From Pseudomonadota bacterium (lineage in GTDB: Bacteria > Pseudomonadota > Gammaproteobacteria > Burkholderiales > Thiobacillaceae), in NCBI GenBank assembly GCA_030684775.1, contig JAUXXW010000175.1:1-43572 (forward strand): 43,572 nucleotides of DNA, given 5' to 3'. Shown here piece by piece: positions 1 to 43,572 of the stretch. Position 1 is the stretch's first letter, and every line of letters begins with the position of its first letter. The position numbers and the translations under genes were made by a program. A model generated the notes under the pieces. That model made no database searches, was not told the DNA's origin, and was given only the letters and a program-made list of their open reading frames with translations.

Positions 1-3
1 GAC

Positions 4-28
4 GCCGGCAAGGATGCCGGCGCTACAG
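4..28. repeat. REP-like repeat, copy 1
   Basis: Two GCCGGC blocks separated by 6 bases are followed by GCTACAG. The same design recurs at 2586-2609, 10513-10537, 33013-33059 and 33681-33704, always at or just beyond a gene end. Here it lies just downstream of the zapD stop codon, at the window edge. It is a short dispersed palindromic repeat, not a gene. Confidence 0.6.
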
Positions 29-78
29 GAAGTGCCTCGCTGGTGCTTCTTGAAATGCGTTGCGTTCGCGGGCCGCAG

Positions 79-828
79 TTATAAGTTGCAGAAGGTCAGC
101 GCGAAATCGACGTCGCGGTCGCAGGGGCGGGGTTTTTGCGCGCGGTCGGGAATCAGGAAGCGAATGTTGACGGCGTATTTGTTGGCACTGACTTCCGGCG
201 CGCAGGCGACGTCCAGGGACAGGCGCAGCAAATGCGCGCTGCGGCCACCCAGCATGAGCTGGAACAGGCCCTGGCTGGCGGTGTGGCGGCTGCGATGGCC
301 GCTGTCGCGGAGCAGGCGCAAGACCACATCGACGGCGCTTTTCAAGGGCAGCAATGGACCCAGCCACTCCATCAGGTCATTGGTGCGTTCCGCCTCGGGC
401 AGATTGAGCCAGTAGTGATAGGCGGGCAGATCGAAACTACAGGTGCCGCCGGGGATGCCGGCGCGACCCTTGATGCCGGCCAGCCATTCGTTGTCGCGCA
501 CATGCTGGCCGATCTTGCCGCTCATGCCGCGCAGGTCGGCCAGCGCGGTGGCGATGCGGGCCAGGACATCGTCGAGGCGGCCGGCATCCACGGCGGGGTT
601 GTTGCGCAGGTCTTCCAGGCTGGTTTTTTGCCGATCCAATTCCTGGATCAGTTCGCTCTTCATCTCCGGCCGGCCGGTGACATCGGTGAGTTCAAACACC
701 GCCAGGAGCGCGGCATGGTGCGCGCGCGCGTCACCGCCACGCACGAAATACAGCGTCTTGTCGAACAGGTTCTCAAGGCGCAACCAGGTGCGGATGCGTT
801 CATTGAGGGGAAATTCGTAGACGGTCAC
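79..828 (-). CDS. zapD: Cell division protein ZapD
   Basis: ZapD is a cytoplasmic protein that binds FtsZ and cross-links protofilaments at the division ring. The 249-residue product has the expected family length (about 250) and the family's N-terminal pattern: YEFPLNERIRTWLRLENLF, then a predicted helical bundle, then a beta-rich C-terminal half ending in a CDRDVDFALTFC segment. The start at 828 gives MTVYEFPLNER, the usual N-terminus. It is the last gene of a minus-strand run pilB-pilC-pilD-coaE-zapD, about 100 bp after coaE. That order is conserved in many Beta- and Gammaproteobacteria and supports the call. Nothing looks truncated. Confidence 0.93.
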   Translation of the reverse strand: MTVYEFPLNERIRTWLRLENLFDKTLYFVRGGDARAHHAALLAVFELTDVTGRPEMKSELIQELDRQKTSLEDLRNNPAVDAGRLDDVLARIATALADLRGMSGKIGQHVRDNEWLAGIKGRAGIPGGTCSFDLPAYHYWLNLPEAERTNDLMEWLGPLLPLKSAVDVVLRLLRDSGHRSRHTASQGLFQLMLGGRSAHLLRLSLDVACAPEVSANKYAVNIRFLIPDRAQKPRPCDRDVDFALTFCNL

Positions 829-934
829 CGGAACGGCTCAAGGAAAAACATGAGGGATGCGCGCCAAAGGCTTGAATTGGCTGCGATTTTGCAGCTTGCT
901 CCGTGCAATGGCAATGAAGCCGAAGGGTTTTTTA

Positions 935-1699
935 TTACGCTCGGCAGGGGTGGGTGAGGTAGGTCTGGTGCAGGTATTTGATCCGCGCTTCCAATGCGGC
1001 CGGATCGGAACGGTTGTCGATGAGGTCGTCGGCGATGGCGAGCCGTGCAGCGCGGGAGCTCTGGGCCGCCAGAATGGCCCGCGCCTGATCCAGGCCGACG
1101 CCGGGACGACTGGCGGTGCGTTCGATTTGCTGTTGCTCGTCGCAATCCACCACGGCGATGCGATCCATATCTGGTCGGTAGGTCGCCAGGTTCTCCACCA
1201 GCAGGGGCACGATCAGGATGACGTAAGGTGCCCGCGCGGCGGCGATCTGGCGCAGCACCTCGTTGTGTATCAGGGGGTGGAGGATCTGTTCCAAACGCAG
1301 CCGGGCATCACTCTCGGCAAATACGCGAGCACGCAGGGTGGCGCGGTCCAGGCTGCCATCGGCGGCGATCACCGCATCCCCGAAAGCAGCGGCAATGGCC
1401 GGCATGGCGGCGCCATCGGCGGCGGTGAGGCCATGCGCGATGGCATCGGTATCAACCAGCGCCGCGCCGAGTTCGGCGAACAGGCGCGCGGCCGTGCTCT
1501 TGCCGGAACCGACTCCGCCGGTGAGGCCGACGCAATAAGGACGAGTCCCCCCCTTTCCCAAAGGGGGGTTAGGGGGGATTTCTGCTGCGTTCGGTTCCGC
1601 GCGGGCCGTCAAATCCCTGATGAAGCCCTTACCCTTCGGTACCCCAGCCCCCCTTTTCAAAAGGGGGGAGTCGGTGTGCGGCTCACCGGGCCATTTCAT
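935..1699 (-). CDS. coaE: Dephospho-CoA kinase with repeat-derived N-terminal extension
   Basis: CoaE phosphorylates the 3'-hydroxyl of dephospho-CoA, the last step of coenzyme A synthesis in the cytoplasm. The kinase domain begins at the P-loop GLTGGVGSGKST and continues through VDTDAIAH, an RVF segment, the HP(L)I motif and the VPLL(V)E lid region, all typical of CoaE. The preceding 45 or so residues are unusual: they are the translation of a palindromic repeat (1545-1671) also found inside dsrN and pgl. No ATG, GTG or TTG lies between the repeat and the P-loop, so translation must start upstream of the repeat. The ATG at 1699, 7 bp after the pilD stop, is the best choice; reading further upstream overlaps pilD. 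The kinase part itself is normal in length, about 200 residues. Confidence 0.88.
   Translation of the reverse strand: MKWPGEPHTDSPLLKRGAGVPKGKGFIRDLTARAEPNAAEIPPNPPLGKGGTRPYCVGLTGGVGSGKSTAARLFAELGAALVDTDAIAHGLTAADGAAMPAIAAAFGDAVIAADGSLDRATLRARVFAESDARLRLEQILHPLIHNEVLRQIAAARAPYVILIVPLLVENLATYRPDMDRIAVVDCDEQQQIERTASRPGVGLDQARAILAAQSSRAARLAIADDLIDNRSDPAALEARIKYLHQTYLTHPCRA
1545..1671. repeat. In-frame palindromic element, copy in coaE
   Basis: One end reads CCCCCCTTTCCCAAAGGGGGG followed by an AGGGGGGATTT segment. The other end carries a CCCCCCTTTTCAAAAGGGGGG hairpin. Between them lies a core containing AAATCCCTGATGAAGCCC and ACCCTTCGGTACC. The same core and ends occur in pgl (35583-35702), and the same ends occur in dsrN (28369-28467). 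Read on the minus strand it encodes a Lys/Gly/Pro-rich stretch with PPNPPLGKGG and is open throughout. Confidence 0.8.
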
Positions 1700-1706
1700 C
1701 GGGAAC

Positions 1707-2561
1707 TCAGCCCAGCCAGATGCGCAGCAGCTCATCGCCCCAGAACAGGGCAATGAGTCCACCCAGGACCAGCCAGGGGCCGAAGGGGATGGGTTTGGCG
1801 CGGTCGTGGCCGGCGAACAGGATCAGGCCGATGCCGACAATGGCGCCGGAGAAACTGGCGGCGAGCAGGATCGGCAGTAGCATCTTCCAGCCCAGCCAGG
1901 CGCCGAGGGCGGCGAGCAGTTTGAAGTCGCCGAAACCCATGCCTTCCTTGCCGGTAATCAGTTTGAACAGGTGGTACACCGACCACAGCGAAAGGTAACC
2001 GGCGATGGCGCCGATCACGGCTTCCGGCAGGGGCACCAGGCCGCCGTCCAGGTTGAACAGCAGGCCGGCCCAGGCCAGCGGCAAGGTGATGTTGTCGGGC
2101 AGCAAACGGGTGTCGAGGTCGATGAAGGCCAGCGCGATCAGGCTGGCGAGCAGCAGGCAGATGGCCGGCGTCGCCCAGGTGGCGCCCCAACGCCAGGCGA
2201 CATAACCGAACAGCAGGCCGGTGAGCGCCTCGACCAGAGGGTAGCGGGCGGTGATGGCCATGCCGCAGGCGCTGCAACGGCCGCGCAGAAACAGCCAACT
2301 CAGGATCGGGATGTTTTCATACCAGGTGATCTGGTGCCCACAGCGGGGGCAGGCCGAGCGCGGCTTGACCAGGTCGTAGGGCGCGACCTGCGCGGCAGCC
2401 GGTTCACCGCCATCGAGCCAAGCGCATTGCTCGCGCCATTCGCGCTCCAGCATGATCGGCACGCGATGGATGACCACGTTGAGGAAACTGCCGATCAAGA
2501 GTCCCAGGACAACGGCCAGGGTGATCAGGGTGATGGGCTGACTGGAGAGCAGTTCGAGCAT
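1707..2561 (-). CDS. pilD: Type IV prepilin peptidase / N-methyltransferase PilD
   Basis: PilD is the inner-membrane aspartic protease that cuts type IV prepilin and type II secretion pseudopilin leaders and methylates the new N-terminus. The 284-residue product has an N-terminal membrane helix, a cytoplasmic zinc-binding domain with two CxxC pairs (CPRCGHQ and CSACGM, residues about 75-103), and then six or more hydrophobic helices. The aspartates lie in a FIDLDTRLLPD segment and a GMGFGDFKLLAALGAW motif, matching the GxGD-type active site. It follows pilC by 48 bp, a gap that carries a REP-like repeat, and precedes coaE. Length is normal for the family. Confidence 0.95.
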   Translation of the reverse strand: MLELLSSQPITLITLAVVLGLLIGSFLNVVIHRVPIMLEREWREQCAWLDGGEPAAAQVAPYDLVKPRSACPRCGHQITWYENIPILSWLFLRGRCSACGMAITARYPLVEALTGLLFGYVAWRWGATWATPAICLLLASLIALAFIDLDTRLLPDNITLPLAWAGLLFNLDGGLVPLPEAVIGAIAGYLSLWSVYHLFKLITGKEGMGFGDFKLLAALGAWLGWKMLLPILLAASFSGAIVGIGLILFAGHDRAKPIPFGPWLVLGGLIALFWGDELLRIWLG

Positions 2562-2585
2562 GGCGGGACGGCGGTAAGGAAAAAA

Positions 2586-2609
2586 GCCGGCGGGACGCCG
2601 GCGCTACAG
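2586..2609. repeat. REP-like repeat, copy 2
   Basis: GCCGGC, 5 bases, GCCGGC and GCTACAG sit in the pilC-pilD gap. The last base abuts the pilC stop codon at 2610-2612. Same family as the copy at 4-28. Confidence 0.65.
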
Positions 2610-3827
2610 TTAAACCACCGATCCCATCTTGAAGATAGGCAGATACATGGCGATGACGATGCCGCCGATGAGCGTGCCCAGTATGACCATGATGAACGGC
2701 TCCATCAGGCTGGAGAGGCCGGTCACGGCGTCGTCCACCTCACGCTCGTAGTAGTCGGCCACCTTGGACAACATGGAGTCGAGCGCGCCGGACTCCTCGC
2801 CGATCGCAACCATCTGGATCAGCATGTTGGGAAACACCGCAGCCGCCTGCATCGATGCGGCGAGGCTGGCGCCGGTAGATACCTGGCTACGGATTTTCTG
2901 GGTGGCTTCCATGAACACATGATTGCCGGAAGCGCCGGCGACCGAGTCGAGTGCTTCCACCATCGGCACGCCGGCGGCGAACATCGACGAGAAGGTGCGC
3001 GACCAGCGCGCCACCGTGGCTTTTTCGATGAGCGGGCCGAACACCGGGATTTTCAGCATCCAGGCATCCATCCGGGCGCGAAAACCGGGGCTGCGTTTCC
3101 ATGCCTGCATGAGCATGAAGATTCCGCCGCCGATGCCCGCGAGGATCAGATACCAGTAATTCACGAACAGGTCGGAGATGTGCAGCACGATCATGGTCAG
3201 CGCCGGCAGGTCGGCGCCGGCCTTGCCGTAGAGATCCTTGAACGCGGGAATCACGAACAACATGATGCCGGCGGTGATGACGAAGGCCACGACCAGCACG
3301 ATGATCGGGTAGAACAGGGCGGATTTGATCTGGCCCTTCAAGGCCAGCATCTTTTCCATGTAGGTGGCCAACCGATCCAGCACGGAATCGAGAATACCGG
3401 CCTGCTCGCCGGCATGGACCAGGTTGCAATAGAGCCCGTCGAAGTGCTGCGGATGCTTGCGGAAGGCGGCATTCATGCTGGTGCCGGTTTCCACATCGGA
3501 TTTGATCTCGCCCAGCAGTCGTTGCAGCGCCGCGTTGCTGTGGCTGCGCGCGGAGATGTCGAAGGCCTGCAACAACGGGACGCCGGCCTTCAGCATGGTG
3601 GCCAACTGGCGGGTGAACAGGGCGATGTCCTTTTGCGTGATCCGCTGGCCACGCGCGAACAATCCCTGCTTGCCCACCTTCTGCGCGTTGATGCCTTGCC
3701 GACGCAACGCCTGGCGCACGAAGGCCTCGCCGGGGGCGAGCATCTGGCCTTTGACTTTCTTGCCGGTCTTGTCGGTGCCTTCCCACAGGAAAGGAACTTC
3801 CTTGATGCTTGTCTTGGCCAGCGCCAT
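2610..3827 (-). CDS. pilC: Type IV pilus inner-membrane platform protein PilC
   Basis: PilC is the polytopic platform protein that couples the PilB and PilT motors to pilin insertion and extraction. The 405-residue product has two repeats of the GspF/PilC (T2SSF) domain. The first runs from about residue 70 (FTRQLATMLKAGVPLLQAF) and the second from about residue 275 (WSRTFSSMFAAGVPMVEAL). Hydrophobic segments lie around residues 170-190, 215-240 and 380-400. The start at 3827 gives MALAKTSIKEVPFLWEG, the usual PilC N-terminus. It lies 24 bp after the pilB stop, so the two are probably cotranscribed. Length is typical. Confidence 0.96.
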   Translation of the reverse strand: MALAKTSIKEVPFLWEGTDKTGKKVKGQMLAPGEAFVRQALRRQGINAQKVGKQGLFARGQRITQKDIALFTRQLATMLKAGVPLLQAFDISARSHSNAALQRLLGEIKSDVETGTSMNAAFRKHPQHFDGLYCNLVHAGEQAGILDSVLDRLATYMEKMLALKGQIKSALFYPIIVLVVAFVITAGIMLFVIPAFKDLYGKAGADLPALTMIVLHISDLFVNYWYLILAGIGGGIFMLMQAWKRSPGFRARMDAWMLKIPVFGPLIEKATVARWSRTFSSMFAAGVPMVEALDSVAGASGNHVFMEATQKIRSQVSTGASLAASMQAAAVFPNMLIQMVAIGEESGALDSMLSKVADYYEREVDDAVTGLSSLMEPFIMVILGTLIGGIVIAMYLPIFKMGSVV

Positions 3828-3851
3828 GCTTGTCTACTTCCTTATCCGTTT

Positions 3852-5573
3852 TTATTCGTTGGTGACGGCGAGGACTTCTTCCAGCGAAGTCAGTCCTTGC
3901 TTGACCTTGAGCAGGCCGGCCTGGCGCAGATTGAGCACGCCTTCCCGTTCCGCCTGCTGGGCAATTTCCAGGGTGGAGCCGTTCTTCAGGATGATGAGGT
4001 GAATATCTTCGGTCACCGGCATCACCTGGTAGATGCCGACCCGGCCCTTGTAGCCGGTCTGCTTGCAGGTGTCGCAACCTTTCGCCGTATACGCCTGCCA
4101 GGAACCATCCAGGTCGGATTCGGGGAAGCCGGCGCTCAACAGCGCTTCCGGCGGGATGTCCACCGGCTTGCGGCAGTTGGAGCAGAGGCGGCGGCCGAGA
4201 CGCTGCGCGGTGATGAGGTGAACCGAGGCGGCCACGTTGTAGCTGGGAATGCCCATGTTGATCAGGCGGGTGAGCGTCGAGGGCGCGTCGTTGGTGTGCA
4301 GGGTGGAGAGCACCATGTGGCCGGTCTGCGCAGCCTTGATGGCGATATCGCCGGTTTCGTGGTCGCGGATCTCGCCGACCATGATGATGTCCGGGTCTTG
4401 CCGCAGGAACGCTTTCATGGCCGTGGCGAAATCCAGGCCCGCCTTTTCGTTGACGTTGACCTGGTTGATCCCGGCAAGCTGGATTTCAACGGGGTCTTCG
4501 ACGGTGGAAATGTTTACGCCAGGCTGATTCAGGATGTTCAGGCAGGAGTACAGCGAAACGGTCTTGCCGGAGCCGGTGGGGCCGGTCACCAGCACCATGC
4601 CGTAGGGGCGCACGATGGCGTCGGTGAGCAGCTTGAGTTGTTCCGGCTCGTAGCCCAACTTCTCGATCCCCATGGTCGCGGCGGACGCATCCAGAATACG
4701 CATGACGATCTTTTCGCCATACAGCGTGGGCAGGGTGGAAACCCGGAAATCGATCGCCTTGTTGCGCGACAGAACCAGCCTCATGCGGCCGTCCTGCGGC
4801 ACCCGTTTTTCCGAGATGTCCAACTTGGAAATGACCTTGATGCGCGAGGCTATCTTTTCCTTGATCGCCAGCGGCGGCTGCGCGATCTCGTAGAGCAGGC
4901 CGTCGAGGCGGTAGCGGATGCGGTAGGTTTTTTCGTAAGGCTCGAAGTGGATGTCGGAGGCGCCGCTGTTGATGGCGTCGAGCATCATCTTTTGCAGATA
5001 CTTGACCACCGGCGCATCGTCGATATCCACCGCCGCCGCCGTGGTGGCCGCATCCAGGGCTTCTTCGTCGGCGAATTCGAGGTTGAGGTCCTCGGTATCG
5101 ATGGTCTTGAGGATGTCGTCCTCGGTCGTCTCGCCGTGCTGCTCCAGCCAGCGCCCCAACTTGTCGTCCTCGACCACCACCGCCTCGACGGTCAGGCCGG
5201 TCTGGAACTTGATGTCGTCCAGTGCCTGGAGATTGCTCGGGTCGGAAAGCGCGACGAACATGCGGTTGCCACGCAGCGCGATGGGCAAGACCCGGTGCCT
5301 GGCGAGCAGTTTGCTATCCACGGGGCTCTTGGGCAGAACCGAGGGCTCCAGAGCATCGAGATTGAAGAAGGGCAGGCCGAAAGTGACGGCGGCGAAAGCG
5401 GCGATCTGGTCGGCGCGGAAACGCCGCGTGCGCAGAAGGTGGGCCAGCGAACTCTCGCCCGAACCGCGCGCCTGGTTTTGCAGCGTCTCGCCTTCTTCCG
5501 GCGACAGCAGTCCCTGGGTGACCAGCGCCCGGAACAGGCCGGTGAGATTGGCGCCGACGGTTACCGCGACCAT
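3852..5573 (-). CDS. pilB: Type IV pilus assembly ATPase PilB
   Basis: PilB is the hexameric cytoplasmic ATPase that powers pilus extension. The 573-residue product has an N-terminal MshEN/GSPII_E_N-type domain (about residues 40-150) and a C-terminal secretion ATPase domain with Walker A GPTGSGKT, an Asp box (EDPVEI), a Walker B region (IMVGEIRD) and a His box (GHMVLSTLHTNDA). A tetracysteine zinc motif is visible as CSNC and CDTCKQ around residues 460-500. The start at 5573 is preceded by GGGAG about 10 bp upstream. pilB heads the pilBCD run. Nearby pilin genes are not in the window. Confidence 0.96.
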   Translation of the reverse strand: MVAVTVGANLTGLFRALVTQGLLSPEEGETLQNQARGSGESSLAHLLRTRRFRADQIAAFAAVTFGLPFFNLDALEPSVLPKSPVDSKLLARHRVLPIALRGNRMFVALSDPSNLQALDDIKFQTGLTVEAVVVEDDKLGRWLEQHGETTEDDILKTIDTEDLNLEFADEEALDAATTAAAVDIDDAPVVKYLQKMMLDAINSGASDIHFEPYEKTYRIRYRLDGLLYEIAQPPLAIKEKIASRIKVISKLDISEKRVPQDGRMRLVLSRNKAIDFRVSTLPTLYGEKIVMRILDASAATMGIEKLGYEPEQLKLLTDAIVRPYGMVLVTGPTGSGKTVSLYSCLNILNQPGVNISTVEDPVEIQLAGINQVNVNEKAGLDFATAMKAFLRQDPDIIMVGEIRDHETGDIAIKAAQTGHMVLSTLHTNDAPSTLTRLINMGIPSYNVAASVHLITAQRLGRRLCSNCRKPVDIPPEALLSAGFPESDLDGSWQAYTAKGCDTCKQTGYKGRVGIYQVMPVTEDIHLIILKNGSTLEIAQQAEREGVLNLRQAGLLKVKQGLTSLEEVLAVTNE

Positions 5574-5642
5574 GCTGTTACCGCTCCCAAGAGTTCATTA
5601 ACCCGCTGGATGTTGCCCATCAGGGTAGGAAATGTAAAGCAA

Positions 5643-6926
5643 TCATGGGCTTGAATTCACGGGCGCGCGGCGTGAGCCGATTCGCGCTGTTTTCACCATG
5701 CGCCCATGCACTTGCACGATTTCCATCGGGTAGCCGGCGATCATCACGCTCACTCCGGGTTCCGGCATCGCTTCCAGGTGGTCCAGGATCAGTCCATTAA
5801 GCGTGCGGGCGCCTTCCACCGGCAGTTCCAGTTTCAGTTTGCGATTGAGTTCACGCAAAGCGATGGCGCCTTCCACCAGATAACTGCCGTCTTCCTGGGG
5901 CAGGCCGGGTTCCTGGCCGCCCGGGCGCAGGCTGGCGAATTCGCCGACGATTTCTTCCAGAATGTCCTCCAGAGTGACCAGGCCCAGGAGTTCGCCGTAT
6001 TCGTCCACCACCAGGCCGACCGACTGGCGGATGGCCTGGAACTGTTCGAGCTGGGTATAGAGGTTGGTGCCGGAAGGAATGAAATAAGGTTCGCGTAGCG
6101 CGTCACGCATGGCGGCCACGTCGAAATCGTGCTCGTGGATGTGCGCCAATACCCGGCGCACATGCAGCATGCCGACCACGTTGTTGGGCTCGCCTTCATA
6201 CACCGGCAGGCGCGAGTGATGGCTGGTGGCGAGTTGATGGATGATTTCCTCCAGGTCGGCATCGATATCGATGGCCTCGATCTGGCCGCGCGGACGCATC
6301 ACGTCATCCACCGTGATCTGCTCCAGATCGAACAGATTCATCAGGATGCCGCGATGCTGCGCCGGCATGAAATTGCCGGATTCTGTCAGCAGGGTGCGTA
6401 ACTCCTCCACCCCCATGCTGTTGCCGGAACTGTCACTGGGGTGCAGACGCAGCAGGCGCAACAAAGCCTGCACGAACAGATTGACGAACCAGACTACTGG
6501 ATAGAGCAGCTTGAGCAGCGGCGTGAGCACATAGCTGACGGCCGAGGCGATGCGGTCGGGGTACGACGCGCCCACGACCTTGGGGGTGACTTCCGAGAAC
6601 ACCAGAATCAGGAAGGTGACCGCCAGCGTGGCCAGGGTCAGGGCCATTTCGTTCTGGCCGAACAGGCGGAAGGCGATGATGGTGACCAGGGACGCGGCGG
6701 CGGCATTGACCAGGTTGTTGCACAGCAGGATCACGCCCAGAAGCTTATCGGTATTGGACAGCAACCACTCCGCCAGCTTCGCGCCTCGGTGTCCCGCCTT
6801 GGCCAGAGTGCGCAGGCGATAGCGGTTCGCCGCCATCATGCTGGTTTCCGACATCGAGAAAAAACCGGAAAGAATCAGTAAAACAACCAGGACGCCGAAT
6901 AGCGCCCCTAAAGGAATGGAGTCCAA
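5643..6926 (-). CDS. CorC/HlyC-family CBS-domain membrane protein
   Basis: This is a DUF21/CNNM-type inner-membrane protein with a cytoplasmic CBS pair and a C-terminal CorC_HlyC domain. Relatives are linked to magnesium or cobalt efflux or transport, but the substrate here cannot be read from sequence. Starting at TTG 6926 gives 427 residues beginning (M)DSIPLGALFG, the usual N-terminus. The frame is open further upstream, but that extension looks like non-coding sequence. Four hydrophobic segments fall in the first 170 residues, including LSGFFSMSETSMMAANRYR. CBS motifs follow (VDDVMRPRG, then HHSRLPVYEG and LGLVTLEDILEEIVGE). The C-terminal domain carries GARTLNGLI and PEPGVSVMIAGY. It ends about 70 bp upstream of pilB. 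No good ribosome-binding site precedes the TTG. Confidence 0.88.
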   Translation of the reverse strand: MDSIPLGALFGVLVVLLILSGFFSMSETSMMAANRYRLRTLAKAGHRGAKLAEWLLSNTDKLLGVILLCNNLVNAAAASLVTIIAFRLFGQNEMALTLATLAVTFLILVFSEVTPKVVGASYPDRIASAVSYVLTPLLKLLYPVVWFVNLFVQALLRLLRLHPSDSSGNSMGVEELRTLLTESGNFMPAQHRGILMNLFDLEQITVDDVMRPRGQIEAIDIDADLEEIIHQLATSHHSRLPVYEGEPNNVVGMLHVRRVLAHIHEHDFDVAAMRDALREPYFIPSGTNLYTQLEQFQAIRQSVGLVVDEYGELLGLVTLEDILEEIVGEFASLRPGGQEPGLPQEDGSYLVEGAIALRELNRKLKLELPVEGARTLNGLILDHLEAMPEPGVSVMIAGYPMEIVQVHGRMVKTARIGSRRAPVNSSP

Positions 6927-6993
6927 GACGTTACGGGGGAGTGAGGGAGGCCCGAGTGTAGCAGCGCCCTGGTACGGGCTGTAGCGCCGCGCC

Positions 6994-8310
6994 TCAGCCT
7001 CGTTCAAACAGCGCGATGGACTCCACGTGCGCCGTGTGCGGGAACATGTTGGCGACCCCCGCCGTGACCAGGCGATAGCCCTTCTGGTACACCAGCACCG
7101 CCGCGTCGCGCGCCAGGGTGGCGGGGCTGCATGAGACGTAGACGATGCGGTAGGGCGCGCCGCTCTCCGGCAGGGATTTGACCAGCTCGGCGGCGCCATC
7201 ACGCGGCGGGTCGATCAGGATTTTGTCGAAGCTGCCCCCGATGTTGCCCAACTCGGCGTAGGCCTCCGGCGTCATCTTGAAAAGGTCGGCGACGCGGAAT
7301 TCGGTGTTGTCGCTCAAGCCATTGCTCGCCGCGTTTTCGATGCCGCGCGCGACCAGTCCGGCGGCGCCCTCGATGCCGAGCACGCTGGCGCCTTTACGGG
7401 CGATGGGCAGGGTGAAGTTGCCGAGGCCGCAGAAGAAGTCCGCGACTCGCTCACCCGGCTTCGGGTCGAGCAGGCGTATGGCGCGGCGCAGCAGCATGGC
7501 GTTGATGTCCTGGTTCACCTGGGTGAATTCGGTGGGGCGGAACGGCATCACCAGATCGAACTCGGCCAGACGGTAATCCAGCGTCGGGGCGTCGAGTGGG
7601 TGGAAGGGGACGGCAGTGTCCGGTCCCTTGGATTGCAGCCAGAACTGCACCTGGTTGGCGTCGGCGAAGGCACGCAACAGCGTCTCGTCTTCTGGCGTCG
7701 GCGGGTCCATCACGCGCAGCACCAACACATCCACCGCATCACCCGCCGCCAGTTCGATCTGCGGCAGACGGTCGCGAATGGAGAGGCTTTGCACCAGCAG
7801 GCGCAGGCGCGGCAAGAGGCGGGAAATACGCTCCGGCAACACCTCGCAACTGCTCATGTCGGCCACATAGCGGCTGCGCCGCTCATGAAAGCCCACCAGC
7901 ACGCCGCCCTTCTTCGCCACATGGCGCACCGACAGGCGCGCGCGCAAGCGGTAACCCCAGGTCGGCCCATGGATGGGTGAGAGCATGGTTTCCGGTTTCA
8001 CCTTGCCGACATGGGTGAAACAGTCTTCCAGCACCCGCTGCTTCGTCGCCACCTGGGCGGATTCTTCCAGATGCTGATGCGAACAGCCGCCGCAGATGCC
8101 GAACCAGCGGCAACGCGGCGTCACCCGGAACGGGCTGGATTTGAGAATCTCGGTGGCCTGCGCCTGTTCGAATTCCGGTTTCTTGCGGTAGCTGCTGTAG
8201 CGCACCAGCTCACCCGGCAGGGCGCCCTCGACGAATAGGGTTTTGCCATCGACGTGGCCGACACCACGGCCTTCGTGGTCGAGGGATTCAATGTAGAGGG
8301 GTTCTGACAT
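6994..8310 (-). CDS. rlmD: 23S rRNA (uracil-1939-C5)-methyltransferase RlmD
   Basis: RlmD uses S-adenosylmethionine to methylate U1939 of 23S rRNA. The 438-residue product has an N-terminal TRAM-like beta domain (about residues 1-60) and the Fe-S cysteines of the RumA family ([10 protein letters not shown] around residues 87-96, and a later Cys in MSSCEVL). A C-terminal SAM-dependent methyltransferase domain carries [12 protein letters not shown], an ILIDPPRDG motif and the catalytic-cysteine motif [12 protein letters not shown] (around residue 395). Length and motif order match RlmD better than TrmA, which lacks the Fe-S cysteines. It stands alone, separated from the CorC-like gene by about 70 bp. 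Confidence 0.94.
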
Positions 8311-8476
8311 GGGGAGTTAAGGGGTAAGTCGCTTGGGTTGACGGGGCGCGAATTGTGGCAGAGAGGCTCGCGGGCGTCTGCCCGGAAGACGGCGTGGGAA
8401 TGCCTTGCAATTCCGGATTCCGCCGCCATGTCCCGCGCTGACGCTCCGTGTCGGGGCGCTTTTCCAAGGAGCAATC

Positions 8477-8803
8477 ATGAGTTTGATTATCGAAGACCTG
8501 AGCGTGGGTGAAGGCACCGAGGCGGTTGCCGGCAAGCAGGTGACCGTGCATTACACCGGTTGGCTGACCAATGGCACCAAGTTCGACTCCAGCCTGGATC
8601 GCGGCGAGCCGTTCGATTTCCCGCTCGGACGCGGCCATGTGATTCGCGGCTGGGATGAGGGCGTGGCGGGGATGAAGGTGGGCGGCAAGCGCAAGCTGAC
8701 GATTCCGCCGGAGATGGGCTATGGCGCGCGCGGCGCCGGTGGTGTGATCCCGCCGAATGCGACGCTGGTGTTCGATGTGGAACTGCTGGCCGTCAACGGC
8801 TAA
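8477..8803 (+). CDS. FKBP-type peptidyl-prolyl cis-trans isomerase
   Basis: This is a single-domain FKBP that isomerises X-Pro bonds. The 108-residue product is almost entirely the FKBP fold: VTVHYTGWL, a [18 protein letters not shown] segment, [30 protein letters not shown] and [14 protein letters not shown]. The active-site aromatic and acidic residues (Tyr, Phe, Asp, Trp) are present. There is no signal peptide, so it should be cytoplasmic. AAGGAG lies 6 bp before the ATG at 8477. It is a lone plus-strand gene between two minus-strand genes. A large inverted repeat follows and may act as a transcription end. Confidence 0.95.
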
Positions 8804-8815
8804 GCGCTTGGTTAT

Positions 8816-8895
8816 GTAGCCCGGATGGAGCGATAGCGGAATCCGGGTTTCCTGCGTTGCGGCCCTGGATTCCGCTATCGCTCTATCCAGGCTAC
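8816..8895. repeat. Long inverted repeat between fkp and pap
   Basis: Arms of about 32 nt begin GTAGCCCGGATGGAGCGATA and are mirrored by TATCGCTCTATCCAGGCTAC, with a loop of about 15 nt and a few mismatches. It lies between the convergent fkp and pap genes, so it may end transcription from both sides. It has no T-tract, and similar GTAGCCCGGAT repeats are common as dispersed elements in proteobacterial genomes. Confidence 0.7.
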
Positions 8896-8901
8896 GGATT
8901 C

Positions 8902-10401
8902 TTATTTCTTGCCCTTCACCCGGCTCAATCCTGCTTCGATGCTGTCGCACAGGGTTTTCAATATCTGGATGCGGGCATGGTATTTGTTGTTGGCGGGGAC
9001 CAGGGTCCAGGGCGCGATTTCCGTGCTGGTGCGGTCGACCATGTCGCACACGGCCTGCTCGTAATCATCCCAGCGTTCACGGTTGCGCCAGTCTTCGTCG
9101 GTGATCTTGTAGTGTTTGAAGCTGGTCTTTTCCCGTTCCTTGAAACGCTTGAGTTGTTCATCGGCGCTGATCGATAGCCAGAATTTCAATACCACGATGT
9201 TGTGATCGGCGAGTTGCGCCTCGAATTCGTTGATTTCGTTGTAGGCGCGCAGCCAGTCGTATTCCGAGCAGTAGCCTTCCACCCGTTCCACCAGCACGCG
9301 GCCGTACCAGGAGCGGTCGAAGATCGCCAGGCGGCCACGCCGGGGAATGTGGCGCCAGAAGCGCCAGAGATAGGGTTGCGCCTTTTCTTCATCGCTGGGC
9401 GCGGCGATGGGGATGATCTTGTACATGCGCGCGTCGAGGGCGCTGGTGATACGGCGGATACTGCCACCTTTGCCGGCCGCGTCATTGCCTTCGAATACCG
9501 CGACGATCGAGAGTTTCTGGAAGCGCGGGTCGCGGGTGAGTACGTTGAGGCGGCCTTGATAGGCTTCCAGCTTTTTGACGTAGTCGGCCTTGTCCAGCGC
9601 CTGGCTCAGGTCCAGGGATTTCAGGATGTCGAGTTTGTCCACCTGCGGCAGGCTGGGCAGAGTGGGGATGGAGTGCGCCTGGCCGTGTTCGGAGGCCAAG
9701 CGCAGACGAACCGCTTCCAGCACGATCTTGCCCAGCATCAGGCTGCGATAGCGTTCGTCGCGGCCTTCGATGATGTACCAGGGGGCCTGCGCGGTACTGG
9801 TCAGGCGCAGGGCGGAGGCGGAGGTCTTGCGGAACTTGTCGTAGAGACCGAAATGGGTCCAGTCGCGCTTGGTGACTCGCCAGCGGGTGCGAGCGTCTTT
9901 CTCCAGCGACTTGAGCCGATTTTGCTGAATGGGTTTGGATAGGTGGAACCAGAATTTGAGGATGAGCGCGCCTTCGTCGCTGAGCATGTTCTCGAAGCGG
10001 ACATTGCGCTCCATGGCCTCTTCCAGATCCACATTGCGGATGTTGCCGTAGACCCGTTCGAGGATGGGCATGCTGTACCAGGAACCCTGGAAGATGCCGA
10101 TCTTGCCGCGTGGCGGCAGGGCGCGCCAGAAACGCCACATGGGAGGGCGATCGAGTTCTTCGTCGGAGGGCGCGCCCATGCCGTGGGTTTCGATGTGGCG
10201 CGGGTCCAGCCATTCGTTGAGCAGGTGTACCGACTCGCGGCGTCCACCGCCATCGACACCGCTGATGATGATGACAACCTGGAACCCCTTGCTTTGGACC
10301 AGTTCGTTCTGGGCGGCCAACAGTTCCGCGCGCAGGGCGGGCAGTTCCTTCTCGTAGGTTTCTTTGTCGACCTTGTGGCCGATTTCCGCTGACTCGAACA
10401 T
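8902..10401 (-). CDS. pap: Polyphosphate:AMP phosphotransferase (tandem PPK2, class II)
   Basis: It transfers phosphate from polyphosphate to AMP, making ADP in the cytoplasm. The 499-residue product carries two PPK2 domains. The C-terminal domain (about residues 270-490) has an intact P-loop (EGNDAAGKGGSIRR), then FWRHIPRRGRLAIFDRSWYGRVLVERV in sequence and a lid region. The N-terminal domain (about residues 20-240) keeps the fold (FWRALPPRGKIGIF, SWY) but has a degenerate P-loop, SGVDGGGRRES, lacking the lysine. This arrangement is the known class II PPK2 pattern. GAGGAG precedes the ATG at 10401. It stands alone. PPK1 is not in the window. Confidence 0.93.
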   Translation of the reverse strand: MFESAEIGHKVDKETYEKELPALRAELLAAQNELVQSKGFQVVIIISGVDGGGRRESVHLLNEWLDPRHIETHGMGAPSDEELDRPPMWRFWRALPPRGKIGIFQGSWYSMPILERVYGNIRNVDLEEAMERNVRFENMLSDEGALILKFWFHLSKPIQQNRLKSLEKDARTRWRVTKRDWTHFGLYDKFRKTSASALRLTSTAQAPWYIIEGRDERYRSLMLGKIVLEAVRLRLASEHGQAHSIPTLPSLPQVDKLDILKSLDLSQALDKADYVKKLEAYQGRLNVLTRDPRFQKLSIVAVFEGNDAAGKGGSIRRITSALDARMYKIIPIAAPSDEEKAQPYLWRFWRHIPRRGRLAIFDRSWYGRVLVERVEGYCSEYDWLRAYNEINEFEAQLADHNIVVLKFWLSISADEQLKRFKEREKTSFKHYKITDEDWRNRERWDDYEQAVCDMVDRTSTEIAPWTLVPANNKYHARIQILKTLCDSIEAGLSRVKGKK

Positions 10402-10512
10402 GGTTACTCCTCGGTAGGCTGCGCGGGCAATGGCTGCTTAACGGCCGGAACGGGCAAGACTTTAGTTTCGGCTCTTGTCTGTGTTGGTCGTTGAAATGGT
10501 TGCGGCTTTTCC

Positions 10513-10537
10513 GGCAGGCGAGACGCCTGCGCTACAG
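10513..10537. repeat. REP-like repeat, copy 3 (variant stem)
   Basis: GGCAGGCGAGACGCCTGC is followed by GCTACAG. The stem differs from the other copies (GGCAGGCG/CGCCTGC), but the loop-side layout and the GCTACAG tail are shared. The CTA at 10532-10534 is the stop codon of the diguanylate cyclase gene on the minus strand, so the repeat supplies that stop. Confidence 0.6.
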
Positions 10538-12538
10538 GGGCTGCTTTTCGGTGATTTCCATTTCCACCCGGTTGCGGCCGCTATGCTTCGCGCGATAGAG
10601 CGCGTGGTCGGCGCGTGCGAGGATGACATCGGCGTTGCCGTCGCCACGAGCAAACAGGGCGATGCCGATGCTGACGCTGTAGCGGACCACTCCGGTCGCG
10701 GTCTTGACCGGGGTGTCGTGGATCATCTGGCGCAGGCGTTCCGCCAGTTCGCGCGCGCCTTCAGAGTCGGTGTCGGGTAGCAGGATGGCGAATTCCTCGC
10801 CACCCAGGCGGCCGAGGTGGTCGCTGCGTCGCAGGACGTGTTCCGCGCTGGTGGTGAACGCTTTGAGCACCGTATCGCCGGCGGCATGGCCGAATTCGTC
10901 GTTGACGAGTTTGAAATGGTCGAGGTCGAGCATCAGCAGCGCGGCTGCTTCACCGTAGCGTTGATGGCGCGTCAGTTCCTGTTCCAGTTGTTGCAGGAAG
11001 TGGCGGCGGTTGTTCACGCCGGTGAGCGAGTCGGTAGTCGCCAGAAGGCGCAACTGGTTGGCATGGGCCTGGCGTTCGGAAATATCCTGGAATACCACCA
11101 CCGCCCCCACGCGGACGCCATTCTTCAGTACCGGCGTAACCGTGAGTGCCACCGGGAAGCCACTGCCGTCGTGGCGCCAGAACCATTCCCCTTCTTCGTG
11201 CCGCGGCCGACCGTCGGCCAGGGTCAGCGCGACGGGGCAGTCGGCGTGCAGGTAGTCGCGGCCATTGGCATGGTGGTGATGGAACAGCAGATGCTGGTCG
11301 CGTCCCAGCACGTTTTCGCCACTCAGGCCGAGCATGCGCAGCGCGGCCGGATTGATGAAGGTCGCGTGGCCTTTCAGGTTGACCCCGTAGACGCCTTCGC
11401 CCAGGCCCATGAGCAACAGTTGAAAGCGGGCCTCACTCTCGTTCAGGTCGGTGGCTTTCTGTTCCACCTGACGCTTCCAGCGGCGCTGCGTATCGCGCAG
11501 CAGCCAGAGCAGGAGTAATTGGGCAATGCAGTAACCGAGCAGGGCGCCACCGGCCAGCGTCATCTGTGCCTGGCGATGGCGGTGCACCAGGTTGCCCACG
11601 TCGCGCCAGATCAACACCGAGCCGACAGCGGGCCGTCTGGCGTTCAGCACGCCGAGATAATCGCGCAGGGGTATCCGGGTGATGTGCAGGGTGCTGTCTT
11701 GATAGGGCAGCAGCCAGGAAAGCGGCCGGTCGCGGAATTCGGGGAAGGGGAGGTGGCCCAGCAAGTCCTTGAATTCCAGACGGGAACTGGCTTCCAGATA
11801 GCAATCGCAACCGTTTTTCTGGCGCATCCCTTCGCGGTATTCGCGCCAGACCGAAGATTCCACATGTTCGGGTTTGAGGAGTACGGCAAAGCCGGCACCC
11901 AGTTGTCGGTCGAGCAGGCCGAGTTGCGTGTTGAATGCCGTGCCGGCTTCCAGGGAGCCGATCAGGCGGGGGGTGCCATCGGCATCCATGGCTTCGACCG
12001 GTACCACACCGCGTACACCGGATTGCACTCGGCCTGTTTCAAACCCGGCGCGCGGTTGGCGGTCGCGGTTGGTGTCTTCGATGATGTGGCGTAGGCCATC
12101 CATGCGGTCGCCGTAGCGTTCCGGCGCATGGACGCGCAGGAAGGAGAGGACACCCGGGCCGAGATGGAATTGCAGTTGGCGCACGCCGAACCGGGTCTGC
12201 ATGTAATGCCATTGCGGTTCCACTCGGGCGAGCAGCGCGGCGCGCACTTGCGCGGCGCGCGCGCCGCCGGCGCCGCCACCCTCGGCCAGTACCGCGGCAC
12301 GACCCTGGTCGAACAGATGTTGCACTTCCGGGTCGGCCGCCAGCAGGCTGGCGAGGGCGAGCATCTGCTGCTCCAGATTGCCCACGGCGACTTCAAACGC
12401 GGTCTGTAGCCGGCCGGCATCCTGGTTAAGCTGAACTTGTAGTTCGCGTTCATGTTCGCGCCACACCAGTGCCGTGATGGCGGCGAAGATGATGAGCAGA
12501 AGGGCGCTGGCAAGCCAGGTGAGCAGGCGGAAGTGCAT
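10532..12538 (-). CDS. Membrane diguanylate cyclase (dCache_3-like, PAS, GGDEF)
   Basis: This protein is predicted to make cyclic di-GMP from two GTP in response to a periplasmic signal. The 668 residues run as follows: membrane helix (about 8-27), periplasmic sensor domain with FHLGPGVLSFLRVHAPERYGD and RGVVPV motifs like the dCache_3 family (about 60-320), second membrane helix (about 335-355), PAS domain (about 372-485, with FINPAALRMLGLSGENVLG), and a GGDEF domain (about 500-660). The active site is GGEEF near residue 579. An RxxD inhibitory site (RRSD) lies five residues before it, so product inhibition is likely. No ligand can be named. Its stop codon lies inside a REP-like repeat. Confidence 0.9.
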   Translation of the reverse strand: MHFRLLTWLASALLLIIFAAITALVWREHERELQVQLNQDAGRLQTAFEVAVGNLEQQMLALASLLAADPEVQHLFDQGRAAVLAEGGGAGGARAAQVRAALLARVEPQWHYMQTRFGVRQLQFHLGPGVLSFLRVHAPERYGDRMDGLRHIIEDTNRDRQPRAGFETGRVQSGVRGVVPVEAMDADGTPRLIGSLEAGTAFNTQLGLLDRQLGAGFAVLLKPEHVESSVWREYREGMRQKNGCDCYLEASSRLEFKDLLGHLPFPEFRDRPLSWLLPYQDSTLHITRIPLRDYLGVLNARRPAVGSVLIWRDVGNLVHRHRQAQMTLAGGALLGYCIAQLLLLWLLRDTQRRWKRQVEQKATDLNESEARFQLLLMGLGEGVYGVNLKGHATFINPAALRMLGLSGENVLGRDQHLLFHHHHANGRDYLHADCPVALTLADGRPRHEEGEWFWRHDGSGFPVALTVTPVLKNGVRVGAVVVFQDISERQAHANQLRLLATTDSLTGVNNRRHFLQQLEQELTRHQRYGEAAALLMLDLDHFKLVNDEFGHAAGDTVLKAFTTSAEHVLRRSDHLGRLGGEEFAILLPDTDSEGARELAERLRQMIHDTPVKTATGVVRYSVSIGIALFARGDGNADVILARADHALYRAKHSGRNRVEMEITEKQPL

Positions 12539-12649
12539 GGCGCATTTTCGCCCACGGCAAGCCGCTTTACATCAGTCGATTGCCTGGTATTCGGGAAAAA
12601 CGGCGTTTCCCGGGGACCGTTTACGCCTTGCCGAAGACCCTCTGAATGA

Positions 12650-13558
12650 TTACCCGCGCAGGTTGCGCAGGTGGTCGTGGTAACGGGCGCGGTAGAGCAG
12701 GCGGCGGTGTTCCGGGTGATCGGAGAAACCGGAGCGGGTGTGTGGGATGTTGTTGCAGATCACGCCCATGCCGGGTTGCAGGCCGAGGGTGAAGAGGCCG
12801 GGCGGGTCGCCGGCGAGGAGTTCTTCCAGCGCCCGTACCGCGGCCAGCGTGGCCGCGTTCTGTTTCCAGGCGATGCTCTTGGTGCGGGCGGTGTAGCGCA
12901 GGTGGAGGGTTGGAAACTGCTGTGGCCCGCTATCCACCAGGAAAGACGGGCCGGATTCGTCGGGGCGGGCCACGCCCAATTCATCGGTGCGCGCCGGGAT
13001 GGTCATGGCGTCTTCGGCCATCAGGGCGCGAATATGCATGGGGTCGGCATCGCGCAGGGCGATATAGGCGAGTTCGTGGTCGTACAGGTCGTTGATGCCG
13101 CCCTCGTCGGCGGCGCGCACACAATGCAGGGTCATCGCCCAGATGCGCCGTTCGGGCGGGTTGTAGTAGCCGTCGGTATGCCAGCGGATGGGTTTGTGGG
13201 TGTAGGGGATGAATTCACCGCGCTTCTGGCCGTCTTCATCGTGCGGGGTGAGGCTGGAAATGCCGTCCTCGTCCGCCAGCCAGTTGGCGTCCAGGTGGGT
13301 CAGACCGAATTGCGCAGCGAGTTGGCTGATTGATTCCTTGTCTTCGGTTTCGCCCAGATCGGTGGCGTAGATCGCCATGTTGGTCTTGGCGATCAGCCGC
13401 CAGATGGCCTGGTATTCGCTGTCGGAGAGATTGCGCGGGTCGCGCACCTTGACGATGAGGTCTTCGCCACGCGTCGGGTAATCCGCCAACTTGGCGGCGC
13501 GCCAGGCTTGGTAGCCGGCTTCGTTGTCGGGGTGAAAGGGGGAGTCGGCGGGGATCAT
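12650..13558 (-). CDS. TauD/TfdA-family 2-oxoglutarate-Fe(II) dioxygenase
   Basis: This is a non-haem iron dioxygenase of the TauD clan, 302 residues. The iron triad is visible as H127-x-D129 (RWHTDGYYNP) and H273 (NNIPHTRSGF). The arginine expected to hold 2-oxoglutarate lies in the following RRLLYRAR segment. The family includes taurine, alkylsulfate and trimethyllysine oxygenases, so a sulfonate or other organic substrate is possible, but the sequence does not settle it. It lies about 110 bp after the start of the diguanylate cyclase gene and 70 bp before the dsr-linked minus-strand genes, with a long inverted repeat in that gap. Whether it belongs to the sulfur cluster is unclear. Confidence 0.85.
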   Translation of the reverse strand: MIPADSPFHPDNEAGYQAWRAAKLADYPTRGEDLIVKVRDPRNLSDSEYQAIWRLIAKTNMAIYATDLGETEDKESISQLAAQFGLTHLDANWLADEDGISSLTPHDEDGQKRGEFIPYTHKPIRWHTDGYYNPPERRIWAMTLHCVRAADEGGINDLYDHELAYIALRDADPMHIRALMAEDAMTIPARTDELGVARPDESGPSFLVDSGPQQFPTLHLRYTARTKSIAWKQNAATLAAVRALEELLAGDPPGLFTLGLQPGMGVICNNIPHTRSGFSDHPEHRRLLYRARYHDHLRNLRG

Positions 13559-13569
13559 GGCGGGTTACT

Positions 13570-13630
13570 GTAGGAGCGGACCGTGTCCGCGATTGCTACC
13601 GTGTTTATCGCGGACTAGGTCCGCTCCTAC
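13570..13630. repeat. GTAGGAGCGGACC inverted repeat
   Basis: Arms of about 23 nt start GTAGGAGCGGACC and end GGTCCGCTCCTAC, with a 15-nt loop and few mismatches. The outer arm overlaps the end of the 191-residue unknown gene: the CTA at 13627-13629 is its TAG stop on the minus strand. The repeat may also end transcription of the divergent sulfur operon. GTAGGAGC-type repeats are widespread in Proteobacteria. Confidence 0.7.
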
Positions 13631-14202
13631 GGGCATGGATAAAACCCGTCCATGTTCTTCTTCACCATGCCCAGCATCTCGGGCATTTCGATATCCATGA
13701 TCTGATCCTGGATCCAGGTCTGGTCGGTTTGCTCCATGACTTCGCGGATTTGCAGCGAGAGGAAGCGCAACGCGGGGAAACCGGGTTTGTCATCCGGGAA
13801 GTCGAAAGACGAGTAGTCGCCCATGCGCCGATTGGTCAGGTCGATGAATCCGGCCTGGTAGTCGTAATCCGGGTCTTTCTCACCACCGGTGGTTTCGATG
13901 ATGTTCTCTTCCATGATCTCGGCCAGACGCACGCCCACCGCGCTGACCACGTCCTGTCGCAGTTCGTCGTCCATGCGGTCGAAGGCCAGGCGATCGACGT
14001 AGTGGACCAGGAAGCAGGCCATTTCTCCGATGATGCGAAAACCGCGCTGCGGCGTAATGATGTCGAAATCGGCTTTGGACAGATTGTCGATGGTGCGATC
14101 ACACAGGCGCCAGATGGTGGAGGCGAGGACGGTGGCGACTTCGGAAGGATCGCGTTGTTCGCCTTCCTTCTTGAACCAGACGGTTTTGACTCTGAGTGCC
14201 AA
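13627..14202 (-). CDS. Unknown protein, translationally coupled to sseA
   Basis: I do not recognise a family. The start is set at TTG 14202, two bases after the sseA stop, because a GGAG sits about 8 bp upstream inside the sseA end; the product is then 191 residues. The open frame extends further upstream, but that part would overlap sseA by a different reading. The protein is acidic, has no signal peptide or membrane helix, and looks largely alpha-helical. Residues 20-110 contain an ATVLASTIWRLCDRTIDNL helix, and the C-terminal part has several Met and Asp residues. Tight coupling to a sulfurtransferase next to dsr suggests a role in sulfur metabolism. The stop codon comes from a repeat arm, so the C-terminus may have been altered. 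Confidence 0.7.
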   Translation of the reverse strand: MALRVKTVWFKKEGEQRDPSEVATVLASTIWRLCDRTIDNLSKADFDIITPQRGFRIIGEMACFLVHYVDRLAFDRMDDELRQDVVSAVGVRLAEIMEENIIETTGGEKDPDYDYQAGFIDLTNRRMGDYSSFDFPDDKPGFPALRFLSLQIREVMEQTDQTWIQDQIMDIEMPEMLGMVKKNMDGFYPCP

Positions 14203-14204
14203 GG

Positions 14205-15053
14205 CTATTCTCCGGTGGCGATGGGCCTGGCGGGATCGCGTATCCATTCGCTCCAGGAGCCGGGGTAGAGGCGCGACCCGGCCAAGCCAGCCACTTCCAT
14301 CGCCAGCAGGTTGTGGCAGGCGGTGACGCCGGAACCGCAGGAATGGATGACCTGCCAGGGCGCGCGGCCTTTCAGCAGGGCCTGGTAGTTTTCGCGCAAC
14401 GCCTCGGGCGGCAGGAAGGTGCCGTCGATGTCGAGGTTCTCGTCGAATGGCCAGTTGATGGAGCCGGGAATGTGCCCGGCGACCGGGTCGAGCGGCTCGA
14501 ATTCGCCGCTGAAGCGACGGTCGGGGCGCGCGTCGATGATTAGCGCGTCACCAGTTTGCGAGGCGCGCAGCACCTCGTCGGCGGCAACGATCTGGCTATG
14601 TTCCGGCAGGCAGGCGCAGTTGCCTTTGCGTGGTAACGGCAGTTCGGCGGTCAGTGGCCGCTTTTCCTTGCGCCACTTGGGTATGCCGCCGTCAAGCAGG
14701 GCGGCACCCGGGTGGCCGAGCCAACGTAGCATCCACCACAGGCGCACGGCCATGGCGCCATAGCTGTCGTCATACACGACAACCTGCTTGTTGACGCCGA
14801 CGCCCCAGGCACAAAGTCGTTCCGCCAGTATCTGGACATCGGGCAATGGGTGGCGGCCGGTGCTGTCGGTAATCGGCGCGGACATGTCTTCGTCGAGATG
14901 AATGTAGCGCGCGCCGGGAATGTGTTCTTTGAGATAGGCCTGACGACCGGCTTCCGGGTCGGTCAGCGTAAAGCGGCAGTCGAAGACGATCCAGTCTGGA
15001 TCATCCAGGTGAGCGGCCAGGTCTTCGGTGGTAACCAGTGTGTTGATGAACAT
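14205..15053 (-). CDS. sseA: 3-mercaptopyruvate sulfurtransferase (tandem rhodanese)
   Basis: This is a two-domain rhodanese of 282 residues. Such enzymes move sulfane sulfur from 3-mercaptopyruvate or thiosulfate to an acceptor through a cysteine persulfide. The inactive N-terminal rhodanese domain covers about residues 5-130 (VFDCRFTL, HIPGARYIHLDEDM, VVVYDDSYG). The C-terminal domain carries IDARPDRRFSGE and the active-site loop CGSGVTA with Cys239. The CGSGVTA loop is typical of mercaptopyruvate sulfurtransferases rather than classical rhodanese (CRKGVTA). There is no signal peptide, so it should be cytoplasmic. Its position among dsr-linked genes suggests it feeds or drains persulfide in the DsrEFH/DsrC relay; that role is inferred. 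Confidence 0.9.
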   Translation of the reverse strand: MFINTLVTTEDLAAHLDDPDWIVFDCRFTLTDPEAGRQAYLKEHIPGARYIHLDEDMSAPITDSTGRHPLPDVQILAERLCAWGVGVNKQVVVYDDSYGAMAVRLWWMLRWLGHPGAALLDGGIPKWRKEKRPLTAELPLPRKGNCACLPEHSQIVAADEVLRASQTGDALIIDARPDRRFSGEFEPLDPVAGHIPGSINWPFDENLDIDGTFLPPEALRENYQALLKGRAPWQVIHSCGSGVTACHNLLAMEVAGLAGSRLYPGSWSEWIRDPARPIATGE

Positions 15054-15147
15054 GGAAGCGTGAGGCGTGAGGGAGGTTGGGCGGGAGGCGGGATGGGTGG
15101 GGCGGCAAGGCTTCGCGCCTCGCGCCTCACACCTTGCGCCTCACGGA

Positions 15148-15480
15148 TCAGTAACCGCCCTTGCCGAAAGGCTTGGTCAGTCCGGCCACCTTGGCGGACT
15201 GGCGGTTGGGTTGCAGGGGAAACAGTTCATACAGTACTTTTTTCCAGTCGACGCTGTCGTCCTCGTCGTTGAGGTCGGCGACCATGTTGCGGAAATTGGG
15301 GGTGTGGCCCTCATCCTGGTATTTGCGTCGCATGAAATTGATGACCTGCCAGTGCGTGTCGGTCAGGGTGATGTTTTCAGCTTCAGCGATCACGGGAACA
15401 ATTTCTTCGCTGAAGTTGGCTTCCAGCAGGAAACCATCGTCATCCACCTCGAGTTCTTCGCCGTTCAGTACATAGCCCAC
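15148..15480 (-). CDS. rspA: DsrC/TusE-family protein lacking all cysteines (RspA-like)
   Basis: The 110-residue product aligns along its length with DsrC, whose canonical copy is at 20352. Shared features are a VLNGEELEVDDDGFL start, TDTHWQVINFMRRKY, the LYELFPLQP segment and a KVAGLTKP tail. Canonical DsrC ends with two redox cysteines in a flexible arm (ACKIAGLPKPTGC). Here the arm ends SAKVAGLTKPFGKGGY, so both are missing, and there is no cysteine elsewhere. It therefore cannot carry a persulfide or trisulfide. Cysteine-less DsrC homologues have been named RspA and proposed to be regulatory. The start is GTG 15480 with AGGAG 7 bp upstream. It lies 45 bp after the Cas6-like gene. Confidence 0.88.
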   Translation of the reverse strand: MGYVLNGEELEVDDDGFLLEANFSEEIVPVIAEAENITLTDTHWQVINFMRRKYQDEGHTPNFRNMVADLNDEDDSVDWKKVLYELFPLQPNRQSAKVAGLTKPFGKGGY

Positions 15481-15525
15481 AGTTTTCTCCTATTTCACGA
15501 GTTAAAAAATATGGCCGTCCGGTGT

Positions 15526-16179
15526 TCAGACGGTCGAAACTTCCTTGATCGATTTGTGCGGTATGAAGATGCCGCAGCCCCAAGCGCGGTGCAGCCCCAG
15601 ACCCTGTTCCTGCACGGCCAGCGAATGCGCCAGACTGAGGTCATGCAACATCAACGTGTGGCCGCTGATCTCCCCATCAGGGGTGCGCATTTTACGTTGC
15701 AACCCCGGTATCAGTCCGCACTGGATGCCCATTTCGTCGAGCTTTCTCCGCATCTCAAGCAAAATCGCCGCTTCGTCGGCGTTGCCCAGCGTCACGAAAT
15801 GGGAATACAGCGTGCCAAATGGCGTCAGGTTTTTCTCTTTCAAGGGGCCGATAACCAGATTGCCGGCGCCCGGGTCGATGCGCTGGCCGACCAGTGCACG
15901 CGCGGCTTCCAGGCGTTCTACCGGAAGGCGCAATACCAGTTTTACCCGCCGATTGATCACCAGATTGTCATTGCGCCCACTCGGTGCGCCATGCACTGGA
16001 TGTATGCCAGCCTCAGGTGTATCAGCAAGCCAGGGCAGATGCCGCAGCAGTTCAGCGTAAAGCGCGGGGCCGTGGTCCGCGGGGATTTCCCCGCCTGACA
16101 AGTCGTAGTGGAGGTCCAGCACTTTGGGCGTGAACTTCATGTCTTTCACGGCGTCCCATTCCGGGTTGTACATGCGCAT
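15526..16179 (-). CDS. Cas6/Cmx6-family RNA-binding protein without CRISPR locus
   Basis: The 217-residue product matches the pattern of Cas6/Cmx6 proteins known from type I-MYXAN CRISPR systems. Near the N-terminus are FTPKVLDLHYDLSG and IPADHGPALYAELLRHLPWL (His36 is a candidate catalytic residue). Then come AGIHPVHGAPSG, a VKLVLRLP strand, GNLVIG, a TLYSHFVTLG segment and a C-terminal glycine-rich loop GLGLHRAWGCGIFIPHKS. Cas6 proteins bind and usually cut CRISPR repeat RNA. No repeats, spacers or other cas genes are present. It lies 4 bp after the 80-residue gene and 45 bp before rspA, so it appears cotranscribed with dsr-linked genes. GAGGAC precedes the ATG at 16179. An RNA target within sulfur-gene transcripts is a hypothesis. 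Confidence 0.85.
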   Translation of the reverse strand: MRMYNPEWDAVKDMKFTPKVLDLHYDLSGGEIPADHGPALYAELLRHLPWLADTPEAGIHPVHGAPSGRNDNLVINRRVKLVLRLPVERLEAARALVGQRIDPGAGNLVIGPLKEKNLTPFGTLYSHFVTLGNADEAAILLEMRRKLDEMGIQCGLIPGLQRKMRTPDGEISGHTLMLHDLSLAHSLAVQEQGLGLHRAWGCGIFIPHKSIKEVSTV

Positions 16180-16183
16180 GGGT

Positions 16184-16426
16184 TCAGTCCTCGGCGGGCG
16201 GGGGAGGGGGGTCGGCGGCCAGCGGCGTGGCCCACTTCAACATTTCTTCCGCCCAGTATTTGGCGGTTGTGGGATCGACGTCGAAAATAGTGAAACGCGC
16301 GCCGCGCTCACGAATCCGCAGGCGTAGCATCGGCGTTCCACCTGCTTCATAACGTGCCTCCTGCAACTCGATTTCCTGGTTGCCGAAGGGATTGCGGAAC
16401 TTGGTGAGAGAGGTGGTTTGATCCAT
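16184..16426 (-). CDS. Small unknown protein heading the dsr-divergent operon
   Basis: This 80-residue protein has no family I can name with confidence. It starts MDQTTSLTKFRNPFGNQ, has a charged central part (LRLRIRERGARFTIFDVDP) that looks like beta strands, then an amphipathic helix (AKYWAEEMLKWA) and a proline-rich tail (PPPPPAED). It has no cysteines, signal peptide or membrane helix. It is the first gene of the minus-strand set transcribed away from dsrA, 4 bp before the Cas6-like gene. No Shine-Dalgarno sequence precedes the ATG at 16426. A -10-like TATACT lies only 8 bases upstream, which would give an almost leaderless transcript. Confidence 0.75.
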   Translation of the reverse strand: MDQTTSLTKFRNPFGNQEIELQEARYEAGGTPMLRLRIRERGARFTIFDVDPTTAKYWAEEMLKWATPLAADPPPPPAED

Positions 16427-16434
16427 GGGGTGTT

Positions 16435-16464
16435 AGTATATTCCAATACGTTAATTAATTGACA
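16435..16464 (-). promoter_or_regulatory. Candidate promoter of the divergent operon
   Basis: Read on the minus strand, TTGTCA (complement of 16459-16464) and TATACT (complement of 16435-16440) are separated by about 18-19 bp. The -10 ends 8 bases before the ATG at 16426, so initiation would fall at or next to the start codon. The TTGACA on the plus strand at 16459-16464 is the same DNA, so it could instead be a -35 for dsrA. Assignment is tentative. Confidence 0.4.
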
Positions 16465-16504
16465 ATAACGGTCAACTATAGGCGTTATAGATGGGTTGGA
16501 ACTC

Positions 16505-16546
16505 GGTAGTACTCAACCTACCCGATCGGGTAGGTTGAGTACTACC
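16505..16546. promoter_or_regulatory. Perfect 42-bp palindrome in the dsrA upstream region
   Basis: The left half, starting GGTAGTACTCAACC, is followed directly by its exact reverse complement ending GGTTGAGTACTACC, with no spacer (centre between 16525 and 16526). It lies 158 bp before dsrA in the divergent intergenic region. In RNA it would form a stem of about 19 bp with a 4-base loop. It has no T-tract, so it is unlikely to be a simple terminator. Possible roles are an operator for a dimeric regulator, a cruciform, an mRNA leader hairpin, or a protein- or Cas6-bound RNA structure. Confidence 0.75.
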
Positions 16547-16602
16547 CGACCGAAAGCCCGGGTTACCCCCTCGGAATGATGGTGGTCTGGATTAGCACTC
16601 CC

Positions 16603-16608
16603 TAATAT
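16603..16608 (+). promoter_or_regulatory. Candidate -10 box for dsrA
   Basis: TAATAT about 97 bp before dsrA resembles a sigma-70 -10 element. The region 17 bp upstream has no good -35 hexamer, so an activator would be expected. If used, transcription would begin downstream of the 42-bp palindrome, making the palindrome a DNA site rather than part of the mRNA leader. Weak evidence. Confidence 0.25.
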
Positions 16609-16704
16609 GTATTCACTCGTCCCGTACGAGCGAACTGCCAACGGGCAAGTGCGGTAAGTTTGTGACGACATGGTGTTGTTCAAGACTTCAAGGAGAAAAG
16701 ACAG

Positions 16705-18006
16705 ATGGCTAAGCAAATGATTGATACGCCGAACCTGGACGAACTCGAGACTGGCCCGTGGCCCTCGTTCGTTACGGGTCTGAAGCGCCTGGCTAAAGAC
16801 AACGACATGATGGTCGACCTGATGGGCCAGCTGGAGACTTCCTACCAGACGCGTTTCGGCTATTGGAAAGGCGGTACCGTCGGTGTGGTGGGTTACGGTG
16901 GAGGCGTGATTCCGCGCTTTACCGAACTGAAGGACGAGAACCACAAGCCTCTGTTCCCCGAGGCGGCCGAGTTCCATACCCTGCGCATCATGCCGCCCGC
17001 CGGCATGCATTACTCCTCCGACCTGTTGCGCCAGATGTCCGACGCTTGGCTGGAAACCGGTGGCTCCGGCCTGATCGCTTTCCACGGCCAATCCGGCGAC
17101 ATCATGCTGCAAGGCATTAAGACCAACGACGTGCAGCGTGCCTTCGACAAGTTCAATGAAATGGGCTTCGACCTCGGTGGTGCCGGCCCCGCATTGCGCA
17201 CCTCGATGTCCTGTGTCGGTGCCGCGCGTTGCGAAATGTCCTGTTTCGATGAGGCTCGCGCTTTGCGCATCGTCATCAACAACAACCTGGACGACATGCA
17301 CCGCCCGTCGCTGCCGTACAAGTTCAAGTTCAAGTTCTCCGGTTGCCCGAACGACTGCATGAACTCCATTCAGCGTTCCGACATGGCTACCATCGGAACC
17401 TGGCGCGACAGCATCCGTGCCGATGAAAAGTTGGCGCGTGACTGGTATGCCGCTCACAGCATGGAAGATGCCATCAATATGGTCGTCAACCACTGCCCGA
17501 CCAAGGCCATCCAGCTCAAGAAAAATGACGGCGCGGTCGCCGCTGAAGGTGTTACCAAGGTGGTCTTGTCCGACGATCATTGTTTGGAAATCGACAACCA
17601 CAACTGCGTGCGCTGCATGCATTGCCTGAACGTCATGCCTGGCGCGCTTCTGCCCGGCAAAGACAAGGGCGTCACCATTCTGGTCGGCGGCAAGAGTGTG
17701 CTGAAGATCGGTGCCACCATGGGCACCGTGGTGATTCCGTTCATGAAGCTTGAGTCCGACGAAGACTTCGAGCGGCTGAACGATTTGTCCCGCTCCATGC
17801 TCGACTTCTTCGCCGAAAACGCGCTGGAGCATGAGCGCACCGGCGAGATGATCGAACGTATCGGTCTGGTCAACTTCCTGGAAGGCATTGAGCTGGAGGT
17901 TGATCCCAACATGATCAGCTCGCCGCGCTCCAATCCTTATGCTCGCATGGATGGTTGGGACGAAGAGGCTGCAAAGTGGTTCGAGCGCAAGCAGGCTGCC
18001 GCCTGA
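16705..18006 (+). CDS. dsrA: Reverse dissimilatory sulfite reductase alpha subunit
   Basis: DsrA and DsrB form the alpha2-beta2 sirohaem-amide enzyme that in sulfur oxidisers releases sulfite from DsrC-bound sulfur. The 433-residue product has the coupled sirohaem/[4Fe-4S] cysteine motifs CVGAARC (about residue 170) and SGCPNDC (about 214). An inserted ferredoxin domain follows, with CPTKAI near residue 265 and CVRCMHC near 305, and then the C-terminal part of the sulfite reductase fold. AAGGAG lies about 9 bp before the ATG. Length matches DsrA. The oxidative direction is inferred from the following dsrEFH and dsrL, which are absent from most sulfate reducers. Confidence 0.98.
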   Translation: MAKQMIDTPNLDELETGPWPSFVTGLKRLAKDNDMMVDLMGQLETSYQTRFGYWKGGTVGVVGYGGGVIPRFTELKDENHKPLFPEAAEFHTLRIMPPAGMHYSSDLLRQMSDAWLETGGSGLIAFHGQSGDIMLQGIKTNDVQRAFDKFNEMGFDLGGAGPALRTSMSCVGAARCEMSCFDEARALRIVINNNLDDMHRPSLPYKFKFKFSGCPNDCMNSIQRSDMATIGTWRDSIRADEKLARDWYAAHSMEDAINMVVNHCPTKAIQLKKNDGAVAAEGVTKVVLSDDHCLEIDNHNCVRCMHCLNVMPGALLPGKDKGVTILVGGKSVLKIGATMGTVVIPFMKLESDEDFERLNDLSRSMLDFFAENALEHERTGEMIERIGLVNFLEGIELEVDPNMISSPRSNPYARMDGWDEEAAKWFERKQAAA

Positions 18007-18095
18007 TTTAATGGTCTCTCAGGGGGGGTGGCCCGGCGGGCTCCCTCTTGAGTAAGTCGCAGATGAATTAACGATTTCACCCTTTGGAGATAGCA

Positions 18096-19169
18096 ATGGC
18101 TGAAAGAACACACAAGACCATTGAATCCGGTGCACCGGATCCGATGCCCTACATGCACCCCGTGATGAAAGACAATTATGGGAAGTGGGTGTTTCACTCG
18201 CATCCCAAGCCGGGCGTGCTTTACCACCGTGCTGAAAGTGGCGCCGAAGTATGGACTGTCAAGGCTGGTACCCAGCGCCAGATGGATCACTACACCATCC
18301 GCAAGCTGGCTGACATCGCCGACCAGTTCGCCGACGGCTACGTGCGTTTCACCACTCGTTCCAACATCGAATACATGGTCACCGACCAGGCCAAGGTCGA
18401 ACCCCTGATCAAGGCGTTGAGTGATGGCGGCTTCCCGGTCGGCGGCACCGCCAACTCGGTTTCCATGATCGCCCACACCCAGGGCTGGTTGCACTGCGAC
18501 ATTCCGGGTACCGACGCTTCCGGCGCCGTCAAAGCCCTGATGGACGAGCTCTATGAAGAGTTCATCAAGTGCGAGATGCCCAACCGCGTCAAGCTGTCCA
18601 CTTCCTGCTGCGAGATCAACTGCGGCGGTCAGGCGGACATCGCGATCGTTATCCAGCACACCAAGCCGCCGAAGATCAACCATGATCTGGTTGCCAACGT
18701 GTGTGAGCGTCCTTCTGTTGTTGCCCGCTGCCCGGTGGCCGCCATCCGTCCCGCACTGGTGAACGGTAAGCCCTCCCTGGAAGTGGACGAGAAGAAGTGC
18801 ATCTGCTGTGGTGCTTGCTTCCCCCCGTGCCCCCCGATGCAGATTAACGATCCCGAGCATTCCAAATTCGCGATCTGGGTTGGCGGCAAGAACTCCAATG
18901 CGCGTTCCAAGCCTACTTTCCACAAGCTCGTCGCCGCCGGCATTCCGAACAATCCGCCGCGTTGGCCCGAAGTCAGCGAGATCGTCAAGAAAATCCTTGG
19001 TGTATACAAGGCCGATGGCCGTCCGTGGGAACGCATGAACGACTGGATCGACCGTATCGGTTGGCCCGCCTTCTTCGAGAAGACCGGTCTTCCGTTCACC
19101 AAGTATCACATCGACAACTGGCGTGGTTCACGTACCACACTGAACGCTTCCACTCATATCCGCTTCTGA
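18096..19169 (+). CDS. dsrB: Reverse dissimilatory sulfite reductase beta subunit
   Basis: This is the partner of DsrA, 357 residues. It has the Dsr beta N-terminal domain with a TRSNIEYMV substrate-cavity segment, the cysteine pattern STSCCEINCGG (about residues 169-178) that holds the functional [4Fe-4S]-sirohaem centre, and an inserted ferredoxin domain with CICCGACFPPCPPMQI (about residue 234). The C-terminus is WPAFFEKTGLPFT and a short tail. ATG 18096 is chosen over an in-frame TTG 12 bases upstream because GGAG sits 6 bp before the ATG. The 89-bp gap after dsrA holds a G/C-rich segment but no gene. Confidence 0.98.
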   Translation: MAERTHKTIESGAPDPMPYMHPVMKDNYGKWVFHSHPKPGVLYHRAESGAEVWTVKAGTQRQMDHYTIRKLADIADQFADGYVRFTTRSNIEYMVTDQAKVEPLIKALSDGGFPVGGTANSVSMIAHTQGWLHCDIPGTDASGAVKALMDELYEEFIKCEMPNRVKLSTSCCEINCGGQADIAIVIQHTKPPKINHDLVANVCERPSVVARCPVAAIRPALVNGKPSLEVDEKKCICCGACFPPCPPMQINDPEHSKFAIWVGGKNSNARSKPTFHKLVAAGIPNNPPRWPEVSEIVKKILGVYKADGRPWERMNDWIDRIGWPAFFEKTGLPFTKYHIDNWRGSRTTLNASTHIRF

Positions 19170-19188
19170 TTCGCGTTTGGCATGACTC

Positions 19189-19213
19189 CCGGCCCCGGAG
19201 GCATCGGGGCCGG
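19189..19213 (+). other. Hairpin between dsrB and dsrE
   Basis: A 9-bp perfect stem, CCGGCCCCG with CGGGGCCGG, encloses a 7-base loop. No T-tract follows, so it should not be a strong terminator. It may protect dsrAB mRNA or mark a processing point within the operon. Confidence 0.55.
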
Positions 19214-19247
19214 AACGATTCGGATATTCGGAGATAGGGATATTTAA

Positions 19248-19607
19248 ATGAAAATCGGCATTATGGTTAGTGAAGGGCCGTACAACCATCAGGCGAGCGA
19301 TACCGCTTATCTGTTTGCTCGGACGGCCATCGAAAAAGGGCACAAGGTTCCGCGCGTGTTTTTCTATCACGACGGAGTGAACAACTCGACCAAGCTCACC
19401 CAGCCTCCCCAGGATGACCGCAACGTGGTCAATCGCTGGTCCAAGCTGGCGGAAGAGCATGGTGTGGACCTGGTGGTGTGTATTGCCGCCGGCATGCGCC
19501 GCGGTATCACGGATGACATTCTGGCTCCCGGATTCCGTATTTCCGGTCTCGGCCAACTGGTGGAAGCTGGCATCCAGTGTGACCGTCTGGTCACCTTCGG
19601 CGACTGA
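19248..19607 (+). CDS. dsrE: Sulfur relay protein DsrE
   Basis: DsrE is the sulfur-carrying subunit of the cytoplasmic DsrE2F2H2 complex, related to TusD, which passes persulfide sulfur to DsrC. The 119-residue product has the DsrE-like fold with KIGIMVSEGPYNHQASDTA at the N-terminus. The conserved cysteine sits at exactly residue 78 (LVVCIAAGMRRG), the position reported as essential in Allochromatium DsrE. It is followed 11 bp later by dsrF. The DsrEFH trio is a marker of sulfur oxidation rather than sulfate reduction. Confidence 0.97.
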   Translation: MKIGIMVSEGPYNHQASDTAYLFARTAIEKGHKVPRVFFYHDGVNNSTKLTQPPQDDRNVVNRWSKLAEEHGVDLVVCIAAGMRRGITDDILAPGFRISGLGQLVEAGIQCDRLVTFGD

Positions 19608-19618
19608 GGGGTATCTAC

Positions 19619-20017
19619 ATGAGTGACATGATGGATGACATGGAAGGCGGCGAAGGCGTCGTCAAGAAGTTCATGTTCGTAAACCGCAAGGCGCCACACG
19701 GCACCATCTATGCCCTTGAGGGTCTGGAAGTGGTGCTGGTTTCGGCGGCTTTCGATCAGGACGTGAGCATGGTATTCGCCGACGATGGTGTTTATGAGTT
19801 GATCAAGGGCATGAACACCAAGGGCATCGAGGTCAAGGATTTCTCCAAGACATATCGCGCCCTGGATGGTTACGACATCGAGAAGCTCTATGTCGAGAAG
19901 GCATCCATGGATGCCCGAGGCTTGACTGAAGCCGATCTGATCGTGGACGTGACCGTGCTCGACAGCGCCGAGATGGCCAATCTCATGGCTGAGCAAGACG
20001 TCGTTGTCAGCTACTGA
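19619..20017 (+). CDS. dsrF: Sulfur relay protein DsrF
   Basis: DsrF is the TusC-like subunit of DsrEFH. The 132-residue product has the DsrE/DsrF fold with FMFVNRKAPHGTIYALEGLEVVL, a FADDGVYELIKGM segment and a C-terminal VVVSY. It contains no cysteine, so it should act as a structural subunit while DsrE carries sulfur. The N-terminus MSDMMDDMEGGEGVV is acidic and probably flexible; a later start is possible but none is better supported. It is followed 11 bp later by dsrH. Confidence 0.95.
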   Translation: MSDMMDDMEGGEGVVKKFMFVNRKAPHGTIYALEGLEVVLVSAAFDQDVSMVFADDGVYELIKGMNTKGIEVKDFSKTYRALDGYDIEKLYVEKASMDARGLTEADLIVDVTVLDSAEMANLMAEQDVVVSY

Positions 20018-20028
20018 GGGAGACGAAG

Positions 20029-20328
20029 ATGCTGCATATCGTTAACAAATCGGCCACGGAGCGCAACTCTCTCGAGAGCTGCCTGCGTATGGCCAGCAAG
20101 GGTTCCGCTGTATTGCTGATCGAGGATGCCGTTTATGCGGTGACCCAGGGTGGTGTGGCGGCGGCGCAAATCCAGGCGGCCATGGCTGACCTTCAGATTT
20201 ATGCCCTCGGTCCCGATCTCGATGCGCGCGGTATGTCCGCTCGTGTTCTGGACGGGGTAAAAGTCGTGGATTACGGCGGATTTGTTGATCTCGTTGCCGA
20301 GACCAACGTCTGTCAGTCCTGGTTGTAA
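20029..20328 (+). CDS. dsrH: Sulfur relay protein DsrH
   Basis: DsrH is the TusB-like third subunit of DsrEFH, 99 residues. It has LHIVNKSATERNSLESCLRM (Cys18, close to the conserved DsrH cysteine), a LLIEDAVYAVTQG segment and a QSWL C-terminus. GGGAG lies just before the ATG. Its position between dsrF and dsrC is the standard order and implies that the trio is translated together for complex assembly. Confidence 0.95.
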   Translation: MLHIVNKSATERNSLESCLRMASKGSAVLLIEDAVYAVTQGGVAAAQIQAAMADLQIYALGPDLDARGMSARVLDGVKVVDYGGFVDLVAETNVCQSWL

Positions 20329-20351
20329 TTATTTTCTCAAGGAGTATCGCT

Positions 20352-20687
20352 ATGCCTATGGTTGAAGTTGCCGGCAAATCTTTTGAAGTCGACGAGGAAG
20401 GCTACCTGACCAACCTGGCCGATTGGAACCAGGACATCGCCGGGTATCTGGCACAGGAAGAAAAAGTTGAAATGACTGATTCCCATTGGGAAGTGGTCAA
20501 CTTTCTGCGCGAGTACTACGAAGAGTACCAAATCGCTCCCGCGGTGCGCGTGCTGACCAAGGCGATCTCCAAGAAGCTGGGCGCGGACAAGGGTAACAAC
20601 AAGTATCTGTATGAGTTGTTCCCCTACGGCCCCGCCAAGCAGGCTTGCAAGATCGCCGGCCTGCCCAAGCCGACCGGCTGTATCTGA
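20352..20687 (+). CDS. dsrC: Sulfur carrier protein DsrC (two-cysteine form)
   Basis: DsrC is the small sulfur carrier that delivers sulfur to DsrAB and exchanges with DsrK of the membrane complex. The 111-residue product has the full DsrC fold and an intact redox arm ending QACKIAGLPKPTGCI, with both the penultimate-segment and last-but-one cysteines present. AAGGAG lies 8 bp before the ATG. A second, cysteine-less paralogue is encoded at 15148-15480 on the other strand, so two members of the family sit within 5 kb. Confidence 0.98.
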   Translation: MPMVEVAGKSFEVDEEGYLTNLADWNQDIAGYLAQEEKVEMTDSHWEVVNFLREYYEEYQIAPAVRVLTKAISKKLGADKGNNKYLYELFPYGPAKQACKIAGLPKPTGCI

Positions 20688-20705
20688 TCAATTTCGGTTG
20701 ATCCC

Positions 20706-20726
20706 CGGCGGGTTTCGGCCCGCTGG
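20706..20726 (+). other. Hairpin between dsrC and dsrM
   Basis: A short stem, GCGGG with CCCGC, around a TTTCGG loop, extended by weaker pairs, lies in the 111-bp dsrC-dsrM gap. There is no T-tract. It could stabilise the upstream dsrC mRNA, which is often needed in larger amounts than the membrane subunits; this is inference. Confidence 0.4.
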
Positions 20727-20798
20727 TCTCAAGATTTCTGTTCGTGTTCCGGATTCCCCGGGACGTAATGGGTTGTTCTGCCTGAAGCAGAGGAACGG

Positions 20799-21530
20799 AT
20801 GACTACGCTGACGCTTTTCTACACTGGCCTGTATTACCTTGCCGCAATCGTGCTGATTGGTGGCGTGGCATACCGCATTGCCGAGTACAGCCGCACCCCG
20901 GCCCCGCTCAAGATTCCCACCACACCCGCGCCTACCACCAATGCGGGTGTGGCCATGCGGATGGCACGCGAAGTCGTGCTATTCGAATCTCTGTTCAAGT
21001 CCAATAAATGGATCTGGATTTTCGGCTGGATGTTCCACATCGGCCTGGCGCTGGTTCTGGTGCGTCATGTCCGATATTTCCAGGAACCCATGTGGTTCGT
21101 GATCGAATTTGTTCAGCCTTATGGCAAGTACGCCAGCTTTGCGATGGTTGCCGGCCTGCTTGGCCTCTGGGCACGTCGCTTCCTGGTCGACCGTGTACGT
21201 TATATTTCCACTCCGTCCGACCACCTCATGCTGGCCCTGCTGATCGGCATTGGTGTCTCTGGGATGATGATGACCTTTGTCTCTCATACCGACATCGTCG
21301 CGCTCAAGGCTTTTGCCCTCGGTCTGGTGACCTTCGACTGGCACCCCGTGCCCACTGATGGTCCGCTGCTGGTGCATCTGACTCTGGTGGCGTTGCTGAT
21401 GATTATCTTCCCTGTGAGCAAGTTGCTGCACGCGCCGGGCATCTTCTTCAGCCCGACCCGTAATCAGGCAGACAACCCGCGCGAAACCCGTCTGGTCGCC
21501 CCCTGGGCGGCGGCGGCCGAGCGTAAGTAA
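20799..21530 (+). CDS. dsrM: DsrM, membrane cytochrome b subunit of DsrMKJOP
   Basis: DsrM is the NarI-like inner-membrane di-haem b subunit that exchanges electrons with quinone. The 243-residue product has five hydrophobic segments (about residues 8-25, 70-88, 110-130, 148-165 and 190-210). Histidines such as in WMFHIGLALVLVRHVRYF and the VHLTLVALLMI helix are candidate haem b ligands. GAGGAA precedes the ATG. It is the first gene of the membrane complex in this operon and is followed by the catalytic partner dsrK. Confidence 0.95.
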   Translation: MTTLTLFYTGLYYLAAIVLIGGVAYRIAEYSRTPAPLKIPTTPAPTTNAGVAMRMAREVVLFESLFKSNKWIWIFGWMFHIGLALVLVRHVRYFQEPMWFVIEFVQPYGKYASFAMVAGLLGLWARRFLVDRVRYISTPSDHLMLALLIGIGVSGMMMTFVSHTDIVALKAFALGLVTFDWHPVPTDGPLLVHLTLVALLMIIFPVSKLLHAPGIFFSPTRNQADNPRETRLVAPWAAAAERK

Positions 21531-21581
21531 GGATAAGTCCGGTACGTCCGCGACAACCAACGAGATACGCAAGGAGCAACT

Positions 21582-23105
21582 GTGGCTGGTCCTCAATTCG
21601 AAGTTCCCAAGCTGACGGAATACACCGACGTCCCCAAGATCAAGGAAGGGGCGATGGCGCACGTCAAGTCTTTCCCGGCCGCTGAGGGTAGTCAGACCTT
21701 TCTCGGCTATCCCTGGGCGCTGACCGATGACTGGCACGATCGTGCGATCAACAAGATGGGCGACTTGCTTGGCAAGTACCGCAGTCTGCGTGTATTCATG
21801 GACGCCTGCGTGCATTGCGGCGCCTGTACCGACAAGTGCCATTATTTCCTGGGAACCGCCGACCCGAAGAATATGCCGGTCGCGCGCCAGGATCTGATGC
21901 GCAAGGTGTACCGCCGCTATTTCACCCTTCCAGGCAAGATTGTCCCCTGGCTGGTGGGCGCTGAAGACCTGACCAAGGAAACGCTGGACGATTGGTACAG
22001 TTACTACCACCAATGCTCCGAGTGTCGTCGCTGTTCCGTGTACTGCCCTTACGGCATCGATACCGCGGAAATCACCATGGCCGGCCGCGAGATACTCAAT
22101 ACGGTGGGTATGGGCCAGAAATATTCCAGCGAAATTCTGACCAAGGTTCAGAAAATCGGTAACAACCTCGGTCTGCCCGGGCCCGCGCTGGAAGACACGC
22201 TGTTGGGTCTGGAAGAAGACATCGAGCTGGATACCGGCGTACCCGTCAAGATACCGCTCGACGTAAAGGGTGCGGAGATCCTGCTGATTACACCTTCCGC
22301 CGACTTCTTCTCGGAGCCGCACGTCGAATCCCTGATCGGCTACGCCAAAGTGTTCCACGCCGCGGGCGCTTCCTGGACCCTTTCCACCCACGCCTCCGAG
22401 GCGGGCAACTTCGGCCTGTTCAACGGCAACTACGAAGTCATGAAGACTGTTGCCATGCGGATTCGTGATGCCGCACTGGAACTGGGTTGCAAACGCATCA
22501 TCGTCGGCGAGTGCGGCCACGCCTGGCGTGTCGCTTACAGCTTCTGGAACACCCTCACCGGTATCGGCTACGGTGCTGATGACCCGTTCTCGATCGAGTT
22601 GCAGAGCCAACTTGACTCTCGCTTCCCGCAGCCGATGCATATCTGCGAATACACCTGGGACTTGATCGAAAAAGGCACGCTCAAGTTCGACAAGTCGTTG
22701 AACGATGATCGCATCATCACCTTCCATGATTCCTGCAACGTGGCGCGTGGTTCCCGTATGGGTGACGAACCCGGCGGCCAGTTCACGATCCCGCGCAATA
22801 TCATCATGGCGGTTGCGAACAACTTCCACGACATGGCTGCGGAAACTATTGGAGAGGCCACCTTCTGTTGCGGTGGAGGTGGCGGCGTTTTGACGGATGA
22901 CCTGATCGAAGTCCGGGTCAAAGGTGCTTTGCCACGTATGAACGCGTTCAATAACGTGGTGCAAAACAACGGTGTGAACTTCCTGGGTCTGATCTGCGCG
23001 ATATGCAAGGCGCAATTCACCAAAGTTCTGCCGTATTACGGATTCGACCGGAGCATGGTCGGTGGCGTGCACCAGCTCGTCAGCACGGCCATCAAACTGG
23101 ATTAA
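21582..23105 (+). CDS. dsrK: DsrK, heterodisulfide reductase-like catalytic subunit
   Basis: DsrK is the cytoplasmic Fe-S subunit of DsrMKJOP, related to HdrD, and acts on the DsrC thiol/disulfide. The 507-residue product has two ferredoxin-like motifs: CVHCGACTDKC near residue 76 and CSECRRCSVYC near residue 145. It also has a CCG domain with CGHAWR (about 310), HDSCNVARG (about 383) and the CCGGGGG motif (about 429) that binds the special [4Fe-4S] centre. The start is GTG 21582 with AAGGAG 6 bp upstream. Length fits DsrK. Confidence 0.96.
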   Translation: MAGPQFEVPKLTEYTDVPKIKEGAMAHVKSFPAAEGSQTFLGYPWALTDDWHDRAINKMGDLLGKYRSLRVFMDACVHCGACTDKCHYFLGTADPKNMPVARQDLMRKVYRRYFTLPGKIVPWLVGAEDLTKETLDDWYSYYHQCSECRRCSVYCPYGIDTAEITMAGREILNTVGMGQKYSSEILTKVQKIGNNLGLPGPALEDTLLGLEEDIELDTGVPVKIPLDVKGAEILLITPSADFFSEPHVESLIGYAKVFHAAGASWTLSTHASEAGNFGLFNGNYEVMKTVAMRIRDAALELGCKRIIVGECGHAWRVAYSFWNTLTGIGYGADDPFSIELQSQLDSRFPQPMHICEYTWDLIEKGTLKFDKSLNDDRIITFHDSCNVARGSRMGDEPGGQFTIPRNIIMAVANNFHDMAAETIGEATFCCGGGGGVLTDDLIEVRVKGALPRMNAFNNVVQNNGVNFLGLICAICKAQFTKVLPYYGFDRSMVGGVHQLVSTAIKLD

Positions 23106-23113
23106 GAGCAGTG

Positions 23114-23130
23114 CCCGGCTTAGAGCCGGG
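23114..23130 (+). other. Hairpin between dsrK and dsrL
   Basis: A 7-bp perfect stem, CCCGGCT with AGCCGGG, closes a 3-base loop just after dsrK. The 104-bp gap has no T-tract after the stem and no gene. It may set relative mRNA levels of dsrK and dsrL. Confidence 0.5.
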
Positions 23131-23209
23131 TACGCATGAGTTAACACGCGTTAGACAAGCGTATTGTCAGGCGGTATTGCCGCACGATTCTTGAGATAGG
23201 AGAGCGAAG

Positions 23210-25168
23210 ATGTCGGTCACTTCCAAAGACGTAAAGAAAACTGAGGGCGTTTCGTGGCGTCGTTACAAGGACGGCGAGAAGGAAGGGCAGTACAAGCGAG
23301 CCCAGGAAAAGATTTTCCAGGCAAGCTGGACCCACAAGTGTCCGGAATATGTACTTTCCACCCCGCCTTGCCAGGGTTCCTGCCCGGCCGGCGAGGACAT
23401 TCGCGGCTATCTCAACATCGTGCGCGGGATTGAAAAGCCCACCGGTGGCCAGAGCTGGCAGGAATACGCATTCCACCGTCTGACCAGCGCCAATCCGTTC
23501 CCCGCCGTCATGGGCCGCGTTTGCCCGGCGCCTTGTGAGTCCGGCTGTAACCGGAACCAGGTGGAAGAGAACGTCGGCATCAACTCGGTTGAACACTTCC
23601 TTGGCAACTGGGCACTGGAAAACAACATCGGTTTCGAGAAGCCCGCCACGGAAAGCGGCAAGAAAATTGCCATTATCGGTGGTGGCCCCGCCGGTCTGGC
23701 CGCAGCTTATCAACTGCGTCGCATGGGCCACGGCTGCACGATATTCGACGACCACGCCGAACTCGGCGGCATGATGCGCTACGGCATCCCCGGTTTCCGT
23801 ACCCCGCGCCAAGTCCTTGATGGCGAGATCAAACGCATCATCGACATGGGTGTGGATACGCGTCTGAATACCCGTATCGGTACCGATATCAGCATGGAGC
23901 AGATCGAGAAAGACTACGACGCCGTGCTGATCGCCTTGGGTGCCCAAGGGGGCCGTACCCTGCCCGTGGATGGCGCCGATGCCCCCAACTGCGTCCCCGC
24001 CACCGCCTTCCTGCGCGCCTTCAATGAAGGCCGTCTGCAGCACGTCGGCAACAAGATTGTGGTTATCGGTGGTGGTGACACCTCCATCGACGTGGCAACC
24101 GTCGCACGCCGTCTCGGTAAGGTCACCAACGCTTCCACCACCGATCTGCCGGAAATGGTGCTGGCTGGTCATACCGCTCACGACGTCGCCAGCATTTCCG
24201 CCCGCATGGGTGTCGAGGTGGTGCTGATCTCTCGCGCCACCATCGACAAGATGGCCGCCAACAAACACGAAGTCGAGCAGGCCAAGGCCGAAGGCATCGA
24301 AATTATCGGTGGCGTGACACCGATTGCCGTGATCAAGGATGCATCCGGCCGCGCCACCGCGCTACGCGTGGCCGAGTTCGAAGTGGTCGGCAAGGAAACC
24401 AAGATCAAGGAAGGCACCGAATTCGACATCACCGGTGACTTGATCGTGTCCGCCATCGGCCAGGCCGTCGATTTCACCGGTCTTGAAGACTTCAACAACA
24501 ACAACGGCCTGATCCGCGCGGACAAGAACTACCGCTTCCCCAACAAGCCGAACATCTTCGTCGCTGGCGACGTGATCCGTCCCCATCTGCTGACCACCGC
24601 CATCGGCCATGCCCGTATCTGTGCCGACGGTATAGACGCCTTCCTGAAAGGCGAGGAACTGGATCGGCGTCCCAAGGTCGACGTGGCGCACTGGGACCAG
24701 GTACGTAAATGGGTCGAAGCCGGCCATGAGTACAAAGAGCACCACGGCCAGGAAACGGGTAGCGATTCCTGGAAGGATGTCCTGCACAACTTCGATGACC
24801 GCTCCGGCCGTTACGTGATTCCGTCCACCGAGATGTTCCTCGGCCACTTCATGAACGTCCCGCGCAATCAGCGTGGCGTGACCACGCTGGACAAGGACTC
24901 CGCCCTGGGCAACTTCGAAGACCGTCTGCACGCGTTGGACGAGAAACAGACTGTTGCCGAGGCCAAGCGCTGCATGTCCTGTGGTCTCTGCTTCGAGTGC
25001 GACAACTGCGTGATCTATTGCCCGCAAGTTGCCGTGTTCAAGGTCAAGAAGAAAGACAACCCCACCACCGGTCGTTATGTGGATACCGATTACACCAAGT
25101 GCATCGGTTGTCACATTTGTGCCGAAGTGTGCCCGACCGGCTACATCCTCATGGGCATGGGCGAGTAA
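23210..25168 (+). CDS. dsrL: DsrL, iron-sulfur flavoprotein NAD(P)H:acceptor oxidoreductase
   Basis: DsrL is a cytoplasmic FAD and Fe-S oxidoreductase, related to the glutamate synthase small subunit, that links DsrAB to NAD(P)H. The 652-residue product has an N-terminal Fe-S domain (CPEYVLSTPPCQGSCPAGED and GRVCPAPCESGCNRN, residues about 45-115). The FAD-binding motif IIGGGPAGLAAAYQL is near residue 155 and the NAD(P)-binding motif VVIGGGDTSIDVATVARRLG near 283. A C-terminal two-cluster ferredoxin domain (CMSCGLCFECDNC near 587, CIGCHICAEVCP near 632) follows. AGGAG precedes the ATG. dsrL is a marker of the oxidising direction. NAD versus NADP preference cannot be judged by eye. Confidence 0.96.
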   Translation: MSVTSKDVKKTEGVSWRRYKDGEKEGQYKRAQEKIFQASWTHKCPEYVLSTPPCQGSCPAGEDIRGYLNIVRGIEKPTGGQSWQEYAFHRLTSANPFPAVMGRVCPAPCESGCNRNQVEENVGINSVEHFLGNWALENNIGFEKPATESGKKIAIIGGGPAGLAAAYQLRRMGHGCTIFDDHAELGGMMRYGIPGFRTPRQVLDGEIKRIIDMGVDTRLNTRIGTDISMEQIEKDYDAVLIALGAQGGRTLPVDGADAPNCVPATAFLRAFNEGRLQHVGNKIVVIGGGDTSIDVATVARRLGKVTNASTTDLPEMVLAGHTAHDVASISARMGVEVVLISRATIDKMAANKHEVEQAKAEGIEIIGGVTPIAVIKDASGRATALRVAEFEVVGKETKIKEGTEFDITGDLIVSAIGQAVDFTGLEDFNNNNGLIRADKNYRFPNKPNIFVAGDVIRPHLLTTAIGHARICADGIDAFLKGEELDRRPKVDVAHWDQVRKWVEAGHEYKEHHGQETGSDSWKDVLHNFDDRSGRYVIPSTEMFLGHFMNVPRNQRGVTTLDKDSALGNFEDRLHALDEKQTVAEAKRCMSCGLCFECDNCVIYCPQVAVFKVKKKDNPTTGRYVDTDYTKCIGCHICAEVCPTGYILMGMGE

Positions 25169-25183
25169 ACAAGGATGAACGGC

Positions 25184-25648
25184 ATGGCTAAATTGGCCGG
25201 TTATTTGCGAGCGGGGTTGCGCCCGGGGTTGCGTTTTATCGTCTTCCTGGGCGCCTCGGCTCTACTTGCCGTTCCGTCCTTCGAGGCGGCGGCCGGCGTG
25301 AACCTGCCCAAACTGGAAAAGGGCAAGGGCGAGAAATGTGTGGAAGACACCGCGACCATGCGGCGCAACCACATGGATCTGCTCAAGCATCACCGTGACG
25401 ACACGTTGCGCCGGGGTATCCGCACCACACAGCACAGTCTCAAAGGCTGTGTGGAGTGCCATGCCGGCAGCAAGACCGGTAGCGTGGCATCCTCCAAGGA
25501 GGATTTCTGCGTTGCCTGTCACCTCTATACCGGGGCAAAGCCGGACTGCTGGGATTGTCATGCCACCAAACCGGGTAAGCGTCCTGTGAACCAGGCCGCG
25601 CAACCCACGGCATCCCCTCTCATGCCCTCCCACGGAGGCAGCCAATGA
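25184..25648 (+). CDS. dsrJ: DsrJ, periplasmic tri-haem cytochrome c
   Basis: DsrJ is the periplasmic cytochrome of DsrMKJOP. The 154-residue product has an N-terminal signal or anchor helix (about residues 16-35) and three CxxCH haem sites: CVECH, CVACH and CWDCH. An upstream ATG at 25175 is possible, but AAGG lies 9 bp before the ATG at 25184 and only 2 bp before the other, which favours 25184. The gene begins 15 bp after dsrL, and its end overlaps dsrO by 4 bp. The proline-rich tail after residue 130 is probably disordered. Confidence 0.95.
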   Translation: MAKLAGYLRAGLRPGLRFIVFLGASALLAVPSFEAAAGVNLPKLEKGKGEKCVEDTATMRRNHMDLLKHHRDDTLRRGIRTTQHSLKGCVECHAGSKTGSVASSKEDFCVACHLYTGAKPDCWDCHATKPGKRPVNQAAQPTASPLMPSHGGSQ

Positions 25649-26388
25649 GTGAATCCATGAACACCAAGCTCGAAGACCGTCGCGAGTTCCTCAAGACGGG
25701 TGCTGTGGTCGCCGGCGTCACGCTCGGTCCCGGTGTGCTGCTCTACAGTGTGGCGCACAGTCGCGCACCCGAAGAGGGCGCTTCCGGCAAACAACGCTGG
25801 GGCATGTTGATCGACACCACCAAGTGTGGCGACGGTTGCAATGATTGCGTCACTGCCTGCAATACGGAGAACGGACTATCCGGCCACACCGGCCCGCAGG
25901 ATAGCCAGTGGATACGCAAGGTGGACATCAGGGATCTGCGCACCGGTTATGTGCAAAGCCTGCCCATGATGTGTCAACACTGTGAAAACGCGCCGTGTGT
26001 GGATGTTTGCCCGACCGGCGCATCGATGAAGCGTGCCGACGGCATTGTCCTGGTGGATCGCCACAGCTGTATCGGTTGCCGCTATTGCATGATGGCCTGC
26101 CCGTACAAGGCGCGTTCTTTCGTTCATGAGCCGCTGACCGACCAGAATCCGGAAGTGCCGCGTGGCAAGGGTTGCGTCGAATCCTGCACCTTCTGCGTGC
26201 AGCGTGTTGATCGTGGCGAGTCTCCTGCTTGCGTGGAAGCTTGCGAAGCCAAAGGCCACAAGGCCATGATCTTTGGCGACCTCAAGGACCCTGAAAGCGA
26301 GGTCTCCAAGGCGCTCAAATCCACCGACAGTGTCGAGGTGCGGGCCGATCTCGCGCTCAACACCGGCGTTCGTTACCAAGGGATTTAA
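25645..26388 (+). CDS. dsrO: DsrO, periplasmic ferredoxin-like Fe-S protein
   Basis: DsrO is the periplasmic four-cluster ferredoxin subunit that relays electrons between DsrJ and DsrP. The 247-residue product starts with a Tat signal: DRREFLKTGAVVAG followed by a hydrophobic stretch. Cysteine clusters are CGDGCNDCVTAC, CQHCENAPCVDVC, CIGCRYCMMAC and CTFCVQRVDRGESPACVEAC, the usual set for NrfC/DsrO proteins. It overlaps dsrJ by 4 bp and sits 3 bp before dsrP, showing tight coupling. Confidence 0.96.
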   Translation: MSESMNTKLEDRREFLKTGAVVAGVTLGPGVLLYSVAHSRAPEEGASGKQRWGMLIDTTKCGDGCNDCVTACNTENGLSGHTGPQDSQWIRKVDIRDLRTGYVQSLPMMCQHCENAPCVDVCPTGASMKRADGIVLVDRHSCIGCRYCMMACPYKARSFVHEPLTDQNPEVPRGKGCVESCTFCVQRVDRGESPACVEACEAKGHKAMIFGDLKDPESEVSKALKSTDSVEVRADLALNTGVRYQGI

Positions 26389-26391
26389 GAC

Positions 26392-27609
26392 ATGGCACAG
26401 CAACTCTGCATCAACCAAGGCACGTGTCGTACCGGCCAGTTCATCGCGTTGCTCGCACTGGGCGGCTTGGTGGTTCTGGGCGCGATGTACGCCTTTTTCA
26501 CCCTGGAGCATCACGGGCATATCCTCACCGGGATGAACAACCAGATCGTCTGGGGCCTGCCGCACGTTTTCGCGGTGTTTCTGATCGTCGCCGCCTCCGG
26601 TGCGCTCAACGTGGCGTCCATCGGTTCGGTATTCGGCAAGCAGGTTTATAAATCCCGCGCGCCGCTATCCGGCATGTTGGCCTTGGCGTTATTGGCGGGT
26701 GGCCTGGCCGTTCTGGTGCTTGACCTGGGTCGTCCGGATCGCCTGATCGTGGCGATGACCCACTACAACTTCCATTCCATCTTTGCCTGGAACATGATTT
26801 TCTACAACGGCTTCTTCGTCATTGTGGGTCTGTATCTGGTCACTCTGATGGACCGCAGGCTCAAGGGATGGACCAAGCCACTGGGGTACACCGCCTTCTT
26901 CTGGCGTTTGTCGCTGACCACCGCCACCGGCTCCATCTTCGGCTTTCTGGTCGCCCGCGCCGGCTACAACTCCGCACTGATGGCGCCGATGTTCGTCATC
27001 ATGTCGTTCGCTTACGGGCTGGCGGTCTTCATGGTGGTGCAGTCGTCCATGTATCGCTGGAATGGCATGATCCTCGACGAGGGTGTCCGCCGTCGCATGA
27101 AGAACCTGCTGGCGGTTTTCGTGGGCGCATCGCTGTACTTCACCATCGTGTTCCACCTGACCAACTTGTATTTTGCCAAACAGTGGGAATTCGAACGCTT
27201 CATCCTGCTCGACGGAGGCATCTACACCACGGTGTTCTGGGTGGGCCAGGTGATACTCGGCGGCATCGTGCCCCTGATCCTCCTGTACCTGCCGCGTTCC
27301 CAGGATGCACAGAAAATGTGCTTCTGTTTCCTGGCACCGCTGCTGGTCATTCTCGGTGGTGTCGCGCAGATGTACGTCACCATCGTGGGTGGCCAGGCCT
27401 TCCCGCTGGTCATGTTCCCGGGCCATGAAGTCCAGAGCAGTTTCTATGACGGTGTCGTGCATGCCTACAACCCAAGTATTTACGAGTGGTTGCTGGGCAT
27501 GGGTGGGGTCGGTGTCACCTTCGTGCTGACGGTCGTTGCCGTGCGTGTGTTCAAATTCATGCCGCAGGATGATTTCAAGACCCTGCAGTCACGCAGAGGC
27601 ACGGACTGA
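26392..27609 (+). CDS. dsrP: DsrP, NrfD-family integral membrane subunit
   Basis: DsrP is the quinone-interacting membrane subunit of the NrfD/PsrC family that pairs with DsrO. The 405-residue product has about ten hydrophobic helices, with the family-like segments LDLGRPDRLIVAMTHYNFHS and IFAWNMIFYNGFF in the first half. No haem-binding pattern is evident. It is the last gene before a Rho-independent terminator, so the membrane complex M-K-(L)-J-O-P ends here. Confidence 0.95.
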   Translation: MAQQLCINQGTCRTGQFIALLALGGLVVLGAMYAFFTLEHHGHILTGMNNQIVWGLPHVFAVFLIVAASGALNVASIGSVFGKQVYKSRAPLSGMLALALLAGGLAVLVLDLGRPDRLIVAMTHYNFHSIFAWNMIFYNGFFVIVGLYLVTLMDRRLKGWTKPLGYTAFFWRLSLTTATGSIFGFLVARAGYNSALMAPMFVIMSFAYGLAVFMVVQSSMYRWNGMILDEGVRRRMKNLLAVFVGASLYFTIVFHLTNLYFAKQWEFERFILLDGGIYTTVFWVGQVILGGIVPLILLYLPRSQDAQKMCFCFLAPLLVILGGVAQMYVTIVGGQAFPLVMFPGHEVQSSFYDGVVHAYNPSIYEWLLGMGGVGVTFVLTVVAVRVFKFMPQDDFKTLQSRRGTD

Positions 27610-27631
27610 ACAAGCTGGCGCCTGTTATTGC

Positions 27632-27660
27632 AAAAAGCCGACAAGATTAGTCGGCTTTTT
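27632..27660 (+). terminator. Rho-independent terminator after dsrP
   Basis: AAAAAGCCGAC and GTCGGCTTTTT form an 11-bp stem around a 7-base loop and end in a T-rich run. It lies 22 bp after the dsrP stop and 26 bp before dsrN, so dsrN-dsrR-cysG would be either partly read through or separately transcribed. Confidence 0.85.
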
Positions 27661-27685
27661 GCTTTCACGCCGGTAAAGTCTCGCC

Positions 27686-29122
27686 ATGCCTCACCTCTAC
27701 CTCTCCGCCGCCCACAAATCATCGGGTAAAACCACGCTTACCTTGGGTCTGTGCCGTGCCCTGCGCAATCGCGGCTTGAAGGTACAGGCATTCAAGAAAG
27801 GGCCGGACTATATCGACCCGATCTGGCATGGTTTGGCGGCCGGCCGCCCCAGCTACAACCTCGACTTCCACATGATGCGCGAGGCCGAGATCGAGGCCTT
27901 GTTCGCGCGCCATGCCGGGGAGGTGGATATCAGCCTGATCGAAGGCAACAAGGGGCTTTACGACGGCATGGATGTGGAAGGCTCCAACAGCAATGCCGCG
28001 CTCGCCAAGTTACTGAATGCACCGGTGCTGCTGGTGCTCGACACCATAGGCATGACGCGCGGTATCGCGCCTCTGATCCTGGGCTACAAGGCCTTTGATC
28101 CGGCGGTAAACATTGCCGGCGTCATCCTCAACAAGGTGGGTGGGCCGCGCCATGAAGACAAGTTGCGCGAGGTGATTGCGCGCTATACCGATGTGCCGGT
28201 TCTGGGCGTGGTCTACAAGAGCGAGCTAATGGCCATCGCCGAGCGCCACCTCGGCCTGGTGCCGGGGAACGAGGCGGTGGAGGCGGATGCACGGGTCGAA
28301 GCCATTGCCGGACTGGTCGCGGCGCAGGTGGATATCGACCGTCTTCTGGAGATCGCCAACGTCGTTAACCCCCCTTTCTCAAAGGGGGGCAGGGGGGATT
28401 TATCCTCGCTGAGCAGTGGGCCAGATACTGCAAATCCCCCCCACCCCCCCTTTGCAAAAGGGGGAGGAGGCTTGCGTATCGCATACGCGCACGACCGCGC
28501 TTTCGGTTTCTATTACCAGGAAGACCTCGACACCTTGGTGGACGCCGGAGTCGATCTTGTCCCCCTGAATACGCTACAGGACACACGCCTGCCCGACGTG
28601 GATGGGCTCCTGTTGGGCGGCGGCTTTCCCGAGATGTTCATCGAGTCGCTGGCGGCCAATGCCAGTCTGCGCGCCGACATTGCCCGTCAGATCGAGGCCG
28701 GACTGCCGGTCTATGCCGAGTGCGGAGGCCTCATGTTTCTGGCGCGATCGATCCGCTGGGGCGAAAAGCAGGGCGAGATGGTCGGCGTCTTGCCCGGTGA
28801 CGTGGTCATGACTGATCGCCCAGTCGGCCGCGGTTACGCGGAGTTGGAAGAAACGGCGGATGCGCCCTGGGCCGCGCAATCTGAAACGATTCCCGCGCAC
28901 GAATTTCACTACTCACACTTGGAAAACCTGCCCGGCGACCTCAATTACGCATACCGCGTGAAACGTGGTCACGGCATGGGTGGGCAACGCGATGGTTATG
29001 TGTATCGCAATCTGCTCGCCGCCTACTGTCATCGACGCGGTTCCGGCGAGCGCGGCTGGATTGCGCCTTTCCTGGAGAAGGTGCGCGTGTATTCCCGCTC
29101 CCTCAATCGCCTGGCCGCTTGA
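27686..29122 (+). CDS. dsrN: DsrN, sirohaem amidating enzyme (CbiA/CobB-like)
   Basis: DsrN is a glutamine-dependent amidase related to cobyrinate a,c-diamide synthase (CbiA). In sulfur oxidisers it is held to amidate sirohaem to the siro(haem)amide used by DsrAB. The 478-residue product has an N-terminal ATP-binding domain (SAAHKSSGKTTLTLGLCRAL at residues 7-26, KGPDYIDP) and a C-terminal class I glutamine amidotransferase domain with the nucleophile in YAECGGLMFLARS (about residue 344) and EFHYSHLE. Between the two, at about residues 228-261, lies a palindromic repeat translated as a Gly/Pro-rich linker (PPFSKGGRGDLSS, PPHPPFAKGGGG). The reading frame stays open through it. Confidence 0.93.
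   Translation: MPHLYLSAAHKSSGKTTLTLGLCRALRNRGLKVQAFKKGPDYIDPIWHGLAAGRPSYNLDFHMMREAEIEALFARHAGEVDISLIEGNKGLYDGMDVEGSNSNAALAKLLNAPVLLVLDTIGMTRGIAPLILGYKAFDPAVNIAGVILNKVGGPRHEDKLREVIARYTDVPVLGVVYKSELMAIAERHLGLVPGNEAVEADARVEAIAGLVAAQVDIDRLLEIANVVNPPFSKGGRGDLSSLSSGPDTANPPHPPFAKGGGGLRIAYAHDRAFGFYYQEDLDTLVDAGVDLVPLNTLQDTRLPDVDGLLLGGGFPEMFIESLAANASLRADIARQIEAGLPVYAECGGLMFLARSIRWGEKQGEMVGVLPGDVVMTDRPVGRGYAELEETADAPWAAQSETIPAHEFHYSHLENLPGDLNYAYRVKRGHGMGGQRDGYVYRNLLAAYCHRRGSGERGWIAPFLEKVRVYSRSLNRLAA
28369..28467. repeat. In-frame palindromic element, copy in dsrN
   Basis: The left end reads CCCCCCTTTCTCAAAGGGGGG, then CAGGGGGGATTT. The right end is its near reverse complement: AAATCCCCCC, a few bases, then CCCCCCTTTGCAAAAGGGGG. 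It is shorter than the coaE and pgl copies and lacks their ACCCTTCGGTACC core. It falls exactly at the boundary between the two DsrN domains. Confidence 0.8.
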
Positions 29123-29184
29123 CGGCCATTGGCCTGACGCTTCTTAACCTGGGGTACGGCCCCGCTACTGTAAGGAAACGAATC

Positions 29185-29553
29185 ATGATCAGTTTGACCA
29201 AAGAAGCCGCCGCGCAAGTTCGCGCTTCCGCGCAAGAAGGCGGTGCCGACAACATGGCACTGCGTGTCGCCGCTCGCGTCAACCAGGCCGGCATGCTGGA
29301 GTTCGGCATGGGTTTCGACGACGAACGCAGCAACGACACCATCGTCGATTCCTGGGGTGTGACCCTGCTGGTCAACGCCGAAAGCGCGGCGATGCTGGAC
29401 GACGTCACCGTCGACTTTTCCGAAGTGTCTCCCGGCGAACACCGTTTCGTGTTCATGAAGGCCAGCGCCCAGGAAGGCGGTTGCAGCACGGCCGCCAGCA
29501 ACAGCGGTGGCGGCTGTGGCGGTTGCGGCAGCGGTGGCGGTTGCGGCTCTTGA
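29185..29553 (+). CDS. dsrR: DsrR, A-type Fe-S scaffold-like protein with Cys/Gly tail
   Basis: DsrR is an IscA/HesB-fold protein needed for full dsr expression in Allochromatium, where it lacks the Fe-S cysteines. The 122-residue product starts MISLTKEAAAQVRAS and continues through ARVNQAGMLEFGMGFDDE and VTLLVNAESAAMLDDVTVDF, the A-type fold. The cysteine expected in the middle of IscA is absent here. The C-terminus carries an unusual low-complexity tail with five cysteines among Gly and Ser (GGCSTAASNSGGGCGGCGSG and GGCGS). The ATG at 29185 follows TAAGGA. The gene is 62 bp after dsrN and 69 bp before cysG. Confidence 0.9.
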   Translation: MISLTKEAAAQVRASAQEGGADNMALRVAARVNQAGMLEFGMGFDDERSNDTIVDSWGVTLLVNAESAAMLDDVTVDFSEVSPGEHRFVFMKASAQEGGCSTAASNSGGGCGGCGSGGGCGS

Positions 29554-29565
29554 ACAACCCTCTTC

Positions 29566-29591
29566 GGTTGGGAACGCTCCGCTTTTCCCAA
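29566..29591 (+). other. Hairpin between dsrR and cysG
   Basis: GTTGGGA and TCCCAAC form a 7-bp stem with a 12-base loop just after dsrR. No T-tract follows. It may be a weak attenuator or mRNA stabiliser between dsrR and cysG. Confidence 0.35.
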
Positions 29592-29622
29592 CCTGCCCCA
29601 AGCAACTATTAACTGGCTCGCA

Positions 29623-31062
29623 ATGGACTACTTACCGATTTTCCTCGACCTGCGTGGTCGCAAGGGCCTGCTCGTGGGCGGCGGCGAGACCGCTGCGCGC
29701 AAGGCTTCCCTCATGCTCAATGCCGGCGCCTGGGTGCATGTGGTTTCGCCCGCCCCTCTCGCCGATGCCTTCCGGGAACTGGCCGGGGGCGATCGTCTGG
29801 TGCACATCGAGAGCGCCTTCCAGGCATCGCATCTCGACGGCGCCGACGTGGTTTTCGCCGCCAGCGATGACGATGCCCTGAACCAGGCCGTGCATGACGC
29901 CGCGCGCGCGCGGCATGTGCCGGTGAACGTGGTCGACAAGCCGGCGGTGTGCTCCTTCATCATGCCCTCCATCATCGACCGCTCGCCGGTAGTGGTGGCG
30001 GTATCCAGCGGCGGCGAGGCGCCGGTGCTCTCGCGCCTGCTCCGCGCCCGTCTGGAAACCCTGATTCCCGCCGCCTATGGCCGCCTGGCCGCGCTCGCCG
30101 GCCGCTTCAAGAAGGCGGTGCGCGGCAAGTTCGAGACCAGCGAACAGCGGCGCAAGTTCTGGGAAAGGGCGCTGCTGTCGCCGGTCTCGGAAATGGTCTT
30201 CTCCGGCCGCGAGCAGGAAGCCGAGGCCAGCCTCCAGGCCATGCTCGACGCTACCGGTACCGCGCCGGATACCGGCGAGGTCTACCTGGTCGGCGCCGGC
30301 CCCGGCAATCCCGATCTGCTCACCTTCCGCGCCCTGCGTCTGATGCAGCAGGCCGACGTGGTGGTCTACGACCGCCTGGTCAGCCCGCCCATCCTCGACA
30401 TGTGCCGGCGCGACGCCGACCGCTTCTATGTCGGCAAGGAGCGTGACAACCACGCCGTGCCGCAGGACGAGATCAACATGGTGCTGGTGCGCCTGGCCAA
30501 GGAAGGCAAGCGGGTGCTGCGCCTGAAAGGCGGCGACCCCTTCATCTTCGGCCGTGGCGGCGAGGAGATCGAAACCCTGCGCGAGCATGGCGTGCCCTTC
30601 CAGGTCGTGCCGGCGGTGACGGCGGCGGCGGGCGTGGCCTCCTACGCCGGCATCCCGCTCACCCACCGCGACCACGCCCAGGCCTTGATCCTGGTCACCG
30701 GCCACCTGAAAGACGGCAGCATGGATCTGGATTGGGACATGCTCTGCCGGCCGCGCCAGACCATCGTCATCTACATGGGCCTGAAGGGCCTGGTCACGCT
30801 CTGCGAGCAGATGAAACAGCACGGCATGCCGGGCGACACCCCGATGGCCATCGTGCAGCAGGGCACCACGTTGAACCAGAAGACGGTCGTCGGCACTATC
30901 GACACTCTGCCGTCGCTCGCCGCCAAGGCGGAACTGAAGCCGCCGACCCTGATCATCGTCGGCAGCGTCGTCAGTCTCCACGCCAAACTCAACTGGTTCA
31001 ATCCGGAACCGAGCGACGACGACCACTGGCACACCCCGCTGGACCGGCCGGCGAGCATGTAG
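29623..31062 (+). CDS. cysG: Sirohaem synthase CysG (multifunctional)
   Basis: CysG converts uroporphyrinogen III to sirohaem: SAM-dependent methylation, NAD-dependent dehydrogenation and ferrochelation. The 479-residue product has an N-terminal precorrin-2 dehydrogenase/ferrochelatase domain (LPIFLDLRGRKGLLVGGGETAARKA in sequence from residue 4) and a dimerisation segment near residues 120-210. The C-terminal uroporphyrinogen methyltransferase domain carries YLVGAGPGNPDLLTFRA, VYDRLV, LRLKGGDPFIFGRGGEE and a PAVTAAAGVASYAGIPLTHR run. Placement after dsrN and dsrR puts cofactor synthesis and cofactor amidation for DsrAB in one transcription unit. In Allochromatium dsrS follows dsrR instead; no dsrS is present here. 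Confidence 0.96.
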   Translation: MDYLPIFLDLRGRKGLLVGGGETAARKASLMLNAGAWVHVVSPAPLADAFRELAGGDRLVHIESAFQASHLDGADVVFAASDDDALNQAVHDAARARHVPVNVVDKPAVCSFIMPSIIDRSPVVVAVSSGGEAPVLSRLLRARLETLIPAAYGRLAALAGRFKKAVRGKFETSEQRRKFWERALLSPVSEMVFSGREQEAEASLQAMLDATGTAPDTGEVYLVGAGPGNPDLLTFRALRLMQQADVVVYDRLVSPPILDMCRRDADRFYVGKERDNHAVPQDEINMVLVRLAKEGKRVLRLKGGDPFIFGRGGEEIETLREHGVPFQVVPAVTAAAGVASYAGIPLTHRDHAQALILVTGHLKDGSMDLDWDMLCRPRQTIVIYMGLKGLVTLCEQMKQHGMPGDTPMAIVQQGTTLNQKTVVGTIDTLPSLAAKAELKPPTLIIVGSVVSLHAKLNWFNPEPSDDDHWHTPLDRPASM

Positions 31063-31067
31063 ATTTT

Positions 31068-31091
31068 CTCCCTCTCCCTCCGGGAGAGGGC
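31068..31091. repeat. CCCTCTCCC inverted repeat after cysG
   Basis: CCCTCTCCC and GGGAGAGGG form a 9-bp stem with a very short loop, followed by GGCCGGGGTGAGGG. This is a common dispersed intergenic repeat type in proteobacteria and may help end cysG transcription. Confidence 0.5.
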
Positions 31092-31121
31092 CGGGGTGAG
31101 GGAACTCGGGTTGCTCAGTGC

Positions 31122-31196
31122 CGTAGGTTGGGCAAAGCGCAGCGTGCCCAACAAACCGTCGCGATGTTGGGCACGCTGCGCTTTGCCCAACCTACG
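31122..31196. repeat. 31-bp perfect inverted repeat between cysG and ABC gene
   Basis: The arms are 31122-31152 and 31166-31196, perfectly complementary, beginning CGTAGGTTGGGCAAAGCGCA, with a 13-base loop. The transcript would fold into a long hairpin. It has no T-tract. The CGTAGGTTGGGC/GCCCAACCTACG motif is a dispersed repeat type seen in other genomes. It ends 15 bp before the proposed ABC start. Confidence 0.8.
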
Positions 31197-31211
31197 TTGC
31201 TTTACCAACCC

Positions 31212-33017
31212 ATGGCCCGCGACCACGCTCGTTCCGATTCCATGACCCCGCACACCACCACCGGCCAGTGGCGGGCGGCGTGGTCGTTGGCGCCCTATGT
31301 CTGGCGTTACAAGGGGCGGGTGTTGGCGGCATTCGGGCTGCTGCTGTGCGCCAAATTGGCGAATGTCTCGGTGCCGTTGGTGTTGAAGGAAATCGTCGAC
31401 CGGGTCGGTCACGTCGACGCATCGACTCTGGCCCTGCCGATACTTTTCATCGTCCTCTACGGCCTGCTGCGCTTCGGTAATACCGCCTTCACCGAACTGC
31501 GCGATGCGCTGTTCGCGCGCGTCCTGCAACGCGCCATGCGCGGCGCCATTCACGATGTTTTCCGGCACCTGCACGCGCAATCCCTGCGTTTCCATCTGGA
31601 GCGCCGCACCGGCGGCATCGCCGTCGACATCGAACGCGGCGCCCGCTCGATCCGCTTCCTGATCAACTTCACCCTGTTCAACATCGGCCCCACGCTGCTG
31701 GAAATCCTCATGGTGGCCGGCGTCCTGTTCGTCAAATACGACCCCTGGTTTGGTGCCATCACCCTGCTGACCCTGGCCGTCTATCTCACCTTCACCATCG
31801 CCATCACCAATTGGCGCCTGCAATATCGCCGCGCCATGAACGAGAGCGACTCGCGCGCCAACGCCCGTGCGGTGGACAGCCTGCTCAACTACGAGACGGT
31901 CAAATACTTCAACAACGAACAGTACGAGTCCGATCGCCTGAAGGCCGACCTCAAGCGCGCCGAGGACGCCACCGTGCAAAGCGAGGTGTCCCTGGCCTGG
32001 CTCAACGCCGGCCAGGCCTTCATCATCGCCATCGGCGTCACCGCCATGATGGGGTTGGCGGCGCAAGGCGTGGCGGAAAAGCGCATGACCATCGGCGACC
32101 TGGTGCTGGTCAACGCCTATCTGATCCAGTTGTTCATCCCGCTCAACTTCCTCGGCACCATCTACCGTGAGATTCGCAACGCACTGACCGACATGGAGAA
32201 GCTGTTCGGCCTGCTGCGCCGGCCGCCGGAAATCGTCGACGCGGCGGGCGCGGGGGAACTGCGTATAGAACGTGGCGAGGTGCGCTTCGAACAAGTCGGC
32301 TTCGCCTACGATCCGCGGCGGCCGATCCTGGAAGACGTCAGCTTTGTCATCCCCGCCGGCCACAAGCTCGCCGTGGTCGGCGCCAGCGGCGCCGGGAAAT
32401 CGACGCTGTCGCGGCTGCTGTTCCGCTTCTTCGAAACCACCGCCGGGCGCATCCTGATCGACGGCCAGGACATCCGCGCCGTCACCCAGGCCAGCCTGAG
32501 AAAACAGATCGGCATGGTTCCCCAGGACACCGTGTTGTTCAACGACAGCCTCTACCACAACATCGCCTACGGCCGCCCCGAGGCCACGCGCGCCGAAGTG
32601 CTGGAAGCCGCGCGCGCCGCTCGCCTGGACGACTTCATCGCCAGCCTGCCGGACGGCTACGACAGCGTGGTGGGCGAGCGCGGCCTGAAGCTCTCCGGCG
32701 GCGAGAAGCAGCGCGTCGCCATCGCCCGCGCCATCCTCAAGAACCCGCCGATCATGGTGTTCGACGAAGCCACGTCGTCGCTGGATAGCGCCACCGAGCA
32801 GGCCATCGGCCAGGAACTCGCGCGCATCTCGGAAAACCGCACCACCCTGGTCATCGCCCACCGCCTTTCGACCGTGGTGGATGCCGATGAAATTCTGGTA
32901 CTGGAAGCTGGCCGCATCGTCGAACGTGGCAACCACGCCGCGCTGCTGGCCGTCGACGGGCGCTATGCCGCGATGTGGCGGCTACAACTCAGGGATGAGA
33001 CAGAAACGGGCTTGTAG
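31212..33017 (+). CDS. Atm1-type ABC half-transporter
   Basis: This is an ABC exporter half-transporter of the ABCB7/Atm1 type, fusing a six-helix membrane domain to one ATPase domain. Atm1 homologues export glutathione-based sulfur or metal compounds. Membrane helices lie within about residues 30-330 (LANVSVPLVLKEIVD and VKYFNNEQYE are typical Atm1 segments). The ATPase has Walker A GASGAGKST (about 390), Q-loop MVPQDT, signature LSGGEKQR, Walker B MVFDEATSSLD and switch His in IAHRLST. ATG 31212 gives about 601 residues; ATG 31242 is equally possible, and neither has a good Shine-Dalgarno. A role in Fe-S or sulfur export fits the dsr neighbourhood but is inferred. The stop TAG falls in a REP-like repeat. 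Confidence 0.9.
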   Translation: MARDHARSDSMTPHTTTGQWRAAWSLAPYVWRYKGRVLAAFGLLLCAKLANVSVPLVLKEIVDRVGHVDASTLALPILFIVLYGLLRFGNTAFTELRDALFARVLQRAMRGAIHDVFRHLHAQSLRFHLERRTGGIAVDIERGARSIRFLINFTLFNIGPTLLEILMVAGVLFVKYDPWFGAITLLTLAVYLTFTIAITNWRLQYRRAMNESDSRANARAVDSLLNYETVKYFNNEQYESDRLKADLKRAEDATVQSEVSLAWLNAGQAFIIAIGVTAMMGLAAQGVAEKRMTIGDLVLVNAYLIQLFIPLNFLGTIYREIRNALTDMEKLFGLLRRPPEIVDAAGAGELRIERGEVRFEQVGFAYDPRRPILEDVSFVIPAGHKLAVVGASGAGKSTLSRLLFRFFETTAGRILIDGQDIRAVTQASLRKQIGMVPQDTVLFNDSLYHNIAYGRPEATRAEVLEAARAARLDDFIASLPDGYDSVVGERGLKLSGGEKQRVAIARAILKNPPIMVFDEATSSLDSATEQAIGQELARISENRTTLVIAHRLSTVVDADEILVLEAGRIVERGNHAALLAVDGRYAAMWRLQLRDETETGL

Positions 33018-33059
33018 CGCCGGCTTCCAGCCGGCTTTTCAGTGACGCCGGCACTACAG
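33013..33059. repeat. REP-like repeats, copy 4 (tandem inverted pair)
   Basis: TGTAGCGCCGGCTTCCAGCCGGC is followed by a second unit, GACGCCGGCACTACAG, in the opposite sense. The TAG inside the first unit (33015-33017) is the stop codon of the ABC transporter gene. The pair lies between the convergent ABC and oxygenase genes. Confidence 0.65.
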
Positions 33060-33064
33060 AAGAT

Positions 33065-33721
33065 TCAGCGCCGCCGGAACCACCCGGTCAGCGACAGTCG
33101 TTGGCGGTTGGCCGGCAGGACTTCATGCCAGAAGCGGTCGGAGAGAAAAGTCACCAGGGTGCCGCCGGCCGGCTGAATTTCCAGTGGGGCAGCCTCCGGG
33201 TCGGGCCAGAACTGGAGTTGGCCACCGTCTTCCTCGCGCCAGTCCGGCTCATTGAGGTAGAGGATGACCGTCAGGCTGCGCCGGTCATCGTCGCGGAAAC
33301 GGTCGAGATGGCGCTGGTAGCCGGCGCCGGGGGGATACACGGCGAAATGGGTTTCCAGGTCGAGCAGGCCGAGGAACAGTTCCTGATTCACCTTCTGGCG
33401 CAGTGACTCGAAGCGGTCGAGCACCTCATGCAATGCCGGGCCGGTATTCGTGTCATCCAGCCACAGGACATGGTCGCCGCGCACTTCCGAACGCACCTGT
33501 GCCTGGCCGCGCCCGGTGCCGGCGGCGTGGAAGGCCCCGGCCGCATGCGCCTGCAAACACTCCGAGCGGACTGTCGCCGTCTCGGCTTCGGGCAGGAATC
33601 CGGGAACCACGCACCAACCGTAGTTGGCCAACGCGGTGACGATGTTCTCCTCGCTACTCTCGCCGGTGTCGTTGAAAAGAGCCGGCTGGAAGCCGGCGCT
33701 ACAAAAGCGCCTCCCGCTCAA
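33065..33721 (-). CDS. 2OG-Fe(II) oxygenase family protein
   Basis: This is a prolyl-4-hydroxylase-like 2-oxoglutarate/iron oxygenase. The core shows HFAVYPPGAGYQRHLDRF with the H-x-D iron ligands, VILYLNEPDW, and LVTFLSDRFWHEVLPANRQRLSLTGW, which provides the second histidine and the arginine. The full open frame is 218 residues from TTG 33721, which overlaps the upstream gene by 4 bp. However, residues about 7-14 (CSAGFQPA) are translation of a REP-like repeat. A later start at TTG 33631 (188 residues, before ANYGWCVVPGFL) is possible. No substrate can be named. It is the last gene of the pgl-DUF4139-oxygenase minus-strand run. Confidence 0.82.
   Translation of the reverse strand: MSGRRFCSAGFQPALFNDTGESSEENIVTALANYGWCVVPGFLPEAETATVRSECLQAHAAGAFHAAGTGRGQAQVRSEVRGDHVLWLDDTNTGPALHEVLDRFESLRQKVNQELFLGLLDLETHFAVYPPGAGYQRHLDRFRDDDRRSLTVILYLNEPDWREEDGGQLQFWPDPEAAPLEIQPAGGTLVTFLSDRFWHEVLPANRQRLSLTGWFRRR
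33681..33704. repeat. REP-like repeat, copy 5
   Basis: GCCGGCTGGAAGCCGGC is followed by GCTACA, between the DUF4139 and oxygenase genes. It is open in the oxygenase frame and would encode SAGFQPALF if translated, which makes the oxygenase start uncertain. Confidence 0.6.
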
Positions 33722-35187
33722 TACTTCACCCGCACACGCCAGTTCAGCACGGCCTTGCCTTCGGCCGGCACCGACACTTGCCAGACGGCGCTGTTAGAGG
33801 TTTCCCGTTTGTGCGGGTGGCTTTCCTGGATCATCTGCCATTCGCCCGGGACGTTCTCGATGACCGTCACCACCACCTGCTTGCGCTTGGCGTTGCGGAT
33901 TTCCATCTGGTAGCCGGACTCGATCACGCCACCACGACTGTTGTAGGTGGCGGCCAGCTTCTGGAAATCGGTCTGTTTCTTGTCGGCGGTGATGTCGAAG
34001 GCCTCACCCAGTTTCAGCTTCACCATTTCGCCCTTGGCGGTGTGGTCGATGCGATCCTCGCCGATGAACTGCGCGCGCCCGGCACCATCCTTCTTGTAGA
34101 CCCGCACCACGCCCTTGGGCAGGGGAATGCCGAGGTTCTCGCCTTTGTTGGCGAACTCCATGAACACGGCGGGCTTCATCTTCTTGCCCAGGTCGCCGTG
34201 CTGGCCGTTGTAGTACCAGTCGCCGCCGACCAGGCGGAATTCCTTGTCCACCGCCACTTTCTGCGCGGACAGCAAAGCCACCTGCTTGGTCTGCCGGTCG
34301 CCCAGGGTGGTGTTCCGCTCCAGGGTGTAGAGGTGGTACTCGAACAGGCTCTCTTCCCGCATCTGTGGGGCGGCGTCGGCCATCGCCATCGACTTCATCA
34401 TCACGGGTGAGCGTGAGTGTTCCTGTTGCGCGCGGTTCACCTCGCCGGCCACCAGTTGCAGGCGCGCATTGGGGTAGCTGGTGCCGCTGGTATTGGTGAG
34501 GGTGACCCAGCCGTTGAGGTCGATGCGGTCTTCCTTGGCGGAGAGTTCGGCGACGTAATCGGCCTTCCAGGTCAGGCCGCCGGTGAGATAGGACAACTCC
34601 AGGCCATGCTCGGTGCCGGTGCCGCCTTGGTAGGAGGGGGCGACAGGAGGCGCATCGGTGCGGAACAGCATCGACAGGGTGGGGTGGTCGCGCAAGTCGG
34701 ACGGTACCCGGGAAAAAACGATGCGGCCGGGAGTTCCGCTGAGATTGCCAGTCTCGACGCGGTCGGCGAACTGCAACACCACGCCCTCATTCGCCGCTAC
34801 CACGCGGGCATTCTCGGCGTACTCGACGCCGGTGACCGGCTGCGTGCGGATCACCCGCACCGCCTCGCCCACGGATTTCTCCAGCATTTTCTGCGGGGTG
34901 AGCAGGTCGAAATCGAAGTTCTGCTCCAGCAGGGTCAGGCTGCGTCCGTCCAGGCTGCGCAACAGCGCGGTTTCCGGCTGCATGCGCGCCGACACCTCGC
35001 GCCAGGCCAGCAGATTCTCGCCGCTGTTCAGCTTGACCCGGCGCGCATCTTTAACCAGAGCCAGATCGCCGTTGTAGATGGTCACCGCCAGGGCAGTCTG
35101 GTCGGCCGCGGTGGAACGACGTTCCTCCGCAGCCTGCGCGGTGGACAAGACAGTGAGCGCCGCCAGGGCGAGCAAAGTGGTTTTCAT
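33718..35187 (-). CDS. DUF4139-family secreted protein of unknown function
   Basis: The 489-residue product begins with a classic signal peptide (MKTTLLALAALTVLSTAQA). It contains the DUF4139 C-terminal beta-rich region, including YLTGGLTWKADYVAEL, EYHLYTLERNTTLGDRQTKQVALL and GVVRVYKKDGAGRAQFIGEDRIDHT. It should be periplasmic or outer-membrane associated. The start at ATG 35187 has GGAG 9 bp upstream and overlaps the pgl stop (ATGA), so the two genes are translationally coupled. The frame is open upstream, but that part reads through pgl in another frame. Family function is unknown. Confidence 0.88.
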   Translation of the reverse strand: MKTTLLALAALTVLSTAQAAEERRSTAADQTALAVTIYNGDLALVKDARRVKLNSGENLLAWREVSARMQPETALLRSLDGRSLTLLEQNFDFDLLTPQKMLEKSVGEAVRVIRTQPVTGVEYAENARVVAANEGVVLQFADRVETGNLSGTPGRIVFSRVPSDLRDHPTLSMLFRTDAPPVAPSYQGGTGTEHGLELSYLTGGLTWKADYVAELSAKEDRIDLNGWVTLTNTSGTSYPNARLQLVAGEVNRAQQEHSRSPVMMKSMAMADAAPQMREESLFEYHLYTLERNTTLGDRQTKQVALLSAQKVAVDKEFRLVGGDWYYNGQHGDLGKKMKPAVFMEFANKGENLGIPLPKGVVRVYKKDGAGRAQFIGEDRIDHTAKGEMVKLKLGEAFDITADKKQTDFQKLAATYNSRGGVIESGYQMEIRNAKRKQVVVTVIENVPGEWQMIQESHPHKRETSNSAVWQVSVPAEGKAVLNWRVRVKY

Positions 35188-36038
35188 GGGAATACTCCAG
35201 GAACGGAAAGATCGGGGGCCAGCAGCACATCCACCCCGGCTTCGGGCTGGATGGTGGCGGCGGGAATGGGAGGCGTGCCGGCGCGCCAATGGCGCAAGGC
35301 CTCGCGTTTGCCGAGGCCGCTCACCAGAAACAGGACGTGACGGGCGCGTGACAGGCGACTCGCGGAAAGGCTGACGCGCTCGGGCGGGGGTTTGGGGGCG
35401 TCGAACACAGCCAGGGCATCCGCTTCCGGTTTGGGGACATAACCTGGGAACAAGCTGGCGGTATGGCCATCCTCGCCCAACCCCAGAATGACCAGGTCGA
35501 AATCGCCGACGCCGACAAGGTCGTCGGCATAGGCGGCAGCAGCTTTGACGGGGCCGAGTTCACCGGGAATGGTGTGAATGCTCTCCCCTTTATCAAAGGG
35601 GGGCCGGGGGGGATTAATACCTGTGCCCGCCGCTGACGTCGGCAAATCCCTGATGAAGCCCCTACCCTTCGGTACCTCAATCCCCCTTTGATAAAGGGGG
35701 AAGCCACGCTCCCCGGCCGCTTCATTCATATCAGCGGGGTGGGGGTTGCCGGATGCCGCGCTGATTCGCTCCAGCAGCGCACGCGCCATCACACTGTTGC
35801 GCTCCGGATGATCGGCCGGCAAACAGCGTTCATCGCCGAACCAGACTCGCCAGCGCAGCCAATCATGCGTTTCCCGCGCCAGTGCCTCGTAGACCATGCG
35901 CGGCGTGTTGCCGCCGGCCAGGACGATGTGGAACTCGCCTCGCGCCGTCAACGCCGCCTGCTCAGCGCGGGCGACAAACGCCAGCGCTGCGGACAACCAG
36001 GCTGAATCGGAGTCGGAAAAATGCCAGCGGGTTTGCAT
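35184..36038 (-). CDS. pgl: 6-phosphogluconolactonase with repeat-derived insertion
   Basis: Pgl hydrolyses 6-phosphogluconolactone in the oxidative pentose phosphate/Entner-Doudoroff route. The 284-residue product has FHIVLAGGNTPRMVYEAL, WRVWFGDERCLPADHPERNSVMARALLE and the later DLVILGLGEDGHTASLFPG and HVLFLVSG motifs. The family is usually about 230-240 residues. The excess is a stretch of about 40-45 residues near residues 112-152 translated from a palindromic element (35583-35702). It reads PLYQRGIEVPKGRGFIRDL and then NPPRPPFDKGE. The catalytic histidine motif is beyond the insertion and intact. It is followed directly by the DUF4139 gene. Confidence 0.92.
   Translation of the reverse strand: MQTRWHFSDSDSAWLSAALAFVARAEQAALTARGEFHIVLAGGNTPRMVYEALARETHDWLRWRVWFGDERCLPADHPERNSVMARALLERISAASGNPHPADMNEAAGERGFPLYQRGIEVPKGRGFIRDLPTSAAGTGINPPRPPFDKGESIHTIPGELGPVKAAAAYADDLVGVGDFDLVILGLGEDGHTASLFPGYVPKPEADALAVFDAPKPPPERVSLSASRLSRARHVLFLVSGLGKREALRHWRAGTPPIPAATIQPEAGVDVLLAPDLSVPGVFP
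35583..35702. repeat. In-frame palindromic element, copy in pgl
   Basis: The ends are CCCCTTTATCAAAGGGGGG and CCCCCTTTGATAAAGGGGG. The core holds AAATCCCTGATGAAGCCCC and ACCCTTCGGTACC, nearly the same as the coaE copy at 1545-1671. On the minus strand it is open and encodes VPKGRGFIRDL, matching the VPKGKGFIRDL of the coaE copy. Confidence 0.82.
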
Positions 36039-36104
36039 GGAGGGGGGAGGGGAGCGGAAGGGGGTAAAGCGGATAGAATTGCCCGAATTTTACGCGCCCA
36101 CGCC

Positions 36105-36887
36105 ATGACACCCGTTCTTGTCTTCGATATCGAAACCATTCCCGACATTGCCGGGTTGCGTCGCCTCCACAAGGTCGGCCCCGAGGCCAGCGACCACGAG
36201 GTCGGAGAAATGGCTTTCCTCATGCGCCGCCAGCAGACTGGCGGCTCCGACTTTTTGCAGCATTATCTGCAACGCGTGGTCACCATTTCCTGCACGTTGC
36301 GCGAAAGTGATCGTTTCCGCGTGTTCTCGCTCTCGGAACCGGATGCAGACGAAGGCCAGATCATCCAGCGCTTCTTCGACGGCATCGAGAAATACACCCC
36401 GCAACTGGTGAGCTGGAACGGCGGCGGCTTCGATCTGCCGGTGCTGCACTACCGCGCCATGCTGCATGGCGTCACCGCGCCGAAGTACTGGGACTGGGGC
36501 GATGACAATCGCGATTTCAAATACAACAACTACCTCAACCGCTATCACACCCGCCATCTCGACCTGATGGACGTGATCGCGATGTTCTCCGGCCGCGCCA
36601 ACGCCCCATTGGACGACCTCGCCAAGCTCTACGGCTTCCCCGGCAAACTCGGCATGGACGGCTCCGCCGTCTGGCCCGCCTACGAGCGCGGCGAAATTGC
36701 CGCCATCCGCGATTACTGTGAAACCGACGTGGTCAACACTTGGCTGGTCTATCTCCGCTTCCAGCGTATGCGTGGCGCTCTCAGCCCCGCTCAGTACGAG
36801 CAGGAAATCGCCCTGGTGCGTTCCAGCCTGGAAGAAATCGGCGCCGACCACTGGTTCGAGTTTCTGGAGGCGTGGGGAGCGGAGTAA
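36105..36887 (+). CDS. Predicted PolB-like 3'-5' exonuclease
   Basis: This is a DEDD-superfamily exonuclease of the family called predicted 3'-5' exonuclease related to the exonuclease domain of PolB. The 260-residue product has exonuclease I motif VFDIETIP (Asp7, Glu9), motif II WNGGGFDLPVL, and a C-terminal motif with YCETDVVNTWLVYLRF. It stands alone with no polymerase domain, so it probably trims DNA or RNA ends; the substrate is not known. ATG 36105 is chosen because it starts the fold directly. It diverges from pgl. Confidence 0.88.
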   Translation: MTPVLVFDIETIPDIAGLRRLHKVGPEASDHEVGEMAFLMRRQQTGGSDFLQHYLQRVVTISCTLRESDRFRVFSLSEPDADEGQIIQRFFDGIEKYTPQLVSWNGGGFDLPVLHYRAMLHGVTAPKYWDWGDDNRDFKYNNYLNRYHTRHLDLMDVIAMFSGRANAPLDDLAKLYGFPGKLGMDGSAVWPAYERGEIAAIRDYCETDVVNTWLVYLRFQRMRGALSPAQYEQEIALVRSSLEEIGADHWFEFLEAWGAE

Positions 36888-37183
36888 GGGAATTCGAAAT
36901 CCGGAAACCGAAATCGAGGGCGTTGCTGTTTGTCACGTATTTGTGGGGTCTATCAGGCCCGAGGCGGAAGTTCAAACCAGGGGCGTTGATTGGGCTTGAT
37001 CGGCAAATGACGCCGCTGGAGAGGGGACGTTTAGTCCGCCACCGACCCGTTGCCGTCATTGCCCTCCAATTTGGCCATGGCGGCACACGCCTTATGGCTG
37101 ACGCGTGAAGCGTTCCAGCTATCGGGTATGAAGTTACCCTTTCCACGGGCATACTCACTCCACCGCAACGGCCCCGAAGCCCG
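36888..37183. other. Intergenic region without a recognisable gene
   Basis: No coding region, RNA or strong repeat was recognised in these 296 bases. A minus-strand frame runs across it (ending near 37031), but it begins inside the DUF4160 gene and has no family signature. The region marks the junction between conserved chromosome genes and the accessory block to the right. Confidence 0.5.
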
Positions 37184-37444
37184 ATGCCCACTATCAGCCA
37201 ATTTTTCGGAATCGTGATCCAGATGTTCTGGCGCGAACACGCGCCACCGCACTTTCACGCGATGTATGGCGAGTTCGAAGCCGAGATCGATATTCGCACC
37301 CTGGAAGTAATTGTCGGCCGACTGCCCAAGCGGGCCTTGAGCCTGACCATCGAATGGGCCATCGAGCACCGCGCCGAACTCATGGAGGACTGGAACCTAT
37401 GCCAAGCCCGACAAACACCCAAGAAGATATCGCCCTTGGAGTGA
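37184..37444 (+). CDS. DUF4160-domain protein
   Basis: The 86-residue product matches the short DUF4160 family: MPTISQFFGIVIQMFWREH, then HAPPHFHAMYGEFEAEIDI, a GRLPKRALSLTIEWAIEH segment and a helical end. The PPHFHAMYGE pattern is typical. DUF4160 genes are often followed by DUF2442 genes, as here, and such pairs have been suggested to be toxin-antitoxin-like modules; the mechanism is unknown to me. It overlaps the next gene by 46 bp. Confidence 0.85.
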   Translation: MPTISQFFGIVIQMFWREHAPPHFHAMYGEFEAEIDIRTLEVIVGRLPKRALSLTIEWAIEHRAELMEDWNLCQARQTPKKISPLE

Positions 37445-37719
37445 TCCCAACCGCTCCTTGGAGGGTGGCATCGGTGGACGTCCTACCAGGGTTCCGTTTG
37501 GCCGTGACGTTCCGGGATGGGCTAAGCGGTGTGCTGGATTGCAGTTCCATCCTCACTTCCCCCCAGCCCGGAATCTATGCACCTTTAGCCGATTTTGACT
37601 ATTTTCAGCAGGTCGGAATTGAACTGGGTGTTTTGACTTGGCCCAATGGTGCGGATTTGGACCCGGCATGGATGCATGAGAGCTTGCGGGACAATAAAAC
37701 GTGGTCTGTCCCCTTTTAG
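37399..37719 (+). CDS. DUF2442-domain protein
   Basis: The 106-residue product has the DUF2442 pattern: WRVASVDVLPGFRLAVTF, LSGVLDCSSIL, FDYFQQVGIELGVLTWPNG and ADLDPAWMHE. ATG 37399 is used; an open frame extends further upstream but overlaps most of the DUF4160 gene. The 46-bp overlap implies coupled translation. It probably forms a functional pair with the DUF4160 protein. Confidence 0.85.
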   Translation: MPSPTNTQEDIALGVIPTAPWRVASVDVLPGFRLAVTFRDGLSGVLDCSSILTSPQPGIYAPLADFDYFQQVGIELGVLTWPNGADLDPAWMHESLRDNKTWSVPF

Positions 37720-37839
37720 TTTTCTTTTAGTTTTAATTGGCCTGCGACAGGCAAAAGTCTGTTGCTCACTGTCAGCAAGACCTAGACCCCGAACATAAAT
37801 CGCGGCTCAGGGCCGCTCAAAAACGAACCAGGAGATGTT

Positions 37840-40032
37840 GTGTCACGACTGACCGACTTGATTGCCCAAGCCAAAGCCAAAGACCCCCGGATGGGGGTGG
37901 ACCTGGACCGGGAGTTCAAGGTGTTGTCCTCGCGTTTGCCCTTCGGCCTGAACTTCGAGCGCCACCGACCGGAGGTTGTTGAATTACCGCAGCGGCCCAT
38001 TCGCAAGGGCGACAAGGTGCGCGTGCTGCCGCCCAGGGGATCGATCGGCAAGGGCGACTCGCGGCTCTGGCAGATCATGGCCATCCACCGGGCGAAAGGC
38101 GGCAAGGTGGCGGAATTGGCCTTGTTGGGCGCGGAAGCCACGAAGACGCAAACCGCGCAGTCGCAGACCGTGGCGCTGGCCGATCTGGTGGTGGTGGCCG
38201 AATTCCGCGACACCATCTATCCGGGCCTGGTCAGCACCGGCAAGGTGCAGCGGGGCGGCGACAAGCAGTTTCATACCGTCATCAATGGCGAGAACTACCA
38301 CGTCCTGAAAGCCCTCACCTACACCCATCGCGGCAAGGTGGACGCCATCTACATCGACCCGCCCTACAACACGGGCGCGAAGGACTGGAAATACAACAAC
38401 GATTACGTCGAGGGCGATGATCTGTATCGGCACAGCAAGTGGCTGGCGATGATGGAGCGTCGATTATTGGTGGCGAAGGAATTGCTCAATCCAGCGGATT
38501 CGGTGCTGATCGTCACTATTGATGAAAAGGAATATCTGCGACTGGGGTTGTTGCTGGAGCAGTTGTTTCTAGATGCCACCATTCAGATGGTGTCATCGCA
38601 AGTCAATCCAAAGGGGGTCTCACGAGGGGGGAGTTTCAGAAGATCGGATGAATACCTGTTTTTTGTGATGTTTGGTGCATCTCGGCCAATTCGTATGCCG
38701 TTGTCTAATGAGTGGTCAACATCAACGCAAGCTGACAAAGACGAGCCACCAGAAGGTGTTGAAGTCAGTGTCAATCCTGACTGGACTTCGATGATGCGTC
38801 GTGGTTCTGAGGCGCACCGATCTGATCGACCATCAATGTTCTACCCGATCTATGCTGATCCGCATACTAGAAGAATTGTCGAGATTGGCGAGCCGTTGCC
38901 AGATGGCGAGCATGTCGCGCCTCATCGAGACGGTTCAGTCACAATCCTGCCAATTCGAACAGACGGATCGGAGGGTAGATGGCAAATAGGCGCAACCGAA
39001 CTTGGTGCGCGAATGAAACAAGGGCGTATTCGACTTGGGCGACCGACCTCTTATGGTTTTGTCGTCAATTACTTGCCAGATGGGGCATATGCCGAAGTAA
39101 AGTCTGATAAGTTTGTAATCCAAGGGTATGCGCCTGATGGCTCATTGATTGCTGCGGGAGCTGTTGGTGATTTGTCTCGTATTGCGCCGACACAATGGAA
39201 AATTGCTTCTCACAATGCATCCGAAAATGGCTCTACTTTGCTCGCATCTTATTTGCCAAAACGAAAATTCCCATATCCCAAATCGCTTTATGCGGTAGAG
39301 GATGCTTTGCGCTTCTTCGTCGCTAATAAACCGGATGCCGTTGTTTTAGATTTCTTTAGTGGTTCCGGCACCACAGCCCACGCTGTAATGCGTCTGAATC
39401 GCCAAGACGGCGGTCGCCGCCAATGTATTTCCGTCACCAATAACGAAGTCGCCGCCGACGAACAAAAATCGCTACGAGAACAATGGCTACGCCCCGGCGA
39501 CCCCGAATGGGAAAAACACGGCATCTGCGACTACATCACCAAGCCCCGCGTCAAAGCCGCCATCACCGGCAAAACCCCGGACGGCGAACCCATCAAGGGT
39601 GATTACAAATTCACCGACGAATTCCCGATGGCCGAGGGTTTCGATGAAAACGCCGAATTCTTCACCCTGACTTATGAAACCCCGGTTTCCGTCAACCACA
39701 ACCGGGCCTTTGCCCGCATCGCGCCCTTGCTGTGGCTGCGCGCGGGCAGTCGGGGACGGCGCATCGATCATCTGCCGGAGGCCGGCTGGGAAGTGGTGGA
39801 GGCTTACGGGTTGCTGGTCAATGTGGATTGCTCCACGCCTTTCATCACGGCCATCGGCCAGGCCCAGGGGCTGGGCGTGGCTTTCATCGTCACCGACGAT
39901 GATCGCCGTTTTCAATCCATCGCGCGGCAACTGCCGGCAGGGGTGGAGCCGGTACGGCTGTATGAGTCGTACTTGACCAATTTCAGCTTCGCCAACGGCG
40001 AGGACTGGGGCGATACGGAGAATCAGGGATGA
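37840..40032 (+). CDS. Type III-like restriction-modification DNA methyltransferase (Mod)
   Basis: This is an adenine- or cytosine-N DNA methyltransferase of the beta class (catalytic motif before SAM motif). The 730-residue product has IYIDPPYNTG near residue 170 and DFFSGSGTTAHAVMRLN near residue 503, with a long central region between them that should hold target recognition. The GTG start at 37840 has GGAG 5 bp upstream. From about 38460 to 39480 (residues about 208-547) the DNA is markedly richer in A+T and codon use differs from the flanks, pointing to a swapped target-recognition region. The gene overlaps the helicase/nuclease gene by 4 bp (ATGA). Confidence 0.9.
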   Translation: MSRLTDLIAQAKAKDPRMGVDLDREFKVLSSRLPFGLNFERHRPEVVELPQRPIRKGDKVRVLPPRGSIGKGDSRLWQIMAIHRAKGGKVAELALLGAEATKTQTAQSQTVALADLVVVAEFRDTIYPGLVSTGKVQRGGDKQFHTVINGENYHVLKALTYTHRGKVDAIYIDPPYNTGAKDWKYNNDYVEGDDLYRHSKWLAMMERRLLVAKELLNPADSVLIVTIDEKEYLRLGLLLEQLFLDATIQMVSSQVNPKGVSRGGSFRRSDEYLFFVMFGASRPIRMPLSNEWSTSTQADKDEPPEGVEVSVNPDWTSMMRRGSEAHRSDRPSMFYPIYADPHTRRIVEIGEPLPDGEHVAPHRDGSVTILPIRTDGSEGRWQIGATELGARMKQGRIRLGRPTSYGFVVNYLPDGAYAEVKSDKFVIQGYAPDGSLIAAGAVGDLSRIAPTQWKIASHNASENGSTLLASYLPKRKFPYPKSLYAVEDALRFFVANKPDAVVLDFFSGSGTTAHAVMRLNRQDGGRRQCISVTNNEVAADEQKSLREQWLRPGDPEWEKHGICDYITKPRVKAAITGKTPDGEPIKGDYKFTDEFPMAEGFDENAEFFTLTYETPVSVNHNRAFARIAPLLWLRAGSRGRRIDHLPEAGWEVVEAYGLLVNVDCSTPFITAIGQAQGLGVAFIVTDDDRRFQSIARQLPAGVEPVRLYESYLTNFSFANGEDWGDTENQG

Positions 40033-42608
40033 AATTCACGCTGAAGGACTATCAGGCGGATGCGGTGCGCGACGCCTTGGCGAACTTGAAGAAGGGCCGC
40101 CGGTATTGGCATGGCGAGGGGGACAGGAGCGCGTTTTCCTTGACCGCCGTGACCGGCGCGGGCAAGACGGTGATGGCGGCGGCGGCCTTCGAGGCGCTGT
40201 TTCATGGCGATGACGAATTCAACTTCGATGCCGATCCCGGCGCGGTGGTGATCTGGTTCAGCGACGACCCTTCGCTGAACGAGCAGACCCGCTGGCGATT
40301 GGATGAAGCCAGCGACCGCATCAGAAGCAAAACGGATCTGGTGGTGGTGGAGCACCCTTTCGTGTGGCGCAAGTTCGAGGCCGGGAAAATTTACTTTCTT
40401 AATACCCAGAAGCTCGGCAAGAAAAGCCTATTGGTGCGCGGCTTTGAGGGCGAAGACGATCTGGTGTCACAAATGCGCCCAGATACGCAGCCTTACACAC
40501 TGTGGGACACGATCCGCAACACCATCGAAGACCCGGCCTTGACCCTGTATCTGGTGCTGGATGAGGCGCACCGGGGCATGGGCAACCCGAACAAGGCAGC
40601 GGAAAGCGCCAAGGACACCATCGTTCAGCGGCTCATCAATGGTGTCAGCGGCGTGCCGGGGATTCCTGTGGTGTGGGGAATTTCCGCCACTGTTGATCGC
40701 TTCAACAAGGCGATGGAAGGGGCGCAGAAGCGCATCACCCTGCCGAATGTGGTGGTGGATTCGGCCAAGGTGCAGGAATCCGGCCTGATCAAGGACACCA
40801 TCATTCTGGACATCCCCGATGAAGTGGGGGACTTCGATACCGTGCTGGTGCGCCGCGCCACGGACAAACTGAAGGAATCCACCGCCGCCTGGGCCGAATA
40901 CGCGAAACAACAGGGTGACCCGCGCATCGTGCTGCCCTTGATGGTGTTGCAAGTTCCCAATACGCCCGACCCGAACGACATTGGCCGCGCCCTGGATACG
41001 ATCTACCAGCAATGGCCGGATTTACCTGGCGGCAGCGTGGCGCATGTGTTTGGCGATCACACGACCCAGCGGTTCGGCAATCGCAACGTTCCCCATATCT
41101 CGCCGGAGCGGGTGCAGGAATCGAACTGGGTGCGTGTACTGATCGCCAAGGACGCCATCAGCACGGGCTGGGACTGCCCTCGCGCCGAGGTGATGGTGTC
41201 GTTCCGGGCGGCGGTGGACCGCACCCACATCACTCAATTGTTGGGCCGCATGGTGCGGTCGCCCTTGGCGCGCCGCATCCCCGGCGATGACCGGCTCAAC
41301 TCGGTGGAATGCCTGTTGCCCAAGTTCGATGTCAAGACGGTGACGCAGGTTGTCGATGCGTTGATGAAGGGGGACGACGGTTCCGCCCCGCCCAGCGGGC
41401 GCGTGCTCGTCAACCCGGTGGAGATGAAGCCGAACCCCGCCGCTTCGCCGTCGGTATGGGAGAAATTCGAGGCCTTGCCTTCGCAAACCCGCCCGCAACG
41501 CGGGGCCAAACCGGCCCGGCGCTTGACCGCCTTGGCGCATGAACTGACGTGGGACGGCATTCTTGAGGGGGCGGGCAAGCGGGCGCACGAGGCGATGCAT
41601 GCCGTGCTGGATGCGGCGCAGGCCCGTTTCAAGGAACAAATCGAAGCCAAGCGCAAGGCGGTGCTGACAGTGGACGGCAAGACAGTCGTGGCCGACATGA
41701 AAAGCAAGACCAAGAGCTTCGATCAGTTTCTGGAAGATGCCGACATGGCGGTGATCGATGACGCTTACCGCCGCGCCGCCCGCATCTTCAGCCCCGATAT
41801 TTCCCGCACCTATGTCGATGCTCTGGCTTACCGGAATGCCGACCCGGAGGATGACGACGAGTTTGAAGAGGCGCTGGTCGATGGGCGGGTGACTGTGGCC
41901 GGGCTGGGTTTGGTGACGGAAGTGCAGCCCTACTTTGATGCCGAGGCGGACAAGTTGGCCAAGGCGTGGTTGGTGGAATACAACCCGGCCATCAAGAGGC
42001 TGTCCCACGACCGGCAGGAGGCTTATCGCCAAGTCAGGGAAATGAGTACCGAACCGCAGGATGTGGATTTGGTGAAACCGGCGGCGCGCTTTGAACCGAC
42101 GAAGGCGCGTGAGCATGAGGTTGAAACGGCGATACCCACCTACAAGAGCCACCTGCTTTGCGATGCGCACGGCCATTACCCGGCGGCACTGAATGCCTGG
42201 GAAGTAAAGGTGGTGGAAACCGAAATGAAGCGGGAAGGCTTTGCATTCTGGTATCGCAATCCGCAACAGCCGGGCCAATCATCGCTCGGCATCGCTTACC
42301 TTTCTGGTGAGCAGTACGGCATTGTTCGCCCGGACTTTGTTTTCTTTGCCATGCAAGCGGATGGAACGGTCGTGGCCGATCTGGTTGACCCGCATGGCCT
42401 CCATCTGGCCGATGCATTGCCCAAATTACAGGGGCTGGCGTTGTATGCGGAGAAACATGCATCGGTTTACCACCGGATGGAATCCGTGGCGGAGGCAAAG
42501 GGGAAACTGCGAGTGCTGGATTTGACCAGCGAGGCTGTCCGTAAAGGCATTGCTGATGCGACGGATGCGGCGAGTCTCTTTGCCGGGGGACTGGCGAGGG
42601 ATTATTGA
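40029..42608 (+). CDS. Type III-like restriction subunit, DEAD/DEAH helicase (Res)
   Basis: This is the superfamily 2 helicase/translocase partner of Mod. The 859-residue product has an N-terminal LKDYQADAVRDAL Q-like segment, Walker A TAVTGAGKT (residues about 38-46), DEAH box in LVLDEAHRGMG (about 177), motif III GISATVDRF and a C-terminal helicase motif (STGWDCPRAEVMVSF, then RTHITQLLGRMVR). Near residue 767 is an RPDFVFF segment and then VVADLVDPHG. That resembles a restriction endonuclease core, but the usual (D/E)xK is not evident, so nuclease activity is uncertain. Coupled to mod by the ATGA overlap. Confidence 0.88.
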   Translation: MKFTLKDYQADAVRDALANLKKGRRYWHGEGDRSAFSLTAVTGAGKTVMAAAAFEALFHGDDEFNFDADPGAVVIWFSDDPSLNEQTRWRLDEASDRIRSKTDLVVVEHPFVWRKFEAGKIYFLNTQKLGKKSLLVRGFEGEDDLVSQMRPDTQPYTLWDTIRNTIEDPALTLYLVLDEAHRGMGNPNKAAESAKDTIVQRLINGVSGVPGIPVVWGISATVDRFNKAMEGAQKRITLPNVVVDSAKVQESGLIKDTIILDIPDEVGDFDTVLVRRATDKLKESTAAWAEYAKQQGDPRIVLPLMVLQVPNTPDPNDIGRALDTIYQQWPDLPGGSVAHVFGDHTTQRFGNRNVPHISPERVQESNWVRVLIAKDAISTGWDCPRAEVMVSFRAAVDRTHITQLLGRMVRSPLARRIPGDDRLNSVECLLPKFDVKTVTQVVDALMKGDDGSAPPSGRVLVNPVEMKPNPAASPSVWEKFEALPSQTRPQRGAKPARRLTALAHELTWDGILEGAGKRAHEAMHAVLDAAQARFKEQIEAKRKAVLTVDGKTVVADMKSKTKSFDQFLEDADMAVIDDAYRRAARIFSPDISRTYVDALAYRNADPEDDDEFEEALVDGRVTVAGLGLVTEVQPYFDAEADKLAKAWLVEYNPAIKRLSHDRQEAYRQVREMSTEPQDVDLVKPAARFEPTKAREHEVETAIPTYKSHLLCDAHGHYPAALNAWEVKVVETEMKREGFAFWYRNPQQPGQSSLGIAYLSGEQYGIVRPDFVFFAMQADGTVVADLVDPHGLHLADALPKLQGLALYAEKHASVYHRMESVAEAKGKLRVLDLTSEAVRKGIADATDAASLFAGGLARDY

Positions 42609-42614
42609 TTTTTC

Positions 42615-43361
42615 TTGCCACCAGCCGTGACAAGCTTGCGCCTGCCTTTTGCCATCCGTTTGAGTGATGGTCAAATTGTTTCAGCTGCCGATGTACCACG
42701 TGGTGCGGCCTGTGGTTGTATCTGTCCGGGCTGCCGAAATCCTCTTCTTGCCAGACATGGCACCGAGCGCGAATGGCACTTCGCCCATGTGCGTACAACC
42801 GATTGTGCGGATGGCTATGAAAAGTCGGTTCACGAACTTGCAAAGCAACGCATACATCTACAGAAGCTGCTGTTACTCCCGGCTATCTGGGCGTCCGCAC
42901 ACGGCTGGGATGCCTACGGGCGTTTGGTTGAGAAAAGCTTGTCCGTCATGGAAGCAAGGACGGTGCTGCTTGATGAATGCAAGAAGAATCACTCGCGCGG
43001 AGAGGTGACCCCTGACCTTATCGGGTTTCGTAAGGGCCGGGAAATCCTGGTTGAAATCACGGTATTCCACCGCCTGATGCCTGAGAAACAAACCCGCCTG
43101 ATTGAAACCGGTGTGCCCATCCTCGAAATTGACCTTGGTGTGTTCAAGACACAACAGGCCACACAGGAACGGCTGGACGTGGAATTGTTCGAGAATCCCA
43201 GGAACCGTCGCTGGATTTGGCATCCCAAGTTGGAAGAAGCCAAATCTACGGTGCAAGCTGAAGTGGATGCGCGGGTCAAAGCGGTGCAGGAAGAGTGGGC
43301 GGCCAAAGAACGATTGCGCCCGGATCTCCGGGGTTCGACAGTTAATCCGACAACTCCTTGA
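42615..43361 (+). CDS. CoiA-like zinc-finger nuclease
   Basis: The 248-residue product resembles competence protein CoiA. It has an N-terminal zinc finger (CICPGCRNPL followed by EWHFAHVRTTDC), then a nuclease-like part with GEVTPDLIGFRKGREILVEITVFHR, a PD...ExT arrangement in the place of PD-(D/E)xK. The C-terminal quarter is helical and charged, with a possible coiled coil. The start is TTG 42615, 6 bp after the Res stop; a GTG at 42627 is an alternative. Close spacing indicates cotranscription with the mod-res pair. CoiA proteins process DNA during competence, but relatives also occur in defence loci. Function here is inferred only from position. Confidence 0.72.
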   Translation: MPPAVTSLRLPFAIRLSDGQIVSAADVPRGAACGCICPGCRNPLLARHGTEREWHFAHVRTTDCADGYEKSVHELAKQRIHLQKLLLLPAIWASAHGWDAYGRLVEKSLSVMEARTVLLDECKKNHSRGEVTPDLIGFRKGREILVEITVFHRLMPEKQTRLIETGVPILEIDLGVFKTQQATQERLDVELFENPRNRRWIWHPKLEEAKSTVQAEVDARVKAVQEEWAAKERLRPDLRGSTVNPTTP

Positions 43362-43391
43362 TTTTGTTAGACACGAATTCAAAACGCTCCA

Positions 43392-43572
43392 CTACAACAG
43401 GGTCAACTGCTGCGTGGCGACTGGTTTTTTCACCCGGAGGGCACTGAACACCTCGCTCTGTCCTTCGTTGATGGAAGACACCCCTGTCACTGGCTTGGCG
43501 CCGTTGAGACGGATGCGGTGATGCTGGATGCGGCGTAGTTGCTCCAGCGCGCGTTCCGGCGTCAGCCCGGTG
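43392..43572 (-). CDS. C-terminal end of an IS transposase (partial)
   Basis: A minus-strand frame enters from the window edge and ends at the TAG at 43392-43394. It is too short to count as an ordinary ORF, at 59 visible codons. The visible residues include TPERALEQLRRIQHHRIRLN and a KKPVATQQLTLL end, which resembles the C-terminus of IS1634-type DDE transposases. The rest of the gene lies outside the window. An insertion sequence next to the restriction-modification block fits a mobile accessory region. The terminal inverted repeat was not identified with confidence. Confidence 0.6.
   Translation of the reverse strand, partial: TGLTPERALEQLRRIQHHRIRLNGAKPVTGVSSINEGQSEVFSALRVKKPVATQQLTLL

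Follow-up and report, generated by a model that had tools for sequence, protein, structure and literature searches.

The window, i.e., the whole stretch of 43,572 nucleotides analysed here, carries at 15526..16179 on the minus strand the gene for a 217-aa Cas6-family protein that belongs to a clade linked to dsr. Cas6 is the enzyme that matures CRISPR RNA. The genome comparisons presented below show that the dsr-linked Cas6-like protein stands independent of CRISPR, and we read it as a domesticated Cas6, not as an orphan processor of crRNA. We see an even chance that the fuller reading is right, in which the captured Cas6 would be an RNA-binding protein and likely a post-transcriptional regulator of dsr, acting with DUF6967 and a DsrC-like partner.

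The open reading frame has an ATG start and occupies exactly 15526-16179 on the minus strand, and both motifs quoted in the initial annotation, which had called the product a Cas6/Cmx6-type protein, are present. For the window protein, the Pfam profile PF09559 matches residues 22-210 with E=3e-52 (177.8 bits, with a cut-off of 26.7), the NCBIfam profile TIGR02807 (cas6_cmx6) yields 149.4 bits with a cut-off of 98.85, and the PADLOC Cas6 models match it as well. By these three libraries it is a full-length member of the Cas6 family, and the earlier identification holds. The NCBI model names it "type I-MYXAN CRISPR-associated protein Cas6/Cmx6". Measured against eight relatives, the gene presents a dN/dS of 0.09-0.28, i.e., it is under purifying selection, and it evolves faster than dsrA. 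Given these ratios and a constant position beside dsrA wherever relatives have the gene, the reading frame is more than a chance one. The AlphaFold2 model of the protein has a mean pLDDT of 90. Its best fold match in the PDB is the Cas6 of the type I-B CAST Cascade (8fcu_B, TM 0.83, rmsd 1.7), and ranks 1-32 are all Cas6, Cse3 or Cascade entries; the predicted fold is a Cas6 fold.

The gene is closely tied to dsrA, the start of the dsr run, which was identified as an open reading frame at 16705..18006 on the plus strand by the search for dsrA. In a sample of 200 genomes of the order, the Cas6-like gene is found in 36 genomes (21 of 108 genera) and dsrA in 40 (24 of 108 genera). All 36 are among the 40 genomes with dsrA, and none of the 160 genomes without dsrA carries the Cas6-like gene. 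Fisher's test on this co-occurrence yields 1.4e-35, a value that overstates the association since genomes of one order are not independent; 13 families are involved. According to the coordinates in this sample, the two genes share a contig in all 36 cases and are close neighbours on opposite strands. When loci were inspected individually, dsrA was a neighbour of the Cas6-like gene, on the other strand, in 110 of 111 (30 of 30 loci, 79 of the 80 named loci, and locus L124), the sole exception among the named loci being L102, whose contig stops before dsrA. The named loci are the best 80 of 560 relatives in the named-genome scan, and in 79 of them dsrA is 501-1314 bp from the Cas6-like gene. The link to dsr, which the initial annotation had drawn from position, is therefore strongly supported by comparison. 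Its description of the gene as lying directly opposite dsrA needs amending: the strand is indeed the opposite one, but the 80-aa DUF6967 gene (16184-16426, minus strand) and a 278-bp intergenic region intervene.

Four of the 40 dsrA genomes lack the Cas6-like gene. Two of these are little informative: the G122 contig stops 275 bp from dsrA on its upstream side, and G145 has two dsr contigs, one broken off within dsrA and the other carrying dsrA alone. In the remaining two, G083 and G132, DUF6967 lies beside dsrA and the Cas6-like gene is absent. In a sample of 398 genomes of the phylum, the Cas6-like gene occurs in five, all of them dsrA genomes of the window's order, and it is absent from the five rDsr genomes outside the order. 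In those five, DUF6967 lies beside a TauD-like gene, and in the two that were scanned the next gene is siroheme synthase. The Cas6-like gene is not general to reverse-Dsr organisms and, given that dsr and DUF6967 occur without it in G083, G132 and the five genomes outside the order, the reverse-Dsr pathway can run without it. A tblastn match of two Cas6-like proteins in locus L180 (E 3.6e-4 and 0.002; a third protein gave 0.006) overlaps a histidine-biosynthesis gene and was taken as chance. Second copies of dsrA, apart from the main cluster, were seen at G088:C6, G167:C28, G062:C17, G182:C1:485871, G014:C13 and G145:C45.

A simple search for three exact 20-mers spaced 45-110 bp from one another found no repeat-spacer array in the window, nor any in the 80 named loci (L031-L110). 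A profile search was applied to 46 open reading frames chosen from the 129 of at least 100 aa in the window. One of them matches Cas6 models, one matches a "2OG, CAS-associated" model, and no other core cas model is present among the 25 of 38 matching families listed, the remaining 13 being weaker than about E 3e-9. Both results agree with the initial annotation, which had seen neither an array nor another cas gene in the window. It had left to a homologue search whether such proteins accompany dsr or are found mainly beside type I CRISPR arrays; the inspected homologues are neighbours of dsrA, and no array is seen at any of the 80 named loci.

It had also considered that the protein might process an array located elsewhere in this genome. 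Such arrays do exist, in a type I-C locus (G000:C48, locus L122), where Cas5c was found, and in a type III-B locus (G000:C77, locus L123), which has a Cas6 of its own (PF10040). Type I-C systems are without cas6 and leave the processing to Cas5, according to PMC3652601. An orphan Cas6 acting in trans on crRNA from distant arrays would be in keeping with these two systems and with the presence of Cas1 in 14 of the 36 Cas6-like genomes. It is nevertheless close to refuted, since the I-C system would rely on Cas5, the III-B locus is served by its own enzyme, none of the 160 dsr-less genomes of the order carries the Cas6-like protein, and 22 of the 36 genomes have neither Cas1 nor a Cas3 above the cut-off. 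For Cas3, the curated cut-off was passed in none of the 22 Cas1-less genomes; weaker matches are common in these genomes, as they are in every one of the 14 controls. Cas10 (PF22335) was discarded as a CRISPR marker, as it passes its cut-off in 6 of the 22 genomes but also in E. coli. The III-B locus was further seen to carry two different Cas1 genes and a Csx1/CARF gene.

The CRISPR comparison set consists of eight proteins of the type I-MYXAN Cas6/Cmx6 kind (TIGR02807, PF09559) encoded on cyanobacterial plasmids. They belong to one sequence family with the dsr-type proteins over the whole length and have the same glycine-rich C-terminal loop, yet in seven of the eight loci cas3, cas8 or cas5 adjoins the gene, whereas the dsr-type genes stand beside dsrA. 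In the tree, a single branch (support 100/97) parts the 111 dsr-type rows from the eight CRISPR members; several rows sit on long branches. The 111 rows amount to 103 distinct sequences, rows from two genome collections overlapping, and in the residue alignment the C-terminal columns are absent from one row. E136 is found in 111 of 111 dsr-type rows, with P at that position in eight of eight CRISPR members; K209 in 110 of 110 rows and in no CRISPR member (0/8); and R78 in 110 of 111 rows, compared with two of the eight. H208 is present in 108 of 110 rows, and PHK is a motif of the dsr side. The glycines of the C-terminal loop (193, 195, 201 and 203) are kept in all 110 rows with letters there, and these glycines and the basic residues R78, R84, R198 and K209 are retained in nearly all 111 rows. 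Judged by tree and alignment, the dsr-linked proteins are a clade marked by its own residues (E136 and PHK), across one branch from the type I-MYXAN proteins. One Cas6/Cmx6 relative, on Gloeobacter morelensis plasmid pGMOR1 (locus L132, 5974-6765), has no other cas gene among the neighbours listed and a PAPS-reductase-family gene two genes away.

The presumed catalytic residue, His36, is present in the window protein and in 74 of the 103 distinct dsr-type sequences, and is N, S or Y in the other 29; the proteins with Asn36 include those of Thiobacillus. Residues 35-36 read DH in seven of seven CRISPR members with a complete N-terminus, which makes His36 the likeliest catalytic histidine. His60, which aligns with His51 of 8fcj by hand count, was rejected for this role because the CRISPR members do not conserve it. 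The type I-B CAST Cascade Cas6 (8fcj, 8fcu), which works in an RNA-guided transposition complex, is the only PDB sequence-profile match (E 8.7e-34) besides being the nearest by fold, and in the sequence alignment 8fcj carries N where the window protein has His36. Loss of the histidine in part of the dsr clade need not mean loss of cleavage, given that the histidine-less Cas6 of Sulfolobus solfataricus still cleaves crRNA, as stated in PMC3652601; that enzyme likewise is without the canonical histidine but, unlike the dsr-type proteins, belongs to a CRISPR system. The Cas6-like protein may thus have retained RNA cutting.

The initial annotation had placed the gene in a minus-strand run with a DsrC paralogue and a sulfurtransferase, and this is confirmed. 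On the same strand after the Cas6-like gene follow the 110-aa DsrC paralogue (15148..15480), a rhodanese-type sulfurtransferase (14205..15053), conserved in 77 of 80 loci, a 206-aa protein without Pfam or NCBIfam match (13627..14247), conserved in 79 of 80, and a TauD-like dioxygenase (12650..13558), a frequent neighbour found in 63 of 80. The DsrC paralogue is a clear member of the DsrC/TusE family (PF04358; it also matches the TusE/DsrC/DsvC model), but it is without the C-terminal cysteines, which are mostly missing across the loci, and ends in a GKGGY tail seen in 20 of 20 aligned rows. No cysteine at all is present in 84 of 108 loci. The paralogue adjoins the Cas6-like gene in 108 of 110 loci; in two of the 80 named loci, L083 and L104, the match lies elsewhere in the cluster. 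DNA binding upstream of the dsr cluster has been reported for the DsrC of A. vinosum (PMC5944118). A literature search on RspA/DsrC/TusE returned nothing relevant.

The first gene of the divergent run, upstream of the Cas6-like gene on the same strand, encodes the 80-aa DUF6967 protein (PF22295 by profile match; 16184..16426), which the initial annotation had passed over, and dsrA starts 278 bp beyond on the other strand. DUF6967 accompanies the Cas6-like gene in 108 of 110 loci, with no match in L019 and L022, and in two of 108 loci (L025 and L029, of one genus) the two domains form one open reading frame. In locus L085 (1160-1378), the DUF6967 gene has an in-frame TAA, which could be a sequencing error or decay. 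The DUF6967 model (pLDDT 89.8) has four strands and a helix, and its nearest folds are PUR-alpha repeats, a weak match with a best E of 0.04; by sequence, the best PDB match of DUF6967 has E 0.37. PUR-alpha repeats are nucleic-acid binders. In the phylum sample, DUF6967 is found in exactly 10 of 398 genomes, namely those whose DsrA shares 62 percent identity or more with that of the window. It is absent from the 43 whose DsrA is further removed (45-56 percent) and from the rest of the sample. Hence, DUF6967 marks the sulfur-oxidising Dsr type and is a possible marker gene for the pathway. Among the papers searched, none names DUF6967.

The best candidate for an RNA ligand is a stem-loop in the dsrA leader (16610..16654, plus strand; main stem 16621-16625 with 16641-16645), and it is confined to part of the window's clade. 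It lies downstream of TAATAT (16603..16608, plus strand), a -10-like element of dsrA recognised by sequence conservation only, and presumably falls within the mRNA. In alignment A9, which has 33 matches (31 distinct) fitted to the stem-loop structure, 85.9% of cells pair, compared with at most 38.0% in slid versions, and the covariation score is 0.221, compared with 0.173 shuffled (0/500) and at most 0.111 slid. Two-sided cells number 12 versus 4.4 shuffled (0/500), although one slid version equals 12, and pairs with two-sided change number four, a value reached by 82 of 500 shuffles. For the main stem in the unfitted alignment A3, the score is 0.432 versus 0.286 shuffled (0/500) and at most 0.214 slid, with 10 two-sided cells versus 3.4 shuffled and at most seven slid. 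Alignment A1 is without L007, L020 and L022, and A2 to A8 are selections of loci. These values indicate that the putative structure is well supported in its pairing and moderately in its covariation.

A search with the stem-loop model took in 85 sources, among them 67 of the 80 named loci. The model matches dsrA leaders in 33 of the 85, namely 19 used to build it and 14 new near relatives. Beyond dsrA leaders, no match with E<0.05 was obtained in these sources, which include Cas6-less dsr loci and the genome's CRISPR loci, and the model misses L038, L039, L064 and L066-L068 of the wider window clade as well as all other clades. Among the 33 matches, His36 is present in the window and in all 32 fetched loci; of the other 49 rows, 25 have His at this position, 18 Asn and six Ser. 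As the matches form a single clade, this counts as weak evidence. A different stem-loop is seen in Thiobacillus leaders, at about -50 to -27; it is 97 percent paired with no two-sided changes. With Rfam at gathering thresholds, nothing matched in the window. A hairpin at the end of the Cas6-like gene (about 15513-15533) was rejected as a candidate, being not conserved between clades when 22 of 108 spacers were compared by eye.

The initial annotation had named as candidate targets several intergenic hairpins and a 42-bp palindrome, and neither proposal fared well. The dsr intergenic hairpins look wrong because they track the presence of the Cas6-like gene poorly. The palindrome is perfect and lies at 16505..16546, with the core ACCTACCC-N4-GGGTAGGT (16516-16535), which has one exact match in the genome. 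Of the six core pairs, four are invariant over 23 sequences, and two-sided change is seen in none. The outer arms differ and partly covary, with 15 two-sided cells versus 8.0 shuffled (0/500) and 12 in a slid version, a pattern that the correction of quasi-palindromes in DNA could produce as well. Upstream of dsrA, 45 of 106 loci, other genera included, have paired CCTACC half-sites, which stand in either orientation and mostly 6 bp apart (5-7), and at least one half-site occurs in 79 of 106, an arrangement that would suit a DNA-binding dimer. Aligned by eye, the palindrome is placed between the promoter-like elements of dsrA and DUF6967. It is probably a DNA operator between these divergent promoters, and its nearly invariant core and operator layout led us to set it aside as an RNA target, though it might also form an RNA hairpin.

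These observations can be joined in the following account. An ancestor of the betaproteobacteria that bear dsr would have captured, apparently once, a Cas6 of the type I-MYXAN/I-B kind, which became fixed next to dsrA with DUF6967 on one side and the cysteine-less DsrC on the other. Now apart from CRISPR, the protein would bind RNA in the service of the reverse-Dsr pathway. Its most likely role would be post-transcriptional regulation of dsr expression, in which it would bind a stem-loop together with DUF6967, in the window's clade perhaps that of the dsrA leader, and have the DsrC-like protein as sensor or partner. RNA binding is what we infer from the predicted fold, and the target, the regulatory role and any remaining RNA cutting are likewise inferred. 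A regulator of dsr mRNA fits best because the genes are divergent from dsrA with a common control region, a cysteine-less DsrC-like protein is a natural sensor or regulator, and the dsrA leader is structured. More tentatively, and with the chances clearly against it, the Cas6-like protein, the PUR-like DUF6967 and the cysteine-less DsrC might form an RNP switch that binds or cuts the 5' stem-loop of dsrA mRNA, coupling dsr expression to the sulfur state of the cell.

Other functions were weighed against this regulator. The Cas6 fold may have lost its RNA function altogether and serve as a protein scaffold, with a structural or assembly role alongside the Dsr proteins or the DsrC-like protein. 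The replacement of the presumed catalytic His36 in 29 of the 103 distinct sequences, the new invariant residues unseen in CRISPR members, and the constant partner genes together with the DUF6967 fusion all speak for a scaffold, which is possible but unlikely; the conserved basic residues and loop glycines are, however, what would be expected of an RNA binder. A doubtful alternative, somewhat less likely again, is an RNA factor of a sulfur relay, which with the DsrC/TusE-like protein would sense or deliver sulfur on RNA such as tRNA. DsrEFH and DsrC are homologous to the TusBCD-TusE relay of tRNA thiolation, and the match of the DsrC paralogue to the TusE/DsrC/DsvC model points the same way. 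Yet without a cysteine in 84 of 108 loci, and with its GKGGY tail, the DsrC-like neighbour cannot itself carry a persulfide there.

An endonuclease that trims hairpins between dsr genes, thereby setting subunit ratios, is very improbable. The dsrC-dsrM and dsrB-dsrE spacers do fold better than mononucleotide shuffles (median z -3.5 and -2.8), and three of seven loci without the Cas6-like gene (L126, L186 and L188) are also without hairpins in the spacers tested. However, the other four (L127, L129, L185 and L187) have hairpins of similar strength, the Cas6-bearing L124 has none in the spacers tested, and the sequences of the dsr hairpins differ widely. In the window, a stem-loop between dsrC and dsrM lies at 20688-20798; such stem-loops are common there, with and without the Cas6-like gene.

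A whole clade fixed beside the genes of a central energy pathway, present in 21 of the 108 genera sampled and kept in genomes where neither Cas1 nor Cas3 was found, would clearly exemplify the conversion of a Cas protein to a metabolic role. It points to RNA-level control of the reverse-Dsr pathway and suggests that energy metabolism took over an RNA-binding component of immunity. No paper linking Cas6/Cmx6 to dsr was found in the literature search, which, with most subscription papers outside its reach, is not proof of absence. For annotation, the name of the NCBI model may make many genomes look like holders of CRISPR remnants, as one scan gave 560 related stretches, of which the best 80 were inspected. 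Elsewhere in the window, one open reading frame matches a type III methyltransferase (E 2e-299) and another matches a type III restriction enzyme (E 3e-9); these are presumably the two large reading frames at about 37840-42605.
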